DNA from: Enterobacteriaceae endosymbiont of Donacia cincticornis
GTDB taxonomy: Bacteria > Pseudomonadota > Gammaproteobacteria > Enterobacterales > Enterobacteriaceae
Direction of reading: 5' to 3'
NCBI RefSeq assembly: GCF_012568845.1
Contig: NZ_CP046194.1
Coordinates: 250,385-314,384, forward strand
Length of the DNA: 64,000 nt
The notes below the pieces were generated by a model. The model was not told where the DNA came from, searched no databases, and saw nothing but the letters and a program-made list of their open reading frames with translations. Positions 1 to 64,000 of this stretch are shown here, in pieces (position 1 is the first letter of the stretch; every line of letters begins with the position of its first letter). The position numbers and the translations under genes were made by a program.

Positions 1-154
1 TAATCTTAAAATCTTGTTTATAGGATTTTTTCTTTCATTTATCATTAGTTTATTTATAATAAAAAAATTTATTTATGTAATAAATAATATTTCTTTAATA
101 TGGTTTAGTATATATCGTATATTTTTAATATTAATTTTATTATTAATTTATTAA
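1..154 (+). CDS. uppP: Undecaprenyl-diphosphate phosphatase, C-terminal end (partial, cut by window edge)
   Basis: The frame starting at base 2 runs open from the left edge to a TAA at 152-154 and encodes about 50 hydrophobic residues. They align with the last transmembrane segments of E. coli UppP (BacA), including the pattern IGFF..FIISLFIIKKF, then an ISLIWFSIYR segment matching the family's ISFIPFAIYR. UppP recycles undecaprenyl pyrophosphate to the monophosphate carrier for peptidoglycan synthesis at the inner membrane. uppP lies next to cca in E. coli, and here the two genes converge with 18 bases between their stop codons. The N-terminal catalytic part lies outside the window. Confidence 0.85.
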   Translation, partial: NLKILFIGFFLSFIISLFIIKKFIYVINNISLIWFSIYRIFLILILLLIY

Positions 155-178
155 TTAAAATATAAAAAATAATTAATA
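149..178. terminator. A/T-only hairpin between convergent uppP and cca
   Basis: A perfect 9-base inverted repeat (TATTAATTA / TAATTAATA) with a 12-base loop spans the junction and covers both stop codons. It could act on either strand as a weak terminator or mRNA 3'-end stabiliser. Chance is a real alternative in such AT-rich DNA; the support is its position, shared with other convergent junctions here. Confidence 0.3.
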
Positions 179-1402
179 TTTAAATTTTAAAAAATATTTT
201 AATAATTTTAATCTTTCTTTTTGAATCTCTTTATTTATATTAACTCCTTTTAAATTAATATTATTAATTATATTTTTAATATTTAATGTAGAAATAAATT
301 TATACATTTTAATAAAATATTTACCTTGTTTATATTTAATTGATTCTAACGTTAATCTACCTCTTGCATCGGCTTCACTTATTAAAGCAATTTGTTTTAC
401 TCTTTCAGGTTTGCGCCAAGCATCAATAATATTATATATATTCAATATGTTTTCTGGTGTTTGATGATATATATCATGAATAATATCATGTACTTTAGCT
501 GCTAAAATAGATAGTTTTTTAATATTATTAGGTACTTTTAATTTTTTACATAATTTTTTAATTAATGGTATTCCAGCTATACCATGTCCTGGATGTCTAG
601 GCCATAATTTTTTTGGAGTTAATCCTTTACCTAAATCATGACATAATGCTGCAAATCTTGTTGATACATTCTTTGTAAGTTTAGAAATAATTTTTAATGT
701 AAGTATTGTATGTATTCCAGTATCAATTTCTGGATGCCATTTTATTGGTGCAGGTATACCATATAATTGATCTATTTCTGGAAAAATTACAGACAAAGCA
801 TTACATTTTCTTAATATTTGAAAATATATTTGAGGATCTTTAGATTGAAGTGCACTGTATGTTTCTTTCCAAATTCTTTCAGGTTTTAAATATAATAATT
901 CTCCAGAATTACTCATAATTTTCATTAATTGTAATGTACTATCATGAATTTTAAAATTTAAATAGTTTAATTTAGCAGCAAATCTAGCTACTCTTAAAAC
1001 CCTTAAAGGATCATCTTTAAATGATGAAGATACATGTTTTAATATACGATTTTTGATATCTTGCAACCCATTATACGGGTCATAAAATTTTCCTAAATTA
1101 TTTTGCGCAATAGCATTAATAGTAAGATCTCTACGTAATAAATCTTCTTTTAAAGTAATATTAGGTGTAACATAATATTTAAAACCTTTATAACCATGTC
1201 CTGATTTATATTCAGTTCTAGCTAATGCATATTCTTCATATGTTTTAGGATGTAAAAAAACAGGAAAATCTTTACCAACTAATTTAAAACCTAATTTTAA
1301 CATAGATTTTATATCAGCTCCGACAACAACCCAATCTTTATCTTTTACATTTATTTTTAATAAATGATCGCGAACAGCTCCACCAACTAAATAAATTTTC
1401 AA
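173..1402 (-). CDS. cca: CCA-adding tRNA nucleotidyltransferase
   Basis: 409 residues, E. coli Cca being 412. It adds or repairs the 3'-terminal CCA of tRNAs without a template. The N-terminus carries GGAVRD and the DKDWVVVG segment, where the family's DxD metal site lies. The RRDLTINAIA and RVLRVARFAAK motifs follow, and an HD-domain signature ALCHDLGKG sits in the C-terminal half, as in the gammaproteobacterial form. The start is a TTG (first residues MKIYLVGG, exactly the family start) preceded by AGGAG at normal spacing; E. coli cca also uses a non-ATG start. The enzyme looks indispensable here because eight of the nine tRNA genes in the window do not encode CCA. Confidence 0.97.
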   Translation of the reverse strand: MKIYLVGGAVRDHLLKINVKDKDWVVVGADIKSMLKLGFKLVGKDFPVFLHPKTYEEYALARTEYKSGHGYKGFKYYVTPNITLKEDLLRRDLTINAIAQNNLGKFYDPYNGLQDIKNRILKHVSSSFKDDPLRVLRVARFAAKLNYLNFKIHDSTLQLMKIMSNSGELLYLKPERIWKETYSALQSKDPQIYFQILRKCNALSVIFPEIDQLYGIPAPIKWHPEIDTGIHTILTLKIISKLTKNVSTRFAALCHDLGKGLTPKKLWPRHPGHGIAGIPLIKKLCKKLKVPNNIKKLSILAAKVHDIIHDIYHQTPENILNIYNIIDAWRKPERVKQIALISEADARGRLTLESIKYKQGKYFIKMYKFISTLNIKNIINNINLKGVNINKEIQKERLKLLKYFLKFKY

Positions 1403-1524
1403 TTTATTACTCCTAAATTTTTTTTAAAACATAAAAAATTTATTTTTTATAAATAAAATATTATTTTTTTTATTTTACTAAATTAATATATAATATCATT
1501 AAATTATAATTTAAATATTATTTT

Positions 1525-2181
1525 ATGAATTTACTTGATATAGAATTTGGTAATATTGAAACACGCATTAAAAATGCTATTAATTTCTTAAAAAAGGGAA
1601 AAGGTATTTTAATTTTAGATGATGAAAAAAGAGAAAATGAAAGTGATATTGTTTTTGCAGCAGAAAATATTTCTATAGAAAATATTGCTTTTTCTATTAG
1701 ATATGGTAGTGGTATTATTTGTTTATGCATTACAGAGTATTTACGTAAAAAATTAAAATTACCTATGATGGTAAAAAAAAACACTAATTTTTATAAAACA
1801 GGATTTACTGTTAGTATTGAAGCAGCTAAAGGTATTTCTACTGGTGTTTCTGCAAAAGATAGATTTACAACTATAAAAACTGCTATTTCTGATAATGTAA
1901 TTCCTACAGACTTAAATAAACCAGGACATGTTTTCCCATTAAGAGCTGTAGATGGAGGTCTTTTTAAAAGACAAGGACATACTGAAGCAACAATAGATTT
2001 ATTAAAAATTGCAAAAATGCAACTTGTGGGTGTATTATGTGAATTAACTAATAAAAACGGTACCATGGCAAATAAATTTGATACTATATCTTTTGCAAAA
2101 AAAAATAAAATGATAGTAATTACAATTAATGATATAAAACAATATTTTATGAAAAACAATTTTTCAAGTAAAAATTTATAA
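1525..2181 (+). CDS. ribB: 3,4-dihydroxy-2-butanone-4-phosphate synthase
   Basis: 218 residues, E. coli RibB being 217. It converts ribulose 5-phosphate to DHBP plus formate, supplying the four-carbon unit of riboflavin. Visible family motifs are the acidic metal/substrate loop DDEKRENESDI, GSGIICL, TGFTVSIEA, GHVFPLRA and GHTEATIDL. It is a stand-alone RibB without a fused GTP cyclohydrolase II domain. The 122-base leader to cca is almost pure A/T, with no clear Shine-Dalgarno and no trace of the FMN riboswitch that precedes ribB in E. coli, so FMN feedback appears lost. A long antisense open frame overlapping its 3' half is a shadow. Confidence 0.97.
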   Translation: MNLLDIEFGNIETRIKNAINFLKKGKGILILDDEKRENESDIVFAAENISIENIAFSIRYGSGIICLCITEYLRKKLKLPMMVKKNTNFYKTGFTVSIEAAKGISTGVSAKDRFTTIKTAISDNVIPTDLNKPGHVFPLRAVDGGLFKRQGHTEATIDLLKIAKMQLVGVLCELTNKNGTMANKFDTISFAKKNKMIVITINDIKQYFMKNNFSSKNL

Positions 2182-2199
2182 AAACTAAAGTTATTTTTA

Positions 2200-2273
2200 T
2201 CGGCGAGAGAGGATTTGAACCTCCGACCCACTGGTCCCAAACCAGTTGCGCTACCAAACTGCGCTACTCGCCG
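2200..2273 (-). tRNA. tRNA-Pro (anticodon TGG)
   Basis: Full cloverleaf on the minus strand: acceptor CGGCGAG/CTCGCCG, anticodon stem ACTGG/CCAGT around a TGG anticodon, and T arm GGAGG-TTCAAAT-CCTCT. It is nearly identical to E. coli tRNA-Pro(UGG). The 3' CCA is not encoded (discriminator A, then TAA). It lies just downstream of tRNA-His on the same strand, the E. coli proM/hisR neighbourhood. UGG could read all four proline codons. Confidence 0.97.
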
Positions 2274-2284
2274 TAAAAATTTTG

Positions 2285-2359
2285 GGTGGTTAATGGGAAT
2301 TGAACCCATGACAACCGGAACCACAATCCAGTGCTCTACCAAGCTGAGCTATAACCACC
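2285..2359 (-). tRNA. tRNA-His (anticodon GTG)
   Basis: Cloverleaf with the extra 5' G (G-1) typical of tRNA-His: GGTGGTTA pairs with TAACCACC, and the T arm has GTTCAAT. The anticodon is GTG in stem CTGGA/TCCGG, where one T-G wobble replaces the T-A pair of E. coli. CCA is not encoded (CAAA follows). It precedes tRNA-Pro by 11 bases and is probably co-transcribed with it. The 263 bases between this gene and the end of rho hold nothing I recognise. Confidence 0.96.
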
Positions 2360-2622
2360 ACATTTAATTTTAATATAAAAATCAATAATTTATTTATATA
2401 TTCAATAAAAATAAGGACTTTAAATTTTTATTTTTAGAAAAAATATTTTATCGTAACTAAATACGAGTGTAATTTATATTACATTAATATTACAAATTCA
2501 TTTCTTAAATGTCTAGTTTTTTTTATAAAAATTTTTTAATTAATATATTTAAATAAATATTTGTTAATATTAAAAAATTTTTTTTAAAAAAATTTTAATA
2601 AAAAAATATTAATATAATTAAT

Positions 2623-3882
2623 TTAAGATCTTTTCATCATGTTAAAAAAATCATGATTAGTTTTTGTCATTGATAATTTATTTATTAAAAATTCCATTGC
2701 ATCTATTTCATTCATAGGATGAATTATTTTTCTTAAAATCCACATTCTTTGTAATTCTTTAGGTGAACTTAATAATTCTTCTTTTCTTGTCCCAGATCTA
2801 TTATAATCTATGGCAGGAAATACTCTTTTTTCTGCTATTTTGCGTGATAAATGTAATTCCATATTACCAGTTCCTTTAAATTCTTCATAAATAACATCAT
2901 CCATTTTTGATCCTGTATCAATTAATGCTGTTGCTATAATTGTTAAACTTCCTCCTTCTTCAACATTTCTTGCAGCTCCAAAAAAACGTTTAGGACGATG
3001 TAATGCATTTGCATCAACTCCTCCTGTTAAAACTTTACCAGATGCAGGTGCAACAGTATTATATGCTCTTGCTAATCTAGTCATAGAATCTAATAAAATA
3101 ATAACATCTTTTTTATGTTCTACTAATCTTTTTGCTTTTTCAATAACCATTTCTGAGACTTGAACATGTCGAGAAGGAGGTTCATCAAAAGTTGATGCAA
3201 TTACTTCACCTTTTACTAGTCTTTGCATTTCTGTAACTTCTTCTGGACGTTCATCAATAAGTAAAACTATTAATACACAATCAGGATGATTATATGCAAT
3301 ACTTTGTGCTATGTTTTGTAACAACATAGTTTTCCCAGCTTTTGGAGGTGCTACTATTAAACCTCTTTGTCCTCTTCCTATAGGTGAAGCTAAATCTAAT
3401 ACGCGAGCAGTTAAATCTTCTGTAGAACCATTACCTCTTTCCATACTTAATCTAGAGTTTGCATGTAATGGTGTTAAATTTTCAAATAAAATTTTATTTC
3501 TAGCATTTTCAGGTTTATCAAAATTTACTTGATTAACTTTTAATAAAGCAAAATATCTTTCTCCTTCTTTGGGAGGACGAATTTTACCTGAAATAGTATC
3601 TCCTGTACGTAAATTAAAACGTCTAATTTGACTTGGAGACACATATATATCATCAGGACCTGCTAAATAAGAACTATCAGAAGAACGTAAAAATCCGAAC
3701 CCATCTTGTAATATTTCTAATACTCCATCACCAAAAATATCTTCACCACTTTTGGAATGTTGTTTTAATATAGTAAAAATAATATCTTGTTTACGCATTC
3801 TAGCTAAATTTTCTAGATAAATACTTTCACCTAAATCTATTAAATCAGATATAGGTTTATTTTTTAATTCGGTAAGATTCAT
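2623..3882 (-). CDS. rho: Transcription termination factor Rho
   Basis: 419 residues, the same length as E. coli Rho. This hexameric RNA-dependent ATPase terminates transcripts. The N-terminal RNA-binding OSB domain occupies about residues 1-125 (DGFGFLRS core). The RecA-like ATPase has Walker A PPKAGKT at 179-185, the Walker [17 protein letters not shown] region, Q-loop [13 protein letters not shown] and the GTGNMEL R-loop segment. Conservation is much higher than for other genes in the window. It lies downstream of trxA as in E. coli, and no good Shine-Dalgarno precedes its ATG. The 214-base trxA-rho gap contains a short leader frame described separately. Confidence 0.98.
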
Positions 3883-4012
3883 AATGGTGAGGTCTTAACT
3901 TTAGTGGTTCTTAAATATTTTTATATAAAATTTATTTATAAAATACTAACACGAATAAATTTTAATTAAATAATTGTTATAATTACAACATTTATATATT
4001 TTAATTAAAATT

Positions 4013-4051
4013 TTACTTTATTATTTTATTATTAATTAATAAAATACTCAT
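4013..4051 (-). CDS. Candidate 12-codon leader peptide upstream of rho
   Basis: In the trxA-rho gap an ATG preceded by AAAGGAG (4063-4066 core, 11-base spacing) opens a 12-codon frame, MSILLINNKIIK, ending in TAA. E. coli encodes a 33-residue leader (rhoL) at this position, but the sequence is unrelated. The Shine-Dalgarno is better than that of rho itself, which is the only real argument for translation. Chance occurrence in A/T-rich DNA is the main alternative. Confidence 0.25.
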   Translation of the reverse strand: MSILLINNKIIK

Positions 4052-4096
4052 AATAATATTATCTCCTTTAAAAAATTTTATAACTCATTTAAAATA

Positions 4097-4429
4097 TTAT
4101 TTTAAATTTTTGTTTAAAAAATTTTTTAATTGTATTTTAGTTATAGAACCAATTATTTTGTCAATAATATTTCCATTATTAAATAATAAAATTGTAGGTA
4201 CACTACGAATATTATATTTTTCTGTTATAGTTTTATAATTTTCAATATTTAATTTAGCAAAAACAATATTTTTATATTCCAGTGATACTTCTTCTAAAAC
4301 TTTAGAAAAAATTTTACATGGATTACACCATTCAGCCCAAAAATCAACTAAAACTAAATTATTTTTATTTATTTCTTGTTGAAAATTTTTATCATTTAAA
4401 TTTATTATAATATTATTCTTATACTGCAT
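4097..4429 (-). CDS. trxA: Thioredoxin with CNPC active site
   Basis: 110 residues, full thioredoxin length. It reduces protein disulfides in the cytoplasm using electrons from thioredoxin reductase. The active-site segment reads WAEWCNPCK with cysteines at 35 and 38, so the usual glycine of CGPC is replaced by Asn36. The cis-proline loop (RSVPTILLF) and the glycine-containing FNNG turn are intact. The start codon is preceded by AGGAA. It sits directly upstream of rho as in E. coli, and the trxA-before-rho order supports trxA rather than another thioredoxin-fold protein. Confidence 0.93.
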   Translation of the reverse strand: MQYKNNIIINLNDKNFQQEINKNNLVLVDFWAEWCNPCKIFSKVLEEVSLEYKNIVFAKLNIENYKTITEKYNIRSVPTILLFNNGNIIDKIIGSITKIQLKNFLNKNLK

Positions 4430-4672
4430 AAATTTAAGATTCCTATATAAATAAATATTATTTAAATTATTTTAATGAATTTGATAAAAAACTTATTTAA
4501 CTATATTTTAATTTTTACTATTATATAATAATTATATTCTTTTTACAAGAAAATAAATAATATTTAAAATTAATAGTAACAAGTTAATAAATTTGATAAC
4601 TTATATCAAGTATAATATACTTATTAAATTTTAATTTTAAATAAAAATATTTATTAAATTATTGGAAAAATA

Positions 4673-5125
4673 ATGAAAAAAAATAATAATTTTTTATCAT
4701 CTTTAAATATTTTATCTTTTGCTGGAGTATCTCCATACAAATTAAAACCTAATGAAAAATATATGAATAAAAAACAATTATTACATTTTAAAAAGATATT
4801 AGAATCATGGAAAAAAAAAATAAATAAAAAAATTAATAATACAGTTACTTATATTAAAGACGGAACGTCTAATTTCCCTGATCCTATAGATAGAGCGACA
4901 CAAGAAGAGGAATTTAATTTAGAATTACGTAATAGAGATAGAGAAAGAAGATTAATTAAAAAAATTGAAATAACATTAAAAAAATTTAATACAAAAAATT
5001 TTGGTTATTGTGATTGTTGTGAAATTGAAATTGGATTAAAAAGATTAGAAGCACAACCTACTGCAAATTTATGTATTGATTGTAAAACTTTAGCAGAAAT
5101 ACGTGCTAAACAAATTGCAGGATAA
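4673..5125 (+). CDS. dksA: RNA polymerase-binding factor DksA
   Basis: 150 residues, E. coli DksA being 151. It binds in the RNA polymerase secondary channel and, with ppGpp, adjusts rRNA and amino-acid promoters. The coiled-coil hairpin carries the catalytic tip DPIDRA, then the conserved [20 protein letters not shown] arm. The C-terminal zinc finger has CDCC...CIDC, containing the four expected cysteines plus one extra at the second position of the first pair. The divergent 243-base gap to trxA is where promoters for both genes should lie, but I see no convincing -35/-10 pair. Confidence 0.97.
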
Positions 5126-5129
5126 AAAA

Positions 5130-5160
5130 ATATTATTAAATAACTCATATTTATTAATAT
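5130..5160. terminator. Hairpin at the dksA/yadH convergent junction
   Basis: Two 13-base arms (5130-5142 and 5148-5160) pair with one mismatch around a 5-base ACTCA loop. The hairpin starts five bases after the dksA stop and covers the yadH stop, so it could end both convergent transcripts. All stem bases are A or T. Support is positional plus near-perfect pairing. Confidence 0.45.
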
Positions 5161-5927
5161 AATAAACATATTTTTTTTTCAATTAAAATAAAAATTAATA
5201 GATATAAGATAACAATAAAAAAAAATAAAATTTTTATAGTTAAAAATAAAGATACTGTATGTATACCTAAAAAACTATAACGAAAAACAGAAATAATATA
5301 ATATATAGGATTTATTTTTAATATTTTTTGCCAAAAAGAAGATAAAATATTAGTAGTGTAAAAAACACCTCCTAAATATGTTAACGGAGTTAATATAAAT
5401 GTGGGAATAAAATTAATATCATCAAAATTTTTTGCAAAAATAGCAGTTAATAAACCTAATAAAGAAAATAAAACAGATGTTAAAAATATAAAAATTATAA
5501 AAAATAACCATGAATATATATGTAAAGAAATAAAAAAAGTAGCAGTAATAGTTAAAAAAATACAAATAATAATACTTCTTAAAATACCTCCACTGATATA
5601 TCCTAAAATAATAATATTAGTAGGTATTGGTGCTATTAATAGTTCTTCTATAGAACGATTAAATTTAGCATTAAATAATGATGATGCGACATTAGAATAT
5701 GAGTTATTAATAATACTCATCATGATTAAACCAGGTGTAATAAATTGTACATAACTAAAACCAGATATTTTATTAATATTATTACTAATAAAATTACCAA
5801 ATATTATAAAATATAGTAATATTGTCATTATAGGAGGTATTAAAGTTTGTATCCAAATACGAATAAATCTATTTATTTCTTTTTTTATAAGAGTATATAA
5901 TGCGATTAAATAGGGATGTATTATCAT
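5154..5927 (-). CDS. yadH: ABC-2 type transporter permease
   Basis: 257 residues, E. coli YadH being 256. A highly hydrophobic ABC-2 membrane subunit with about six predicted membrane segments, including a conserved amphipathic-to-membrane stretch (FVQFITPGLIMMSIINNSY here is typical of the ABC-2 family). It should pair with the adjacent ATPase YadG to form an exporter; the substrate is unknown in E. coli and cannot be inferred here. It starts 26 bases after the yadG stop, so the two form an operon. Retention of an exporter of unknown cargo in a reduced genome is notable. Confidence 0.92.
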   Translation of the reverse strand: MIIHPYLIALYTLIKKEINRFIRIWIQTLIPPIMTILLYFIIFGNFISNNINKISGFSYVQFITPGLIMMSIINNSYSNVASSLFNAKFNRSIEELLIAPIPTNIIILGYISGGILRSIIICIFLTITATFFISLHIYSWLFFIIFIFLTSVLFSLLGLLTAIFAKNFDDINFIPTFILTPLTYLGGVFYTTNILSSFWQKILKINPIYYIISVFRYSFLGIHTVSLFLTIKILFFFIVILYLLIFILIEKKICLLY

Positions 5928-5953
5928 TGTTATGATTTTTTTATAGTTAAAAT

Positions 5954-6868
5954 TTAATTAGAAATAAAATCTATAAATAATTTTTCTAATTTATTATACT
6001 TGTTTTTTAAACTCATAACTTGAATATTTTGTTTTGTTAATTGTATAAAAATATTATTTAAATTTTGATTTTGAAAAACTATAATTTCTAGTTTAGAACT
6101 ATTAATAATAGTATATTTATATCCATGAATTTTAGGAAAAATTTTATTTAAATTTATATACTCTAATATAAATGTTTCAAATTTTAATTTATTTAATAAA
6201 TTATTTATAGTACAATTTTTTATTAATTTACCATTATTAATAATTCCAATATGATTACATAAAAATTCAGCTTCTTCTAAATAATGAGTTGTTAAAATAA
6301 TAGTTATCCCTTTTTTATTATTTAGTTTTTTAAAAAAATTCCACATATTATAACGTGATTCAATATCAATTCCTGTAGTAGGTTCATCTAAAATTAATAA
6401 TTTAGGATTATGAATTAATGATCGAATAATCATTAAACATCGTTTCATACCACCTGATAAATTTTTAGCTTTTTGATTTCTTAATTTCCATAATTTTATA
6501 ATTTTTAAATATTCCAAAATTTTATTTACAACTTTTTTTTTATTTAGACCATGATACCCTGCTTGATTAAATAATATTTGTAATACTGTTTCAAATGGAT
6601 TGAAATTAAATTCTTGTGGTACTAATCCTATTATTTTTTTTACTTGTAGAGTATTTGTTGTAATATTTAATCCAAAAATTTTTATTTTTCCAGAAAATTT
6701 ACTTATTAAAGAAGTAATTATATTAATAATTGTTGTTTTACCAGCACCATTAGGACCTAATAGAGCATAAAAATCTCCTTTTTTTATATTTAAATTAAAA
6801 TTTTCAAAAATTTTAAAATTATTTGGATAATTTTTAGATAAATTTTTAATTTCTAATGCATAAGACAT
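5954..6868 (-). CDS. yadG: ABC transporter ATP-binding protein
   Basis: 304 residues, E. coli YadG being 308. It has a complete nucleotide-binding domain: Walker A GPNGAGKTT near residue 38, Q-loop VPQEF, signature LSGGMKR, Walker B LLILDEPTTGID and switch histidine LTTHYLEEAE. A C-terminal extension of about 80 residues is typical of this exporter family. It energises the YadH permease encoded immediately downstream. In E. coli yadGH and dksA also lie close together, so the locus is inherited rather than acquired. All catalytic motifs are intact, so the exporter is predicted to work. Confidence 0.95.
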   Translation of the reverse strand: MSYALEIKNLSKNYPNNFKIFENFNLNIKKGDFYALLGPNGAGKTTIINIITSLISKFSGKIKIFGLNITTNTLQVKKIIGLVPQEFNFNPFETVLQILFNQAGYHGLNKKKVVNKILEYLKIIKLWKLRNQKAKNLSGGMKRCLMIIRSLIHNPKLLILDEPTTGIDIESRYNMWNFFKKLNNKKGITIILTTHYLEEAEFLCNHIGIINNGKLIKNCTINNLLNKLKFETFILEYINLNKIFPKIHGYKYTIINSSKLEIIVFQNQNLNNIFIQLTKQNIQVMSLKNKYNKLEKLFIDFISN

Positions 6869-6975
6869 AATAATATTTTCCTTATAAAAACAAAAATTAT
6901 AAAATAATTTTTTAAAATATTTTAATATCTATAAATAGATGTATTTTATTTATATAAATAAAATACATCATATTT

Positions 6976-7599
6976 TTATTTATTTAAAAATATTTGTAAT
7001 ACTTTATCCCAATTTAAAACATTCCAAAAAGATTGAATATATAAATTTCTATTATTTTGATATTTTAAATAGTATGCATGTTCCCATAAATCTAATCCTA
7101 TAAGGGGATATCCTAAAGATTCTTTTTGATTATTTAATAACATAAGTGGATTATCTTGATTTACTGTAGTAACTATTTTTAAAGAATTTTGTTTTTTAAC
7201 TAACCATATCCATCCTGAACCAAAAAATTTTAAAGCTTTTTCTTCAAAAATTTTTTTAAAATTTTCAAAATTAGAAAACTCATCTTTTAAAATATTTAAT
7301 ATAATATTATTAGGTTTAGTATTTTTTTTTAAAATTTTCCAAAAAAAACTATGATTAGCATGACCTCCTGCATTATTACGTAATAACGTTTTTTGTGATA
7401 TAGGAATTAAAAGATTATCTAAATTAGATATTAATTCATTTATCTTTAAAATTTTAATATTATTTTTTTTAAGTATTAAATTAGTATTATTAATATAATT
7501 TTGATGATGTTTAGTATGATGTATTTCCATTGTTTTTGTATCAAAAAATGGTTCTAAATCAGAATATTTATATAATAATTTTGGTAATTTATAATTCAT
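6976..7599 (-). CDS. sodA: Superoxide dismutase, Mn type
   Basis: 207 residues, E. coli SodA being 206. It dismutates superoxide to hydrogen peroxide and oxygen in the cytoplasm. Metal ligands are visible: His in EIHHTKHHQ (about residue 27), His in GGHANHSFFW (about 83), and Asp and His in GLDLWEHAYY near the C-terminus. NQDNPLM carries the active-site Gln in the manganese-type position, which favours SodA over SodB. AAGG lies about 10 bases before the ATG. It is 35 bases downstream of aroE and probably in the same transcript. Confidence 0.95.
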   Translation of the reverse strand: MNYKLPKLLYKYSDLEPFFDTKTMEIHHTKHHQNYINNTNLILKKNNIKILKINELISNLDNLLIPISQKTLLRNNAGGHANHSFFWKILKKNTKPNNIILNILKDEFSNFENFKKIFEEKALKFFGSGWIWLVKKQNSLKIVTTVNQDNPLMLLNNQKESLGYPLIGLDLWEHAYYLKYQNNRNLYIQSFWNVLNWDKVLQIFLNK

Positions 7600-7634
7600 A
7601 TAATAAACCTTTTTAAAAAGATAGATTGCTGATA

Positions 7635-8453
7635 TTAAATATATTTTCTAATAATTTTTTTTGTATTAGGTATAATACCGTGCCATAAATAAAAAGAATA
7701 TGCTGCTTGTTCAATTAACATTCCAGTACCATCTGATACATTTTTAACACCATGTTCAACACACCATTTTAAAAATGGTGTGTTGCCTTTATTATAAAAA
7801 AGATCATAACAAAAAATATTTGGCTTAATAATAGATGAAGGAATATTAGGAATTTTTTTTTTCATGCTACTAGAAGTAGCATTAATAATTATATCATAAT
7901 TTATATTATTTATTGAATGATATGATAAATCTTCAATTTTTAAATAATTTATTTTTTTAATATTTTTAAAATATCGAACAATATCTTTAGCATGTTGATA
8001 AGTACGATTTACAATTGTAATATTACAACCAAAATGAATTAATGAATATATAACTCCTTGTGCAGCACCTCCAGCACCTAGTAATAGTATATTACTTTTA
8101 GTAGTAATAAAATTTAAATTTTTTAAATCTTTTAATAATCCTATTCCATCTGTATTATCACCTAAAATTTTTTTAGAACTTGTAATTTTTATCGTATTAA
8201 CAACTCCAGAATATTTTGCTCTACTAGTTAGTATATCACATATTTTATATGCTTCTTTTTTAAAAGGAATAGTAATATTAGCTCCTAAACCTCCATTTTG
8301 AAAAAAATTTCTAATAGATTTAGAAAAAAAATTTATTGGTACATTAATTTTTATATAATTCTGTAATATTCCTGTTTGTTTAGCAAATAATTTATGTATA
8401 ATTGGAGACTTACTATGTTTTATAGGATTTCCAAATACTGCAAATAATTTCAT
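7635..8453 (-). CDS. aroE: Shikimate dehydrogenase
   Basis: 272 residues, identical in length to E. coli AroE. It reduces 3-dehydroshikimate to shikimate with NADPH, toward chorismate and aromatic amino acids. Shikimate site: NPIKHSKSP at the N-terminus, Lys65 in ANITIPFKK and Asp102 in GDNTDGIG. NADP site: GAGGAAQG and the adenine-phosphate-binding VNRTYQHA. The ATG has AGGA upstream and lies two bases after the stop of the decayed tsaC, the same junction as in E. coli. With aroA at 35-36 kb it shows that chorismate synthesis is maintained, a common nutritional service of insect symbionts. Confidence 0.97.
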   Translation of the reverse strand: MKLFAVFGNPIKHSKSPIIHKLFAKQTGILQNYIKINVPINFFSKSIRNFFQNGGLGANITIPFKKEAYKICDILTSRAKYSGVVNTIKITSSKKILGDNTDGIGLLKDLKNLNFITTKSNILLLGAGGAAQGVIYSLIHFGCNITIVNRTYQHAKDIVRYFKNIKKINYLKIEDLSYHSINNINYDIIINATSSSMKKKIPNIPSSIIKPNIFCYDLFYNKGNTPFLKWCVEHGVKNVSDGTGMLIEQAAYSFYLWHGIIPNTKKIIRKYI

Positions 8454-8455
8454 AT

Positions 8456-9002
8456 TTATCCTTTACAAATAATTAAATTAATAAAACTATCCTTAATTTT
8501 AGAAAGTTTTGAATATCTTTCTTTTTTTCTAGGTAAAATTAAAATATATTTTTTTATATTATAAAAATTACATGTTTTTTTAAAAAAGTAGACATAGTTT
8601 CATCTATAAAATATTTTTACTAATAGAAATAATAAATTTTTTAAAATAATTATAAATTTTTTGTATTAAATAATAATTAGTAACAATTACATATACAGTA
8701 ATAAAATTAAAATTTTTAATCAATATAGTTTTAATAGACATCATAATCCATAATATTTTAAGTAAATAAAATTTTTTTTTTCTACATTAAATAATTTTTT
8801 TTATTTATATAATTTAATAATTAATTATATTTAAAAATAATTAAAATTAATCTTTTTTTTATATTATGTTTTTTTATAATTAAAAATTTATATATCGTTT
8901 TTTTATTATCTGTATAACATCATTCTAAATTAAATAAAGATTCAGTAGAATTTTTTATAATTTTATCTATTTTAAATACATTAATAAAATTTTAATATCC
9001 AT
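8456..9002 (-). pseudogene. tsaC: tsaC (yrdC) pseudogene, threonylcarbamoyl-AMP synthase remnant
   Basis: No intact frame exists, but pieces in different frames align in order with E. coli TsaC. An N-terminal piece reads STESLFNLE, stop, CYTDNKKTIYKFLIIKK, then KKRLILIIFKYN (family: YPTEAVFGVGCDPD...LLELKQ..DKGLILIAANY). A middle piece carries NFNFITVYVIVTNYYLIQ and FKKFIISISKN (family: FDSLAVRVTDHPLV...KPLVSTSAN). A C-terminal piece ending KLSKIKDSFINLIICKG and TAA matches the natural end of TsaC. Total length (547 bases) fits a 190-codon gene carrying several stops and at least two frame changes. Its position just before aroE is the E. coli tsaC position. The product is certainly not made intact. 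Confidence 0.85.
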
Positions 9003-9126
9003 AATCTTTTTTTATTTTTATATAAAATTATAAATAAATTATATATAAATAATTTATTTATAAAAAATTTTAAAAATTTCTGTTATATTATAAAAATAAT
9101 TATTTTATAATAAAAAAATTATTACT
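9003..9126. other. Non-coding remainder between tsaC remnant and def
   Basis: 124 bases of A/T sequence where E. coli has yrdD, smg and dprA. I see no recognisable remnant of these genes. It must include the def-fmt promoter, but no clear -35/-10 pair stands out. Confidence 0.5.
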
Positions 9127-9663
9127 ATGTCTATAATGAAATTATTATATTTTCCTAATAAAAAATTAAGAAAAAAAGCAAGATCTATAAAAAAAATAGA
9201 TGACAACATTAAATTATTAGTTAATAATATGCTTAAAACAATGTACTTTTACAATGGCATTGGATTAGCAGCTACACAAATAGGAATAAATAAAAAAATT
9301 ATAGTTATTGATATAACCATAAAAAGAAATAATCCTTTAATATTAATTAATCCAAAAATTATAGTAATTGATAAATCTAAAATTAGTAATAAAGAAGGTT
9401 GTCTTTCTATACCTATTAAACAACAATATTTTATTTTAAGATATAAAAAAATAAAAATTAAAGCTAAAAATTTAATGAATGAAAATATTGAATTAGAAGC
9501 AAAATATTTATTATCTTATTGTATACAACATGAAATAGATCATTTAAATGGAATTTTATTTATTGATTATTTATCAAATTTAAAATATCAAAGAATTTAT
9601 GATAAAATAAAAAAACTTAATAAAAAAATAATATTTATAAAAAAACATAATCATATAAAATGA
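9127..9663 (+). CDS. def: Peptide deformylase
   Basis: 178 residues, E. coli Def being 169. It removes the N-formyl group from nascent proteins at the ribosome exit. All three family motifs are present: GIGLAATQ (44-51), EGCLSIP with metal-ligand Cys92, and QHEIDHLNG with ligands His135 and His139 and catalytic Glu136. The first ATG gives MSIMKLLYFP, matching the family N-terminus; a second ATG three codons in is possible. The stop overlaps the fmt start (ATGA), so the two are translationally coupled, as expected for enzymes that remove and add the same formyl group. Confidence 0.97.
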   Translation: MSIMKLLYFPNKKLRKKARSIKKIDDNIKLLVNNMLKTMYFYNGIGLAATQIGINKKIIVIDITIKRNNPLILINPKIIVIDKSKISNKEGCLSIPIKQQYFILRYKKIKIKAKNLMNENIELEAKYLLSYCIQHEIDHLNGILFIDYLSNLKYQRIYDKIKKLNKKIIFIKKHNHIK

Positions 9664-10637
9664 ATAAAAAAAAAATCAAAATTATTTTTATAGGTACTTC
9701 AAAATTTTCTGCTTATCATTTAAAAGGTTTAATAAATAGTATCCATAAAATATCTTGTATTATTACAAAACCAGATACTCGTGCTAATAGAGGACATAAG
9801 TTAATTTTTAATCCTATAAAAAAATTAGCTTTAAAATATAGAATTGATATCTTACAACCAGAATCTTTAAGTTCTTTATCTTTAATTAAGCAAATTAAAA
9901 ATTATAAATGTGATATAATTATTGTTGTAGATTATGGATTATTAATTCCTAATCCAATATTAAATATTCCTAAATTATTTTGTATGAATGTACATGCTTC
10001 ATTATTACCTAGATGGAGAGGTGCAGCTCCTATACAAAGAGCATTATTAGCTAATGATTTAAAAACAGGTATTAGTATTATCAAAATGAATAATTTTTTA
10101 GATCAGGGGGATATTATTTATCAAATAGAATATAATATTTTATTATATGATACATATGGATCATTATATAAAAAATTAGCAATACTTGGATTACAAGGAG
10201 TATTATTTATTTTAAATAAAATTGCAAAAGGTACAAAAATAAAATTTAAATCTCAAAATATTAATATAATAAAACCTACATATGCAGAAAAAATATCTAA
10301 AAAAGAATGTAAATTAGATTGGTTATTACCAGCTAAAAAATTAGAATGTATGATTCGTGCGTTTAATCCTTATCCGGGAACATATTTCTTTGTAAAAGAT
10401 AAAAGATTTAAAGTATGGCAAGCAGAAGTTATTGCTAATTTTAATAATAATTATATTAATAAAACACCTGGAACAATTTTATCAATAAATAGGTACGGTA
10501 TACAAATAAATACTATAAATGGAATTTTAAATATTCAAATCATTCAACCTAGTGGTAAAAAACAAATGAATATTCAAAATTTTTTAAATTTTAATCAATA
10601 TAAAAATTTATTTATAAAAAATGATATCATTATTTAA
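9660..10637 (+). CDS. fmt: Methionyl-tRNA formyltransferase
   Basis: 325 residues, E. coli Fmt being 315. It formylates Met-tRNA(fMet) with 10-formyl-THF before translation initiation. The N-terminal transferase domain begins IIFIGTSKFSAYHLKGL and carries NVHASLLPRWRGAAPIQRA with the catalytic Asn and His. It also has DQGDI with the catalytic Asp, and a C-terminal OB-like tRNA-binding domain (RAFNPYPGTYF). The substrate tRNA gene is at 61.2 kb. It converges on rplQ with an 8-base overlap of coding ends. E. coli rsmB and trkA, which follow fmt there, are absent. Confidence 0.96.
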   Translation: MNKKKIKIIFIGTSKFSAYHLKGLINSIHKISCIITKPDTRANRGHKLIFNPIKKLALKYRIDILQPESLSSLSLIKQIKNYKCDIIIVVDYGLLIPNPILNIPKLFCMNVHASLLPRWRGAAPIQRALLANDLKTGISIIKMNNFLDQGDIIYQIEYNILLYDTYGSLYKKLAILGLQGVLFILNKIAKGTKIKFKSQNINIIKPTYAEKISKKECKLDWLLPAKKLECMIRAFNPYPGTYFFVKDKRFKVWQAEVIANFNNNYINKTPGTILSINRYGIQINTINGILNIQIIQPSGKKQMNIQNFLNFNQYKNLFIKNDIII

Positions 10638-11031
10638 TTTTTTTATTTTTTATAATTATTTTTCTTATTGTTAATTCTATATAAGCCATAGGTGCTTTAT
10701 CTCCATTACGAAAACCACATTTAATAATACGTGTGTAACCACCTGATGTTTTATAAAATTGAGGAACAATAACTTTAAAAAGTTTATTAATGTTTTTTTT
10801 ATTATTTAATTTAGAACGTATTAATCGTTTGCTAGTAATAGTATTTTTTTTCGCAATAGTAATAATTGGTTCTATAATTTTTCTAAGTTCTTTAGCTTTA
10901 CTTAAAGTTGTTTTAATAATTTCATAGTAAATTAATGAATTAGTCATATTATATAGCATTGCAATACGATGAGAACTATTTCTATTAAAATAACGACCTG
11001 TTTTACGATGACGCATATTTATTTCATCCAA
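10630..11031 (-). CDS. rplQ: 50S ribosomal protein L17
   Basis: 133 residues. Last gene of the alpha operon, 9 bases after rpoA. The family core is clear: MRHRKTGRYFNRNSSHR at the start (after a four-residue MDEI extension), AKELRKIIEPIITIAK, and GYTRIIKCGFRNGDKAPMAYIEL. The extra N-terminal residues could mean the true start is the Met before RHRKTGR, 12 bases further in, which would give about the E. coli length of 127. L17 sits near the exit tunnel on the 50S subunit. Confidence 0.95.
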   Translation of the reverse strand: MDEINMRHRKTGRYFNRNSSHRIAMLYNMTNSLIYYEIIKTTLSKAKELRKIIEPIITIAKKNTITSKRLIRSKLNNKKNINKLFKVIVPQFYKTSGGYTRIIKCGFRNGDKAPMAYIELTIRKIIIKNKKIK

Positions 11032-11040
11032 TTAAATTAA

Positions 11041-12042
11041 TTATTTATTATTTGTATTTTCTGGAGGCCAATTATCTAATCTCATTCCTAATGATAATCC
11101 TCTAGAAGCTAATATATCTTTTATTTCTGTTAAAGATTTTTTACCTAAATTTGGAGTTTTTAATAATTCTACTTCTGTTTTTTGTACTAAATCACCAATT
11201 AAATGAATAAATTCAGTTTTTAAACAATTTGCAGAACGGACTGTTAATTCTAAATCATCTACTGAACGTAATAAAATAGGATCAAATTTAGGTTTTTCTT
11301 TTTTTATTTTTTTTTCTTTTTTAATATCTTCTAAGTTTACAAAAGACTCTAATTGTTTAGCTAAAATTGTAGCTGCTTTTCTAATTGCTTGTTCTGGATC
11401 TATAGTTCCATTTGTTTCTATTTCTATTATTAACTTATCTAAATCAGTTCTTTGTTTTACTCTTGCTGATTCTACATTATATATTATTCTTTTGATAGGA
11501 CTAAATGATGCATCTAACAATAATTTACCTATTTTAGTATTGTTTTGAATATCATTCTCTATTCTTGTATGAGCAGCTATATATCCTCTACCTAATTCTA
11601 TTTTCATTGTTATATTCAGAGACGTATTTATATTAGTAATATGACAAATAATATGATTTTTATTAATAATTTTAATATCACTACCATATTCAATATCAGA
11701 TGCTTTAACTACACCAATACCTGTTTTATTTAAGGTTAAAATTACTTTTTTTTTATTATTTTCTATTTTAAAAGCTAATTGTTTTAAATTCAATAATATT
11801 TCAATAATATCTTCTTTAATACCTTCCTTAGTACTATATTCATGTAATATTCCTTCTATCTCTACTTCTGTTATTGCATATCCAGGCATAGAAGATAATA
11901 AAATACGTCTTAATGCATTTCCTAATGTATGACCAAAACCACGTTCTAAAGGTTCTAAAATAATTCTTACAGTAGATTTGTTAATATGTTGTATATCTAC
12001 TAATTTAGGTTTTAAAAATTCTGTTACGGAATTTTGATCCAT
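11041..12042 (-). CDS. rpoA: DNA-directed RNA polymerase alpha subunit
   Basis: 333 residues, E. coli being 329. It nucleates RNA polymerase assembly and contacts UP elements and activators. The N-terminal domain shows [30 protein letters not shown] and [10 protein letters not shown] Lys/Glu linker (about 240-255) precedes the C-terminal domain, which has [19 protein letters not shown] and the [13 protein letters not shown] helix. Retention of an intact C-terminal domain implies that promoter UP-element or activator contacts still matter. It lies between rpsD and rplQ in the standard alpha operon. Confidence 0.98.
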
Positions 12043-12070
12043 TTATATACTCTCTTTCTCTTATTTAAAA

Positions 12071-12691
12071 TTATTTTGAATATAATTCAATAATTAAATG
12101 TTCATTAATATCTGCAGGTAAATCAGAACGTTCAGGAAGACGTTTAAAAATTCCTTCCATTTTTTTACTATTAACTTCTAACCAACTAGATTTTTCTCTT
12201 TGAGAAAATAAATCTAATGATGCATTAATTCTTAATTGTTTTTTAGATTTTTCACATATAGAAATTTTATTATTAATAGATACTTGATAAGAAGCTATAT
12301 TAACAATATTATCGTTAACTTTTACAGATTTATGAGAAATTAATTGTCTAGATTCAGCTCTTGTTACTCCAAAACCCATTCTATAAACTACATTATCTAA
12401 TCTTTTTTCTAGTAAACATAATAAATTAAATCCAGTATTTCCTTTAATACTTGATGCTTTTTTATAATAATTGTGAAATTGACGTTCTAATATACCATAT
12501 AATCTACGTAATTTTTGTTTTTCTCTTAATTGAATACCATAATCAGATAATCTAGATTTTTTAAAACCATGTTGTCCTGGAGCTTGTTCTAATTTACATT
12601 TAGTATCAATAGAACGTGCATTAGATTTTAAAAATAAATCAGTTCCTTCTCGTCTACATAATTTTAATTTTGGTCCTAAATATTTAGCCAT
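12071..12691 (-). CDS. rpsD: 30S ribosomal protein S4
   Basis: 206 residues, as in E. coli. A primary 16S rRNA binding protein of the 30S body and, in E. coli, the translational repressor of the alpha operon. The start [22 protein letters not shown], the [15 protein letters not shown] segment and the S4 domain ([30 protein letters not shown]) are clear, ending HLIIELYSK. No zinc-knuckle cysteines are present, as in enterobacterial S4. Gap to rpoA is 28 bases. Confidence 0.98.
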
Positions 12692-12751
12692 TATATTTTC
12701 CTAAAATATTTAAATTAAATTTAAAATGTAATTATAAAACAATAAGTTATT

Positions 12752-13123
12752 TTATACTCTTCTTTTTTTTGGTGGTCTACATCCATTATGTGGTATAGGT
12801 GTAACATCTGTAATATTTGTAATTTTAAAACCAGCATTATTTAATGCTCTAATAGTAGATTCTCTCCCTGGACCAGGACCTTTTACTATAATTTCTAAAT
12901 TTTTAATACCATAATTTTTAACAATTTCAGCACATTTTTCTGCAGCTACTTGTGCTGCAAAAGGAGTAGATTTTCTAGATCCTCTAAAACCAGATCCTCC
13001 AGCTGTAGCACATCCTAAAGAATTACCTTTTCTATCTGTAATAGTAACAATAGTATTGTTAAAAGAAGCATGTATATGTGCTATACCATCTAATATTTGT
13101 TTTTTTAAATTTTTTTTTTTCAT
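12752..13123 (-). CDS. rpsK: 30S ribosomal protein S11
   Basis: 123 residues, E. coli being 129; the basic N-terminal tail is shorter. It lines the 30S platform near the mRNA exit. Conserved blocks [54 protein letters not shown] and the universal end CRPPKKRRV are intact. The coding sequence begins ATG followed by 11 consecutive A (13110-13120 on the plus strand as T), a likely slippage-prone tract in an essential gene. Confidence 0.98.
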
Positions 13124-13143
13124 TGTATATACCTATAATAATT

Positions 13144-13500
13144 TTATTTTTTTATATATTTATGTATCTTTTTTCTAGTACGTGCATTAGTTTTAGTACG
13201 TTGTCCTCGAACAGGTAATCCTTTTTTATGACGTAATCCTCTATAACATCCTAGATCAACTAATCTTTTAATATTTAAATTGATACTTCTTCTTAGATCT
13301 CCTTCTATTTTAAATTTAGATATAGCATTTCTTAATAAATCTATTTTTTCTTTTGTAAGATTATTAATTTTAATATTTTGAGAAATATTTGTTATTTTAC
13401 ATATATAAATCGCATTAGATGTCCCAATACCATAAATATTTTTTAAAGCAATTATTATGCGTTTATTATCAGGAATATTAACTCCAGCTATACGAATCAT
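13144..13500 (-). CDS. rpsM: 30S ribosomal protein S13
   Basis: 118 residues, as in E. coli. It sits in the 30S head and contacts the 50S subunit and P-site t[57 protein letters not shown] and a lysine-rich tail are clear. First gene of the alpha operon, 59 bases after rpmJ and 20 before rpsK. Confidence 0.98.
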
Positions 13501-13559
13501 TTTATATCCTTTAATATTATAAATTATTGTACATATATGAAATTATAAAATTGATTTAG

Positions 13560-13676
13560 TTATCCTTGACGTTGTTTATGTTTAGGATCTGTTTTACAAA
13601 AAACATGTATTATTCTTTTTCTACGAATAATTTTACAATTACGACATATTTTTTTAATTGAAGTACGAACTTTCAT
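13560..13676 (-). CDS. rpmJ: 50S ribosomal protein L36
   Basis: A 38-codon gene, the same length as E. coli RpmJ. It reads [15 protein letters not shown] at the start and ends [11 protein letters not shown]. Zinc-binding residues Cys11, Cys14, Cys27 and His33 are all present, so this is the zinc-containing L36. It sits between secY (42 bases away) and rpsM (59 bases), the standard end of the spc operon. Confidence 0.97.
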
Positions 13677-13718
13677 TTTATTATATTTCCAAAATATTAT
13701 TATATTTTTTTTATAAAA

Positions 13719-15047
13719 TTAACTTTTAAAATTTATTTTTTTAAGTATAGACTCATACTGAGTAGACATAATTAATGTTTGAATTTGTGTTATAAAATCT
13801 ATAATTACAACTATTACTATAAGTAATGATGTGCCACTAAAATAAAACGGGATAGTAATAATACTACGTAAAAATTCAGGAAAGAGACATATAAATGTGA
13901 TATACAAACTTCCAGTGCATGTTAATCGCATAAGTATTTTTTTAATATATTTAGCCGTTTGTTTTCCTGGACGAATACCAGAAATATAAGCTCCTGATTT
14001 TTTTAAATTATCTGAAGTTTCTTCAGGATTAAAAACTAAAAGAGTATAAAAAAAACAAAAAAATACAATTGCTGATATATATAATATCATATAAATAGGT
14101 TGTTTTGGTTGTAAAGAAATAGAAATATTTTTTATCCAACTATAATCAGTAATATTACTAAACCATGCAAATATTGTAGAAATAAATAAAATAATACTAG
14201 AAGAAAATATTGCAGGTATTACTCCAGACATATTAATTTTTAATGGTAAATGAGTATTTTGTTGTGTATTATACATTTGTCTTCCATAATATCTTCTAGC
14301 ATATTGTACTACTATTTTCCTTTGTCCCTTTTCTATAAAAACAATAAATAAAGTAATAAAAAATATAAATAATAATAATACTAAAATAGTAAAAAAATTT
14401 AAATTTCCTATTTTTATTTGTGAAATAATTTGATTTACTGTAGAAGGTAAAGCAGCTAATATTCCTACTACTATGATAATGGAAACTCCATTACCAATAC
14501 CTCTTTTTGTAATTTGTCTACCTAACCACATTAGAAATGTAGTACCAGTAATTAAACTTAAAATAGAAATTATATAAAAATAAAAATCTATATGTATTAC
14601 TAAATTATTCATACCTGGAATATGAGATAATCCAATAGTTATTCCAATTGCTTGAATTATAGATAAAATTAATGTACTATATTTGGTATATTTATTAATT
14701 TTTTTTTTACCAGCATCACCTTCTTTTTTTAAAGCTATAAAAAAGGGATTAATTGATGTTAGGATTTGTATTATAATAGATGCAGATATATAAGGCATAA
14801 CTCCTAAAGCGAAAATTGAAGCTCTACTTAATGCTCCACCAGAGAACATATTAAACATATCAATAATAGTACCATGTTGTTTAAGAATTAGTGCATGTAA
14901 AACACTTGTATTAATTCCTGGAATTGGTATAAATGAACCTATTCGGAAAATAATAATAGAACTTATAAAAAAAATAAATCTTTTTCTTAATTCAATAAAA
15001 CCATTTTTAGTACTTTGGAAATTTATTTGATTAAATGATTTAATCAT
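13719..15047 (-). CDS. secY: Preprotein translocase subunit SecY
   Basis: 442 residues, E. coli being 443. Channel-forming subunit of the SecYEG translocon with ten membrane segments. It shows [27 protein letters not shown] at the start and the plug-region sequence [40 protein letters not shown], the cytoplasmic loop [17 protein letters not shown] and the C-terminal [13 protein letters not shown] follow. It works with SecG encoded at 61.5 kb, and is probably the route for the porin. Seven bases after rplO, in normal spc order. Confidence 0.98.
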
Positions 15048-15054
15048 TTACTTT

Positions 15055-15483
15055 TTATTCCTCAATTATTCCGCCTAATTTTTTAATAATTATTTTGACA
15101 TTTTTTGTACAATTTAATTTAATAATTTTTTTAGGAGTATTTATATTTCCTTTATTAATAATTTTAATATATTTAATTTTTTTCTTAATTATTTTAGCTG
15201 ATTTTAAAATATTTAAATCAACATAACTTCCATCTATTTTATTTAAATCACTTAATCTAATTTCTTGAGAAAAAATTTTTTTTTTTGATCTAAAACCAAA
15301 TTTAGGTAATCTTCTATGTAATGGAGTTTGTCCTCCTTCAAAAGATTTATTAATATTATAACCAGAACGAGATTTTTGTCCTTTATGACCTCTTCCACTA
15401 GTTTTTCCTTTACCTGAACCTATTCCCCTTCCTAATCTTTTTTTATTATTTTTAATTTTAGAAAATAAATTATTTAAATACAT
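15055..15483 (-). CDS. rplO: 50S ribosomal protein L15
   Basis: 142 residues, E. coli 144. Late-assembling 50S protein. The glycine/lysine-rich N-terminal tail [26 protein letters not shown], then [17 protein letters not shown], is diagnostic. The C-terminal globular half is Ile/Lys-rich and more divergent. Start is one base after the rpmD stop. Confidence 0.97.
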
Positions 15484-15484
15484 A

Positions 15485-15664
15485 TTAATGTATAACCTTA
15501 ATCATGTAAGAAATTTTTTTAATCATACCTAAAATACTAGATGTGTTATTTTTTATAATAGTATGTCCAATATGTTTTAGTCCTAAACTAATTAAAATTG
15601 CTTTATGTTTAGGTAATCTACCTATAGCACTTTTAATTTGTATAATTTTAATTTTTTTTAACAC
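15485..15664 (-). CDS. rpmD: 50S ribosomal protein L30
   Basis: 59 codons with GTG start, matching the 59 residues of E. coli RpmD. After the first residues ([11 protein letters not shown]) comes the diagnostic [23 protein letters not shown], ending MIKVIH. The GTG lies inside the last codons of rpsE, so the two genes overlap by 17 bases; no alternative in-frame start downstream would keep the conserved N-terminus. Order rpsE-rpmD-rplO is that of E. coli. Confidence 0.94.
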
Positions 15665-16178
15665 TGTTTATATTCCTTTTTATTTCTTCTATAGTTTTAT
15701 TTCTTTTAGCTGCAATCATTTTTAATGAATGTATATTAGATAAACCTTTAATTGTTGCTTTAACGATATTTATTGGATTAGTTGATCCATATGCTTTAGC
15801 TAAAACATTATAAATTCCTACAACTTCTAATACTGCTCTCATTGCTCCTCCTGCTATAATACCAGTTCCTTCTGATGCAGGTTGTATAAAAACAAATGAA
15901 CCAGTATGATGTCCTTTAATAGGATATTGTATCGTATTATTTTTTATAAAAATATTAATCATATTTTTTTTAGCTTTTTCCATAGCTTTTTGTATCGCAC
16001 TAGGTACTTCTTTTGCTTTACCATATCCAAAACCAATTCTTCCTTTACCATTACCTACTACTGTTAGAGCTGTAAAAGAAAAAATACGTCCCCCTTTTAC
16101 AGTTTTAGAAACTCTATTAATAGTAATTAATTTCTCTTTTAATTCATTATTTTTATTTTTATCATTATAAATATTCAT
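15648..16178 (-). CDS. rpsE: 30S ribosomal protein S5
   Basis: 176 residues, E. coli 167. It acts in decoding accuracy and mRNA helicase activity at the entry channel. [53 protein letters not shown] and [16 protein letters not shown] are intact. The C-terminus runs about eight residues past the E. coli end (after KTIEEI) and thereby overlaps rpmD by 17 bases, evidently after loss of the ancestral stop. Confidence 0.97.
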
Positions 16179-16202
16179 AAATATTTTTCTTTTAAAAATT
16201 AA

Positions 16203-16556
16203 TTAAAAATTTAAACCTGTATCACGTGCAGAATTTGCCAATGCTTTAATACGTCCGTGATATTTAAATCCAGATCGATCAAATGATACACTTAAAATAC
16301 CTTTTTTAATAGATCTTTTTGCTATTTTGGTCCCAATTAAAATTGCAGCTTTAATATTTCCAGTATAAGTTAATTTTTTTTTTATTTTTTTTTCTAATGT
16401 TGAAGCTGTTATTAAAATTTTATTATCTATAGAAATTATTTGTGCATATATATGGCGTGAAGTACGATGTACTGATAAACGTATATGTTTAAATTTTTGT
16501 AAATTTTTACGAAATTTAGTAGCTCTACGCATACGAGAAATTTTTTTTGTATTCAT
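16203..16556 (-). CDS. rplR: 50S ribosomal protein L18
   Basis: 117 residues, as in E. coli. Binds 5S rRNA with L5 and L25. [27 protein letters not shown] and the C-terminal [26 protein letters not shown] are diagnostic. Sits between rplF and rpsE as expected. Confidence 0.97.
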
Positions 16557-16586
16557 AATTATATTTTAAAAACCTTATTTTAAATA

Positions 16587-17120
16587 TTATTTTTTTTTGG
16601 CTTCTTTTATTTTTATTATTTCATAACTATAACGAATACCTTTTCCTTTATATGGTTCTGGAGGACGATAAGACCTGATATTTGCTGCTACTTGACCTAA
16701 TAATTGTTTATCTATTCCTTTTAAAATAATTTCATTTTGATTTAAACATTTGCCAATAATACCATTAGGTATGGTATACAATATTGTATGTGAAAAACCT
16801 ATCATTAAATGTAATATATTTTTTTCAAGAGAAAATTTATAACCTACTCCAAATAATATTAATTTTTTTTGAAAACCTTTTATAATTCCAATAATCATTG
16901 AATTTACTAAAGAACGAACTGTTCCTGCTTGTGCCCATCCATTTTTACATTTTATTTTTGGTTTAAATGATATTTTATTATTATTTAAAATAATATTAAC
17001 ATTTTTATTAAATGTATTTTTTAATATTTTATTATTACTTAATACACTTACTGTTTGTTTATTCACAATAATTTTTATATTATCTGGAATAATAATTAAT
17101 TTTTTTGCTATTCTAGACAT
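16587..17120 (-). CDS. rplF: 50S ribosomal protein L6
   Basis: 177 residues, as in E. coli. Located near the factor-binding site of the 50S subunit. MSRIAKKLIIIPDNIKI, GTVRSLVNSMIIGIIKGF, and the C-terminal IRSYRPPEPYKGKGIRY identify it. Internal sequence is heavily Ile/Asn/Lys-biased. Confidence 0.97.
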   Translation of the reverse strand: MSRIAKKLIIIPDNIKIIVNKQTVSVLSNNKILKNTFNKNVNIILNNNKISFKPKIKCKNGWAQAGTVRSLVNSMIIGIIKGFQKKLILFGVGYKFSLEKNILHLMIGFSHTILYTIPNGIIGKCLNQNEIILKGIDKQLLGQVAANIRSYRPPEPYKGKGIRYSYEIIKIKEAKKK

Positions 17121-17135
17121 TATTTCATATACCTC

Positions 17136-17528
17136 TTAAGAAACATAACATATAATCTCACCACCTAATCCATACTGTCTTGCATAATAATCAGTCATTA
17201 ATCCTTTAGATGTTGAAACTATAGCAATACCTAAACCAGCTATTACCTTAGGTAAAAATCTTTTTTTTTTATAGATTCTTAATCCTGGACGACTAATGCA
17301 ATTTATTTTTTCTATTACACCTTTTCCTTTGAAATATTTTAAATGAATTTCTAATAAAATATTATTTTTATTAATAATACTAAGATTTTTTATATATCCT
17401 TCTGATTTTAAAATTTGGGCAATAGCATTTTTAAATTTTGAATATTGCATAATAATTTTAGATTTATTTGATAGTTGTCCATTACGTATACGTGTAAACA
17501 TATCTGCTACTGGATTTTGTATACTCAT
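17136..17528 (-). CDS. rpsH: 30S ribosomal protein S8
   Basis: 130 residues, as in E. coli. Primary binder of the 16S central domain and, in E. coli, the repressor of the spc operon through an rplE-region mRNA site. [18 protein letters not shown] and [35 protein letters not shown] are diagnostic. Confidence 0.97.
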
Positions 17529-17565
17529 ATTAATATAATCCTATGTTTTTAAAAATATTATAAAA

Positions 17566-17871
17566 TTACCAACTAGATTTTTTTAATCCTGGAATATCTC
17601 CTTTCATCGCAGCTTCTCTTAATTTAATTCTGCTCAATCCAAATTTTCTTAAAAATGCATGGGGACGACCAGTTAATTTACATCTATTTCTTTGTCTTGA
17701 TAAACTAGAATCTCTAGGAAGAGATTGTAGTTTAAAAATAGCATCTAAACGAGATTTATTAGATGTATTTATATTAGAAATTATTTTTTTTAATTTTTGC
17801 CTTTTTAAAAAAAATTTCTTTCCTAATTTTATACGTTTTAATTCACGCATTTGAATAGATTTTTTTGTCAT
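17566..17871 (-). CDS. rpsN: 30S ribosomal protein S14
   Basis: 101 residues, the long zinc-free form as in E. coli. [52 protein letters not shown] is unmistakable. It lies in the 30S head. Gap of 14 bases from rplE. Confidence 0.98.
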
Positions 17872-17885
17872 TTAAAATCCTTAAT

Positions 17886-18425
17886 TTATAATTTAAATGG
17901 AAAATTAAATGCATTAAATAATGCATAACTTTCTTGATTCGAAATTTTATTAGTAGTTATTGTAATATCTAAACCTCTAATATAATCTATTTTATCAAAA
18001 TTAATTTCTGGGAAAATTATTTGTTCTTTTATACCAATACTATAATTACCATTTTTATCAAAAGATTTTTTAGATAAACCTCTAAAATCTCTAATTCTAG
18101 GAAGAACTATTAATAATAAACGATCAAAAAAACTCCACATTTTTTTTTTTCTTAACGTAACTTTACATCCGATAGGATATCCTTTTCTTATTTTAAAACT
18201 AGCTATAGATTTACGTGCTTTTGTTATTATAGGTTTTTGTCCACTAATAAGTGTTAAATCGTTGATAGCATTATCTAAATTTTTTTTATCAAGAATAGCT
18301 TTACCTACTCCCATATTTAAAGTAATTTTTTTTATACAAGGAACTTGCATAACAGAAGTATATTTAAATTCTAGTATTAATTTTTTAATGATTTTTTTTT
18401 TATAAAAACTATATAATTTTAACAT
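17886..18425 (-). CDS. rplE: 50S ribosomal protein L5
   Basis: 179 residues, as in E. coli. Central-protuberance protein that binds 5S r[87 protein letters not shown] and LDITITTN match the family. An 11-base A tract on the coding strand (18140-18150) encodes the Lys run after TLR. Confidence 0.98.
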
Positions 18426-18442
18426 TTAATATCATCTTTAAT

Positions 18443-18766
18443 TTATTTTAAATTTTTATTATTAGATTTAAAAAATCTCTTTTTAATCCCTTTTTCATAT
18501 TTAATTTTTATTTTATCTGCTTTATTTTTTTCAATATTAAAAATAGCTATATTAGAAATATGAATTGCAGCTTCTTTTTCTATAATTCCACCTGTATGTG
18601 ATATTGCAGGATTAGGTTTACTATGTTTTTTTATAATATTTATACCTTTTACTATTACAAATTTTTTTTTTATAAAACATTTAATTAAACCTCTTTTCCC
18701 TTTATCTTTTCCTTTTAGAATAACTACTTCATCATTACAATGTAATTTATTCATATATTTACTCAT
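18443..18766 (-). CDS. rplX: 50S ribosomal protein L24
   Basis: 107 residues, E. coli 104. Assembly initiator of the 50S subunit. The KOW-motif segment NDEVVILKGKDKGKRGLI and INIIKKHSKPN, then GGIIEKEAAIHISNIAIFN, identify it. Four bases separate it from rplN. Confidence 0.97.
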   Translation of the reverse strand: MSKYMNKLHCNDEVVILKGKDKGKRGLIKCFIKKKFVIVKGINIIKKHSKPNPAISHTGGIIEKEAAIHISNIAIFNIEKNKADKIKIKYEKGIKKRFFKSNNKNLK

Positions 18767-18770
18767 TGAT

Positions 18771-19142
18771 TTAAATAACTTCTGGAGCTAATGAAATAAT
18801 TTTCATAAATTTTTCATTTCTTAACTCTCTAGTAATTGGACCAAAAATTCTTGTACCAATTAATTGTTCATTAGTATCATTTAATAATACACATGAATTA
18901 TGGTCAAAACGTATTATTGAACCATCAAAACGTCTTATGCCTTTTTTAGTTCTAACAATGACTGCTTTTAATACATCACCTTTTTTTACTTTACCTCTAG
19001 GAATTGCATCTTTTATAGTAACTTTAATAATATCTCCAATATTAGCATAACGACGTCTTGATCCACCTAATACTTTAATACACATAACATTTTTAGCACC
19101 AGAATTATCTGCAACATTTAATATTGTATGTTCTTGTATCAT
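18771..19142 (-). CDS. rplN: 50S ribosomal protein L14
   Basis: 123 residues, as in E. coli. [55 protein letters not shown] and [13 protein letters not shown] are near-identical to the family. First gene of the spc operon; the 100-base gap to rpsQ is the place for a spc promoter, but I see no strong one. Confidence 0.98.
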
Positions 19143-19242
19143 ATATTTTTTATCTTTTTTTACTGTAAATAATTTTATGAAATTGTTACAATAATATACA
19201 TTATAAATTTTATAAAAATTTGTTTAAAATAGAATTTTATAA

Positions 19243-19497
19243 TCAAATTATAGATTTTTTAATAATTTTAATTAAAATCCAAGATTTGGTTTTAGATAGT
19301 GGACGAGATTCTTTAATTTCAACTAAATCTCCGATATTACATTTGTTTTTTTCATCATGTACATGTAATTTTGTAGTACGATTAATATATTTTCCATATA
19401 CAGGATGTTTTACTAATTTAGTAATGTGAACAACGATAGATTTTTGCATTTTATTACTTATAACCTTACCTTTTAAGGTTTTCATTCTTTTTTGCAT
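19243..19497 (-). CDS. rpsQ: 30S ribosomal protein S17
   Basis: 84 residues, as in E. coli. [45 protein letters not shown] and [18 protein letters not shown] are diagnostic. Last gene of the S10 operon. Its start lies inside the 3' end of rpmC, giving a 32-base overlap; the N-terminus [10 protein letters not shown] aligns with the E. coli start, so the rpsQ start is right and rpmC is the extended partner. Confidence 0.97.
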
Positions 19498-19696
19498 AAA
19501 TTTTTAATCCTTTTTTTCTTTGTGATAGAATTGTTTTTATTCTTGCAATATTTTTTCTTGATTTTTTTAATAAATGAGTATGTTTTAAGTTTTTTGATGC
19601 TAATTGTATTTTTAAATTAAATTGTTCTCTAGATAAACTTAATAGTTCATTTTTTAATTCTTTATTTTTTAGTTTTAAAAGATCACTTATTTTCAT
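19466..19696 (-). CDS. rpmC: 50S ribosomal protein L29, C-terminally extended
   Basis: 76 residues, E. coli 63. The two-helix L29 core is clear ([21 protein letters not shown], then [17 protein letters not shown]). About 13 extra residues ([15 protein letters not shown]) follow the normal end and read into rpsQ in another frame. L29 lies near the tunnel exit, where trigger factor and SRP dock, so an added basic tail there could matter or could be tolerated drift. Confidence 0.95.
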
Positions 19697-19708
19697 ATAA
19701 TATATATT

Positions 19709-20107
19709 TTATTTTTTTAAAAAAATTGTTTGAACAGATAATTTTGCTGCACCTAATCTTAAAGCTTTATGTGCAATTTCTTCTGTAATTCCGTCAATTT
19801 CATATAAAATTCTTCCTGGTTGAATTAAAGCTACCCAATATTCGACATTACCTTTACCTTTCCCCATTCTTACTTCTAAAGGTTTTTCTGTAATAGGTTT
19901 ATCAGGAAAAATTCTAATCCATATTTTTCCTTGTCTTTTCATAGCATGGCTAATAGCTCTTCTTGCAGATTCTATTTGTTTAGAAGTAATTCTCCCCCTT
20001 TCAATAGCTTTTAAAGCATAAATACCAAAATGAATATTCATGTTTATAACTCCACGATTTCTTCCCTTTTGCATTTTCCTAAATTTTGTACGTTTTGGTT
20101 GTAACAT
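19709..20107 (-). CDS. rplP: 50S ribosomal protein L16
   Basis: 132 residues, E. coli 136. [76 protein letters not shown] and [10 protein letters not shown] are diagnostic. It is close to the A-site tRNA elbow. The C-terminus is a few residues short. Confidence 0.97.
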
Positions 20108-20125
20108 TATATTAATCTCCTTTTT

Positions 20126-20836
20126 TTATTTTCGTCCCTTATTTTTTTGTATTTTATAAGAATGATGTGTAATACTTTTTGTAAAAGTTGTTTTTTTTTT
20201 AAAAGTATTTTCTAATATTTCTCCTTTAAAAATCCAAACTTTTACTCCTATTATACCATAGGTAGTATGTGCTTCTGATAAACTAAAATCGATATCTGCT
20301 CTTAAAGTATGTAATGGTACTCTACCTTCTCTATACCATTCTGTACGTGCGATTTCTGTTCCTCCTAAACGACCACTAACTTCTACTTTGACACCTTTTG
20401 CTCCTAATCTTATAGAATTTTGTACTGCTCTTTTCATAACTCTTCTAAACATAATTCTTTTTTCTAGTTGTGCAGATATAATATCAGCTACTAATTTTGC
20501 TTCTAATTCTGGTTTTCTAACTTCTGTTATATTCACTTGCACAGGTACTTTAGTAATTTTATATATTATTTTCCTAAGTTTTTCTACATCTTCACCTTTT
20601 TTTCCTATAACTATTCCAGGACGTGCTGTATGAATATTTACTCTAATACTTTTAGATGGTCTTTCTATTATAATTTTAGAAACAGATGCTTTTGCTAATT
20701 TTTTTTTTAAAAATTTTCTTACTTGAAAATCACTATATAAATAATTAGCATAATCTTTTTTATTGGCGTACCAAATAGAATTCCATATTTTTGTTATTCC
20801 TAATCTTAAACCATTAGGATGTGTTTTTTGTCCCAT
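20126..20836 (-). CDS. rpsC: 30S ribosomal protein S3
   Basis: 236 residues, E. coli 233. [24 protein letters not shown], the KH domain ([17 protein letters not shown]) and GLGGTE-like [31 protein letters not shown] are clear. It forms part of the mRNA entry channel. A 10-base A tract (20191-20200) lies near the C-terminal end. Confidence 0.98.
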
Positions 20837-20851
20837 TTATATTTTCCTTAA

Positions 20852-21187
20852 TTAAGAATTATCTGTTAAAATAATAGTAATATGACTTGTGTATTTTAAA
20901 ATTCTATCTGATCTACCTTTAGCTCTAGGCATAATACGTTTCATATTTGTACCTAAATCTATATATATTTTTTTTATAAATAAATTATCAATATCTAATC
21001 CATAATTATGTTCGGCATTAGATATAGCTGAATTTAATGTTTTTTTTATTAAAAAAGCAGATTTTTTATTTGAAAAATTTAAAATATCCAGAGCTTTAGA
21101 TATTTTTTCTCCTCTAATAAGATTAGCTATAAGTCTTAATTTTTGTGCAGAAGAAGGAGCATATTTATATTTTGATAAAATTTCCAT
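20852..21187 (-). CDS. rplV: 50S ribosomal protein L22
   Basis: 111 residues, E. coli 110. [47 protein letters not shown] and the tunnel-loop [17 protein letters not shown] identify it. The loop lines the exit tunnel. Confidence 0.97.
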
Positions 21188-21222
21188 TTTTTTTACTCAT
21201 TTTATAAACAAAATTTATATTT

Positions 21223-21510
21223 TTATTTTTTTAAAGTTTTTTTTATTTTTTTATCAGCTGTATGTCCTCTATATGTACGTGTAGGAGAAAATTCACCTAA
21301 TTTATGGCCAACCATCTCATTAGTAATATATATTGGAATATGTTGACGACCATTATGTACTGCTATAGTTAATCCGATCATATTTGGAAATATAGTGGAA
21401 CGTCTAGACCATGTTTTTAATGGTTTTTTATCTTTATTTATTATTGCTTTTTCAATTTTTTTAAATAAATGTTTATCTATAAAAGGACCTTTTTTCAAGG
21501 AACGAGACAT
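21223..21510 (-). CDS. rpsS: 30S ribosomal protein S19
   Basis: 95 residues, E. coli 92. [52 protein letters not shown] and [23 protein letters not shown] are diagnostic. 30S head protein binding with S13. Confidence 0.98.
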
Positions 21511-21530
21511 TACTGATTACCTTTTTTATA

Positions 21531-22352
21531 TTAAATAGTACGATGTTTTATAATATATTTATTTGTTCTTTTATTTTTTCTGGTTTTTTTACCTTTTGTT
21601 TTAACTCCCCAAGGAGTAACAGGATGTTTACCAAAATTTTTACCTTCTCCCCCCCCGTGGGGATGATCTATAGGATTCATTGCAGTTCCTCTAACTGTAG
21701 GTCTTATACCTTTCCAACGTTTTGCTCCTGCTTTACCAAATGATTTTAACATATGTTCATTATTACCAATTTCACCTAGTGTAGCTCGACAATCAGATTT
21801 AATTTTACGAATTTCTCCAGATTTTAATCTTAAAGTTATATAAGATTTTTCTTTTGCTATTAATTGTACATATGTTCCGGCAGCTCTAGCTATTTGTCCA
21901 CCTTTTCCAGGTTTCATTTCTACATTATGTAAAATAGTACCTACTGGAATATTTTTCATAGGTAAAGTGTTACCTATTTTAATATTAATATTTTTTCCCG
22001 ATTTGACTATATCACCAATTTTTAAATTTTTGGGAGATAAAATATATTTTCTTACACCATCTTTATATTTAATTAACGCAATATTAGCAGAACGATTTGG
22101 ATCATATTCTATATGTTCTACTATAGCAGGAATATTATCTTTATTTCTTTTAAAATCTATAATACGATATAATTTTTTATGTCCTCCTCCAATATGACGA
22201 GTTGTAATTCTACCATTATTATTTCTTCCCCCTGATTTATATTTTTTTTCTAGTTGAGGATAAAATGGTTTTCCTTTATATAAAAGGTTATTAACAACTT
22301 TAACCATATGTCTTCTACCAGGAGATGTAGGTTTATATTTTTTAATTGTCAT
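21531..22352 (-). CDS. rplB: 50S ribosomal protein L2
   Basis: 273 residues, as in E. coli. Needed for subunit association and the peptidyl-transferase centre. [52 protein letters not shown] segment, and [33 protein letters not shown] with the functionally important His in the HPHGGGEG loop are intact. Confidence 0.99.
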
Positions 22353-22370
22353 TTTTTAAAAATTTAATCC

Positions 22371-22676
22371 TTAAAAATTTTTATTTGTATTAAAATTAAT
22401 TTTTTGATTTTTTTCTAACATTATATATGCTTTTTTCCAACTTTTTTTTTTAAATATATATTTTTTATTTTTTTTACTTTTCCCTTTAACAATTAAAGTA
22501 TTAATATTTTTTACTTTTATATTAAACATTTTTTGTATTACTTTTTTAATATCTATTTTATTTGCTTGTTTTAAAACTTTAATAACTATTGTATTTGTTT
22601 TTTCTGCAATAAAAGAAGATTTTTCAGATGTATATGGTCCTTGAATAATTTTAAAATCAGATTCTTTTAAATTCAT
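22371..22676 (-). CDS. rplW: 50S ribosomal protein L23
   Basis: 101 residues, E. coli 100. IIQGPYTSEKSSFIAEKTNTIVIKVLKQANKIDIKKVIQKMFNIKVKNINTL is the family core. It is the tunnel-exit docking site for trigger factor. Four-base overlap with rplD (start over stop). Confidence 0.96.
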   Translation of the reverse strand: MNLKESDFKIIQGPYTSEKSSFIAEKTNTIVIKVLKQANKIDIKKVIQKMFNIKVKNINTLIVKGKSKKNKKYIFKKKSWKKAYIMLEKNQKINFNTNKNF

Positions 22677-23278
22677 TTTAATATCTCTTCTATATGTTTA
22701 ATTGCACTAACAGTTATAATTATTTTATGATAATTAATTAAATCAATAGGACTAATATTAATTGAATTTGTAATTTTAATATTATATAAATTACGAGATG
22801 CTAAAAATAAATTTTGATTAATTAATGTTGTAATAATCATTATTTTTTTTGATGAATATTTTTTTAATTTCACAATTAAAGTTTTAGTTTTCGGTTCTTT
22901 TATAAGAAAATTTTTTACTAAAATTATTCTATTTTCTTTAATTAATTTTGAAAAAATACTTTTTAGTGCATTACGAAACATTTTTTTATTAATTTTTTTA
23001 TTATAAATTTTATTTTTTGCTGCAAAAGTTACACCTCCAGAACGCCAAATAGGACTTTTTACAGATCCTGCTCTTGCTTTTCCTGTTCCTTTTTGTTTCC
23101 ATGGTTTTTTATTAGATCCTTTAACTTCTCCTTTTGTTTTTTGTGATTTAGTACCTTGTCTACCTATTGTCCTATAAGATTCTACAACCTGATGTATTAG
23201 TGTTTTGTTATAATTCCTATTAAAAATAATATTTGAAACTATAACTGTATCTTTTGTATCTTCTGTTATAATTTCCAT
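22673..23278 (-). CDS. rplD: 50S ribosomal protein L4
   Basis: 201 residues, as in E. coli. The tunnel loop region GTKSQKTKGEVKGSNKKPWKQKGTGKARAGSVKSPIWRSGG is conserved. In E. coli L4 autoregulates the S10 operon by attenuation and translational repression; only one small hairpin is visible in the leader here (24340-24366). Confidence 0.97.
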   Translation of the reverse strand: MEIITEDTKDTVIVSNIIFNRNYNKTLIHQVVESYRTIGRQGTKSQKTKGEVKGSNKKPWKQKGTGKARAGSVKSPIWRSGGVTFAAKNKIYNKKINKKMFRNALKSIFSKLIKENRIILVKNFLIKEPKTKTLIVKLKKYSSKKIMIITTLINQNLFLASRNLYNIKITNSINISPIDLINYHKIIITVSAIKHIEEILK

Positions 23279-23312
23279 TTTGATCCTAAAATTAATATAT
23301 TTTATTATTTGA

Positions 23313-23948
23313 TTAAGTTTTTATTGCTGGTTTTACAATAACATTACTACCAGTGTAACCAGGTACAGCACCTTTTATAAGTAATAAGTTTTTAATAAAA
23401 TCTAATTTTATAATATGTAGATTTTGTATAGTAATTTTTTTATTACCTAATTGACCCGCCATTTTTTTACCCTTAAATACTTTACCTGGAGTTTGATTTT
23501 GTCCAATAGATCCAGGAACTCTATGTGAGAGAGAATTTCCGTGGCTAGAATCTTGTGTTTTAAAATTCCATCTTTTAACAGTACCTGAAAATCCTTTTCC
23601 TTTTGATATACCAGTAACATCTACTTTAACTATTTGTTTAAAAATATCAATATTAATATTTTGACCTACAAAAAATTTGTTTATATTATATTCTTGAATA
23701 TGATATTCCCATAAAATAGAACCAGCTGTAGTTTTTGCTTTTAAAAAATGTCCTATTTCAGATTTTTTAACATGACTAGTTTTTTTAAAACCTGTAGTCA
23801 TTTGAATCGCATTATATCCATCATTTAAAACAGTTTTAATTTGAGTTACACGTATATTTTCAAATTGTATAACAGTTATTGGAATAGATGAACCTTCTTT
23901 AGTAAAAATTCTAGTCATTCCCATTTTTTTACCCATTAATCCAATCAT
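23313..23948 (-). CDS. rplC: 50S ribosomal protein L3
   Basis: 211 residues, E. coli 209. [72 protein letters not shown] is diagnostic, with the Gln of the methylated GQNQTPG site kept. Reaches toward the peptidyl-transferase centre. Confidence 0.98.
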
Positions 23949-23992
23949 ATATTATATACTCCACTCCATTATTATAGTTTTAATATGTTTTA

Positions 23993-24366
<374 letters not shown>

Positions 24367-24564
24367 AACCTATTATGATGTTACCAAAAATAATTATATT
24401 ATGACTGATAAAGTATAAATAAAGCAATATTTTTCATTTATAAAATAAAAAAAACTATTTAAAATAAAATTTTATTTCAGTATAATTTATAATTTAGTAA
24501 TTATACAATATAATATTATTTATAAAAATTTATATATTTAACACATAAAAAGAATATTAATAAT

Positions 24565-24981
24565 ATGACACTATTAGCTTTTGATTATGGAACTAAAAAT
24601 ATAGGTGTTGCAGTAGGTCAAAGTTTTATACGTATAGCACACACATTAAAAACCATTAAAAATAAAAAATCAGGAGCTATTAATTGGACTAAATTTAGTG
24701 TTTTATTTAATCAATGGAAACCAAAAAAAATTATAATTGGTTTACCATTACAAATGGATGGTAGTCAACAATATATAACTATATTAGTTAAAAAATTTGC
24801 TTTTCATATAAGAAGAAAATTTAATATTAATAATATAGAATTTCATGATGAAAGATTAAGTACAATTGAAGCAAAATATATTTTATTTTCTACAGGAGGT
24901 TGGAAAAAATTAAAAAAAAGCGATATAAATTCTTTATCAGCATCAATTATTTTACAAAGTTGGTTTGAAAATAATAAATAA
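24565..24981 (+). CDS. ruvX: Putative pre-16S rRNA nuclease / RuvX (YqgF)
   Basis: 138 residues, as in E. coli YqgF. An RNase H-like fold protein implicated in 16S rRNA 5' maturation. The first motif LAFDYGTKNIGVAVGQ, GLPLQMDG and HDERLSTIEA are conserved. In the last motif the family reads VDSxSA, but here it is INSLSA, with Asn122 at the position of the conserved third acidic residue. The neighbours yggT and hemW downstream reproduce the E. coli order with genes removed. The 260-base divergent gap to rpsJ must hold both promoters. Confidence 0.93.
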   Translation: MTLLAFDYGTKNIGVAVGQSFIRIAHTLKTIKNKKSGAINWTKFSVLFNQWKPKKIIIGLPLQMDGSQQYITILVKKFAFHIRRKFNINNIEFHDERLSTIEAKYILFSTGGWKKLKKSDINSLSASIILQSWFENNK

Positions 24982-25037
24982 AAATTCTAATTAAATAAAA
25001 TTTTCTTATAAATATACTTTATATATTTGAGGTTTTT

Positions 25038-25598
25038 ATGGTTAAAATTATATGTTTATGTAAACATTTAATGGAACTTATAATATTGTTTTTTTTGTTA
25101 AGATTATGGATTTTTTATTCTATAAATAATTACTATAATACCTTTATAAGGTTTATTGTTACTTTTACAGATATATTATTAAAATATATTAAAAAATTTT
25201 TACCTATAAAACAAAATAATGAATTATTAACTATAATAGTTATTTTATTTTTTTTATTTTTTAAATATCCAATATTAATATTTTTACAACATAGAAATTT
25301 ATTTCATAAAAATATAATTATTTATATATTTATTAGTATATTAACTTTATTTAAAATTATTGGATTTTTATTATTTTATATAATTACTATATATTTAATA
25401 TTAAACTTTATTAATTTAAGATTTGAAAATCTTAATGAAATTTTAGAAATATTTATAAATCAAATCTATTTATTTATAAAAATAATATGTCCTAATATTT
25501 ATTATTTAAATATTTTTTTATTTATTATTAATATAATATTATATTTATTAAATAATTTATTAATGGATTTATTTCCGCAATTTTGGTTTTTAATTTAA
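25038..25598 (+). CDS. yggT: YggT family membrane protein
   Basis: 186 residues, E. coli YggT 188. Very hydrophobic, with two YGGT-type halves. Recognisable segments are ELIILFFLLRLWIFY, the NYYNTFIRFIVTFTDILLKYIKKFLP half-signature and a C-terminal NLLMDLFPQFWFLI like the E. coli end. In E. coli it is linked to osmotic shock tolerance and, in related bacteria, to envelope or division-site roles; the biochemical function is unknown. GAGG precedes the ATG. It ends three bases before hemW, so the two are co-expressed. Confidence 0.85.
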   Translation: MVKIICLCKHLMELIILFFLLRLWIFYSINNYYNTFIRFIVTFTDILLKYIKKFLPIKQNNELLTIIVILFFLFFKYPILIFLQHRNLFHKNIIIYIFISILTLFKIIGFLLFYIITIYLILNFINLRFENLNEILEIFINQIYLFIKIICPNIYYLNIFLFIINIILYLLNNLLMDLFPQFWFLI

Positions 25599-25601
25599 AA
25601 T

Positions 25602-26750
25602 ATGATAAATTTTAATAAACATTATAGTTTGTATATTCATATACCATGGTGTCTCAAAAAATGTCCTTATTGTGATTTTTTTTCTAAAATTTTTTTAAGA
25701 AAAAATAAAAAAATACAATTTCAATATATTACTAGTTTATTATTAGATTTAGAAAAAACTTTATCTTTTTTTAAAAAAAAAATTTATATTAAAAGTATTT
25801 TTTTTGGTGGGGGTACACCTAGTTTAATATATGAAAAATATATATCTTTTCTTTTACAAGAAATAAGAAAAAAAGTTTATATGTCTAAATTAGTTGAAAT
25901 CACTATTGAAATAAATCCAAATTCTATTTCGGAAAATAAAATTATCAATTATATAAATAATGGTATTAATCGTTTTTCTATTGGGGTTCAAAGTTTTAAT
26001 AATAAAAATTTAAAAAATTTAGGTAGATTACATTCTTCAGAAGAAGCAATTAATGCTATTAATATTTTAAAAAAAAATAATATTTCTAATTTTAATATAG
26101 ATATAATGTATGGCATACCAGGACAATCATTAAATAATTCATATCAAGATTTATGTAAAGCTATTTTTTTTAAACCTAGTCATATTTCATGGTATCAACT
26201 TACTATTGAAAAAAATACTATTTTTGAAAAAAAAAAACCAAAAAATTTATTAAATAATGATATTTTATGGAAAATGTTTTTGCAAGGTAAAAAAATTTTT
26301 TCTCGAAATAAATATTTTCAATATGAAATTTCATCTTTTGTAAAAGATGATAAATATAGATGTAGACATAATTTAAATTATTGGTATTTTGGTAATTATT
26401 TAGGTATTGGATGTAATGCACATAGTAAAATAACTTTATTTAATAATAAAATTATTAGAATTATTAAAAATAATAATATTCAACAATATATGAATGGAAA
26501 TTTTATTAGTTCTATACATACACTCTTATATAAAGATAAAATATTTGAGTTTTTTTTAAATCGTTTTAGATTATACAAAAAAATTTATAAAAAAGAATTT
26601 ATAGAATTAACTGGTATAAAAATAAAAAATATTACATCTTTAATTAATAAAGCATTAAAATTTTCTTATTTAAAAGAAGATGATAATTTTTGGTATATAA
26701 CAAATAAAGGTCACTTATATTTAAATGATTTATTAGAAATTTTTATTTAA
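25602..26750 (+). CDS. hemW: Radical SAM heme chaperone HemW
   Basis: 382 residues, E. coli 378. A radical SAM protein related to HemN but regarded as a heme chaperone. The [4Fe-4S] motif CLKKCPYC (Cys17, 21, 24) has the C-x3-C-x2-C spacing. GGGTPS, EINPNSISENKI, GINRFSIGVQSF and the IDIMYGIPGQ segment follow, and a C-terminal HemN-like domain is present. The four-base overlap of its stop with the trmB stop is convergent. Position between yggT and trmB matches E. coli after loss of rdgB and others. Confidence 0.93.
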   Translation: MINFNKHYSLYIHIPWCLKKCPYCDFFSKIFLRKNKKIQFQYITSLLLDLEKTLSFFKKKIYIKSIFFGGGTPSLIYEKYISFLLQEIRKKVYMSKLVEITIEINPNSISENKIINYINNGINRFSIGVQSFNNKNLKNLGRLHSSEEAINAINILKKNNISNFNIDIMYGIPGQSLNNSYQDLCKAIFFKPSHISWYQLTIEKNTIFEKKKPKNLLNNDILWKMFLQGKKIFSRNKYFQYEISSFVKDDKYRCRHNLNYWYFGNYLGIGCNAHSKITLFNNKIIRIIKNNNIQQYMNGNFISSIHTLLYKDKIFEFFLNRFRLYKKIYKKEFIELTGIKIKNITSLINKALKFSYLKEDDNFWYITNKGHLYLNDLLEIFI

Positions 26751-27442
26751 AAAATTAGTTTTTTTTTATATTCTATGTGGTAAATATTTTTTTTCTTTTC
26801 TTTTGCTTTATTTGAAAAATTAGTAGTTAATGAAAATAAATTAAAATTCTTATACATATGTTTATAACAACTAGATTTTTTTAAAAAAAAATAATTTTTA
26901 TTTAAATCTTCTATATCAGAAATAATTTTTTTTTTATAATTATCACAATCGGTGACTATATATAATATACCGTTATCTATTAATTTTGAATAAATAATTT
27001 TTAAGAAATTTTTTTTTAATAATCTTCTTTTTTGATGTTTTATTTTTGGCCATGGATCAGGAAAATATAATTGAATTATTTTAATTGAATAATTTGGTAT
27101 CATATTTTTTAATACAAAAAACACATCATAATAAATTAATTTTAAATTTTTAATTTTATATTGAATAATTTTTTTTAAACATTTAACGATACTTGGTAAG
27201 TATACTTCTATTCCAATAAAATTATATTGAATATTATTCATAACAATATCAATCATATTATTATCCATTCCAAAACCAATATCAATTATTATTGGTAATG
27301 TATTATTAAATATTTTATTAAAATTTATTAATTTATTTTTATAATTAATACTAAAATAATTAAAATATTGATCAAAAAATATTTTTTTAGATTTTTTTAA
27401 TTTTCTAAAACGACAATTAAAACTTCTAATATGAAAATTCAT
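26747..27442 (-). CDS. trmB: tRNA (guanine-N7-)-methyltransferase
   Basis: 231 residues, E. coli 239. It makes m7G46 in the variable loop of many tRNAs using SAM. The SAM site reads IDIGFGMDNN (family: LEIGFGMG), followed by FIGIEVYLPSI, and the signature YFPDPWPKIKHQKRRL is near the C-terminal half (family: FPDPWxKxRHxKRR). It is the only gene on its strand in this block, divergent from yggX, matching E. coli where mutY lies between. mutY is absent. Confidence 0.93.
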   Translation of the reverse strand: MNFHIRSFNCRFRKLKKSKKIFFDQYFNYFSINYKNKLINFNKIFNNTLPIIIDIGFGMDNNMIDIVMNNIQYNFIGIEVYLPSIVKCLKKIIQYKIKNLKLIYYDVFFVLKNMIPNYSIKIIQLYFPDPWPKIKHQKRRLLKKNFLKIIYSKLIDNGILYIVTDCDNYKKKIISDIEDLNKNYFFLKKSSCYKHMYKNFNLFSLTTNFSNKAKEKKKNIYHIEYKKKLIF

Positions 27443-27514
27443 ATAATTTATATATGTATTAATTATTAATTAATATATTATTATATATAATATTTAAAAT
27501 ACAAAGAAAAATCT

Positions 27515-27751
27515 ATGGCAAAAAAAATATTTTGTATTTATTTTAAAACTAAGTTAGAAAAATTAAATGAAAAAGTATATCCAGGTAACATAGGAAATAT
27601 TATATATAATCATATATCAAAAAATGCTTGGGAAAAATGGATAATATATCAAACTAAAATTATTAATGAAAAAAAATTAAATATGACTAATAAAAAACAT
27701 ATTTCTTTTTTAAAAGAAAAAATGGTTAACTTTTTATTTTTAAATAAGTAA
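27515..27751 (+). CDS. yggX: YggX family Fe(II)-trafficking protein
   Basis: 78 residues, E. coli YggX 91. FCIYFKTKLEKL, YPGNIGNIIYNHISKNAWEKWIIYQTKIINEKKLNM and EKMVNFLF align along the whole core, including the conserved first cysteine. The last dozen residues of the family are missing. YggX is linked to protection of iron-sulfur clusters from oxidation and to iron trafficking, a fit with neighbours that use Fe-S clusters. No strong Shine-Dalgarno. Confidence 0.92.
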   Translation: MAKKIFCIYFKTKLEKLNEKVYPGNIGNIIYNHISKNAWEKWIIYQTKIINEKKLNMTNKKHISFLKEKMVNFLFLNK

Positions 27752-27762
27752 AAAATATTTTA

Positions 27763-27835
27763 TGGAGCTAAGCGGAATCGAACCGCTGACCATCTGCGTG
27801 CAAAGCAGACGCTCTACCATCTGAGCTATAGCCCC
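27763..27835 (-). tRNA. tRNA-Ala (anticodon TGC)
   Basis: Cloverleaf with acceptor GGGGCTA/TAGCTCC, anticodon TGC and T arm GCGG-TTCGATT-CCGC, almost the E. coli rRNA-spacer tRNA-Ala. The G3-U70 identity pair of tRNA-Ala is kept (G at position 3, T in TAGCTCC). CCA is not encoded. It follows tRNA-Ile by 16 bases on the minus strand, the order normally found between 16S and 23S rRNA, yet no rRNA gene flanks it. Confidence 0.97.
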
Positions 27836-27851
27836 TATCATTTTATTATAA

Positions 27852-27925
27852 TAGGCTTGAGTGGAATTGAACCACCGACCTCACCCTTATCAGGGGTGTG
27901 CTCTAACCATCTGAGCTACAAGCCT
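27852..27925 (-). tRNA. tRNA-Ile (anticodon GAT)
   Basis: Cloverleaf with acceptor AGGCTTG/CAAGCCT, anticodon GAT in stem ACCCC/GGGGT-type pairing, and T arm GGTGG-TTCAATT-CCACT. CCA is not encoded. First gene of the Ile-Ala pair, with a strong upstream promoter candidate. Confidence 0.97.
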
Positions 27926-27952
27926 GTATATAAAAGATACAAACATATTGTA

Positions 27953-27981
27953 ATTAATTCATATTTATAAATAAATGTCAA
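27953..27981 (-). promoter_or_regulatory. Promoter of the tRNA-Ile/tRNA-Ala transcript
   Basis: On the minus strand a perfect TTGACA (27976-27981) is followed 17 bases later by ATTAAT (27953-27958). The latter has TG one base upstream, an extended -10 arrangement. The tRNA begins 27 bases further on. This is the best sigma-70-like site I see in the window. Confidence 0.55.
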
Positions 27982-28061
27982 TTAAAATATAATTTTTTCT
28001 TTAAAAGATTAAAATAATTTTACAAAACTGAACTAAAAATTTTAGGAGTTAATAACAAAAA

Positions 28062-29402
28062 ATGTTTTTTTATCAAAATTATATATTTTTTTCTATATTA
28101 TTTTTATTTATGATAATATTTTTTTTATATAAAAAAAAACAAAAAAAAAATAAAAAATATTTAAGTAAAATAATAAAAGAAAATAAAAGATTACAATTTG
28201 AATTAATAAAAAAAAATGAAAAAATAGATTTTTTACAAAAATTAAAAATTGAAAATAAAAATTTAAATAAAATAATTTTAAATAAATTAGAGATAATTTT
28301 AGATTTAAAAATTAAAATTAAAGGATTAGAAGTTAAATTAAATGATACTATTATTTTTTTTCAAAAAAAAGAAAAAATAATTATTAAAAATAATAATTAT
28401 TTAAATATAAAATTTGAAAATTTAGCTAATGAAATTTTAGAAAAAAGTGAAAATAGAATTAATCAATACAATAATCAAAATTTAAAAAATGTTATTTATC
28501 CTTTTAATGAAAAATTAGAATCATTAACAAATCAGTTACAAAAAAATTTACATCAAGAATCTTTAGAAAGAAATATATTAACTTATGAAATTAAAAATTT
28601 ACAAAAATTAAACATCAATATTTCAAAAGAAGCTATTAATTTAACAAATGCATTAAAAGGAAATAATAAAATTCAAGGAATTTGGGGAGAACTAGTATTA
28701 AATAAAATTTTAGAATCTTCTGGATTAAGAAATGGTTATGAATACGAAGTACAAAAAAAAATTGAATTAAATAGTACAGAAAAAATACAACCGGATGTAA
28801 TAATTAATTTACCTTATAACAAAAAAATTATTATAGATTCTAAAATGACTTTGATAGCATATGAACGTTATTTTAATACTGATAATAAAATAAAACAAAA
28901 AAAAGCATTAAATGATCATATCATCGCTATTCGTAATCATTTAAAATTATTAAGTAATAAACAATATCATTATTTGTCTAATTTAAAAACTTTAGATTAT
29001 ATTATAATGTTTGTTCCTATCGAATCTGCATTATCTCTAGCTATAAATTATAAACCATCTTTATTATATGAAGCTTTAAAATTAAATATTATGTTAGTTA
29101 GCCCTACAACTCTAATAATTTCTTTAAGAACTATAGAAAACTTATGGCGTTTAGAAAAACAAAATAAAAATTCTTTATTAATTATTAATAAAACAACAAA
29201 ATTGTATAATAAAATTAGATTATTTATTGATGATATGTATATTTTAAAAAAAAATTTGGATAAATTACAAATAAATTATAATTCAGTTATGAAAAAATTA
29301 TTTATAGGTAGAGGAAATATAATATCTCAAATTGAGAATTTTGAAAATTTGGGTATTGAAGTCGTAAATAAAATTAATAATCATTTTAAAAATGATAACT
29401 AA
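28062..29402 (+). CDS. rmuC: RmuC family protein (DNA recombination/inversion limiting)
   Basis: 446 residues, E. coli 475. One N-terminal membrane segment (about 5-23) is followed by a long Lys/Glu/Asn-rich coiled coil (about 25-190) and the RmuC domain. That domain has GIWGELVLNKILESSGLRNGYEYE, PDVIINLPYNKKIIIDSKM, DYIIMFVPIESALSLAI and LMLVSPTTLIISLRTIENLWRLEKQNKN-type blocks. The DSKM motif fits the PD-(D/E)XK nuclease-like core proposed for this family. In E. coli its loss raises inversion at short inverted repeats. AGGAG lies 13 bases before the ATG. Confidence 0.9.
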   Translation: MFFYQNYIFFSILFLFMIIFFLYKKKQKKNKKYLSKIIKENKRLQFELIKKNEKIDFLQKLKIENKNLNKIILNKLEIILDLKIKIKGLEVKLNDTIIFFQKKEKIIIKNNNYLNIKFENLANEILEKSENRINQYNNQNLKNVIYPFNEKLESLTNQLQKNLHQESLERNILTYEIKNLQKLNINISKEAINLTNALKGNNKIQGIWGELVLNKILESSGLRNGYEYEVQKKIELNSTEKIQPDVIINLPYNKKIIIDSKMTLIAYERYFNTDNKIKQKKALNDHIIAIRNHLKLLSNKQYHYLSNLKTLDYIIMFVPIESALSLAINYKPSLLYEALKLNIMLVSPTTLIISLRTIENLWRLEKQNKNSLLIINKTTKLYNKIRLFIDDMYILKKNLDKLQINYNSVMKKLFIGRGNIISQIENFENLGIEVVNKINNHFKNDN

Positions 29403-29713
29403 TATATCTTTTGATTATAATAAATCATAAAATGAAAATATTTTTTTAGAAATTAAAATTTTAGACTTTATTGAAAGTAAATCTCGTTCTTTATTTTTAA
29501 AAAAGAAATATAAATTATCTTCTAATATTTATTAAAAAATAAAAAAAATTTTGTTATCTTTTTTTTTAAAATAAAAACAATTATAGAAAATATTTTATAT
29601 TTAAATAAAAATAATTGAAATTATATTTTTTATAAACTAAAATATACTAAATAAATATCTTAATATCTAAGATATATTTTTATAAAGAATATATAAGTGA
29701 AGAGAAAATAATA
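29403..29713. other. 311-base gap between rmuC and asnS
   Basis: No intact gene. The longest suggestive stretch is a plus-strand frame of about 30 codons around 29448-29534 (EIKILDFIESKSRSLF) whose composition is less biased than noise, but I cannot assign it. An 8-base inverted repeat with 5-base loop (29655-29675, ATATCTTA/TAAGATAT) lies about 40 bases before asnS and may belong to its promoter or leader. Otherwise A/T-rich filler. Confidence 0.5.
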
Positions 29714-31114
29714 ATGTGTTTAATTGCTAGTATATCAGATTTAATAACTGGAAAAATTAAAGTTAATAAAATAATATCTATAGGAGGATGGGTACGTAAT
29801 AGAAGACATTCTAAATTAGGTATTTCTTTTATTAATTTATATGATGGATCATGTATAAATGATATACAAATTATTGCTAATAATAAATTAGATAATTATA
29901 AAAATGAAATTTTATCTATTACTAGTGGATGTTCTTTAACTGTTAAAGGACAATTAAAAATTTCACTTAAAAATATACAAAAATATGAAATATATGCTAC
30001 AAAAATAAAAATTTTAGGTTGGGTTAAAAACCCAGGTGAATATCCTATTTCTCCTAAAAAACATAGTTTAAAATACTTAAGGAAAGTATGCCATTTACGT
30101 TCTAGAACTACAATCATTAATTGTATAACAAGAATTAGGCATAATATAGCTTTATTTATACAAAATTTTTTACATAAAAAAAATTTTTTTTGGATTAGTA
30201 CTCCGTTAATTACAACTTTAGATACTGAAGGATCAGGTAAAATGTTTAGAGTATCTACTTTAGATTTGAAAAATTTTAGATATCAAAAAAATATAAATTT
30301 TTTTAAAAAAGATTTTTTTGGTAAAGAATCTTTTTTAACTGTTTCAGGACAACTAAATTTAGAAACTTATGCTTGTTCTATGTCTAAGGTTTATACATTT
30401 GGTCCTACTTTCAGAGCTGAAAATTCGAATACTACACGTCATTTAGCAGAATTTTGGATGTTAGAATTAGAAATAGCATTTACTAATTTAAAATCTCTTA
30501 TGAAGTTTGCTGAAAAAATGTTAAAAAAAATTTTTGAATATTTTCTTAATTTTCATAAAGATGAAATTATTTTCTTATCTAATAAGATAGAAAAAAATTT
30601 ATTTAATAAAATTGAAAAAGTTTTATTAAATAAATTTGATATAATTGAATATACTGAAGCTATTAATATTTTAAAAAATTGTAAAGAAAAATTTTCACAT
30701 TTTATTACATGGGGTGATGATCTTTCTTTAGAACATGAAAAATATTTAACAAATAATTATTTTAATAATTCAGTAATAATATTTAATTATCCTAAAAATA
30801 TTAAAGCATTTTATATGTATTTAAATAATGATAATCAAACAGTAGCATCTATGGATGTATTATTACCTGATATAGGTGAAATTATAGGAGGTTCACAAAG
30901 AGAAAGTAGAATACAATTTTTAGATAAAAGATTAAAAGAATTAAATTTAAGTAAAGATGATTATTGGTGGTATCGTGATTTAAGAAAATATGGTACAGTA
31001 CCTCATTCTGGATTTGGTTTAGGTTTCGAAAGATTATTATCTTATATGACTGGTTTACATAATATAAAAGATGTTATTCCATTTCCAAGAACTCCATATA
31101 ATGCAAAATTTTAA
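29714..31114 (+). CDS. asnS: Asparaginyl-tRNA synthetase
   Basis: 466 residues, as in E. coli. Class IIb synthetase charging tRNA-Asn. The N-terminal OB anticodon-binding domain has ISIGGWVRNRR and ISFINLYDGS. The catalytic domain has motif 1 region FFWISTPLITTLDTEGSGKMF, motif 2 FGPTFRAENSNTTRHLAEFWMLELE, and motif 3 GFGLGFERLLSYMTG with the ATP-binding Arg. The order asnS-porin is that of E. coli (asnS-ompF). Confidence 0.98.
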   Translation: MCLIASISDLITGKIKVNKIISIGGWVRNRRHSKLGISFINLYDGSCINDIQIIANNKLDNYKNEILSITSGCSLTVKGQLKISLKNIQKYEIYATKIKILGWVKNPGEYPISPKKHSLKYLRKVCHLRSRTTIINCITRIRHNIALFIQNFLHKKNFFWISTPLITTLDTEGSGKMFRVSTLDLKNFRYQKNINFFKKDFFGKESFLTVSGQLNLETYACSMSKVYTFGPTFRAENSNTTRHLAEFWMLELEIAFTNLKSLMKFAEKMLKKIFEYFLNFHKDEIIFLSNKIEKNLFNKIEKVLLNKFDIIEYTEAINILKNCKEKFSHFITWGDDLSLEHEKYLTNNYFNNSVIIFNYPKNIKAFYMYLNNDNQTVASMDVLLPDIGEIIGGSQRESRIQFLDKRLKELNLSKDDYWWYRDLRKYGTVPHSGFGLGFERLLSYMTGLHNIKDVIPFPRTPYNAKF

Positions 31115-31205
31115 AATTTTTAACAAGATATAAGATAATTTTTTATTAATTTTATTACTAACTGAATTTACAATAAATAATTATTATTAATAAGGATAAA
31201 AAATT

Positions 31206-32414
31206 ATGAAGTGTAATATATTTAAAATTTTAATGCTTTTATTATTTTCAATTAATTTTGTTTATGCTAATGACATTTATTATAATAAAAATAGACAAAA
31301 AATAAATTTATATGGATCTTTAGAAATTACTAAAACTTATGCTAATAATAATGCAAATATTTTAAAAAAATATCAAAATACTATATCAAATATTATTTTA
31401 GGATTTAAAGGAGTAACAAATATATTTAATAATATTTATGGTTATACTCAATTTGAATATAGTTTACCAATAAATCAAAAAGAAATAGATAATAATGTTT
31501 TTCCATCAATAAGATTAGGTCTAATAGGATTAAGTTTTAATAATAATAATAATTCTATAGATTTTGGAAGAAATTATGGAATATTATATGACGCAACTTC
31601 TTATGTAAAAAAAGGTTTATTTTTTACAGATGATTTTATGTATAATAATAATGATAAATTTATGTTTGGGAGAACAAATAATTTAATAACATATAGAAAT
31701 AGAAATTTTTTTAATTTAATTAAAGGACTAAATTTTGCTCTTCAATATAAAGGATTATTCTTACCTATAAAAGATAATAATTATGCTGAAGATTCAGAAA
31801 AAAATTCGTTTATAAATCAAGAAAAATATAGACAAGGATGGGGAACCTCTATTGAATATAAGTTAGGTGATTCTGGAATAAGTTTTATAGGTGCTTATTT
31901 TAATGCTTTAAAAATAAATAATAAAAGTTATAATAAAATTCTTTTTGTAAAAGAAAAAGATATTAATTATGAACAAGAAAATTCTAAAAAAAATAATGCA
32001 GTAAAAGCTTTTTCTATTGGAGCTAAATATGAAAAAAATAATATTTATTTAGCTGTTGTATTTAGTGAAGCACAAAATTCATTAATATATTTTTCTGATT
32101 ATAAATATTTATTTGCTGATAAAATTAAAAACTTAGAAATTGTTGGCCAATATAAATTCAGTAATGAATTAAAAACTATAATATCTTATATTCAATCAGA
32201 AGGAAATAATATACCTGTTGGAAGACATTTCACTGGAGGAAATATAAATTTTATCAAGTATGTATCAATTGATACAGTATATGAATTTAATCAAAATTTA
32301 TCCGCTTATATAAGCTATCGTATTAATTTATTAAGTAAAAATAATAGATACGTAAATACAAATCATATTTTCCATCATAATTTATTTGGAATTGGTCTAA
32401 TTTATAAATTTTAA
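31206..32414 (+). CDS. General porin, OmpF/OmpC type
   Basis: 402 residues with a clear signal peptide (MKCNIFKILMLLLFSINFVYA, cleavage before NDIYY). The mature barrel starts INLYGSLEI, typical of trimeric porins, and has IDFGRNYGILYDATSY, the family's FGRNYGxxYD pattern leading into loop 3. It ends in Phe (GIGLIYKF), the BAM recognition signature. It provides diffusion of small solutes across the outer membrane. The position after asnS matches ompF, but OmpF and OmpC cannot be told apart reliably. Loops are Asn/Lys-rich and divergent. AAGGA precedes the ATG. Confidence 0.9.
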   Translation: MKCNIFKILMLLLFSINFVYANDIYYNKNRQKINLYGSLEITKTYANNNANILKKYQNTISNIILGFKGVTNIFNNIYGYTQFEYSLPINQKEIDNNVFPSIRLGLIGLSFNNNNNSIDFGRNYGILYDATSYVKKGLFFTDDFMYNNNDKFMFGRTNNLITYRNRNFFNLIKGLNFALQYKGLFLPIKDNNYAEDSEKNSFINQEKYRQGWGTSIEYKLGDSGISFIGAYFNALKINNKSYNKILFVKEKDINYEQENSKKNNAVKAFSIGAKYEKNNIYLAVVFSEAQNSLIYFSDYKYLFADKIKNLEIVGQYKFSNELKTIISYIQSEGNNIPVGRHFTGGNINFIKYVSIDTVYEFNQNLSAYISYRINLLSKNNRYVNTNHIFHHNLFGIGLIYKF

Positions 32415-32440
32415 TTAAAATATATTTAATTTATGTAATG

Positions 32441-32499
32441 CTAGCTATTTCTTAAATTTTAAAATTTTTTTTTAAAAAAAAATCTAGAGAGATAGTTAG
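32441..32499 (+). terminator. Hairpin after the porin gene
   Basis: Arms 32441-32452 and 32488-32499 form 12 pairs in plus-strand RNA, including two G-U wobbles, around a loop of A and T runs that can pair internally. It begins 26 bases after the porin stop. The wobbles would be A-C mismatches in minus-strand RNA, so it fits a plus-strand terminator of the porin. Confidence 0.4.
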
Positions 32500-32507
32500 T
32501 TCATTTA

Positions 32508-33137
32508 TTATTTTAAATAAATATTATTTTTTATCTCTCTATAAGAAGTAGTTTTTTCTCCATGACCTGGCAATATAGTAATATTTCTTTTTTTAAAAAA
32601 AAAGAATATTTTTTTTATAGAATTTTTTAAAATATAAAAATTACTTTTTGGTAAATCTGTTCTGCCTATACTATTTTTAAAAATAGTATCACCTGATATT
32701 AACATTTTATCAAATCTATTAAAAAAAACTATATGACCTGGAGTATGGCCGGGACAATGATATATTTTAAAATTAATTTTTCCTATAGAAATATTTTGAT
32801 TATTTTTCAACCATATATTATTTTTATATACACAATATGGAAGATTAAAAAGTTTACTTTGTAATTTTATATTTTTTAACCAAAAAATATCATGTTTATG
32901 AGGTCCTAAAATAGGTATACTTAATATTTTAGATAAAATATAAGCTGCACCAATATGGTCTAGATGGCAATGAGTAATTAAAATTTTTCTTATTTTTAAC
33001 TTATATTTTTTTAATACATTTAAAATTTTTTGATATTCTCCTCCAGGATCAACAAGTGCTGCATCGAATGTTTTTTTACACCATATTAAATAACAATTTT
33101 GATAAAAATCTGTAACAGAAATAATTTTATATCTCAT
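32508..33137 (-). CDS. gloC: Metallo-beta-lactamase fold hydrolase, glyoxalase II-like (YcbL/GloC)
   Basis: 209 residues from MRYKIISVTDFYQNCYLIW, aligning with the start of E. coli YcbL (215 residues). Metal motifs are complete: THCHLDHIGA, GHTPGHIVFF, GDTIF with the bridging Asp, and PGHG. It likely hydrolyses S-lactoylglutathione in methylglyoxal detoxification. The frame is open further upstream to 33191, but those residues would overlap rpsA and do not match the family, so I place the start at 33137; an ATG at 33155 overlapping the rpsA stop is also possible. Neighbours match the E. coli ompF-aspC-ycbL region with aspC gone. Confidence 0.9.
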   Translation of the reverse strand: MRYKIISVTDFYQNCYLIWCKKTFDAALVDPGGEYQKILNVLKKYKLKIRKILITHCHLDHIGAAYILSKILSIPILGPHKHDIFWLKNIKLQSKLFNLPYCVYKNNIWLKNNQNISIGKINFKIYHCPGHTPGHIVFFNRFDKMLISGDTIFKNSIGRTDLPKSNFYILKNSIKKIFFFFKKRNITILPGHGEKTTSYREIKNNIYLK

Positions 33138-33147
33138 ATTCGTAATG

Positions 33148-34809
33148 TTACTCATACTTTTTTGCTGCTTTAAAAGCTTCTGCCATAACATTAGAAAAAT
33201 TATTATTGTTTTTATTTTTTTTTATAATTTTATTTTCTATTAATTTAATATTAATTATTATATTAACAATTCTATTTTTACGATCAATATTACTAATTTT
33301 CCCTTCTATTTTCTGTCCTATTTTAAAATATTTTATAATATTTTCAATTTTATGATTTTTATATTCATTTAATTTAATATTACCTAATATTCCATTATTA
33401 AATTTTAATTTAATATTTTTATTATCTATACTAGTAATAGTACCTGTAACTAAATGATTTTTTTTATGTTCTATAAAATAATAATTTAAAGGATCTTCTA
33501 TCAATTGTTTAATTCCTAAAGAAATTCTTTCTCTTTCTGGATCTACTTGTAAAAGTATAGCAGTAATATTTTCATTTTTTTTATATTTTTGTATTTCATC
33601 TTCTCCATTATTTATCCATGATAAATCAGATAAATGTACTAAACCATCTATACCACCAGTTAAACCGATAAAAATTCCAAAATCTGTAATTGATTTAATT
33701 TTACCATTAACATGGTCACCTTTATTATAATTTTTTGCAAATTCTAACCAAGGATTCACAGTACATTGTTTGATTCCTAAGGAAATTCTTCTTTTTGCTT
33801 CGTCAATATCTAATACCATAACTTCAATTTTGTTGTTAACAGATACTATTTTAGTAGGATGTATATTCTTATTTGTCCAATCCATTTCAGATACATGTAC
33901 TAATCCTTCAATACCTTCTTCGATTTCTACGAAACATCCATAATCTGTTAAATTAGTTACACGTCCTATTAATTTACTATTTTCTGGATAACGTTTAGAT
34001 ATAGATTTCCATGGATCTTCTTCTAATTGTTTTAATCCTAATGAAACTCGTATTTTTTCTTTATCAAATTTTAATATTTTAACTTTAATATTATCTCCAA
34101 TATTTACAATTTCACTAGGATGTTTTACTCTTTTCCATGCCATGTCTGTAATATGTAAAAGTCCATCAACACCACCTAAATCAACAAAAGCTCCATAGTC
34201 AGTAAGATTTTTTACTAATCCCTCTATTTCCATTCCTTCATAAATAGTATTAAGTAATAAATTTCTTTCAACACTATGTTCTGATTCTATTACAGCTTTT
34301 CTAGATACAACTACATTATTTCTTTTTTTATCTAATTTTATTACTTTAAAATCTAATTCTTTACCTTCTAAATGAGAAGTATCTCTAATTGGTCTGATAT
34401 CAATTAAAGAACCTGGTAAAAAAGCTCTAATACTATTCAAATCTACTGTAAATCCGCCCTTAACTTTACCATTGATAATACCTTTAATATTATTTTTATT
34501 TATATTAGCTTGTTCTAAAAATAACCATGCTTCATGTCTTTTTGCTTTTTCTCTAGATAAAATTGTTTCACCAAATCCATTTTCTATTGAATCTAGTGCT
34601 ACATCTACAACATCTCCTATTTTAATTTCAAGTTCACCTTTTATATTTTTAAATTGTGTAATTGGAATATAAGATTCTGATTTTAATCCTGCATCAACTA
34701 CAACAATATCTTTTTCAATAGCAATAACAACTCCAGAAACAATTGATCCTAAATTAATAATTTTATTTTTTGAGGATTTTTTAAATAATTCAGCAAAACA
34801 TTCATTCAT
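33148..34809 (-). CDS. rpsA: 30S ribosomal protein S1
   Basis: 553 residues, E. coli 557. Six S1 OB-fold repeats are visible in order: [40 protein letters not shown], then four typical repeats such as [49 protein letters not shown] and [25 protein letters not shown]. The sixth repeat (about 440-520) is divergent and Ile/Asn/Lys-rich. It recruits structured or weak-SD mRNAs to the 30S subunit, which matters where many genes lack an SD. No clear SD precedes its own start, as in E. coli. cmk, normally upstream, is missing from the 211-base gap to aroA. Confidence 0.97.
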
Positions 34810-34911
34810 ATTAGCAACTTTTAAATATATTAAAATAAATATTATCTTAAATCATATTAAGTATTATTTATTAGAAAACTCATATATTCCTTTTATGAGA
34901 AAATGAGATAT

Positions 34912-34936
34912 TATATACATAATATATATGTATATA
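34912..34936. repeat. 9-base inverted repeat upstream of rpsA
   Basis: TATATACAT (34912-34920) and ATGTATATA (34928-34936) pair perfectly around a 7-base loop, about 100 bases before the rpsA start. It overlaps the -10 element proposed for rpsA. It could be an operator, an mRNA hairpin or chance. Confidence 0.35.
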
Positions 34937-34959
34937 ACATTAATATTTTTTTTCTGCAA
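34931..34959 (-). promoter_or_regulatory. Candidate promoter of rpsA
   Basis: On the minus strand TTGCAG (34954-34959) and TATATA (34931-34936) are 17 bases apart, with a TG two bases before the -10. In E. coli rpsA also has its own promoters. In A/T-rich DNA this match is only moderately informative. Confidence 0.3.
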
Positions 34960-35020
34960 CTATATATATAATATATTGTTATTTTAAATATTCTAAAATA
35001 TTTAATGAAAAATTATTATA

Positions 35021-36319
35021 TTAATTATAAATACTAATTTTTTTAAATTCTGTAAAAAAATTTGGATATGTTTTAGTAGTACATTCAGGATTTATAATAC
35101 CTACAGAATTATTAGATAATGATAATAGTGAAAAACACATAGCTATACGATGATCATTATAAGTTTCAATAATAACTTTTTTAATATATTTAGGAGGTGT
35201 AATTTTGATAAAATCTTTACCTATAATAACATGAGCTCCAGTTTTTTTTAATTCATTATACATAGCTACTAGACGATCAGTTTCTTTTACTCTCCAATTA
35301 TATATATTTTTAATAGTTGTAGTTCCTTTAGCAAATAAACTAACTACAGCTAGTGTCATAGCTACATCTGGAATATCATTTAAATCCATATTAATGGATT
35401 TTAAAGTATTTTTTGTACAACTAATATAGTTTGAACCATAAAATATTATGGCACCCATTTTTTTTAAAATATTAACATATTTTATATCTCCCTGAATACT
35501 ATTTTTATTTATGTTATTTAATCTTACTGTACCTCCTTTTATTGCAGCTGCAGCTAAAAAATATGATGCGGAAGATGCATCTCCTTCTATAATATATTCT
35601 TTTGGCGAAAGATATGTTTGTTTTCCAATAATTTTAAATTGTTTATAATTTTTATTATGTACATTAATACCAAAAATTTTCATTAATTTAATAGTTAAAT
35701 CTATATATGGTTTAGATACTAAATTACCTTTAACATTAATTAATGTATCATTATGTAATAATGGACTTATTATTAATAAAGAAGTTAAAAATTGGCTAGA
35801 AATAGATCCATCTATTATAAGGTTATTATTAAAATAATTTTGGAAACCTCCTTTCAGATTTATAGGTGGAAAATATTTTTTTTCTAAATATTTAATTTTA
35901 GCACCTCCACTTTTTAATGTATCTACAAGATGTTTAATAGGTCGTTCTTTCATTCGAGGTTCTCCAGTTAAGATAACATTACATTTATCATTTAATGATA
36001 ATAATGCTGTTAATGGTCTCATTACAGTTCCTGCATTTCCTAAAAATAATTTTATTTTTTTTTTAGGTTTAAAATGTCCATTATTACCGATGATTAAACA
36101 ACGTGTTCTATTATTTGATAATTTATAATTAATTCCTAATTGTTGTAATGTTTTTAACATATATGTTACATCATCACTATTTAATAAATTTACTAATTTA
36201 GTATTTCCTTTTGCTATAGCAGATAATAATAATACTCTATTAGAAATACTTTTTGATCCTGGTAAAGTGATAGAACCTTGAATTTTATGTACTGATTTTA
36301 AAATTAAAATATTTTTCAT
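35021..36319 (-). CDS. aroA: 3-phosphoshikimate 1-carboxyvinyltransferase (EPSP synthase)
   Basis: 432 residues, E. coli 427. It joins shikimate 3-phosphate and PEP on the way to chorismate. Active-site motifs: LPGSKSISNRVLLLSAIAKG, LFLGNAGTVMRPLTA, GEPRMKERPIKHLVD, and NWRVKETDRLVAM. The LFLGNAGT loop carries the glycine that distinguishes glyphosate-sensitive class I enzymes. It follows serC by 43 bases as in E. coli, forming the serC-aroA operon. Confidence 0.97.
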   Translation of the reverse strand: MKNILILKSVHKIQGSITLPGSKSISNRVLLLSAIAKGNTKLVNLLNSDDVTYMLKTLQQLGINYKLSNNRTRCLIIGNNGHFKPKKKIKLFLGNAGTVMRPLTALLSLNDKCNVILTGEPRMKERPIKHLVDTLKSGGAKIKYLEKKYFPPINLKGGFQNYFNNNLIIDGSISSQFLTSLLIISPLLHNDTLINVKGNLVSKPYIDLTIKLMKIFGINVHNKNYKQFKIIGKQTYLSPKEYIIEGDASSASYFLAAAAIKGGTVRLNNINKNSIQGDIKYVNILKKMGAIIFYGSNYISCTKNTLKSINMDLNDIPDVAMTLAVVSLFAKGTTTIKNIYNWRVKETDRLVAMYNELKKTGAHVIIGKDFIKITPPKYIKKVIIETYNDHRIAMCFSLLSLSNNSVGIINPECTTKTYPNFFTEFKKISIYN

Positions 36320-36362
36320 AATATATTAATTAATTAATTAAATTTAAAAATAATCATAACAT

Positions 36363-37457
36363 TTATATATAATTTTTTTCAAAATCATTCATAAAATTTA
36401 TTAATATTTTTACGCCTTCTATAGGCATAGCATTATATATAGATGCTCTCATACCTCCTATAATTTTATGTCCTTTTAAATAATATAATCCATGTTTTTT
36501 AGCTTTTTGTAAAAAAAGATTTTCTTTTTTTTTATCCTTCAAAAAAAAAGTAATATTTGTTATAGATCTATTACAAGGTTTTATTTTATTTATATAAAAA
36601 TTACTATTGTCTATAGTAGAATAGAGTAATTTTGCTTTTTTTTTATTAATTTTACTAATATATTTTATTCCACCTATTTTTTTTAACCATTTTAAGATTA
36701 ATCCAGATAAATATAATGTAAATGTAGGAGGTGTATTAAACATTGAATTATGTTGAGAAATTATTTTATAATCTAATACTGAAGGTATTTCTTGACGTTT
36801 TTTATTATTATTAAATATTAAATCTTTTCTTATAATTATTAGAGTTAATCCAGCAATACCAATATTTTTTTGCGTACTGGCATATATTAATCCGTAATTT
36901 TCTACTTTTATTTTTTTTGCAAGAATTAAAGATGATAAATCTGCTATAATAATTTTATTTTTTAACATAGGTTCTTCATTAATTGCGATACCTTCTATAG
37001 TTTCATTAGGACAATAATGTACATATTTTGAATTTTTATTTAAAGACCAATTTTCCATTTTTTTTATATAAAAAATACCATTTTTTTTTTTTAATGGATT
37101 AATAATATTAGGTACACAATATTTTTTTGCTTCTTTTATCGCTTGTAAAGACCAATGACCAATATTTACATAATCAGCTATTTCATTATAGAATAATAAA
37201 TTCATAGGTATTGCTGCAAATTGTGTTCTAGCTCCTCCTTGACAAAATAATATATCATATTGTGATGGAATATTAATTAATTCACGTAAATCTTGTTTAA
37301 GATTTTCCAGTAAATTTATAAAATCGTTACTACGATGACTAATTTCCATAACTGAAACATTTAAATTATTCCAATTTATTAATTCATTTTGTGCTTGTTT
37401 TAAAACTTCATATGGTAAAGTAGCAGGTCCAGGACTAAAATTAAATATTTTTTTCAT
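36363..37457 (-). CDS. serC: Phosphoserine aminotransferase
   Basis: 364 residues, E. coli 362. A PLP enzyme making 3-phosphoserine and, in vitamin B6 synthesis, 4-phosphohydroxythreonine. FSPGPATLPYEVL, MEISHRSNDF, FCQGGARTQFAA and the PLP lysine in YASTQKNIGIAG are present, with GGMRASIYNAMP near the C-terminus. The serC-aroA pairing links serine or pyridoxine and aromatic pathways as in E. coli. Confidence 0.97.
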   Translation of the reverse strand: MKKIFNFSPGPATLPYEVLKQAQNELINWNNLNVSVMEISHRSNDFINLLENLKQDLRELINIPSQYDILFCQGGARTQFAAIPMNLLFYNEIADYVNIGHWSLQAIKEAKKYCVPNIINPLKKKNGIFYIKKMENWSLNKNSKYVHYCPNETIEGIAINEEPMLKNKIIIADLSSLILAKKIKVENYGLIYASTQKNIGIAGLTLIIIRKDLIFNNNKKRQEIPSVLDYKIISQHNSMFNTPPTFTLYLSGLILKWLKKIGGIKYISKINKKKAKLLYSTIDNSNFYINKIKPCNRSITNITFFLKDKKKENLFLQKAKKHGLYYLKGHKIIGGMRASIYNAMPIEGVKILINFMNDFEKNYI

Positions 37458-37505
37458 ATTTATAATCCTTAATTTAATTTATTAAAAATAAAAATTTTAT
37501 TCAAA

Positions 37506-38609
37506 TTATATTTTACTATTATGAGTATACATAGACATTATAATTCCAAAATTAGCCATAATAACTACAAGAGATGTGCCACCATAACTAAGTAATGGTA
37601 AAGGAATCCCTACTATTGGTAATAGTCCGCTTACCATACTTATATTAATAAAAATGGATAAAAATAACATAAATGTTATTCCACTAATTATTAATCTATT
37701 AAAAAAATGATAACATTGAAAAGATAAATATAAACTTCTTCCTATTATTAATAAATATAAAAAAATAATTAATAATATACCTATAAAACCAAATTCTTCT
37801 GCTAATACAGAAAATATAAAATCAGTATGTTTTTCTGGTAAAAAATTTAATTGTGTTTGTGTCCCATGTAACCATCCTTTACCTAATAAACCTCCAGAAC
37901 TAATTGTAGTTTTCGATTGGAAAATATGATACCCTACTCTTAATAGGTCATAATGTGATCTTAATAACATTGACATTCTTTCTCTTTGATAATCATGTAA
38001 TAAAAATATCCAGGCGAAAGGAAGAAACATTATAAATACAATAGTACTATTTATGATTATTTTCCAAGATAATCCAGATAAAAATAAAATCATCAGTCCA
38101 GATAAACTAATTAATATTGCAGTACCTAAATCTGGTTGTTTTGCTACTAATATTGTAGGTATTAATATAAGTACCATAATTTTTAAAAATGTTTTTATAT
38201 TAATAGGATATTTAGTTTTATTAATAATATTAGCGATTACTAAAGGAACAGCTATTTTTGCTATTTCAGATGGTTGAAATTTAATAAAATATACATTTAA
38301 CCATCTTTGTGCACCTTTTGTAATATATCCATTAAATTCTACAGCAATTAATAAAATAACACAAAGCCAATAAAATAAAAAAGAATATTTTTTATAAATA
38401 TCTGGAGGTATTTGTACTGCAACAAACATAGTTATAAAACCTATAAAAATTTGTATTAATTTATGTTTTATAAAAGTATGATGATATATACCTGTTGAAC
38501 TCCATGTTGTAAATATACTAATTATTAAAATAATTGTTATTAATATTAATAAAATTAAATCTAAATGCAATATAGAATGAATAAAATAATTAAAATTTTT
38601 TTTTTTCAT
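37506..38609 (-). CDS. rodA: Peptidoglycan glycosyltransferase RodA
   Basis: 367 residues, E. coli 370. SEDS-family polymerase with about ten membrane segments that elongates glycan strands with PBP2. Diagnostic parts are KGAQRWLNVYFIKFQPSEIAKIAVPL, KQPDLGTAILI with the catalytic Asp region, LLGKGWLHGTQTQLNFLPEKHTDFIFSVLAEEFGFIG, and LPLLSYGGTSLV. It follows mrdA by 24 bases, so synthase and polymerase form an operon as in E. coli. Implies rod-like wall growth is retained. Confidence 0.97.
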   Translation of the reverse strand: MKKKNFNYFIHSILHLDLILLILITIILIISIFTTWSSTGIYHHTFIKHKLIQIFIGFITMFVAVQIPPDIYKKYSFLFYWLCVILLIAVEFNGYITKGAQRWLNVYFIKFQPSEIAKIAVPLVIANIINKTKYPINIKTFLKIMVLILIPTILVAKQPDLGTAILISLSGLMILFLSGLSWKIIINSTIVFIMFLPFAWIFLLHDYQRERMSMLLRSHYDLLRVGYHIFQSKTTISSGGLLGKGWLHGTQTQLNFLPEKHTDFIFSVLAEEFGFIGILLIIFLYLLIIGRSLYLSFQCYHFFNRLIISGITFMLFLSIFINISMVSGLLPIVGIPLPLLSYGGTSLVVIMANFGIIMSMYTHNSKI

Positions 38610-38633
38610 AATTAAAATATATAATTTAATGTT

Positions 38634-40508
38634 TTAATTTAAAAATTTTTCTTTATGTATAAAAATATAATCCCAAATTTTTCTTGAAATTTCTCCAACT
38701 GAAATACTATTATCACTATTTTCGATAATTATTGTCATAGCAATTTTAGGATTATTAAACGGAGCAAAAGATATTAAAAGTTTATGATCTCTTAATTTTT
38801 TTTCTATTGTATTGATATTATAATTTTTTTTCTTTTTAAGATTAAAAACTTGTGCAGTTCCTGTTTTAGCAGCTACTTGATATTTTATCGCTGTAGAAAA
38901 ATAATTATAAATAGTCCCATTTTTTTTATTAACTACATTATACATTCCTTTTTTTATTATATTCCAATATTTTATTGGAAAATTAATTACTTTTTTATAT
39001 TTTGGTGATAAATAATAAGAAAAAATATTATTTAATTTTTTTTTTTTAAAAAGATGTAAAGGAACACTAATACCATTATTAACTAATATAGTTAATGCAT
39101 TATGTATTTGTATAGGAGTAGCATTCCAGTAACTTTGTCCTATACCTACTGAAATAGTATCTCCTATATACCAGGGTATTTGTATATTTTTAAGTTTCCA
39201 TTTTTTTGTAGGCATATTACCGATTTTTTCATTAAAAAGATCAACGTTTGTTAATTTACCATAACCAAATTTAGTCATCCACTTATGTATTTTATTAATA
39301 CCAATATTATAAGCTAATTTATAAAAAAAAGAATCGGATGATTCTTGTAATGCTTTAGTAATATTTAAATATCCATGACCAGATTTTTTCCAATCTTTAT
39401 AAATTGTATTTAATTTAGGAATTTTCCACCATCCAGGATCAAATAAAATTGTATGTTCATTTATTAAATTTAAATTTAATGCTACTAAAGCAATATATGG
39501 TTTTACAGTAGAAGCAGGTGGATAAATCCCTTGAATAGCTCGATTAATTAAAAGATCATCATTACTTTTCAATAAAAAAGTTATATTATTTTTTTCAGAA
39601 TTATTTACAAAAATATTAGGATCAAAACTTGGAGTTGATACCATAGCTAAAATTTCTCCATTTCTTGTATCACTAATAATAACAGCACCTCTTTTATCAC
39701 TCATTAATGAGTGAATATAATTTTGTAAATAATAATCAATAGTTAAATAAATATCACTACCTGTATAAGCTTTTTTTTGATATATATCATATGAATATAT
39801 ACCTTTATTATTTACTGCAATTTTTTGATAACCAGGAATACCATATAATATATTTTCATAATATTTTTCGATACCATTAATACCTTTACCTGAAATATCA
39901 TTGTAATTTTTTACATCCTCTTTATTTTTAAAAATAATTTTTTTTTTATGATGTATCAGATTAATATAACCTATTATATGAGCAAAAACATCACTTTGAG
40001 GATAATAACGTTTTTGATAAATTTTTAATGATATTTTAGGAAATCTAAATTTATTTACTAAAAATTTTGATACTTGTACATTATCTAAATTAATTTTTAA
40101 TTTAATTTTTTTTAAAGGATTGTTTTTTTTTTGTTTTTTTATAAAATTTAAAATATCACATTGATTAATATCTAGTCTTAGTATTTTTTGAAAAATAAAA
40201 AAATTTGCACAAAAATCTTTTAGATTATTATATTTAATTGTAATTTGATAAAAATTTTTATTTTTAGCTAAAACGATACCATTTCTATCATATATTAATC
40301 CCCTATTAGGTTTTAAAAAAAAAAATCTAATATAATTTTGTTCAGCTTGTAATTTATATTTTTTATAATTTTTGATTTGTAAATAATATAAATTATATAT
40401 TATAATAACTATAAATATTGAAAATATTCTAATTAATATTTTAATTCTTTTTAAAAGAATTTTTGATTTTATTGTATGATCATCTAAAAAATTATAATTT
40501 AAATTCAT
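38634..40508 (-). CDS. mrdA: Penicillin-binding protein 2 (elongation transpeptidase)
   Basis: 624 residues, E. coli 633. One membrane anchor (about 26-46), then the PBP dimerisation domain and the transpeptidase. Catalytic motifs are SxxK (Ser333-Thr-Val-Lys336 in PPASTVKPYIA), SxD in QESSDSFFYKLA, and KTGTAQV. It cross-links peptidoglycan in the elongasome with RodA encoded just downstream. The lipoprotein, rlmH, rsfS and nadD genes that separate it from holA in E. coli are gone. Confidence 0.97.
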   Translation of the reverse strand: MNLNYNFLDDHTIKSKILLKRIKILIRIFSIFIVIIIYNLYYLQIKNYKKYKLQAEQNYIRFFFLKPNRGLIYDRNGIVLAKNKNFYQITIKYNNLKDFCANFFIFQKILRLDINQCDILNFIKKQKKNNPLKKIKLKINLDNVQVSKFLVNKFRFPKISLKIYQKRYYPQSDVFAHIIGYINLIHHKKKIIFKNKEDVKNYNDISGKGINGIEKYYENILYGIPGYQKIAVNNKGIYSYDIYQKKAYTGSDIYLTIDYYLQNYIHSLMSDKRGAVIISDTRNGEILAMVSTPSFDPNIFVNNSEKNNITFLLKSNDDLLINRAIQGIYPPASTVKPYIALVALNLNLINEHTILFDPGWWKIPKLNTIYKDWKKSGHGYLNITKALQESSDSFFYKLAYNIGINKIHKWMTKFGYGKLTNVDLFNEKIGNMPTKKWKLKNIQIPWYIGDTISVGIGQSYWNATPIQIHNALTILVNNGISVPLHLFKKKKLNNIFSYYLSPKYKKVINFPIKYWNIIKKGMYNVVNKKNGTIYNYFSTAIKYQVAAKTGTAQVFNLKKKKNYNINTIEKKLRDHKLLISFAPFNNPKIAMTIIIENSDNSISVGEISRKIWDYIFIHKEKFLN

Positions 40509-40540
40509 AGTTATTTTATACCTATATAATTAAAAATATT

Positions 40541-41560
40541 TTATGACATTAATAAAATTAATCTTTCTAAATCTATCCAACAATATTTTTCTATATAATT
40601 TTTTATTATAAAACTTTTAAGATTTATTTCAATTTCTAACAATAATTTAATGATTAAATATAATTTTTTAGAATTTATTCTATTTAATATTTTAATAAAA
40701 ATTTTTTGTCTTATCGTAGGTATTAAAAATTTTTTAAAAATTAAATTTATAGATTTTTTTTGATAATTTCTATATAATTCTAAAATTAAAAAAATATTTT
40801 TTTGTAATTTATTTAAAATTAAAAAAATATTTTGTTTATTATTTTTCATTTGTATAATTAATTTGAGACTCTTTTTTAAATCACCTAATAAAATAAAATC
40901 AATAAATTTATTTTCTTTTAATATAATTAGATTATTAAAATCATATCTATAAATTAAATTATTTTTACAATTATAATTCTTTTTTTGTATAAAAAAATCA
41001 TTAATTACTTGATTTAACAAAGTTAAATTTTGTGAATAAGAATTTTTTAATATAGAAATTATTTCTTTATCTACAAATAAATTTAATTTTTTAAAACGTA
41101 AATAAATCCAATTTAATAATTGATTACTATTTAATTTAATATTTTTTAAAAAAAAACCATTATTATTATCAGTAATATTTTTTAATATTTTTTCTATATT
41201 ATAATTAATATTATCATGAATTTCTAAAACAAGAATATTATTAATATCTATATATCTTAATAAAAATAAAATATAATTTCTAAATTGTAAAAAAATATCT
41301 TTTTTTAAAAAAAGTAAATGTATTACTTTTTTTTTACAAAAAAAATCATTTACAGTAAATTTTAAAAAAATATTTTCCCAATTAGTATCATTATCTATAA
41401 TAATAACATTATTTTTAATATAATTTAAACTTAATAATTTATTAAATAATAAATGTAAATTTTTTTTTAAAAAAAAAAATTCATTACCAGCTACAATATA
41501 GCAATAATATTTTTTATTATAAATTTCTTTATAAAAACTACTCAATAATTTTTTATTCAT
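40541..41560 (-). CDS. holA: DNA polymerase III delta subunit
   Basis: 339 residues, E. coli 343. Clamp-loader subunit that opens the beta clamp. Overall identity is low, but the N-terminal YIVAGNEFFFLKKN (family: LLGNDPLLLQE), DNDTNWENIF, KKVIHLLFL and the C-terminal ...YCWIDLERLILLM fit HolA. Position between leuS and mrdA is the E. coli position, decisive given the drift. The coding strand contains T11 followed by A9 (41460-41479), a likely slippage site. Starts six bases after leuS. Confidence 0.88.
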   Translation of the reverse strand: MNKKLLSSFYKEIYNKKYYCYIVAGNEFFFLKKNLHLLFNKLLSLNYIKNNVIIIDNDTNWENIFLKFTVNDFFCKKKVIHLLFLKKDIFLQFRNYILFLLRYIDINNILVLEIHDNINYNIEKILKNITDNNNGFFLKNIKLNSNQLLNWIYLRFKKLNLFVDKEIISILKNSYSQNLTLLNQVINDFFIQKKNYNCKNNLIYRYDFNNLIILKENKFIDFILLGDLKKSLKLIIQMKNNKQNIFLILNKLQKNIFLILELYRNYQKKSINLIFKKFLIPTIRQKIFIKILNRINSKKLYLIIKLLLEIEINLKSFIIKNYIEKYCWIDLERLILLMS

Positions 41561-41566
41561 TTTATT

Positions 41567-44131
41567 TTATTTAGTAAAATAAATTTTTTTATTTTTTGTA
41601 ACTATATTAAAAATTTTATGTGGTATATATATTGTTTTTATTATTTTAAGATTAACTAAAAAATTAGAAATTTTTTCATGTAATAATATATATTTTTTAA
41701 TATTATTATTTTTGTTATAATATTTTTCAGGAATTGGAAGAATATATTTTTTTTTTCCATTAATTTGTATAATAATATTAAAATTTTGTTCTATTTTTGT
41801 ATTAATATTTTTAATTACTGGCCATGATTGAAAATCTATATTATTATCTTTCCCCATATATTTCCATAATACAAAACAAATATGAGGTGCAAAAGGATAT
41901 AACATTTTTAATACAATTAATAATCCATTAAAAATAATAATATAATCAATATTATTATATATTTTATATTTCATAATTTTTTTAAATAAAATTATTATAG
42001 AAGAAATTATAGTATTAAAAGACTGATATTTTTCAAAATTATTTGTTACATTAATAATTGTTTTATTTATATCATTTTGAATAATTAATTGTTGTGTATT
42101 ATATTGGGAAATTTCTTGATTTTTTTCTATTTTTTGATAATTTTTATATATTTTATTATATTTATAAATAAATTTCCATAATTTATTTAAAAATCTATAC
42201 ATTCCTTTTATCCCAGATTCTTTCCATTCTAAATTCATAGTTGGAGGTGCTGCAAACATAATAAACATACGTAAAGTATCAGCTCCATATTTTTCAATTA
42301 TATCTTGAGGATCAATACCATTATTTTTAGATTTTGACATTTTTATCATGCCATTATAAATTAATTTTTTTCCTTTTTTATTAAAAAAAATATTATTTTT
42401 TTTATCAAAAATAACATCTTTTGATTTAACCCAATGATATTTTTTTTTATCATCTATATAATAATAAGAATCAGACAAAACCATTCCTTGACACAATAAA
42501 TTTTTTACAGGTTCATCAGTCTGTAATAAACCAATATCTCTCATTAATTTATGAAAAAAACGAAAATACATTAAATGCATTATAGCATGTTCTATACCTC
42601 CAATATATTGATCAACAGGTAACCAATATTTAGCCTTTTTTTTATTTAACATACTATTTTTTTCATTATTTGAAGTATATCTTGCATAATACCATGAAGA
42701 TTCAATAAATGTATCAAATGTATCAGTTTCTATTTGTCCTTTTATACCATTTTTATGGTAAGAAAACCATTTTAAATTTTTTTTAATTTTTTGATTATAA
42801 CTTTTATTTATATCTTCATTAAAAAATTTTTTAGGAAAAACTAAAGGTAAATCACTTTTCTCAAAAGGTAAAAGTTTTTTATTATTTTGTATAATAATAG
42901 GTATCGGTGTCCCCCATAAACGTTGTCTAGAAATACTCCAATCTTGCAAATGATAATGTTTTTTAAAACATGCAACATTATTTTTAATTAAATTATCAAT
43001 TAATTTACTATTATCTTTATTATTTTTTTTAATACTTAATAATTTTTTAAATTTAAAAACAAAAAAATCATATTTTTTTATAAGTATGAAATCTTTTTTA
43101 TTAGATATTGGTATCCCAGCTATTGCTTTAATTGTTGTAATATTTGTTAAATAATTAACAATTATTATTGGTATTCTTTTTTTTATAAAAATATTATATG
43201 CAAATAATTTACTATTAATATCTTTTATTATAATAGATGAAAATTTATTATTTTTAATAGGATTATTTAATGAACATTTTGTAATGAAATTTTTAATATT
43301 TATATCATTTATAAATTTTTTACATATAGGATGATTATATAAAATTTTAATAAAAACAATATTATTAATATAATTAATATATTTTTTTTCTATAAAAACA
43401 TTAAATTGATAATTAATATTTTCAATCTTAAAATAAAGATCTATACCATCTTTTTTACCAATCCAATTTTTTTGCATATCTTTTACTTTTTTAGGCCATC
43501 CATTTAATTTTTTTAAATCATCAAGTAATTCTTCAGCATAATTAGTAATTTTTAAAAACCATTGTTTAACTAATTTTTTTTGTACAATATTATTACATCT
43601 CCAACAACAATTATTGATAACTTGTTCATTTGCTAAAATCGTTTTATCTATACTACACCAATTAACTAAAGAATTTTTTTTATATGCTAAACCTAATTTG
43701 TATAATTTTAGAAAAAACCATTGTTCCCAACAATAATAATTGGGATCACATGTTGTAATTTCTCTATCCCAATCAAAACTAAATCCTAATAATTTTAATT
43801 GTTTTTTCATATCTATGATATTGTTTTTAGTCCATAAATAAGGAGAAATATTTTTTTCATTTGCTGCTATTTCAGCCGGTAATCCAAAAGAATCCCAACC
43901 AATTGGATGTAAAACATTTTTTCCTTGCATACGTTGATATCTTGCTATAACATCTCCTATTGTATAGTTACGCACATGACCCATATGTAATTTTCCTGAC
44001 GGATAAGGCAACATAGAAAGACAATAAAATTTAGGTTTGTTATGATCTTCAGTTACTTTAAAAGTTTTTTCTAAATGCCATTTTTTTTGTACATAAGATT
44101 CTATTTTTTTAGGAGAATATTCTTTTTTCAT
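41567..44131 (-). CDS. leuS: Leucyl-tRNA synthetase with degenerate editing domain
   Basis: 854 residues, E. coli 860. Class Ia synthetase. Catalytic HIGH-type PYPSGKLHMGH (43-53), YIGGIEHAIMHLMYFRF and KMSKSKNNGIDP are intact, as are WNWIGKKDG-like and DWSISRQRLWGTPIP flanks of the CP1 insertion. Inside CP1 (about 225-395), the threonine-rich TTRPDT motif is replaced around residues 245-252 by VFIEKKYI, and the GHDQRD segment with the catalytic Asp by GIPISNKKD (339-347). The insertion is full length but Ile/Asn/Lys-rich, so post-transfer editing is probably lost. lptE, between leuS and holA in E. coli, is absent. Confidence 0.96.
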   Translation of the reverse strand: MKKEYSPKKIESYVQKKWHLEKTFKVTEDHNKPKFYCLSMLPYPSGKLHMGHVRNYTIGDVIARYQRMQGKNVLHPIGWDSFGLPAEIAANEKNISPYLWTKNNIIDMKKQLKLLGFSFDWDREITTCDPNYYCWEQWFFLKLYKLGLAYKKNSLVNWCSIDKTILANEQVINNCCWRCNNIVQKKLVKQWFLKITNYAEELLDDLKKLNGWPKKVKDMQKNWIGKKDGIDLYFKIENINYQFNVFIEKKYINYINNIVFIKILYNHPICKKFINDINIKNFITKCSLNNPIKNNKFSSIIIKDINSKLFAYNIFIKKRIPIIIVNYLTNITTIKAIAGIPISNKKDFILIKKYDFFVFKFKKLLSIKKNNKDNSKLIDNLIKNNVACFKKHYHLQDWSISRQRLWGTPIPIIIQNNKKLLPFEKSDLPLVFPKKFFNEDINKSYNQKIKKNLKWFSYHKNGIKGQIETDTFDTFIESSWYYARYTSNNEKNSMLNKKKAKYWLPVDQYIGGIEHAIMHLMYFRFFHKLMRDIGLLQTDEPVKNLLCQGMVLSDSYYYIDDKKKYHWVKSKDVIFDKKNNIFFNKKGKKLIYNGMIKMSKSKNNGIDPQDIIEKYGADTLRMFIMFAAPPTMNLEWKESGIKGMYRFLNKLWKFIYKYNKIYKNYQKIEKNQEISQYNTQQLIIQNDINKTIINVTNNFEKYQSFNTIISSIIILFKKIMKYKIYNNIDYIIIFNGLLIVLKMLYPFAPHICFVLWKYMGKDNNIDFQSWPVIKNINTKIEQNFNIIIQINGKKKYILPIPEKYYNKNNNIKKYILLHEKISNFLVNLKIIKTIYIPHKIFNIVTKNKKIYFTK

Positions 44132-44200
44132 ATCAAGATAATTCCTGAATATATTTTAAAAAAATTTCGTTATAAATATAATATTTTATATTAATTATAA

Positions 44201-44659
44201 CTAATAATATGGATTTTTATAACCCAGTAAATTAAGTATGTTAATTTCTTTTATTTGCATTATACATGCTTCTTGAATATTTTTATGATCATATTTTAAT
44301 AAATGTAAACATGCATGTATAATCATATGAGCCCAATGAGCATTTAATGATCTTTTTTGTAAAAAAGATTCATATTCAATAATTTCTTTACATAAAATTA
44401 TTTCTCCTGATAATTTTTTTTCAAAAGAATTGTTTTTTTCTAAAAAAGATAAAACATTTGTAGGTTTAGAAATTTGAAAATGTTTTTTATTAAGTTGTTG
44501 GATATAATATTTTTCTACTATAGAAATAGTAATTTCAATTTTTTTTATCTTAGTTTTCAGAAATATTATACTTAACCAATATAAAATATCATTTTTATAT
44601 GGTATTCGATAACAATTTTTACAAAAATTATAATAATTCAAAAGAATATTTAATTTCAT
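44201..44659 (-). CDS. ybeY: Endoribonuclease YbeY
   Basis: 152 residues, E. coli 155. Zinc-dependent RNase in 16S rRNA 3' maturation and ribosome quality control. The metal motif HxxxHxxxxxH reads HACLHLLKYDH, with PTNVLSF and GEIILC preceding it as in the family. The glycine in the usual HGxLHLxGYDH is replaced at two sites. Upstream miaB reproduces the E. coli miaB-ybeZ-ybeY cluster with ybeZ lost. Confidence 0.93.
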   Translation of the reverse strand: MKLNILLNYYNFCKNCYRIPYKNDILYWLSIIFLKTKIKKIEITISIVEKYYIQQLNKKHFQISKPTNVLSFLEKNNSFEKKLSGEIILCKEIIEYESFLQKRSLNAHWAHMIIHACLHLLKYDHKNIQEACIMQIKEINILNLLGYKNPYY

Positions 44660-44680
44660 AAATTATAAATAATTACAACA

Positions 44681-46021
44681 TTATATATCATATATGGATA
44701 TAAATTTTCCATATAAAGAATAGATATTTGAATCAATAATTTTTATTTTAACAAATTTGCCAATATAATTTTTAGAACTTGTAAAAAAAACTATTCTATT
44801 ATTTTCAGTTTTTCCAAAATATTTATAATTTTGCGAAGATACACCTTCAACTAAAATTATTTGAATAGTATTAATCATTTTTAAACTAAATTTTTTAGTT
44901 TGTTGTCTAATATAGTATTGAAGTAAATATAACCTTTTTTTCTTTTCTATAATACTCACATTATCTTTCATTTTACTTGCTGGAGTTCCAGGTCTAGAAG
45001 AATAAATAAAACTAAAACTCATGTCTAAATCTAGATCTAATATTAAAGAAATAGTTTTATTAAAATCTTCTTTATTTTCCCCTGGAAAACCAACAATAAA
45101 ATCTGAACTAATTTGTATTAATGGTCTAACATTTCTTAATTTATGTATAATTTGTGTATATTCTTCAATATTATATTGTCTTTTCATAAGATATAAAATT
45201 TTATCAGAACCACTTTGTACTGGTAAATGTATAAAATTTACTAATTGAGGAATTTTTTTATATATATTTATTAATTCATCAGAAAAATGTTTTGGATGAT
45301 TTGTAGTAAATCTAATTCTTTTTATATTTTTTATTTTTGTAATTAATTTTAATAATTTTACAAATGTATAATATTCTTTCTTTTCTTTATCAAAATATTT
45401 ATAAGCATTAACATTTTGTCCTAATAAATATATCTCTCTTACTCCTTGAGTAGCTAAATATTTAATTTCTAAAATAATATCTTTATAAGGTCTACTTATT
45501 TCTTTTCCTCTTGTATAAGGTACTATACAATAAGTACAATATTTATTACATCCTTCTATAATAGTAACAAAAGAACTTACTGTATTTATTTTACTTAAAG
45601 GAAAAAATTTAAATTTTTCAATTTTAGGAAAACTAATATCAATTAAATATTTTTTAAATTGACGTACTTTATATATCATTTTAGGTAATCTATGAAATGT
45701 TTGAGGACCAAAAATAATATCTATATAATATGCTCTTTCTAAAATTTTTTTACCTTCTTGTGAAGCAACACATCCACCTACACCTATAATAATATTAGGA
45801 TTTTTTTTTTTTAAATTTTTCCATCTTCCTAATTGATGAAAAAGTTTTTCTTGTGCTTTTTCTCGAATAGAACAAGTATTTAATATTAAAATATTGGCAT
45901 TTGTTACTGATGTAGTAATTTTACAATTTAATTCATTTTTCATAATATCAGCTATCTTAGAAGAATCATATTCATTCATTTGACAGCCCCAAGTTTTAAT
46001 ATATAATTTATTTTTTAACAT
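44681..46021 (-). CDS. miaB: tRNA-2-methylthio-N6-dimethylallyladenosine synthase
   Basis: 446 residues, E. coli 474. Radical SAM methylthiotransferase acting on i6A37. N-terminal cluster cysteines Cys13, Cys50 and Cys84 ([32 protein letters not shown]). Radical SAM cluster Cys158, Cys162 and Cys165 in [11 protein letters not shown]-terminal TRAM domain (RTENNRIV-like [10 protein letters not shown]) is present, and the family's tail beyond it is trimmed. It needs MiaA, not in this window. The adjacent tRNA-Gln/Leu/Met cluster keeps the E. coli arrangement. Confidence 0.96.
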
Positions 46022-46076
46022 AATGTTCTAAATAAAATAATTTTTTTATTTTTAATTTTTAGAAAAATGAAAAAAA

Positions 46077-46147
46077 CTGGGGTACCTGGATTTGAACCAG
46101 GGATGCCGGTATCAAAAACCGGTGCCTTACCACTTGGCTATACCCCA
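46077..46147 (-). tRNA. tRNA-Gln (anticodon TTG)
   Basis: Cloverleaf: acceptor TGGGGTA/TACCCCA with the unpaired-tending U1-A72, anticodon TTG in stem CCGGT/ACCGG, T arm CCTGG-TTCAAAT-CCAGG, and discriminator G. CCA is not encoded. Third gene of the Met-Leu-Gln transcript, equivalent to E. coli metT-leuW-glnU. Confidence 0.97.
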
Positions 46148-46158
46148 TATTTTTTTTA

Positions 46159-46248
46159 TGCGGAAGACGAGACTTGAACTCGTACTATATTTTATTTTTA
46201 TAACCAGAACCTAAATCTGGTGCGTCTACCAAATTCCGCCACTTCCGC
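46159..46248 (-). tRNA. tRNA-Leu (anticodon TAG)
   Basis: Class II cloverleaf: acceptor GCGGAAG/CTTCCGC, anticodon TAG in stem CCAGA/TCTGG, T arm ACGAG-TTCAAGT-CTCGT. The long variable arm is A/T only (TATA and TATA arms around an A/T loop), much weaker than in E. coli. CCA is not encoded. Corresponds to leuW. Confidence 0.96.
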
Positions 46249-46257
46249 TAATTATTT

Positions 46258-46332
46258 TAGCTACGATGGGAATTGAACCCATGACCTCAGCGTTATGAGT
46301 GCTGTGCTCTAACCAAACTAAGCTACGTAGCT
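46258..46332 (-). tRNA. tRNA-Met, elongator (anticodon CAT)
   Basis: Cloverleaf equivalent to E. coli metT: TACGTAGCT start region, anticodon CAT, T arm ATGGG-TTCAATT-CCCAT. Two changes from E. coli: the first acceptor pair is A-T instead of G-C, and the anticodon stem CAGCA/CGCTG has an A-C mismatch next to the loop. It lacks the three G-C pairs of the initiator. CCA is not encoded. A CAT tRNA modified to read AUA is excluded mainly by similarity and position. Confidence 0.93.
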
Positions 46333-46349
46333 CTAGCAGTTATGTTTGT

Positions 46350-46379
46350 ATTATGTATTATAATAAAGTATAACGTCAA
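46350..46379 (-). promoter_or_regulatory. Promoter of the tRNA-Met/Leu/Gln transcript
   Basis: On the minus strand TTGACG (46374-46379) and CATAAT (46350-46355) are 18 bases apart, each one base from consensus. The first tRNA begins 17 bases after the -10 element. G/C bases are rare here, so the TTGACG match is meaningful. Confidence 0.5.
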
Positions 46380-46437
46380 CTAGTTTGTTAATTAAATATA
46401 AATTTAAAATTAAACTTACGAAAAGAGTAAAATAAAT

Positions 46438-48087
46438 ATGTACAATAACAATAATTTTTATAAAAAAAATTTTATTTTTAAGATTATTCAAAATGATTTA
46501 AAAAATAAAAAATATAATTTTATATGTACTAGATTTCCACCAGAACCTAATGGTTATTTACATATAGGACATATTAAATCTATATGTTTAAATTTTTTTA
46601 TAGCAAAATTTTATAAAGGAAATTTTTTTTTAAGAATTGATGATACTAATCCAACAACTGAAAATATTAAATATATTAATTCTATAAAAAAAGATTTAAT
46701 ATGGTTAGGGTTTCAATGGGATGAAAAAGTAAAATATTCATCAAATTATTTTGATATAATATACGAATATGCGATAGAATTAATTAATAAAAATTTAGCT
46801 TATGTCGATGAATTAAATACACAAGAAATTAAATCCTATAGAGGTACTTTATTATTACCTGGTAAAAATAGTCCTTATAGAGATCGTTCAATAAAAGAAA
46901 ATTTAAAATTATTTCATAATATGCGTTTAGGTAAATTTCCTGAAGGAAGTATGTCTTTACGTGCAAAGATAGATATGAAATCCAAAATAATTATAATGAG
47001 AGATCCTGTTTTATATAGAATTAAATTTCAAAAACATCATCAAACAGGTGGGAAATGGTGTATATATCCCACTTATGATTTTTGTCATTGTATATCTGAT
47101 GCAATAGAAGGAATAACACATTCTCTATGTACTTTAGAATTTCAAGATAATAAAATATTATATAATTGGATACTTAATAATATTAGTATTAAAAATCATC
47201 CTAAACAATATGAATTTTCAAAATTACAAATTGAATATGGAATAACTTCAAAAAGAATTATTAGATTATTAATTAAAAAAAAAATAGTTAAAGGATGGGA
47301 TGATCCCCGTTTATTAACTATTTCTGGTTTGCGTAGAAAAGGATATACAGCTTCATCATTAAGAAATTTTTGTTATCATATAGGTGTAACAAAACAAAAT
47401 AATATTATACAACTATCTTATTTAGAATCTTTCATAAAAAAAGAATTAAATAAAATTGCTCCAAGAACAATGGCAATACTTAGACCTTTAAAAATTATTA
47501 TTGATAATTTTCCTATTACAAAAAAAATAAAATTAAAAATTCCTAATCATCCGTCTAATAAAAATATGGGTTATAAAATTATTTATTTTACAAAAGAGAT
47601 ATATATAGATGTTTTAGATTTTTCAGAAAAAGAAAAAAAAAATTATACAAGATTAATTTTAGGGAAAAAAATAAAATTAAGATATTCATTTGTAATTAAA
47701 GCAAATAAAGTTATAAAGGATAATAATGGAAATATTATTTGTATACACTGTATATATTATCAAAAAACATTAGGACTTAAAATTAATAAAAAAGATCCAA
47801 AAATAAAAGGAATAATTCATTGGATATCTTGTTCTAGTACTCAACCAGTTTTATTCTATTTATATAATAATTTATTTAGAAAAAAAAAAATTAACAATAT
47901 AAATAATATTTTATCTTATGTAAATAAAAAATCATTATTAATATATAATGGTTTTATAGAAAAAAAATTATTACAAGATCAAAAACAACAACATTTTCAA
48001 TTTGAAAGAGAAGGATATTTTTATTTTGATAAAAAAAATTCTAATAAAAAAAAAATAATTTTTAATCAAATATTATCAATGAGATAA
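46438..48087 (+). CDS. glnS: Glutaminyl-tRNA synthetase
   Basis: 549 residues, E. coli 554. Class Ib synthetase. The HIGH motif appears in RFPPEPNGYLHIGHIKSI, with FLRIDDTNP next; the KMSKS equivalent is ITSKR followed by GWDDPRL. The two C-terminal beta-barrel anticodon domains are present but divergent. Having GlnRS means no Glu-tRNA amidotransferase route is needed. Divergent from the tRNA cluster that includes its own substrate tRNA-Gln. Confidence 0.97.
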   Translation: MYNNNNFYKKNFIFKIIQNDLKNKKYNFICTRFPPEPNGYLHIGHIKSICLNFFIAKFYKGNFFLRIDDTNPTTENIKYINSIKKDLIWLGFQWDEKVKYSSNYFDIIYEYAIELINKNLAYVDELNTQEIKSYRGTLLLPGKNSPYRDRSIKENLKLFHNMRLGKFPEGSMSLRAKIDMKSKIIIMRDPVLYRIKFQKHHQTGGKWCIYPTYDFCHCISDAIEGITHSLCTLEFQDNKILYNWILNNISIKNHPKQYEFSKLQIEYGITSKRIIRLLIKKKIVKGWDDPRLLTISGLRRKGYTASSLRNFCYHIGVTKQNNIIQLSYLESFIKKELNKIAPRTMAILRPLKIIIDNFPITKKIKLKIPNHPSNKNMGYKIIYFTKEIYIDVLDFSEKEKKNYTRLILGKKIKLRYSFVIKANKVIKDNNGNIICIHCIYYQKTLGLKINKKDPKIKGIIHWISCSSTQPVLFYLYNNLFRKKKINNINNILSYVNKKSLLIYNGFIEKKLLQDQKQQHFQFEREGYFYFDKKNSNKKKIIFNQILSMR

Positions 48088-48098
48088 TAATCTATTTT

Positions 48099-48132
48099 AA
48101 ATCAATTATATTAATAATAATATAATTGATTT
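48099..48132. terminator. Perfect A/T-rich hairpin between convergent glnS and fldA
   Basis: A perfect 15-base inverted repeat (48099-48113 and 48118-48132; AAATCAATTATATTA arm) closes a 4-base ATAA loop. It begins 12 bases after the glnS stop and ends 7 bases before the fldA stop codon, so it can serve both strands. This is the longest perfect short-loop palindrome I see in the window. Confidence 0.65.
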
Positions 48133-48139
48133 TAAATAA

Positions 48140-48652
48140 TTAAAGATTTAATTCAATAGAAATTTTTTTAGTCCAAGTTATAATACGAGAATTAGTTAAT
48201 TCTGGTTGTCTATCTTCATCTATAGTTAATCCTAAAAAATAATCTTTATTTTTTAAACTTTTTGTATTGGAAAAATAATAACCTTTTGTTGGCCAATATC
48301 CTACAATATTTCCTTTATTAGTTTTAACTATATTATAAATAATACTTATAGCATCACAAAAATATTCACCATAATCTTCTTGATCTCCACAACCAAATAA
48401 AGCTAAATTCTTATTTTTAAAATTAATTTTTTGTAAAGTAGGTAAAAAATCATCCCAATCACATTGAACTTCGCCATAATACCATGTAGGAACTCCAAAT
48501 ATAAGTGTATTATATTGTTCAATATCTTTTTTTTCTACTTTAGCAATATCAAATACTGAAGTAATATTATTACCTAATTGTTTTTGTATATTAAAAGCAA
48601 CATTTTCAGTATTTCCTGTATCACTACCAAAAAAAATACCTATTTTTGACAT
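48140..48652 (-). CDS. fldA: Flavodoxin
   Basis: 170 residues, E. coli 176. FMN electron carrier for radical-SAM and reductive enzymes such as those in isoprenoid and biotin synthesis. The FMN phosphate loop [31 protein letters not shown], and [15 protein letters not shown] (isoalloxazine loop) are conserved. Followed by 20 bases to ybfF on the same strand. fur, next to fldA in E. coli, is absent. Confidence 0.96.
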
Positions 48653-48672
48653 TTTTATTTTATCTAAAAATA

Positions 48673-49455
48673 TTATTTATAACATAATTTTTTAATTAAA
48701 TTAAATATTAATTTTATATTTTCAATATGTAACAAATGACCAACATTAGGAATATTATATATTTTAGCATTAGGAAATTGAGAAAATATATTTTTATAGT
48801 AAATTGTATTTATATAATTTGATTTTTCTCCTTTTAAAAAAAAAATATTTCCTTTCCATATAAAATTAATTGGATCCCAATCTAATATATTATTATATTC
48901 ATTTTTTAAAATAGGTAAATTAAATTCCCATTTCCCATTTTTAAATGTTTTTAACAATAAACTTATAATAAATTTATTGTTAATAAAAGATTTTAGTAAT
49001 TTAAATGCATCTTTTCTAAAAAATATTTTTTTTTTATACACCTCTTCTAATGCAAAAAAAATATTTGTTTTATTAAATTTATATTTAATAGGTGCTATAT
49101 CTAAAATAATAATAGTTTGAATTAAATTATATGGTATAAATTTAGTAAGATTCATAGCTATTTTTCCACCCATAGAATGTCCAATAAAAATAAAATTTTT
49201 TTTAATATTTAAAAAATTTAATGTCTCTAATACATCTTTAGATAAAGATGTATAATCCATTTTTTTATTCTGAGGAGATAAACCATGATTTCTAATATCT
49301 AATAATAAAATTTTACATTGTATATTATAAAATAAAAATTTACCCATTAAATATAAACTTTTTTTATTACCAAATAATCCATGTAACATAATAATGTTAT
49401 ATTTATAATTAAAATATTTATTATTATTAGGAATAAACAAATAACTCAAAAGCAT
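48673..49455 (-). CDS. ybfF: Alpha/beta hydrolase, esterase YbfF
   Basis: 260 residues, E. coli 254. Alpha/beta hydrolase fold: oxyanion-region [18 protein letters not shown], nucleophile elbow GHSMGG with Ser94, the acid in a LDIAP/…GEKSNY region, and catalytic His in VGHLLHIE. E. coli YbfF hydrolyses short-chain acyl esters and acyl-CoA; its physiological substrate is uncertain. Upstream of fldA on the same strand, as in E. coli with ybfE lost. Confidence 0.88.
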
Positions 49456-49573
49456 ATATAATTAAATTTATTAAAAAGAAATATTTTACCATAGGTAAAA
49501 TAAAAATTGAATTTTTTTAAGATATAAAAAGATATGATATAATTTTTTATCAAAATAATTATTATTTTATTAT

Positions 49574-51190
49574 ATGAAAAATATTAACCCTACTAAAACT
49601 TTTGCTTGGAAAAAATTACAGAATCATGCAAAAGAAATGAAAAAAATAACTATTTATGATTTATTTAAAATAGATAATAATAGATTTAAAAATTTTTCTA
49701 TTAATTTTGAAAATACTATTCTTTTTGATTATTCAAAAAATATTATTAATAAAAAAACTATATTTTATTTATTAAATTTAGCTAAAGAAACTAATTGCAT
49801 TGATGCTATTCATGAAATGTTTTATGGTAAAAAAATTAACATAACAGAAAATAAAGCAGTTTTACACACAGCTTTAAGAAATAATAATATTGATTTTTTT
49901 TTAAGAAATCACCAAATTTATAATGATATAAATAAAATTTTAAAAAAAATAAAGAATATTTCTGATGAAATTATTTCCGGAAAATGGAAAGGTTATACTA
50001 ATAAAAAAATTAAAAATATTATAAATATAGGAATAGGAGGTTCTCATTTAGGACCATTAATGATTACAAAATCATTAAAAAATTATCAAAATAAGTTAAA
50101 TTTATTTTTTTTATCTAATATTGATGCTACTCAATTAATTAATATTATTAATAAAATTAAACCAGAAGAAAGTATATTTATTATAGCATCAAAAACTTTT
50201 AATACATTAGAAACAATTACCAATGCTTTAAGCATAAAAAAATGGTTTATGAAAAATATTAATATAAATATTAATAAAAATATTTTTTCTAAACATTTTA
50301 TTGCTGTTACAAATAATATTAACGCTGCAGTAAAATTTGGTATAAATGAAAATAATATTTTACCATTATTATCTGAAATAGGTGGACGTTTTTCTTTATG
50401 GTCTTCTATAGGATTAATAATATCTTTATCTATTGGATTTGATAATTTTTATCAATTATTACAAGGAGCACATAAAATGGATAATCATTTTTTTTATTCT
50501 CCTATAGATAAAAATATTCCTATTATTATGGCATTAATTAGTATTTGGTATAGTAATTTTTGGAATACAGAAACAGAAGCTATCATAGTTTATAATAATA
50601 ATATGTGTTTTTTACCATTATATTTACAACAATTAAATATGGAATCTAATGGTAAATCTATAGATAGAAATGGACAAAAAATAAAATATCAAACTAGTTC
50701 GATTATATGGGGTGATGTAGGAACTAATGGACAACATTCATTTTTTCAAATGTTACATCAAGGAACTAAATTAATACCATGTGATTTTATATCTTCTGCT
50801 ATACCTAATTATAATAATTATAAAAATCATCATGTTCAACTTATTGCTAATTATATTGCACAGACAAAAGCATTAGCATTTGGTAATATAAAAGAATATA
50901 ATTGTCAAAAAAATATATATTATAGTTGTTATGGTAATAAACCTAGTAATTCTATTTTTTTAAAAAAAATTAATCCTTATAATCTAGGAATGTTAATTTC
51001 GTATTATGAACATAAAATTTTTATACAAGGAATAATTTTAAATATATTTTCTTTTGATCAATGGGGTGTAGAATTAGGCAAAAAAATTACTCATTCTGTA
51101 ATAAAAAAATTAAATGAAAATAATTATAAAATAAATGGAAATGATCCTTCATCAGAAGGATTAATTGATTTTTATAAATGTTTTAATTAA
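49574..51190 (+). CDS. pgi: Glucose-6-phosphate isomerase
   Basis: 538 residues, E. coli 549. Interconverts glucose 6-phosphate and fructose 6-phosphate. KNINPTKTFAWKKLQ at the start, NIGIGGSHLGP (the family's Asp in GGSDLGP is His here), SKTFNTLETITN, GGRFSLWSSIGL, the catalytic Glu in LNMESNGKS, His in GTNGQHSFFQ and Lys in QWGVELGKKI. Its neighbours here (ybfF, deaD) are not the E. coli ones. A short A/T palindrome directly after the stop may end transcription. Confidence 0.97.
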   Translation: MKNINPTKTFAWKKLQNHAKEMKKITIYDLFKIDNNRFKNFSINFENTILFDYSKNIINKKTIFYLLNLAKETNCIDAIHEMFYGKKINITENKAVLHTALRNNNIDFFLRNHQIYNDINKILKKIKNISDEIISGKWKGYTNKKIKNIINIGIGGSHLGPLMITKSLKNYQNKLNLFFLSNIDATQLINIINKIKPEESIFIIASKTFNTLETITNALSIKKWFMKNINININKNIFSKHFIAVTNNINAAVKFGINENNILPLLSEIGGRFSLWSSIGLIISLSIGFDNFYQLLQGAHKMDNHFFYSPIDKNIPIIMALISIWYSNFWNTETEAIIVYNNNMCFLPLYLQQLNMESNGKSIDRNGQKIKYQTSSIIWGDVGTNGQHSFFQMLHQGTKLIPCDFISSAIPNYNNYKNHHVQLIANYIAQTKALAFGNIKEYNCQKNIYYSCYGNKPSNSIFLKKINPYNLGMLISYYEHKIFIQGIILNIFSFDQWGVELGKKITHSVIKKLNENNYKINGNDPSSEGLIDFYKCFN

Positions 51191-51281
51191 AATTTTTTTA
51201 AAAAATTTTATTTAGTAATTTGTAATTAAAAAATAAATGTATATATTACACAAAAATAATATATATATTTATTTATTAATT

Positions 51282-53018
51282 TTATTTATTATTTTTTTTT
51301 AAATTATTAATTGTTTTTTTACTTATATTTTTCCTAAAACTAAATTTATTATTTTTATAAATTTTTTTAGGTTTATTATTTATTAGCTTAAAATAAATAT
51401 TTTTATTTAAAATTTTAATTTTTTTAGGATATTGTAAAAATTTTTTTCTCATTGAAGAAGATAATTCAATATTAGAATACTCAAAAAATAATTTTATATT
51501 TCCTATATCCTGACTTTTTATTTGAAATTCATTAATAATAGTTCCTACTATATGACGTATTTCAATTTTATCTTTTTTGCCTATATTTATACGATAAATA
51601 TCCATTTTTTTAGAATATTTTTTATATTTTGAAAAATATTTATTTTTAACAAAAAAATTTTTTTTATAAATTTTTCTTTTTATATTAACAGCATTAGGAT
51701 CTGGAGGTAATACTAATGGTTTTTTAAATTGAGATAATTTTAATAAAATTGCTATTAAAATTTCTTGATCTATTTTATTTTTAGTTATTATTGTTGATAT
51801 AATATTTTGATATTGAATTAGATCTTTTGTTTTTATATAATTTATTTCTTTTTTTATTTTTAAAATAAATTTTTCTAATCTTTTTTGACATAAAAGTTTA
51901 GAGCTAGGTAAAAAAACTTCATTAATATTACATTTTATTTTAAAACGAATATTTTTAAGAAACCTTTTGTTTCTATATTCAATAAATGTTAAAGATTTAC
52001 CTTGTCTACCTGCACGTCCAGTTCTTCCAATACGATGAATATAAGATTCGATATCCATCGGTATATCATAATTTATCACTAGATTTATTCTATCTACATC
52101 TAATCCCCTTGCAGCGATATCAGTAGCGATTAAAATATCTAAATTACCATTTCTAAATCTTTCTAAAGTTTTTTCTCTATTTCGTTGATTCATATCTCCA
52201 TTTAATGCTGCACTATTATAATCATATTGTTTTAAAATATCAGCAATTTCAATTGTTGATATTTTAGTTTTTACAAAAATTAAAACTGCATCATAATTTT
52301 CAGTTTCTAAAAATTTCATTAAAGCTTCTATTTTATTACCATATGTGAACCAGTAAGTTTGCTCTATGTCTGGTATAGTTTTAATATTTGTTTTTATAGT
52401 AATTTCATATGGATTGATCATAAAATTTTTAGTAATATTTTTAATTTTTTGGGGCATAGTTGCTGAAAATAATGAAGTTTGATGTTTTTTTGGTATTGTT
52501 ATTAATATTTTTTCAACATCTTCAATAAAACCCATTCTTAACATTTCATCTGCTTCATCTATTACTAGACTAGTTAATTGAGATAAATTAACAGTTTTTC
52601 TTTTTATATGATCTAATAAACGACCTGGAGTAGCTATAATAATTTGTGTTCCTAAACGTAAATTTTTTAATTGTATTTGATATGATTGTCCTCCATATAA
52701 TGCTAAAACATTAATATTTTTTATGTATTTTGAAAATAAAGAGACTGTTTCAGATACTTGTATTGCTAATTCTCTTGTTGGGGTTAAAATTAACACTTGT
52801 GTTTTTTTTATAGATAAATTTATATTATTTAATAAAGGTAATATAAAGGCTGCAGTTTTACCACTACCTGTTTGAGCTATTCCTAAAACATCTTTATTTA
52901 ATAATAAATACGGAATACATTTTTTTTGTATAGGAGAAGGATGTAAATATCCTATATCATGTAAAGCTTTTAAAAGAAATTTATTCAAACCAAAATTAGA
53001 AAAAGTGATATTCGTCAT
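51282..53018 (-). CDS. deaD: DEAD-box RNA helicase DeaD (CsdA)
   Basis: 578 residues from MTNITFSNFG, E. coli DeaD 629. It unwinds RNA in ribosome assembly and in mRNA decay with PNPase. Motifs: Q motif PSPIQKKCIP, AQTGSGKTAAF, PTRELAIQV, TPGRLLDH, DEADEMLRMGF, SATMP, and HRIGRTGRAGR. A DeaD-specific C-terminal RNA-binding domain (IEIRHIVGTIINEFQIKSQDIG) is kept, while the Arg/Gly-rich tail is gone. The frame starts six codons earlier (53036), but GAGGAA overlaps that ATG and sits 11 bases before the second one, so I prefer 53018. It follows pnp with nlpI deleted. Confidence 0.95.
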   Translation of the reverse strand: MTNITFSNFGLNKFLLKALHDIGYLHPSPIQKKCIPYLLLNKDVLGIAQTGSGKTAAFILPLLNNINLSIKKTQVLILTPTRELAIQVSETVSLFSKYIKNINVLALYGGQSYQIQLKNLRLGTQIIIATPGRLLDHIKRKTVNLSQLTSLVIDEADEMLRMGFIEDVEKILITIPKKHQTSLFSATMPQKIKNITKNFMINPYEITIKTNIKTIPDIEQTYWFTYGNKIEALMKFLETENYDAVLIFVKTKISTIEIADILKQYDYNSAALNGDMNQRNREKTLERFRNGNLDILIATDIAARGLDVDRINLVINYDIPMDIESYIHRIGRTGRAGRQGKSLTFIEYRNKRFLKNIRFKIKCNINEVFLPSSKLLCQKRLEKFILKIKKEINYIKTKDLIQYQNIISTIITKNKIDQEILIAILLKLSQFKKPLVLPPDPNAVNIKRKIYKKNFFVKNKYFSKYKKYSKKMDIYRINIGKKDKIEIRHIVGTIINEFQIKSQDIGNIKLFFEYSNIELSSSMRKKFLQYPKKIKILNKNIYFKLINNKPKKIYKNNKFSFRKNISKKTINNLKKNNK

Positions 53019-53105
53019 GTAAGATACATTCCTCATAAATATGTTTTAAAATTAGTAATTAATTTATAATTAATAGATAATAAAGATTAGAAAGTTAATA
53101 TTTAA

Positions 53106-53145
53106 TTGTAATTATGTTTTTTATAGTAATTAAACATAATTACAA
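53106..53145. terminator. 14-base inverted repeat between pnp and deaD
   Basis: Perfect arms TTGTAATTATGTTT (53106-53119) and AAACATAATTACAA (53132-53145) flank a 12-base loop in the 226-base gap once occupied by nlpI. It lies about 120 bases after the pnp stop and 90 before the deaD start, so it may end or process the pnp transcript. Confidence 0.45.
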
Positions 53146-53262
53146 ATACTTCAATTACTTAATTTAAATTATAATTCAATAATGAATTTTATAAAACTTA
53201 TTTTTCATAAAAATAAAATTTATTAAAATAATTTATATAATTTTTAGAAATATTTTTATATA

Positions 53263-55359
53263 TTAGATGTTATTTATAGCCGCTTTTATACTTAATCTTA
53301 TTCTTCCCTGTCTATCAATTTCCATAACTTTAACTAATACATTTTGTAAAACTTGTAAATAATCACTTACTTTATTAACATGTTTATTAGTAATTTGAGA
53401 AATATGAACTAATCCTTCCTTCCCATTACCTATTGAAATAAAAGCACCAAAATCAACAATACGTATAACTTTACCAGTATAAATTTGTCCTACAATAATA
53501 TCAGCTGTAATTTCTTCTATTCTACGAATAGCAAATTTTATTTTTTCATTATTTTTAGCAGCAATTTTTACAATTCCACTATCTTCTATTTCAATAATTG
53601 TATCAGTTTCTTCAGTTAAAGCTCTAATAACAGAACCACCTTTTCCAATCATATCTTTAATTTTTTCTGGATTAATTTTTAATGTATGAATTCTTGGTGC
53701 AAATTCTGAAATATTTTTTCTTGGATTAGAAATAGCTTGTTTCATTACTTCTAAAATATGTAATCTAGCTAATTTTGCTTGAAATAAAGCTAATTTTATA
53801 ATTTTATAAGTTATTCCTTCTATTTTCATGTCCATTTGTAATGCTGTAATTCCATTATTAGTTCCTGCAACTTTAAAATCCATATCTCCTAAATGATCTT
53901 CGTCACCTAAAATATCTGATAATATTATAAAATTATTATTTTCTTTAATTAATCCCATTGCTATACCAGCTACAGCATTTTTTATAGGAATACCTGCATC
54001 CATCATAGCTAAAGAAGCTCCACAAATAGAAGCCATAGAAGATGAACCATTAGATTCTGTAATTTCGGATACTATACGTATGGTATAAGGAAATTGATTA
54101 ATATTAGGCATAACTGGTATTAAAGATTTTTTAGCTAAATTACCATGGCCTATTTCACGTCTTTTAGGAGAACTTAATATTCCAATTTCTCCTACAGAAT
54201 AAGAAGGAAAATTATAATGAAATAAAAAATTATCTGTTTTATTGTTTATTAAATCATCTAATGACTGAGCATCTCTAGCGGTACCTAATGTTGCTGTAAC
54301 TAATGCTTGTGTTTCTCCTCTTGTAAAAAGAGCTGAACCATGTGTTCTAGGTAAAATTCCTATACGTACATCTAAATTACGTATCATATCATGTTCACGT
54401 CCATCAATTCTAAGATTATTTTTTATAATATTTTCACGAACTATTTTTTTTTCTAATTCATAAAAGATTTCATTTAAACATTGTATTGAAATATTTTCAT
54501 ATTCTTTTTCTTCTTTAACTAATTCAAAAATTTTTAATTTTATAGAATCAATTTTATTAATTCTCTTTTGTTTTTCTTTAATATTATATGCTTTTACTAA
54601 TTTTTTTTTAGATAAAAAAATTATTTTCTGTTTAAGTTTGTCATCTATAGGAAATAAAATCCATTTACAAGATTTTTTTTTTACTTCAGAAGATAATTTA
54701 ATAATATTATCAATTAATACTTGTTGTTGATTATGACCATATATAATTGCATCCAATATTTGTTCTTCGGTTAAAAGATAAGATTTAGCTTCTACCATTA
54801 GAATTGCTTTTTTAGTACTAGATACAATTAAATCTAATGAACTATTTTCCATTTCTTTAATATTTGGATTTAATATATATTTATTATTAATAAAACCTAC
54901 ACGAGCAGTACCAAATGTTCCATTAAATGGAATACCAGATAAATTTAAAACAGTAGATGCACCAATAATAGCAACGATATCTGGATTAATTTCTGGATTT
55001 ACAGACATAACAGTTGCTATAATTTGAATTTCATTTAAAAAACCTTTTTTAAATAGAGGTCTTATAGGACGATCAATTAAACGAGAAATTAAGATTTCAT
55101 TTTCACTAGGGCGCCCTTCTCTACGAAAAAAATTTCCGGGAATACGTCCAGCAGCATATGATTTTTCCTGATAATGTACTGATAAAGGAAAAAAATTTTG
55201 TTCTGGTTTAACTTTATTATCTACTACTAAAGTAACAAAAACAGCTGTATCATCAATACTTACCATCACAGAAGATGTTGCTTGTCTAGCTATCATTCCT
55301 GTTTCTATAGTTACAGTATTATTACCATAACGAAATCTATGAATAATCGGATTTAACAA
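53263..55359 (-). CDS. pnp: Polynucleotide phosphorylase
   Basis: 698 residues, E. coli 711. Phosphorolytic 3'-5' exoribonuclease of the degradosome. Two RNase PH domains (first with [35 protein letters not shown], second with [36 protein letters not shown] and [16 protein letters not shown] core), the catalytic [19 protein letters not shown], then KH ([15 protein letters not shown]) and S1 ([28 protein letters not shown]) domains. Follows rpsO by 85 bases as in E. coli; deaD downstream fits a joint RNA-decay role. Confidence 0.98.
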
Positions 55360-55444
55360 AATAAATATCCTTTCAATAAATTTTTATATTAAAATAGTAA
55401 TTAATTATAAATTTATAAAGTATATAGATAGAATTAAAATTTAT

Positions 55445-55714
55445 TTATTTTCTTAATCCTAAACTTTCAATTAATATATTATAACTTTTAAATTTTATTT
55501 TTTTAAAATAATTTAATAATTTTTTACGTTGTGATATCATACGTAAAAGACCTCTACGACTATGGTGATCTTTTTTATGTATAGTAAAATGTTTTTGTAA
55601 AGAATTAATTTTAAATGTTAATAAAGCTATTTGTACTTGTGTAGATCCTTTATCTTTAATATTAGTTTGATATTTTTGTATAATTTTTTTTTTATTTTCT
55701 ATATTTAAATACAT
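55445..55714 (-). CDS. rpsO: 30S ribosomal protein S15
   Basis: 89 residues, exactly the E. coli length, from [62 protein letters not shown] is diagnostic. The frame is open four codons earlier (55726), but a GAGG sits 7 bases before the chosen ATG and inside that extension, so the shorter start is right. S15 binds the 16S central domain. Between truB and pnp as in E. coli. Confidence 0.97.
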
Positions 55715-55737
55715 AATTAACCTCATTAAAATATAAA

Positions 55738-56691
55738 TTAATAAAATTTTTTTACAGAATTCATTAATTTACATTTTACAATATAACCTTTATTATTAAT
55801 TTGACATATACCTATGAAATTAAATTTTTTTTTTTCAAAAATACAAAACTGTGTTTTATCTATTATAGATGTTAATTTAATTTTTTCACCATTTATTATT
55901 TTTTTTATTAATATATTTGACAAATATAATTTAGGTATATGATATATGATATAATCAATAGGTAATAACAATTTTTTTATTAAAAAAACATTTAGTTTAT
56001 GATTCTGATAGTTTATCATTAATATTTTTAACTGTTCTAATGTTATAACATTTTTATGAAAAATTGAAATATGAGATATTGCTATCCTACGTAATTTAAT
56101 TATATGAGCTCCACAATTTAATTGATCTCCTAAATCATCAATAATACTACGGATATATGTCCCTTTAGAACAATTAATCTGTAATTTTATTTTATTTTGA
56201 TAAAAATTTATTAATTTAATTTGATATATTTTAATAATTCTCTCTTTTAAATTAGGAATATTAATTCCTCTTCTAGCATATTTATATAAAGGAATACCTT
56301 TATATTTAATTGCAGAATACATAGGAGGTTTTTGTTTGCTTATTCCTTTAAATGAATTTAGTGTTTCAAAAATATTTTTTATGGTTAAATTAACATTTTT
56401 TTTTTTTATAATAAAACCATATTTATCTGCAGTATTTGTTTTTTCTCCTAATAATGCTGTAACTAAATATGTCTTATTTTGATTCATCAAATATTGACTA
56501 AATTTAGTATATTCTCCAAAACAAATAGGTAATAATCCACTAGCTAAGGGATCTAAAGTCCCAATATATCCAGCTTTTTGAGCATTAAAAATAATTTTAA
56601 CATACTGAAGAATTTTATTCGATGTAATACCAATAGATTTATCAAGTAATAATAAACCATTTATTTTTTGTTTTTTTATTATTTTAAACAT
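55738..56691 (-). CDS. truB: tRNA pseudouridine55 synthase
   Basis: 317 residues, E. coli 314. Makes pseudouridine 55 in the T loop of tRNAs. [16 protein letters not shown], then [23 protein letters not shown] with the catalytic Asp in [29 protein letters not shown] and [15 protein letters not shown] are conserved. The C-terminal PUA domain is divergent. All tRNAs in this window keep the TTC loop bases it acts on. Confidence 0.97.
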
Positions 56692-56741
56692 TATTTTACA
56701 AAAAAATTATAACTATTAATTAATATTAGTGTATTTTGTTT

Positions 56742-57083
56742 TTATTTTATACGATTTAATAAATCATTAATATAATTACCTTCTTTAAAAGAAGGATCTA
56801 AAATAAATTTTAATTTAGGTATTTTACGTAATTTTATTTTTTTCTTAAGTATATATCTAATGTATTCTGTTATTTTATTTAAAAAAATTAATGATTTTTT
56901 TTTATTTTTAACTTCTTCTTTATATGATAAAATTATAAAAATTTTTGCATATGAAAAATCTCGAGATAATACTAAATCAGTAATAGTAGTAAATTTATTT
57001 ATTCTTATATCATTAAGATTATGTTGTATTATTTTTGATATTTGTTTTTTTAATTCATATGCAATGCGTAAATTACGATACAA
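56742..57083 (-). CDS. rbfA: Ribosome-binding factor A
   Basis: 113 residues, E. coli 133. KH-fold factor for late 30S maturation. RIAYELKKQISKIIQHNLNDIRI, a TDLVLSRDFSYAKIFI core and LRKIPKLKFILDPSFKEGNYINDLL are clear. The family's extra C-terminal tail is missing. Position between infB and truB is that of E. coli. Confidence 0.95.
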   Translation of the reverse strand: MYRNLRIAYELKKQISKIIQHNLNDIRINKFTTITDLVLSRDFSYAKIFIILSYKEEVKNKKKSLIFLNKITEYIRYILKKKIKLRKIPKLKFILDPSFKEGNYINDLLNRIK

Positions 57084-57123
57084 TAAAAAACCTCCACATA
57101 AATTTAATTATATAATTAAAAAA

Positions 57124-59535
57124 TTATTTTTTTATGATTTCAATTTTTTCAAAAATTTCTATTTTATCTCCTATATATATATCATTAAAATTTTTAATAC
57201 TAATACCACATTCCATCCCATTACGTACTTCATTTACACTTTCTTTAAATCTTCTTAGAGAATCTATGATACCTTCATGAATAATTTGATTATTTCTAAA
57301 TAATTTTAGCATATTATTACGTTTAATTAATCCATATGTTACTATACATCCAGCTATTACCCCAATTTTAGGAATAGTAAAAATACTTCTAACTTCTGCG
57401 TTACCTAAAATTAATTTTTTATACTTAGGTATTAAAAGATTCTGTATATATTTTTTTATATAACTAATTAAATCATAAATAATTGTAAAAAACATAATTT
57501 TAATATATTTTATTTTTGTTAGTTTTTTTATAATATTATTTTTTTTTATATTAAATCCAATAATAATAACATTTTTAGATGAATTAGCTATTGCTAATGA
57601 AATATCCGTTTCATTAATTTCTCCAATACCACAATGAATAATTTTTATATTAATTTTATTATTAGATAAATTCAATAATGTATTTTTAATAGCTTCTATA
57701 GAACCTTGCGTATTACTTTTAATTAATAATTTTACTTCATAAATATCTTTTTTATTTAAATTTAAATTTGAAAATATTTTTTGAAATTGTTTTTGTTTTT
57801 GAGTTAATTCTATATTACGTAATTTATTTTTTCTATATAATGCTATTTCTTTTGCTTGTTTTTCATTTTTTATAACTATAAAATTATCTCCTGCATATGG
57901 TAATTCGGATAAACCTAAAATTTTAATGGGAGTTGAAGGTCCAGCATATAGTGTTTTTAATCCTTTAAAATTTATTAAACATTTTACTTTACCATAAGTA
58001 CATCCACAAAGTATTATATCACCTTTTTTTAATTTTCCTTCTTTTACCAAAACATTAGCTATTGGGCCCTTTCCTTTTTCTAAAAAAGATTCTATTACTA
58101 TTCCTTTTGCGATACCTTGATTAATAGCTTTTAATTCTAACATTTCTGCTTGTAATAAAATAATTTTTAATAATTTATTTATACCCTCTCCTGTTTTAGC
58201 TGAAATTTTAACAAATATATTTTCTCCGCCCCATTCTTCAGAGATAATGTTATATCGACTTAATTCATTTTTAATTTTTTCAAAATTTGAAATTTTTTTA
58301 TCAATTTTATTAATTGCAACTATAATAGGTACTTTCATTGTTTTAGCATGTTGTATAGCTTCTATAGTTTGAGGCATAACACCATCGTCAATAGCAATTA
58401 CTAATATTATAATATCTGTAATTTGTACTCCTCTTAATCTCATAGAGATAAAAGATTCATGACCTGGGGTATCGAAAAATACTATTTTTTTATTATCAAA
58501 AATTATTTCATATGCATTTATATTTTGTGTAATACCACCTACTTCCTTAGAAGTAATATTACTTGAACAAATATAATCTAATAATGAAGTTTTTCCATGA
58601 TCAACATGTCCTATAATTGTCACAATAGGTGATCTAATAATGGGAATACTATTTAAATTAGTATTATTAATTAATAATTTTTCTATATCATTTTCATGAC
58701 GTAATATAACTTTATGACCCATTTCTTCTGCTACTAACTGAGCTGTTTCTTGATCTAATAATTGATTAACATCAGAATATTTTTCCCCCATATTCATTAT
58801 AATTTTTATTAATTTTGAACTTTTAACTGCCATTTGTTTAGATAATTCAGTTATACTAATAGTTTCATTAATAATGATATTTCGATGAATATTTTTAATT
58901 GGTTTATTAAAATTTTGATATAGTTTAAATTTTTTTTTTTTATATTTATGATTATAAATAATTTTTTTATTATTTTCTTTAGAATTTTTATAATTTTTGT
59001 TATATTTTTTCTTATTATATGTATTTTTTTTTAAAAAATTTTTATCTATATTTTTATAATTTAAATTTGTATTTTTATAAAAATTTTTATTTTTATTTAA
59101 TTTTATATTTTTTTTATTTTTATAATCTATATTTTTTTTAGTAATATTTATTTTTGTATAATCATTTTTACGAAATGTCATCAGATTTTTTTTTTTTTTT
59201 ATTTTTAAAATATTAAATTTATTATTTTTTGGTGATTTTTTAGAAAGGTTTTTTTTATCTAAAAATAATAATTTATTTTTATTATTAATTAATATTTTTT
59301 TTTGTTTAATTTTATTAGTATTTATAATATTATTTTTTTTTTTTATAGTTAAAAATTTTAACTTATTAAAAGTTTTTTTTTTAAAATATGTTAAAAGTTT
59401 TTTTTTTTCTTCTTTATTAACTATATCATTTTCTAATTTTAAAATACCTTTATTAGAAAAATATTTAATTATTTCTTTAACTGAAACTTTAATTTCATGG
59501 GCTAATGATTTTATAGTTATAACAGCATCTATCAT
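57124..59535 (-). CDS. infB: Translation initiation factor IF-2
   Basis: 803 residues, E. coli 890. GTPase that recruits fMet-tRNA to the 30S subunit. An N-terminal winged-helix domain (1-50) is followed by a Lys/Asn/Tyr/Ile-only linker (about 60-215), then a second IF2_N domain (ITELSKQMAVKSSKLIKIIMNMG). The G domain has G1 GHVDHGKT (309-316), G3 DTPGHESF and G4 NKID; C-terminal domains include GIAKGIVIES and a YGLIKRNN block. The linker contains a 15-base A tract (59176-59190). Partner of the fMet tRNA, def and fmt in this window. Confidence 0.97.
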   Translation of the reverse strand: MIDAVITIKSLAHEIKVSVKEIIKYFSNKGILKLENDIVNKEEKKKLLTYFKKKTFNKLKFLTIKKKNNIINTNKIKQKKILINNKNKLLFLDKKNLSKKSPKNNKFNILKIKKKKNLMTFRKNDYTKINITKKNIDYKNKKNIKLNKNKNFYKNTNLNYKNIDKNFLKKNTYNKKKYNKNYKNSKENNKKIIYNHKYKKKKFKLYQNFNKPIKNIHRNIIINETISITELSKQMAVKSSKLIKIIMNMGEKYSDVNQLLDQETAQLVAEEMGHKVILRHENDIEKLLINNTNLNSIPIIRSPIVTIIGHVDHGKTSLLDYICSSNITSKEVGGITQNINAYEIIFDNKKIVFFDTPGHESFISMRLRGVQITDIIILVIAIDDGVMPQTIEAIQHAKTMKVPIIVAINKIDKKISNFEKIKNELSRYNIISEEWGGENIFVKISAKTGEGINKLLKIILLQAEMLELKAINQGIAKGIVIESFLEKGKGPIANVLVKEGKLKKGDIILCGCTYGKVKCLINFKGLKTLYAGPSTPIKILGLSELPYAGDNFIVIKNEKQAKEIALYRKNKLRNIELTQKQKQFQKIFSNLNLNKKDIYEVKLLIKSNTQGSIEAIKNTLLNLSNNKINIKIIHCGIGEINETDISLAIANSSKNVIIIGFNIKKNNIIKKLTKIKYIKIMFFTIIYDLISYIKKYIQNLLIPKYKKLILGNAEVRSIFTIPKIGVIAGCIVTYGLIKRNNMLKLFRNNQIIHEGIIDSLRRFKESVNEVRNGMECGISIKNFNDIYIGDKIEIFEKIEIIKK

Positions 59536-59729
59536 GCTGTCTACTCCTCTATTTTAAAATTAATTATGTACTATTTTTTTTAAAAACTAACAAATAATTT
59601 TTAAAATCATAATAATTTTTCTAATTTTATGATAAAAAAATTATTTTTATTAAATATATCTTAAATATTTTTTCAGTTAAACTCTTAATAGTTAAAATAA
59701 CTTTATTTGTTAAATAACTTATTATTTTT
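59536..59729 (-). other. 194-base gap with probable remnant of the nusA 3' end
   Basis: E. coli has only a few dozen bases between nusA and infB. The minus-strand frame after the nusA stop includes YLTNKVILTIKSLTEKIFKIYL, weakly resembling the second NusA acidic repeat (DLAFKLAARGVCTLEDLAE), with stops further on. The gap length is close to the 54 codons missing from NusA. AGGAG of infB lies at its end. Confidence 0.4.
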
Positions 59730-61040
59730 TTATTTAATAATTTTTTTAAATTTATTATTTATTTTTTTTTTAGAAATTAAATTAGCATATATTTCTTTTG
59801 CTAATTCTTGTATTTTTTTTAAATCATTAATTTTTAAATTAAATTTATGAGCTATATTATATAATATCTCTATAGGAATTAATATAAATTCTTTAATAGA
59901 AGATATCTTTTCTTCTTTAACTATCATTTTTGATAATTCATATTTAATATTTAAATGTGTCACGAACATTTTAATTAAATTATTTTGTTCTTTTTTATAT
60001 TTATAATATAAATCATTTTTCGTCATAACATTTAATTCCCATCCACTTAATTGTGATGCTAAACGAATATTTTGTCCATTTCTTCCTATAGCTTGAGCCA
60101 AATTATTTTCTTCGACAGCAATATCTATCATATGTTTTTTTTGATTTAAAACTATGGATGATATATCTGCTGGGGACATAGCATTAATAACAAATTTTTC
60201 TGGATCAGAATCCCATAAAACAATATCAATACGTTCTCCATTTAATTCATTAGAAACAGCTTGAACTCTAGCACCTCTTATACCTACACAAGCTCCTACC
60301 GGATCTATTCTTTTATCATTTGTTTTAACAGCTATTTTTGCTCTAGAACCCGGATCTCTAGCTACTGCTTTAATTTCGATTAAACCTTCTCCTATTTCAG
60401 GAACTTCGATATTAAATAATTCAATTAACATTTGTATTTTAGATCTACTTATAAATAATTGTGTTTCTTTTACATCTTCTTTAATATAAAAAAGTAATCC
60501 TCTTATTCTATCACCTAATCTAAAATTTTCTCTAGGTAACATATCAGAACGTAAAATTATAGCATCAGCTCCATGCCCTAAATCTAAATTTAAATGTCCT
60601 CTATTTACTTTTTTAACAATACCATGTAAAATTTTTCCTTCTTTTTTTTTAAATTGAGCAATAGTAACAGCTTTCTTAGCTTCTCTTACTTTATGTACAA
60701 TGACTTGCTTAGCTGTTTGTGTTGTTATTCTGTTAAAATTAATAGATTTAATTTTATCATATATATAATCACCTAAATTAAGAGTATTATCCTCGATACG
60801 TGCCGCATCTAACGTAATTTCTTTAGTAGGATAATTTACTTTTTTAACTATTAACCATCTTCTAAATGTAGAAAAATTACCATTTTTACGATTAATATTA
60901 ACAAATACTTCTACATCTTGTTCATATTTTTTTTTTGTTGCACTAGCTAAAGCACTTTCCATTGCTTCAAATATTTTTTCACGAGGTAAAGATTTTTCAT
61001 TAGCAACAGCTTCAATAACAGCTAATATTTCTTTATTCAT
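59730..61040 (-). CDS. nusA: Transcription termination/antitermination factor NusA, C-terminally truncated
   Basis: 436 residues from [31 protein letters not shown], against 495 in E. coli. The N-terminal RNA polymerase-binding domain, S1 domain ([21 protein letters not shown]), KH1 ([39 protein letters not shown]) and KH2 ([20 protein letters not shown]) are complete. One degraded acidic-repeat-like helical segment remains; the second, which binds the alpha-subunit C-terminal domain, is missing. The frame extends five codons upstream from a TTG, but GAGG before this ATG and the family N-terminus fix the start. rimP, normally just upstream, is gone. Confidence 0.96.
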
Positions 61041-61084
61041 CCTAGTTATCCTCAAATATTAAATTCTTAAAATTAGAAAACTAG

Positions 61085-61112
61085 ATATATATTAAAATAA
61101 AATAATATATAT
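61085..61112. repeat. A/T inverted repeat upstream of nusA
   Basis: ATATATATTA and TAATATATAT arms (10 bases each) flank an 8-base loop, 45-72 bases before the nusA start, in the 205-base space where rimP would be. The dinucleotide-like content makes chance likely. Confidence 0.25.
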
Positions 61113-61245
61113 TACATACGTAATGCTTATTAGAATATACTTTTATTATTTTATATAATTTTTTTAAAAAAATTATTTATTTTTATTGTATATAAAAAGT
61201 AAACATGAAACAAATTTAATAAAGGAATTAATACAAAGTTGATAT

Positions 61246-61322
<77 letters not shown>

Positions 61323-61374
61323 TCTGATAATATATGATATTATAAAAATATAAATAATGCAATATTAATTTTAA

Positions 61375-61459
61375 TACCGAAGACGGGAGTTGAACCCGTA
61401 AGCCTAAAAAAGGCACTACCACCTCAAAGTAGCGTGTTTACCAATTTCACCACCTCGGT
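61375..61459 (-). tRNA. tRNA-Leu (anticodon GAG)
   Basis: Class II cloverleaf: acceptor ACCGAGG/CTTCGGT with a G-T pair, anticodon GAG in stem CTACT/GGTAG, a variable arm TGCC-T run-GGC, and T arm ACGGG-TTCAACT-CCCGT. CCA is not encoded. It lies between secG and tRNA-fMet exactly as E. coli leuU does. Confidence 0.97.
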
Positions 61460-61469
61460 AAAATTTTAT

Positions 61470-61736
61470 TTATATTTTATTAATATTATAAAACGTAATA
61501 TTATTTTTTTTATATTTTTTTACATTAAAATTATTTATTATTAAACTAATAATAAAAAATAAAGATGCAAGCAAAATAATACTTCTTGTTAAGATTTTGT
61601 TAGACATATCTGTATTAAAAATAGATTTCGTATTAGATGACGCACTAATATCTATTTCATCATTATCTTGAAATAAAATAATACTAATTAATATAGTTGA
61701 TACAAAAATAAATAAAATTAATATTAATTTATACAT
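61470..61736 (-). CDS. secG: Preprotein translocase subunit SecG
   Basis: 88 residues, E. coli 110. Two membrane segments (about 3-21 and 50-68). The first matches E. coli SecG up to LFQDNDEIDISAS in place of LQQGKGADMGAS, and the second (RSIILLASLFFIISLIINN) aligns with TRMTALLATLFFIISLVLGN. The Gly-rich cytoplasmic loop is replaced by Ser/Asn, and the C-terminal tail is missing. Position before tRNA-Leu(GAG) confirms it. It assists SecY and SecE. Confidence 0.92.
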   Translation of the reverse strand: MYKLILILFIFVSTILISIILFQDNDEIDISASSNTKSIFNTDMSNKILTRSIILLASLFFIISLIINNFNVKKYKKNNITFYNINKI

Positions 61737-62342
61737 AAAAAACCGAAAAAATATTTTAATTAAATATTATCTAAAATAATTATATATTAATTTACAATAA
61801 ATACAACATAAATTTTACTTTAAAATATTATTATTAATAATACTATTTGTTTATTTTTAAACGATATTTTTTATATTTTTTTATAGATTAAATAATTTAA
61901 AATTAAAATTTTTACAAAAATTTGTTTATTTTAATAAAAATTAAATAAATTAAAAAATAATATAAATTTTATTTTATATTAATAATAAAATAAAATATTT
62001 ATATTTTATTAAAAATAATAATATTCTTAATTATTATTTATTTATTAAAATATTAATTCTAAATTTTTTTATTTATAATTTATAATAATTTTTATTCCAT
62101 TTAGAAAATACAAAAAAAATTTTAAAAATATTTTTTTTATTAAATATTTTAAATAAAATTTTTATATTCTACTATAGAATATTTTAGTTATATATTATAA
62201 TATATGATTATTTAGAAAAATTTTTCTGAAATAACATTGAATGTTATTATAAAGTTATATAAATAATTTTATTATATACCAAAATATTTATGATATTTCA
62301 TGTTTTATTTCCATTTAATAAAATATCATAAATTATTTATTT
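61737..62342. other. 606-base gap in the place of folP-glmM
   Basis: E. coli has folP and glmM between ftsH and secG. No frame of either is recognisable on either strand; the DNA is almost pure A/T. It does contain palindromes: ATAACATT-G-AATGTTAT (62231-62247), ATATTCTA-CTA-TAGAATAT (62164-62182), and the ftsH-proximal hairpin listed separately. A promoter for secG and the tRNAs probably lies here. Confidence 0.6.
62286..62333 (-). terminator. Hairpin just after the ftsH stop
   Basis: Perfect 13-base arms (62286-62298, 62321-62333; ATTTATGATATTT) with a 22-base loop begin 9 bases after the ftsH stop codon on the minus strand, followed by ATTTT. Position and pairing suggest an ftsH terminator or 3' stabiliser. 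Confidence 0.45.
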
Positions 62343-63998
62343 TTATGTTTTATTTTTTTTATCCCATTCAGGGGGTCTTACTTCTTTTCTTTCCATTAAA
62401 TCATCAATTTGTATTGATCCTATAGTTTCATATTTTATAAGAGTATCTTTCATCGCATGTAAAATATCAATATTATTTTGTAAAATTTTTAAGGCTCTAT
62501 CATAATTTTCTTGTATTAAATATTTTACTTCTTGATCAATAATTTTAGCAGTTTCATCAGACATATGTTTTGCTTTAGTAACTGATCTACCTAAAAAAAT
62601 TTCACTTTCTTCTTCTAAATATAATAAAGGACCTAATTTTTTAGAAAATCCCCATTGTGTTACCATATTTTTAGCAATATTAGTTGCAATTTTGATATCA
62701 TTAGATGATCCTGTTGAAACATTTTTTTCACCATAAATAATTTCTTCAGCAATTCTTCCTCCATATAATGTAGAAATTTTACTTTCTAATTGTTGACGAC
62801 TAATATGTATTATATCAATTTCAGGTAAAAAAAATGTTATACCTAATGCTCTTCCTCTAGGAATAATAGTTACTTTATGAACAGGATCATGATCTGGAAC
62901 TAATCTTCCTATAATTGCATGTCCAGCTTCATGATAAGCAATTATTTCTTTTTGTTTTTCTGTCATTACTAAAGAACGTCTTTCTGTTCCCATCATAATT
63001 TTATCTTTAGCTTTTTCTAATTCTAACATAGAAACAAAATTATTATTTTGGCGAGCTGCTAATAATGCTGCTTCATTTACTAAATTTGCTAGGTCAGCAC
63101 CTGAAAATCCTGGTGTTCCTCTTGCTAAAATTTTTAAATCTACTTCTTTAGATATAGGAACATTTTTTATATGTATTTTAAGTATTTGTTCTCTACCTCT
63201 AATATCAGGTAAACCTACTATTACTTGACGATCAAAACGACCTGGTCTTAAAAGAGCTGGATCTAATACATCTGGACGATTAGTAGCAGCAATTACAATA
63301 ACATTTTCATTATTGTTAAATCCATCCATTTCTACTAACATTTGATTTAATGTTTGTTCTCTTTCATCATGTCCTCCTCCTAATCCCGCACCTCTTTGTC
63401 TCCCTACTGCATCTATTTCATCAATAAAAATAATACATGGGGAAGATTTTTTAGCTTGATTAAACATATCTCTTACTCTAGAAGCACCTACCCCTACAAA
63501 CATTTCTACAAAATCAGAACCTGAAATAGTGAAAAATGGTACTTGTGATTCTCCAGCAATAGCTTTAGCTAATAAAGTTTTCCCAGTACCTGGGGGCCCT
63601 ATCATTAAAATGCCTTTAGGAATTTTACCTCCTAATTTTTGAAATTTAATTGGTTCTTTTAAATAATCAACTATTTCTTTAACTTCTTCTTTAGCTTCAT
63701 CACATCCAGCTAAGTCATTAAATGTAGTTTTTATTTGATCTGGAGTTAATATTTGAGCTTTACTTTTACCAAAAGACAAAGCACCTTTACTACTATTTTG
63801 TAGTTGGCGAATAAAAAATATCCAAATTCCAATTAATAACAACATTGGAAACCATGAAATAAAAATAGATAGTAGTATACTAGGTTTTTTTAAAGGTTCT
63901 CCTAATATTTTAACATTTTTTGAAAATAAAATTTTTAATAAAAATGGATCATATATTGGTATATACGTAATATAATTACTTCTATTTTTTCTAAAGAC
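62343..63998 (-). CDS. ftsH: ATP-dependent zinc metalloprotease FtsH (partial, 5' end outside window)
   Basis: 552 codons are visible; the frame stays open to the right edge, where GTC at 63996-63998 is the first complete codon. The ATG at 63845 is internal, because the preceding residues ([17 protein letters not shown]...NVKILGEPL...[12 protein letters not shown]) align with the E. coli periplasmic domain and second membrane segment. AAA domain: Walker A GPPGTGKT, Walker [18 protein letters not shown], second region of homology [20 protein letters not shown]. The zinc protease HEAGH motif is intact. Degrades membrane and regulatory proteins. The C-terminal tail is shorter than in E. coli (ends [11 protein letters not shown]). 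Confidence 0.97.
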
Positions 63999-64000
63999 AT

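Follow-up and report, generated by a model that had tools for sequence, protein, structure and literature searches.

A broken tsaC alongside conserved tsaD and tsaB genes in the genome of a reed beetle symbiont suggests an outside source of threonylcarbamoyl-AMP

Comparative analysis indicates that the endosymbiont of the reed beetle Donacia cincticornis has lost a working tsaC (yrdC) and has kept TsaD and TsaB, which act in the following step of t6A synthesis, under purifying selection. From threonine, bicarbonate and ATP, TsaC produces threonylcarbamoyl-AMP (TC-AMP), from which TsaD and TsaB move the threonylcarbamoyl group onto A37 of ANN-reading tRNAs. Animal cells make TC-AMP for their own tRNAs, with YRDC as the synthase. 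Because the second step is retained under selection without the first, the best explanation, towards which we lean slightly, is that TsaB-TsaD would still make t6A and would depend on an outside supply of TC-AMP or its synthase, with the host as the most likely source. The modification and the TsaC/Sua5 family belong to a small set of near-universal traits in translation, and a single genus here offers several losses, graded decay, intact sister genomes for comparison and measurements of the selection that acts on tsaD and tsaB.

Within the window, the whole 64,000-nucleotide stretch analysed from a genome of 461,437 bases in two contigs (454,754 and 6,683), the alignments identify what is evidently a full-length tsaC remnant with a destroyed reading frame, located at the syntenic place of tsaC between aroE and def (Table 1). 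The original prediction that tsaC is a pseudogene is borne out: the sequence has 78.1% DNA identity to the intact tsaC of the congeneric genome G015 (blastn, 570 columns, E 6e-123) and carries no fewer than five frameshifting indels, together with five stops. Specifically, the G015 alignment holds eight indels, five of them frameshifting, and places stops at old-frame codons 59, 71, 81, 136 and 144 (numbered from 0), counts that depend on the alignment and exclude stops inside inserted bases. Alignment with TsaC of relatives, which had been set as a test, gives significant matches, full-length at the DNA level. The other 17 intact congeneric tsaC genes match the remnant at 64-75% DNA identity (blastn, weakest 64.2%), the alignments start at the old start codon, and the last base of the remnant is reached by 16 of the 18 intact genes, with the other two stopping one or two bases short. 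E-values alone flatter in this AT-rich window, where the best match outside positions 8300-9300 has 59.9% identity over part of tsaC at E 5e-15; chance matches elsewhere in the window lie at about 58-63% and cover parts of tsaC only, and the full-length matches at 64-78% stand apart.

At the protein level, G015 TsaC matches the remnant in three frames with the pieces in order (tblastn), and a profile built from 12 intact congeneric TsaC proteins finds three pieces there, two of them with internal stops. As such, the predicted in-order alignment of fragments stands, with its extent and frames corrected: the pieces occupy three frames and begin at residue 6 instead of the YPTEAVFG region. The remnant retains the former ATG and a stop ahead of aroE, from which it is separated by two bases, as predicted, a spacing shared by 11 of 18 relatives with intact tsaC; the accompanying claim that this is the E. 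coli arrangement fails, the tsaC-aroE gap in E. coli K-12 being four bases. At the codon for the Arg of the KxR/SxN tetrad of TsaC (PMC10321239), the remnant encodes His according to the mapping made in this analysis.

Table 1. The tsaC remnant and its neighbours, with positions in the window.
Feature	Position	Strand	Evidence
tsaC (yrdC) pseudogene, former ATG to former stop	8456..9002	-	blastn to intact G015 tsaC
remnant piece, TsaC residues 6-76	8773..8988	-	tblastn 55.6% identity, frame -2
remnant piece, TsaC residues 69-142	8589..8798	-	tblastn 52.7% identity, frame -3
remnant piece, TsaC residues 150-186 (C-terminus)	8459..8569	-	tblastn 51.4% identity, frame -1
aroE, intact, downstream of tsaC remnant	7635..8453	-	NCBIfam NF001310, 362.8 bits, cut-off 221
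def, intact, other flank of remnant	9127..9663	+	NCBIfam TIGR00079, 167.7 bits, cut-off 103.95
fmt, intact, gene beyond def	9660..10637	+	NCBIfam TIGR00460, 258 bits, cut-off 201.5

The rest of the genome holds no recognisable substitute. PF01300 (TsaC/Sua5) has no match in the whole genome, with 14 of 14 in the control, and the 12-protein profile yields only the broken remnant genome-wide, compared with intact genes in the control genomes G015 and G023 (E 4e-110 and 2e-98); a TsaC2-type paralogue elsewhere, one of the possibilities raised beforehand, was thus found by neither search. The open frame of TsaD (340 aa) stops roughly 0.7 kb short of the window, and residues 3-312 of the protein match chains 3zet_B and 4ydu_A of solved TsaD structures; TsaB is a 226-aa open frame. 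With both frames open and under purifying selection, the idea that the whole t6A set has gone is contradicted. The variant in which tsaC alone is lost holds for TsaD and TsaB and not for TsaE, for which the genome, like the rest of the genus, has no match over the cut-off; the E. coli-type four-gene set (TsaB, TsaC, TsaD, TsaE) is therefore short of TsaE as well as TsaC in this genome. The genome's own PF02367 match, tried as a TsaE candidate, was rejected on account of its location in the shikimate kinase AroK.

Among 24 genomes of the genus (two of the 26 species in Table 1 of PMC7289800 are absent from the sample), PF01300 detects TsaC in 18 and not in six, namely the symbionts of D. cincticornis, D. 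proxima, D. piscatrix, D. provostii, Macroplea mutica and M. appendiculata. All 24 carry two matches to PF00814, corresponding to TsaD and TsaB, a family found in 13 of 14 control genomes and missed in Corynebacterium glutamicum. The remnants come in several grades: that of D. proxima is full-length and 81% identical to intact tsaC (blastn), that of D. provostii lies at about 64.6%, and only the last part is recognisable in D. piscatrix, whose compared stretch includes 193 N, none within the aroE-def interval used. Neither Macroplea genome shows a remnant above chance matches in comparison with intact tsaC. Where the gene is kept, a dN/dS of 0.16-0.28 in seven pairs indicates purifying selection, and the intact copy of D. 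crassipes lies at 0.23-0.26 in three pairs. As a separate observation, tsaB of the D. piscatrix symbiont (L187 in G014) contains a run of unknown residues with an identical short sequence at both flanks, which looks like a scaffold-gap artefact.

Assuming no regain, four losses are the best count and at least three are indicated: one in D. cincticornis, one in D. proxima with D. piscatrix, one in D. provostii and one in Macroplea. The count of four follows from the nesting of an intact copy among the losers. In a tree of TsaD, TsaB and AroE (840 columns), D. crassipes, with intact tsaC, pairs with D. cincticornis (support 92), next come D. proxima and D. piscatrix and then D. provostii, and Macroplea is the sister of Neohaemonia, a tsaC keeper; the same arrangement is best for 22,597 aligned DNA sites from two regions in six genomes. 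The relevant internal branch of the six-genome tree is short, which is why the number is stated as at least three, with four as the best estimate. A single loss shared by D. cincticornis, D. proxima and D. piscatrix requires a tree that is rejected (AU p = 0.011, SH p = 0.010), and three losses remain even under that tree. The D. cincticornis and D. proxima remnants do have two lesions in common, a deletion of 2 bases within an A-run and the stop at codon 59, but a genome this rich in AT could acquire either type more than once. Placing D. crassipes outside all losers is likewise rejected (AU p = 2e-6), and placing D. cincticornis outside the rest (AU p = 0.033, SH p = 0.055) would not lower the count. 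The six losers fall in two clades, that of D. crassipes and the Haemoniini, and the pairs D. cincticornis/D. crassipes and Macroplea/Neohaemonia form a natural series for testing an outside supply of TC-AMP.

Pairwise dN/dS values (NG86, selected pairs, including five of the 15 possible loser-only pairs) argue that TsaD and TsaB are under purifying selection in TsaC-less genomes. In the five loser-only pairs, TsaD lies at 0.13-0.28 (upper 95% bootstrap bounds at most 0.41) and TsaB at 0.26-0.42 (upper bounds at most 0.74); the highest bound, 0.74, comes from the D. cincticornis/D. proxima pair for TsaB, and none reaches 1. The seven keeper pairs give 0.19-0.38 for TsaD and 0.19-0.56 for TsaB. 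Three of the five loser pairs, for example those that set D. cincticornis against D. proxima or against D. provostii, span separate losses and so include time in which tsaC was present; selection after the loss is tested by the Macroplea pair, which has no recognisable remnant (TsaD 0.17, interval 0.11-0.27; TsaB 0.27, interval 0.14-0.55), and also by the D. proxima/D. piscatrix pair, provided that these two descend from a single loss. Weak relaxation of either gene would escape these tests.

The sequences of the enzyme and of its targets are similarly conserved. Both His residues of the TsaD motif HxxxH and the Asp of C[TI]DN, which we take to bind metal, are identical in 6/6 losers and 18/18 keepers. 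Most other TsaD motif positions are invariant across the same genomes, some vary in one or both groups, and position 215 has Gln for Lys in D. provostii alone. In the six losers and three keepers compared, U36-A37 is kept in the ANN-reading tRNAs, and a search of these tRNAs for compensating anticodon-loop changes in the losers found none. The sole loser loop that differs from the keepers is that of tRNA-Thr-UGU in D. provostii, with C32 changed to U; U38 in tRNA-Thr-GGU occurs in both Macroplea and also in the keeper Neohaemonia. The tRNA-Lys anticodon loop, read by eye, is CUUUUAA with A37 present, and no tRNA-Arg(UCU) turned up in the D. tomentosa stretch examined. Separately, 29 tRNAs were found in the D. 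cincticornis symbiont genome, with tRNA-Glu not among them. This gap is probably an assembly artefact; in M. mutica, tRNA-Glu lies in one of the two rRNA operons and has possibly been lost in other assemblies (PMC7289800).

In the proposed mechanism, the symbiont, which no longer makes TsaC, would have no TC-AMP synthesis of its own, and the beetle host cell would go on making TC-AMP for its own tRNAs. TC-AMP, or the animal YRDC, would then reach the bacterium from the host cell, and the symbiont TsaB-TsaD would move the threonylcarbamoyl group onto A37 of ANN-reading tRNAs. We infer all three elements of this model, the presence of t6A, the outside TC-AMP activity and the host as its source. 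TC-AMP, which TsaC makes and TsaD uses, is unstable with a short half-life, and its passage into mitochondria has been raised (PMC5951830). Import would be chemically awkward because of this instability, and cool water might lengthen the life of the compound. Counting against supply by the host, the symbiont spends part of its cycle outside host cells (PMC7289800). Selection on TsaD and TsaB could also reflect another role.

Such a role is the core of an alternative that we judge unlikely, namely that t6A has been lost and that TsaD-TsaB is retained for a different function. The known substrate route has gone with TsaC, and retention shows only that TsaD and TsaB matter. Against this stand the unchanged invariant motif positions of TsaD, target tRNA loops that are unchanged save for one base, and a large stake in ANN decoding, with ANN making up 8250 of 18002 codons (45.8%) in 60 non-overlapping ORFs of the window. 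Moreover, we know of no accepted second function of bacterial TsaD-TsaB.

Retention of TsaD and TsaB would be explained equally well if a symbiont protein of another family, so far unrecognised, made TC-AMP and kept the bacterium self-sufficient. We consider this rather improbable. The genus is reported to be perfectly syntenic, with 403-454 genes (PMC7289800), which makes the gain of a gene in each loser lineage unlikely, and a replacement shared from the ancestor would render the tsaC of the keepers redundant, which sits badly with the purifying selection measured on it.

It might also be that TsaD-TsaB is on its way out after the loss of tsaC, with its decay still pending, as the remnants of D. 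cincticornis and D. proxima, both readable over their whole length, would allow. The Macroplea genomes speak against this, having no recognisable remnant, yet open TsaD and TsaB frames with the low dN/dS given above, and so does the family at large, and we regard pending decay as quite improbable. PF01300 is absent in 37 of 392 family genomes, the D. cincticornis symbiont included, as assembled and with drafts counted; all 37 are at most 0.9 Mb by rounded size, and they belong to 19 genera, 14 of which have no TsaC-bearing member sampled. A full TsaD match is present in 34 of the 36 other TsaC-less genomes (17 of the 36 assigned by inference, and their genera likewise), compared with 44/44 small TsaC-bearing genomes, drawn from 65 listed. 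The pattern suggests that step one has been lost repeatedly in the family and step two hardly ever. As for the remaining two genomes, the draft G390 has a partial TsaD match, and G334 (genus g11), at 99% completeness, lacks both TsaC and a TsaD-type match and retains a TsaB-like match only; G334 may be a symbiont that really has no t6A, or its assembly may have a gap.

Returning to supply by the host, a wider proposal can be offered tentatively, as a possibility somewhat short of an even bet: an animal-made, short-lived adenylate, TC-AMP, may be taken up for symbiont tRNA modification, or animal YRDC may enter the bacterium. Either could have made tsaC repeatedly dispensable, in three or more (probably four) lineages of reed beetle symbionts and in members of 19 sampled genera of the family, and left the transferase indispensable.

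Parts of this picture have precedents. Nanoarchaeum equitans likewise is a small-genome obligate symbiont with no tsaC/sua5 and a retained step-two transferase (KEOPS), and supply of TC-AMP or of the enzyme by its host has been proposed, with the enzyme favoured; it differs in being an archaeon that lives at 90 C as the ectosymbiont of another archaeon and uses KEOPS (PMC10321239). The reed beetle symbionts, in contrast, are bacteria with TsaB-TsaD, and they combine several losses within one genus with remnants of several grades. Mitochondria resemble the proposed state of the symbiont in that the TC-AMP source for modifying their tRNAs, YRDC/Sua5, is encoded outside the compartment, in the nucleus (PMC5951830). 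They differ in being organelles with protein import. To our knowledge, no protein import has been described for the reed beetle symbiont. TsaC-less symbionts and a suggested host supply were thus already known, and the new part is the repeated loss in one genus. No published paper treating Donacia together with tsaC was found, and among the listed papers on tsaC or threonylcarbamoyl in symbionts no title or opening of an abstract reports recurrent tsaC loss with tsaD retention within one genus; supplements may tabulate such losses.

A further precedent leads to a different supplier. Buchnera aphidicola of Cinara cedri (BCc) is also an insect symbiont without tsaC, and tsaD is not listed among the nine genes named as missing from it (PMC9035817). 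Its co-symbiont Serratia has tsaC, and a contribution from that side has been proposed (PMC9035817). That a second bacterium in the beetle provides TC-AMP or TsaC, a source already named in the original prediction, seems very improbable for the reed beetles, for which no such partner or second obligate symbiont was seen in the account of the symbiosis in PMC7289800, although that paper mentions possible gut bacteria. Least credible, to the point of being negligible, is that the broken frame is a sequencing or assembly error or is rescued by slippage or read-through: the genome is Illumina-only (PMC7289800) and some indels fall within A-runs, but this single gene carries all five frameshifting indels and five stops as well as His for the tetrad Arg, and tsaC is broken or unrecognisable in five other genomes, including that of M. 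mutica, for which PacBio reads were used (PMC7289800).

TsaE follows a course of its own. None of the 24 genus genomes, tsaC keepers included, has a TsaE match (PF02367) over the cut-off, and the absence is accordingly not tied to the loss of tsaC in the genus; there are 11 weak matches, of which that of the D. cincticornis symbiont is the AroK match described above, and the control gave matches in 11 of 14 genomes, over the cut-off in nine. Any t6A that the genus symbionts make would arise with no recognisable TsaE involved. This counts against the preferred explanation, in that the TsaE-less keepers, too, lack the full E. coli-type set. Serratia symbiotica STs resembles the 24 genus genomes in a t6A set without tsaE and differs from the D. 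cincticornis symbiont in having kept tsaC beside tsaB and tsaD (PMC5013485), and genomes without tsaB or tsaE have been described, with the suggestion that symbionts possibly acquire host proteins (PMC11332805). Among the small genomes of the family, no link between the losses of TsaC and TsaE was found, with TsaE over the cut-off in 12/36 TsaC-less and 9/44 TsaC-bearing genomes. Within genus g102, whose genomes are about 300 kb, the TsaE-type genes of G305, G365 and G124 are over the cut-off with one in-frame TGA each, and the fourth member, G233, has no in-frame TGA; UGA could be read as an amino acid in G305, G365 and G124.
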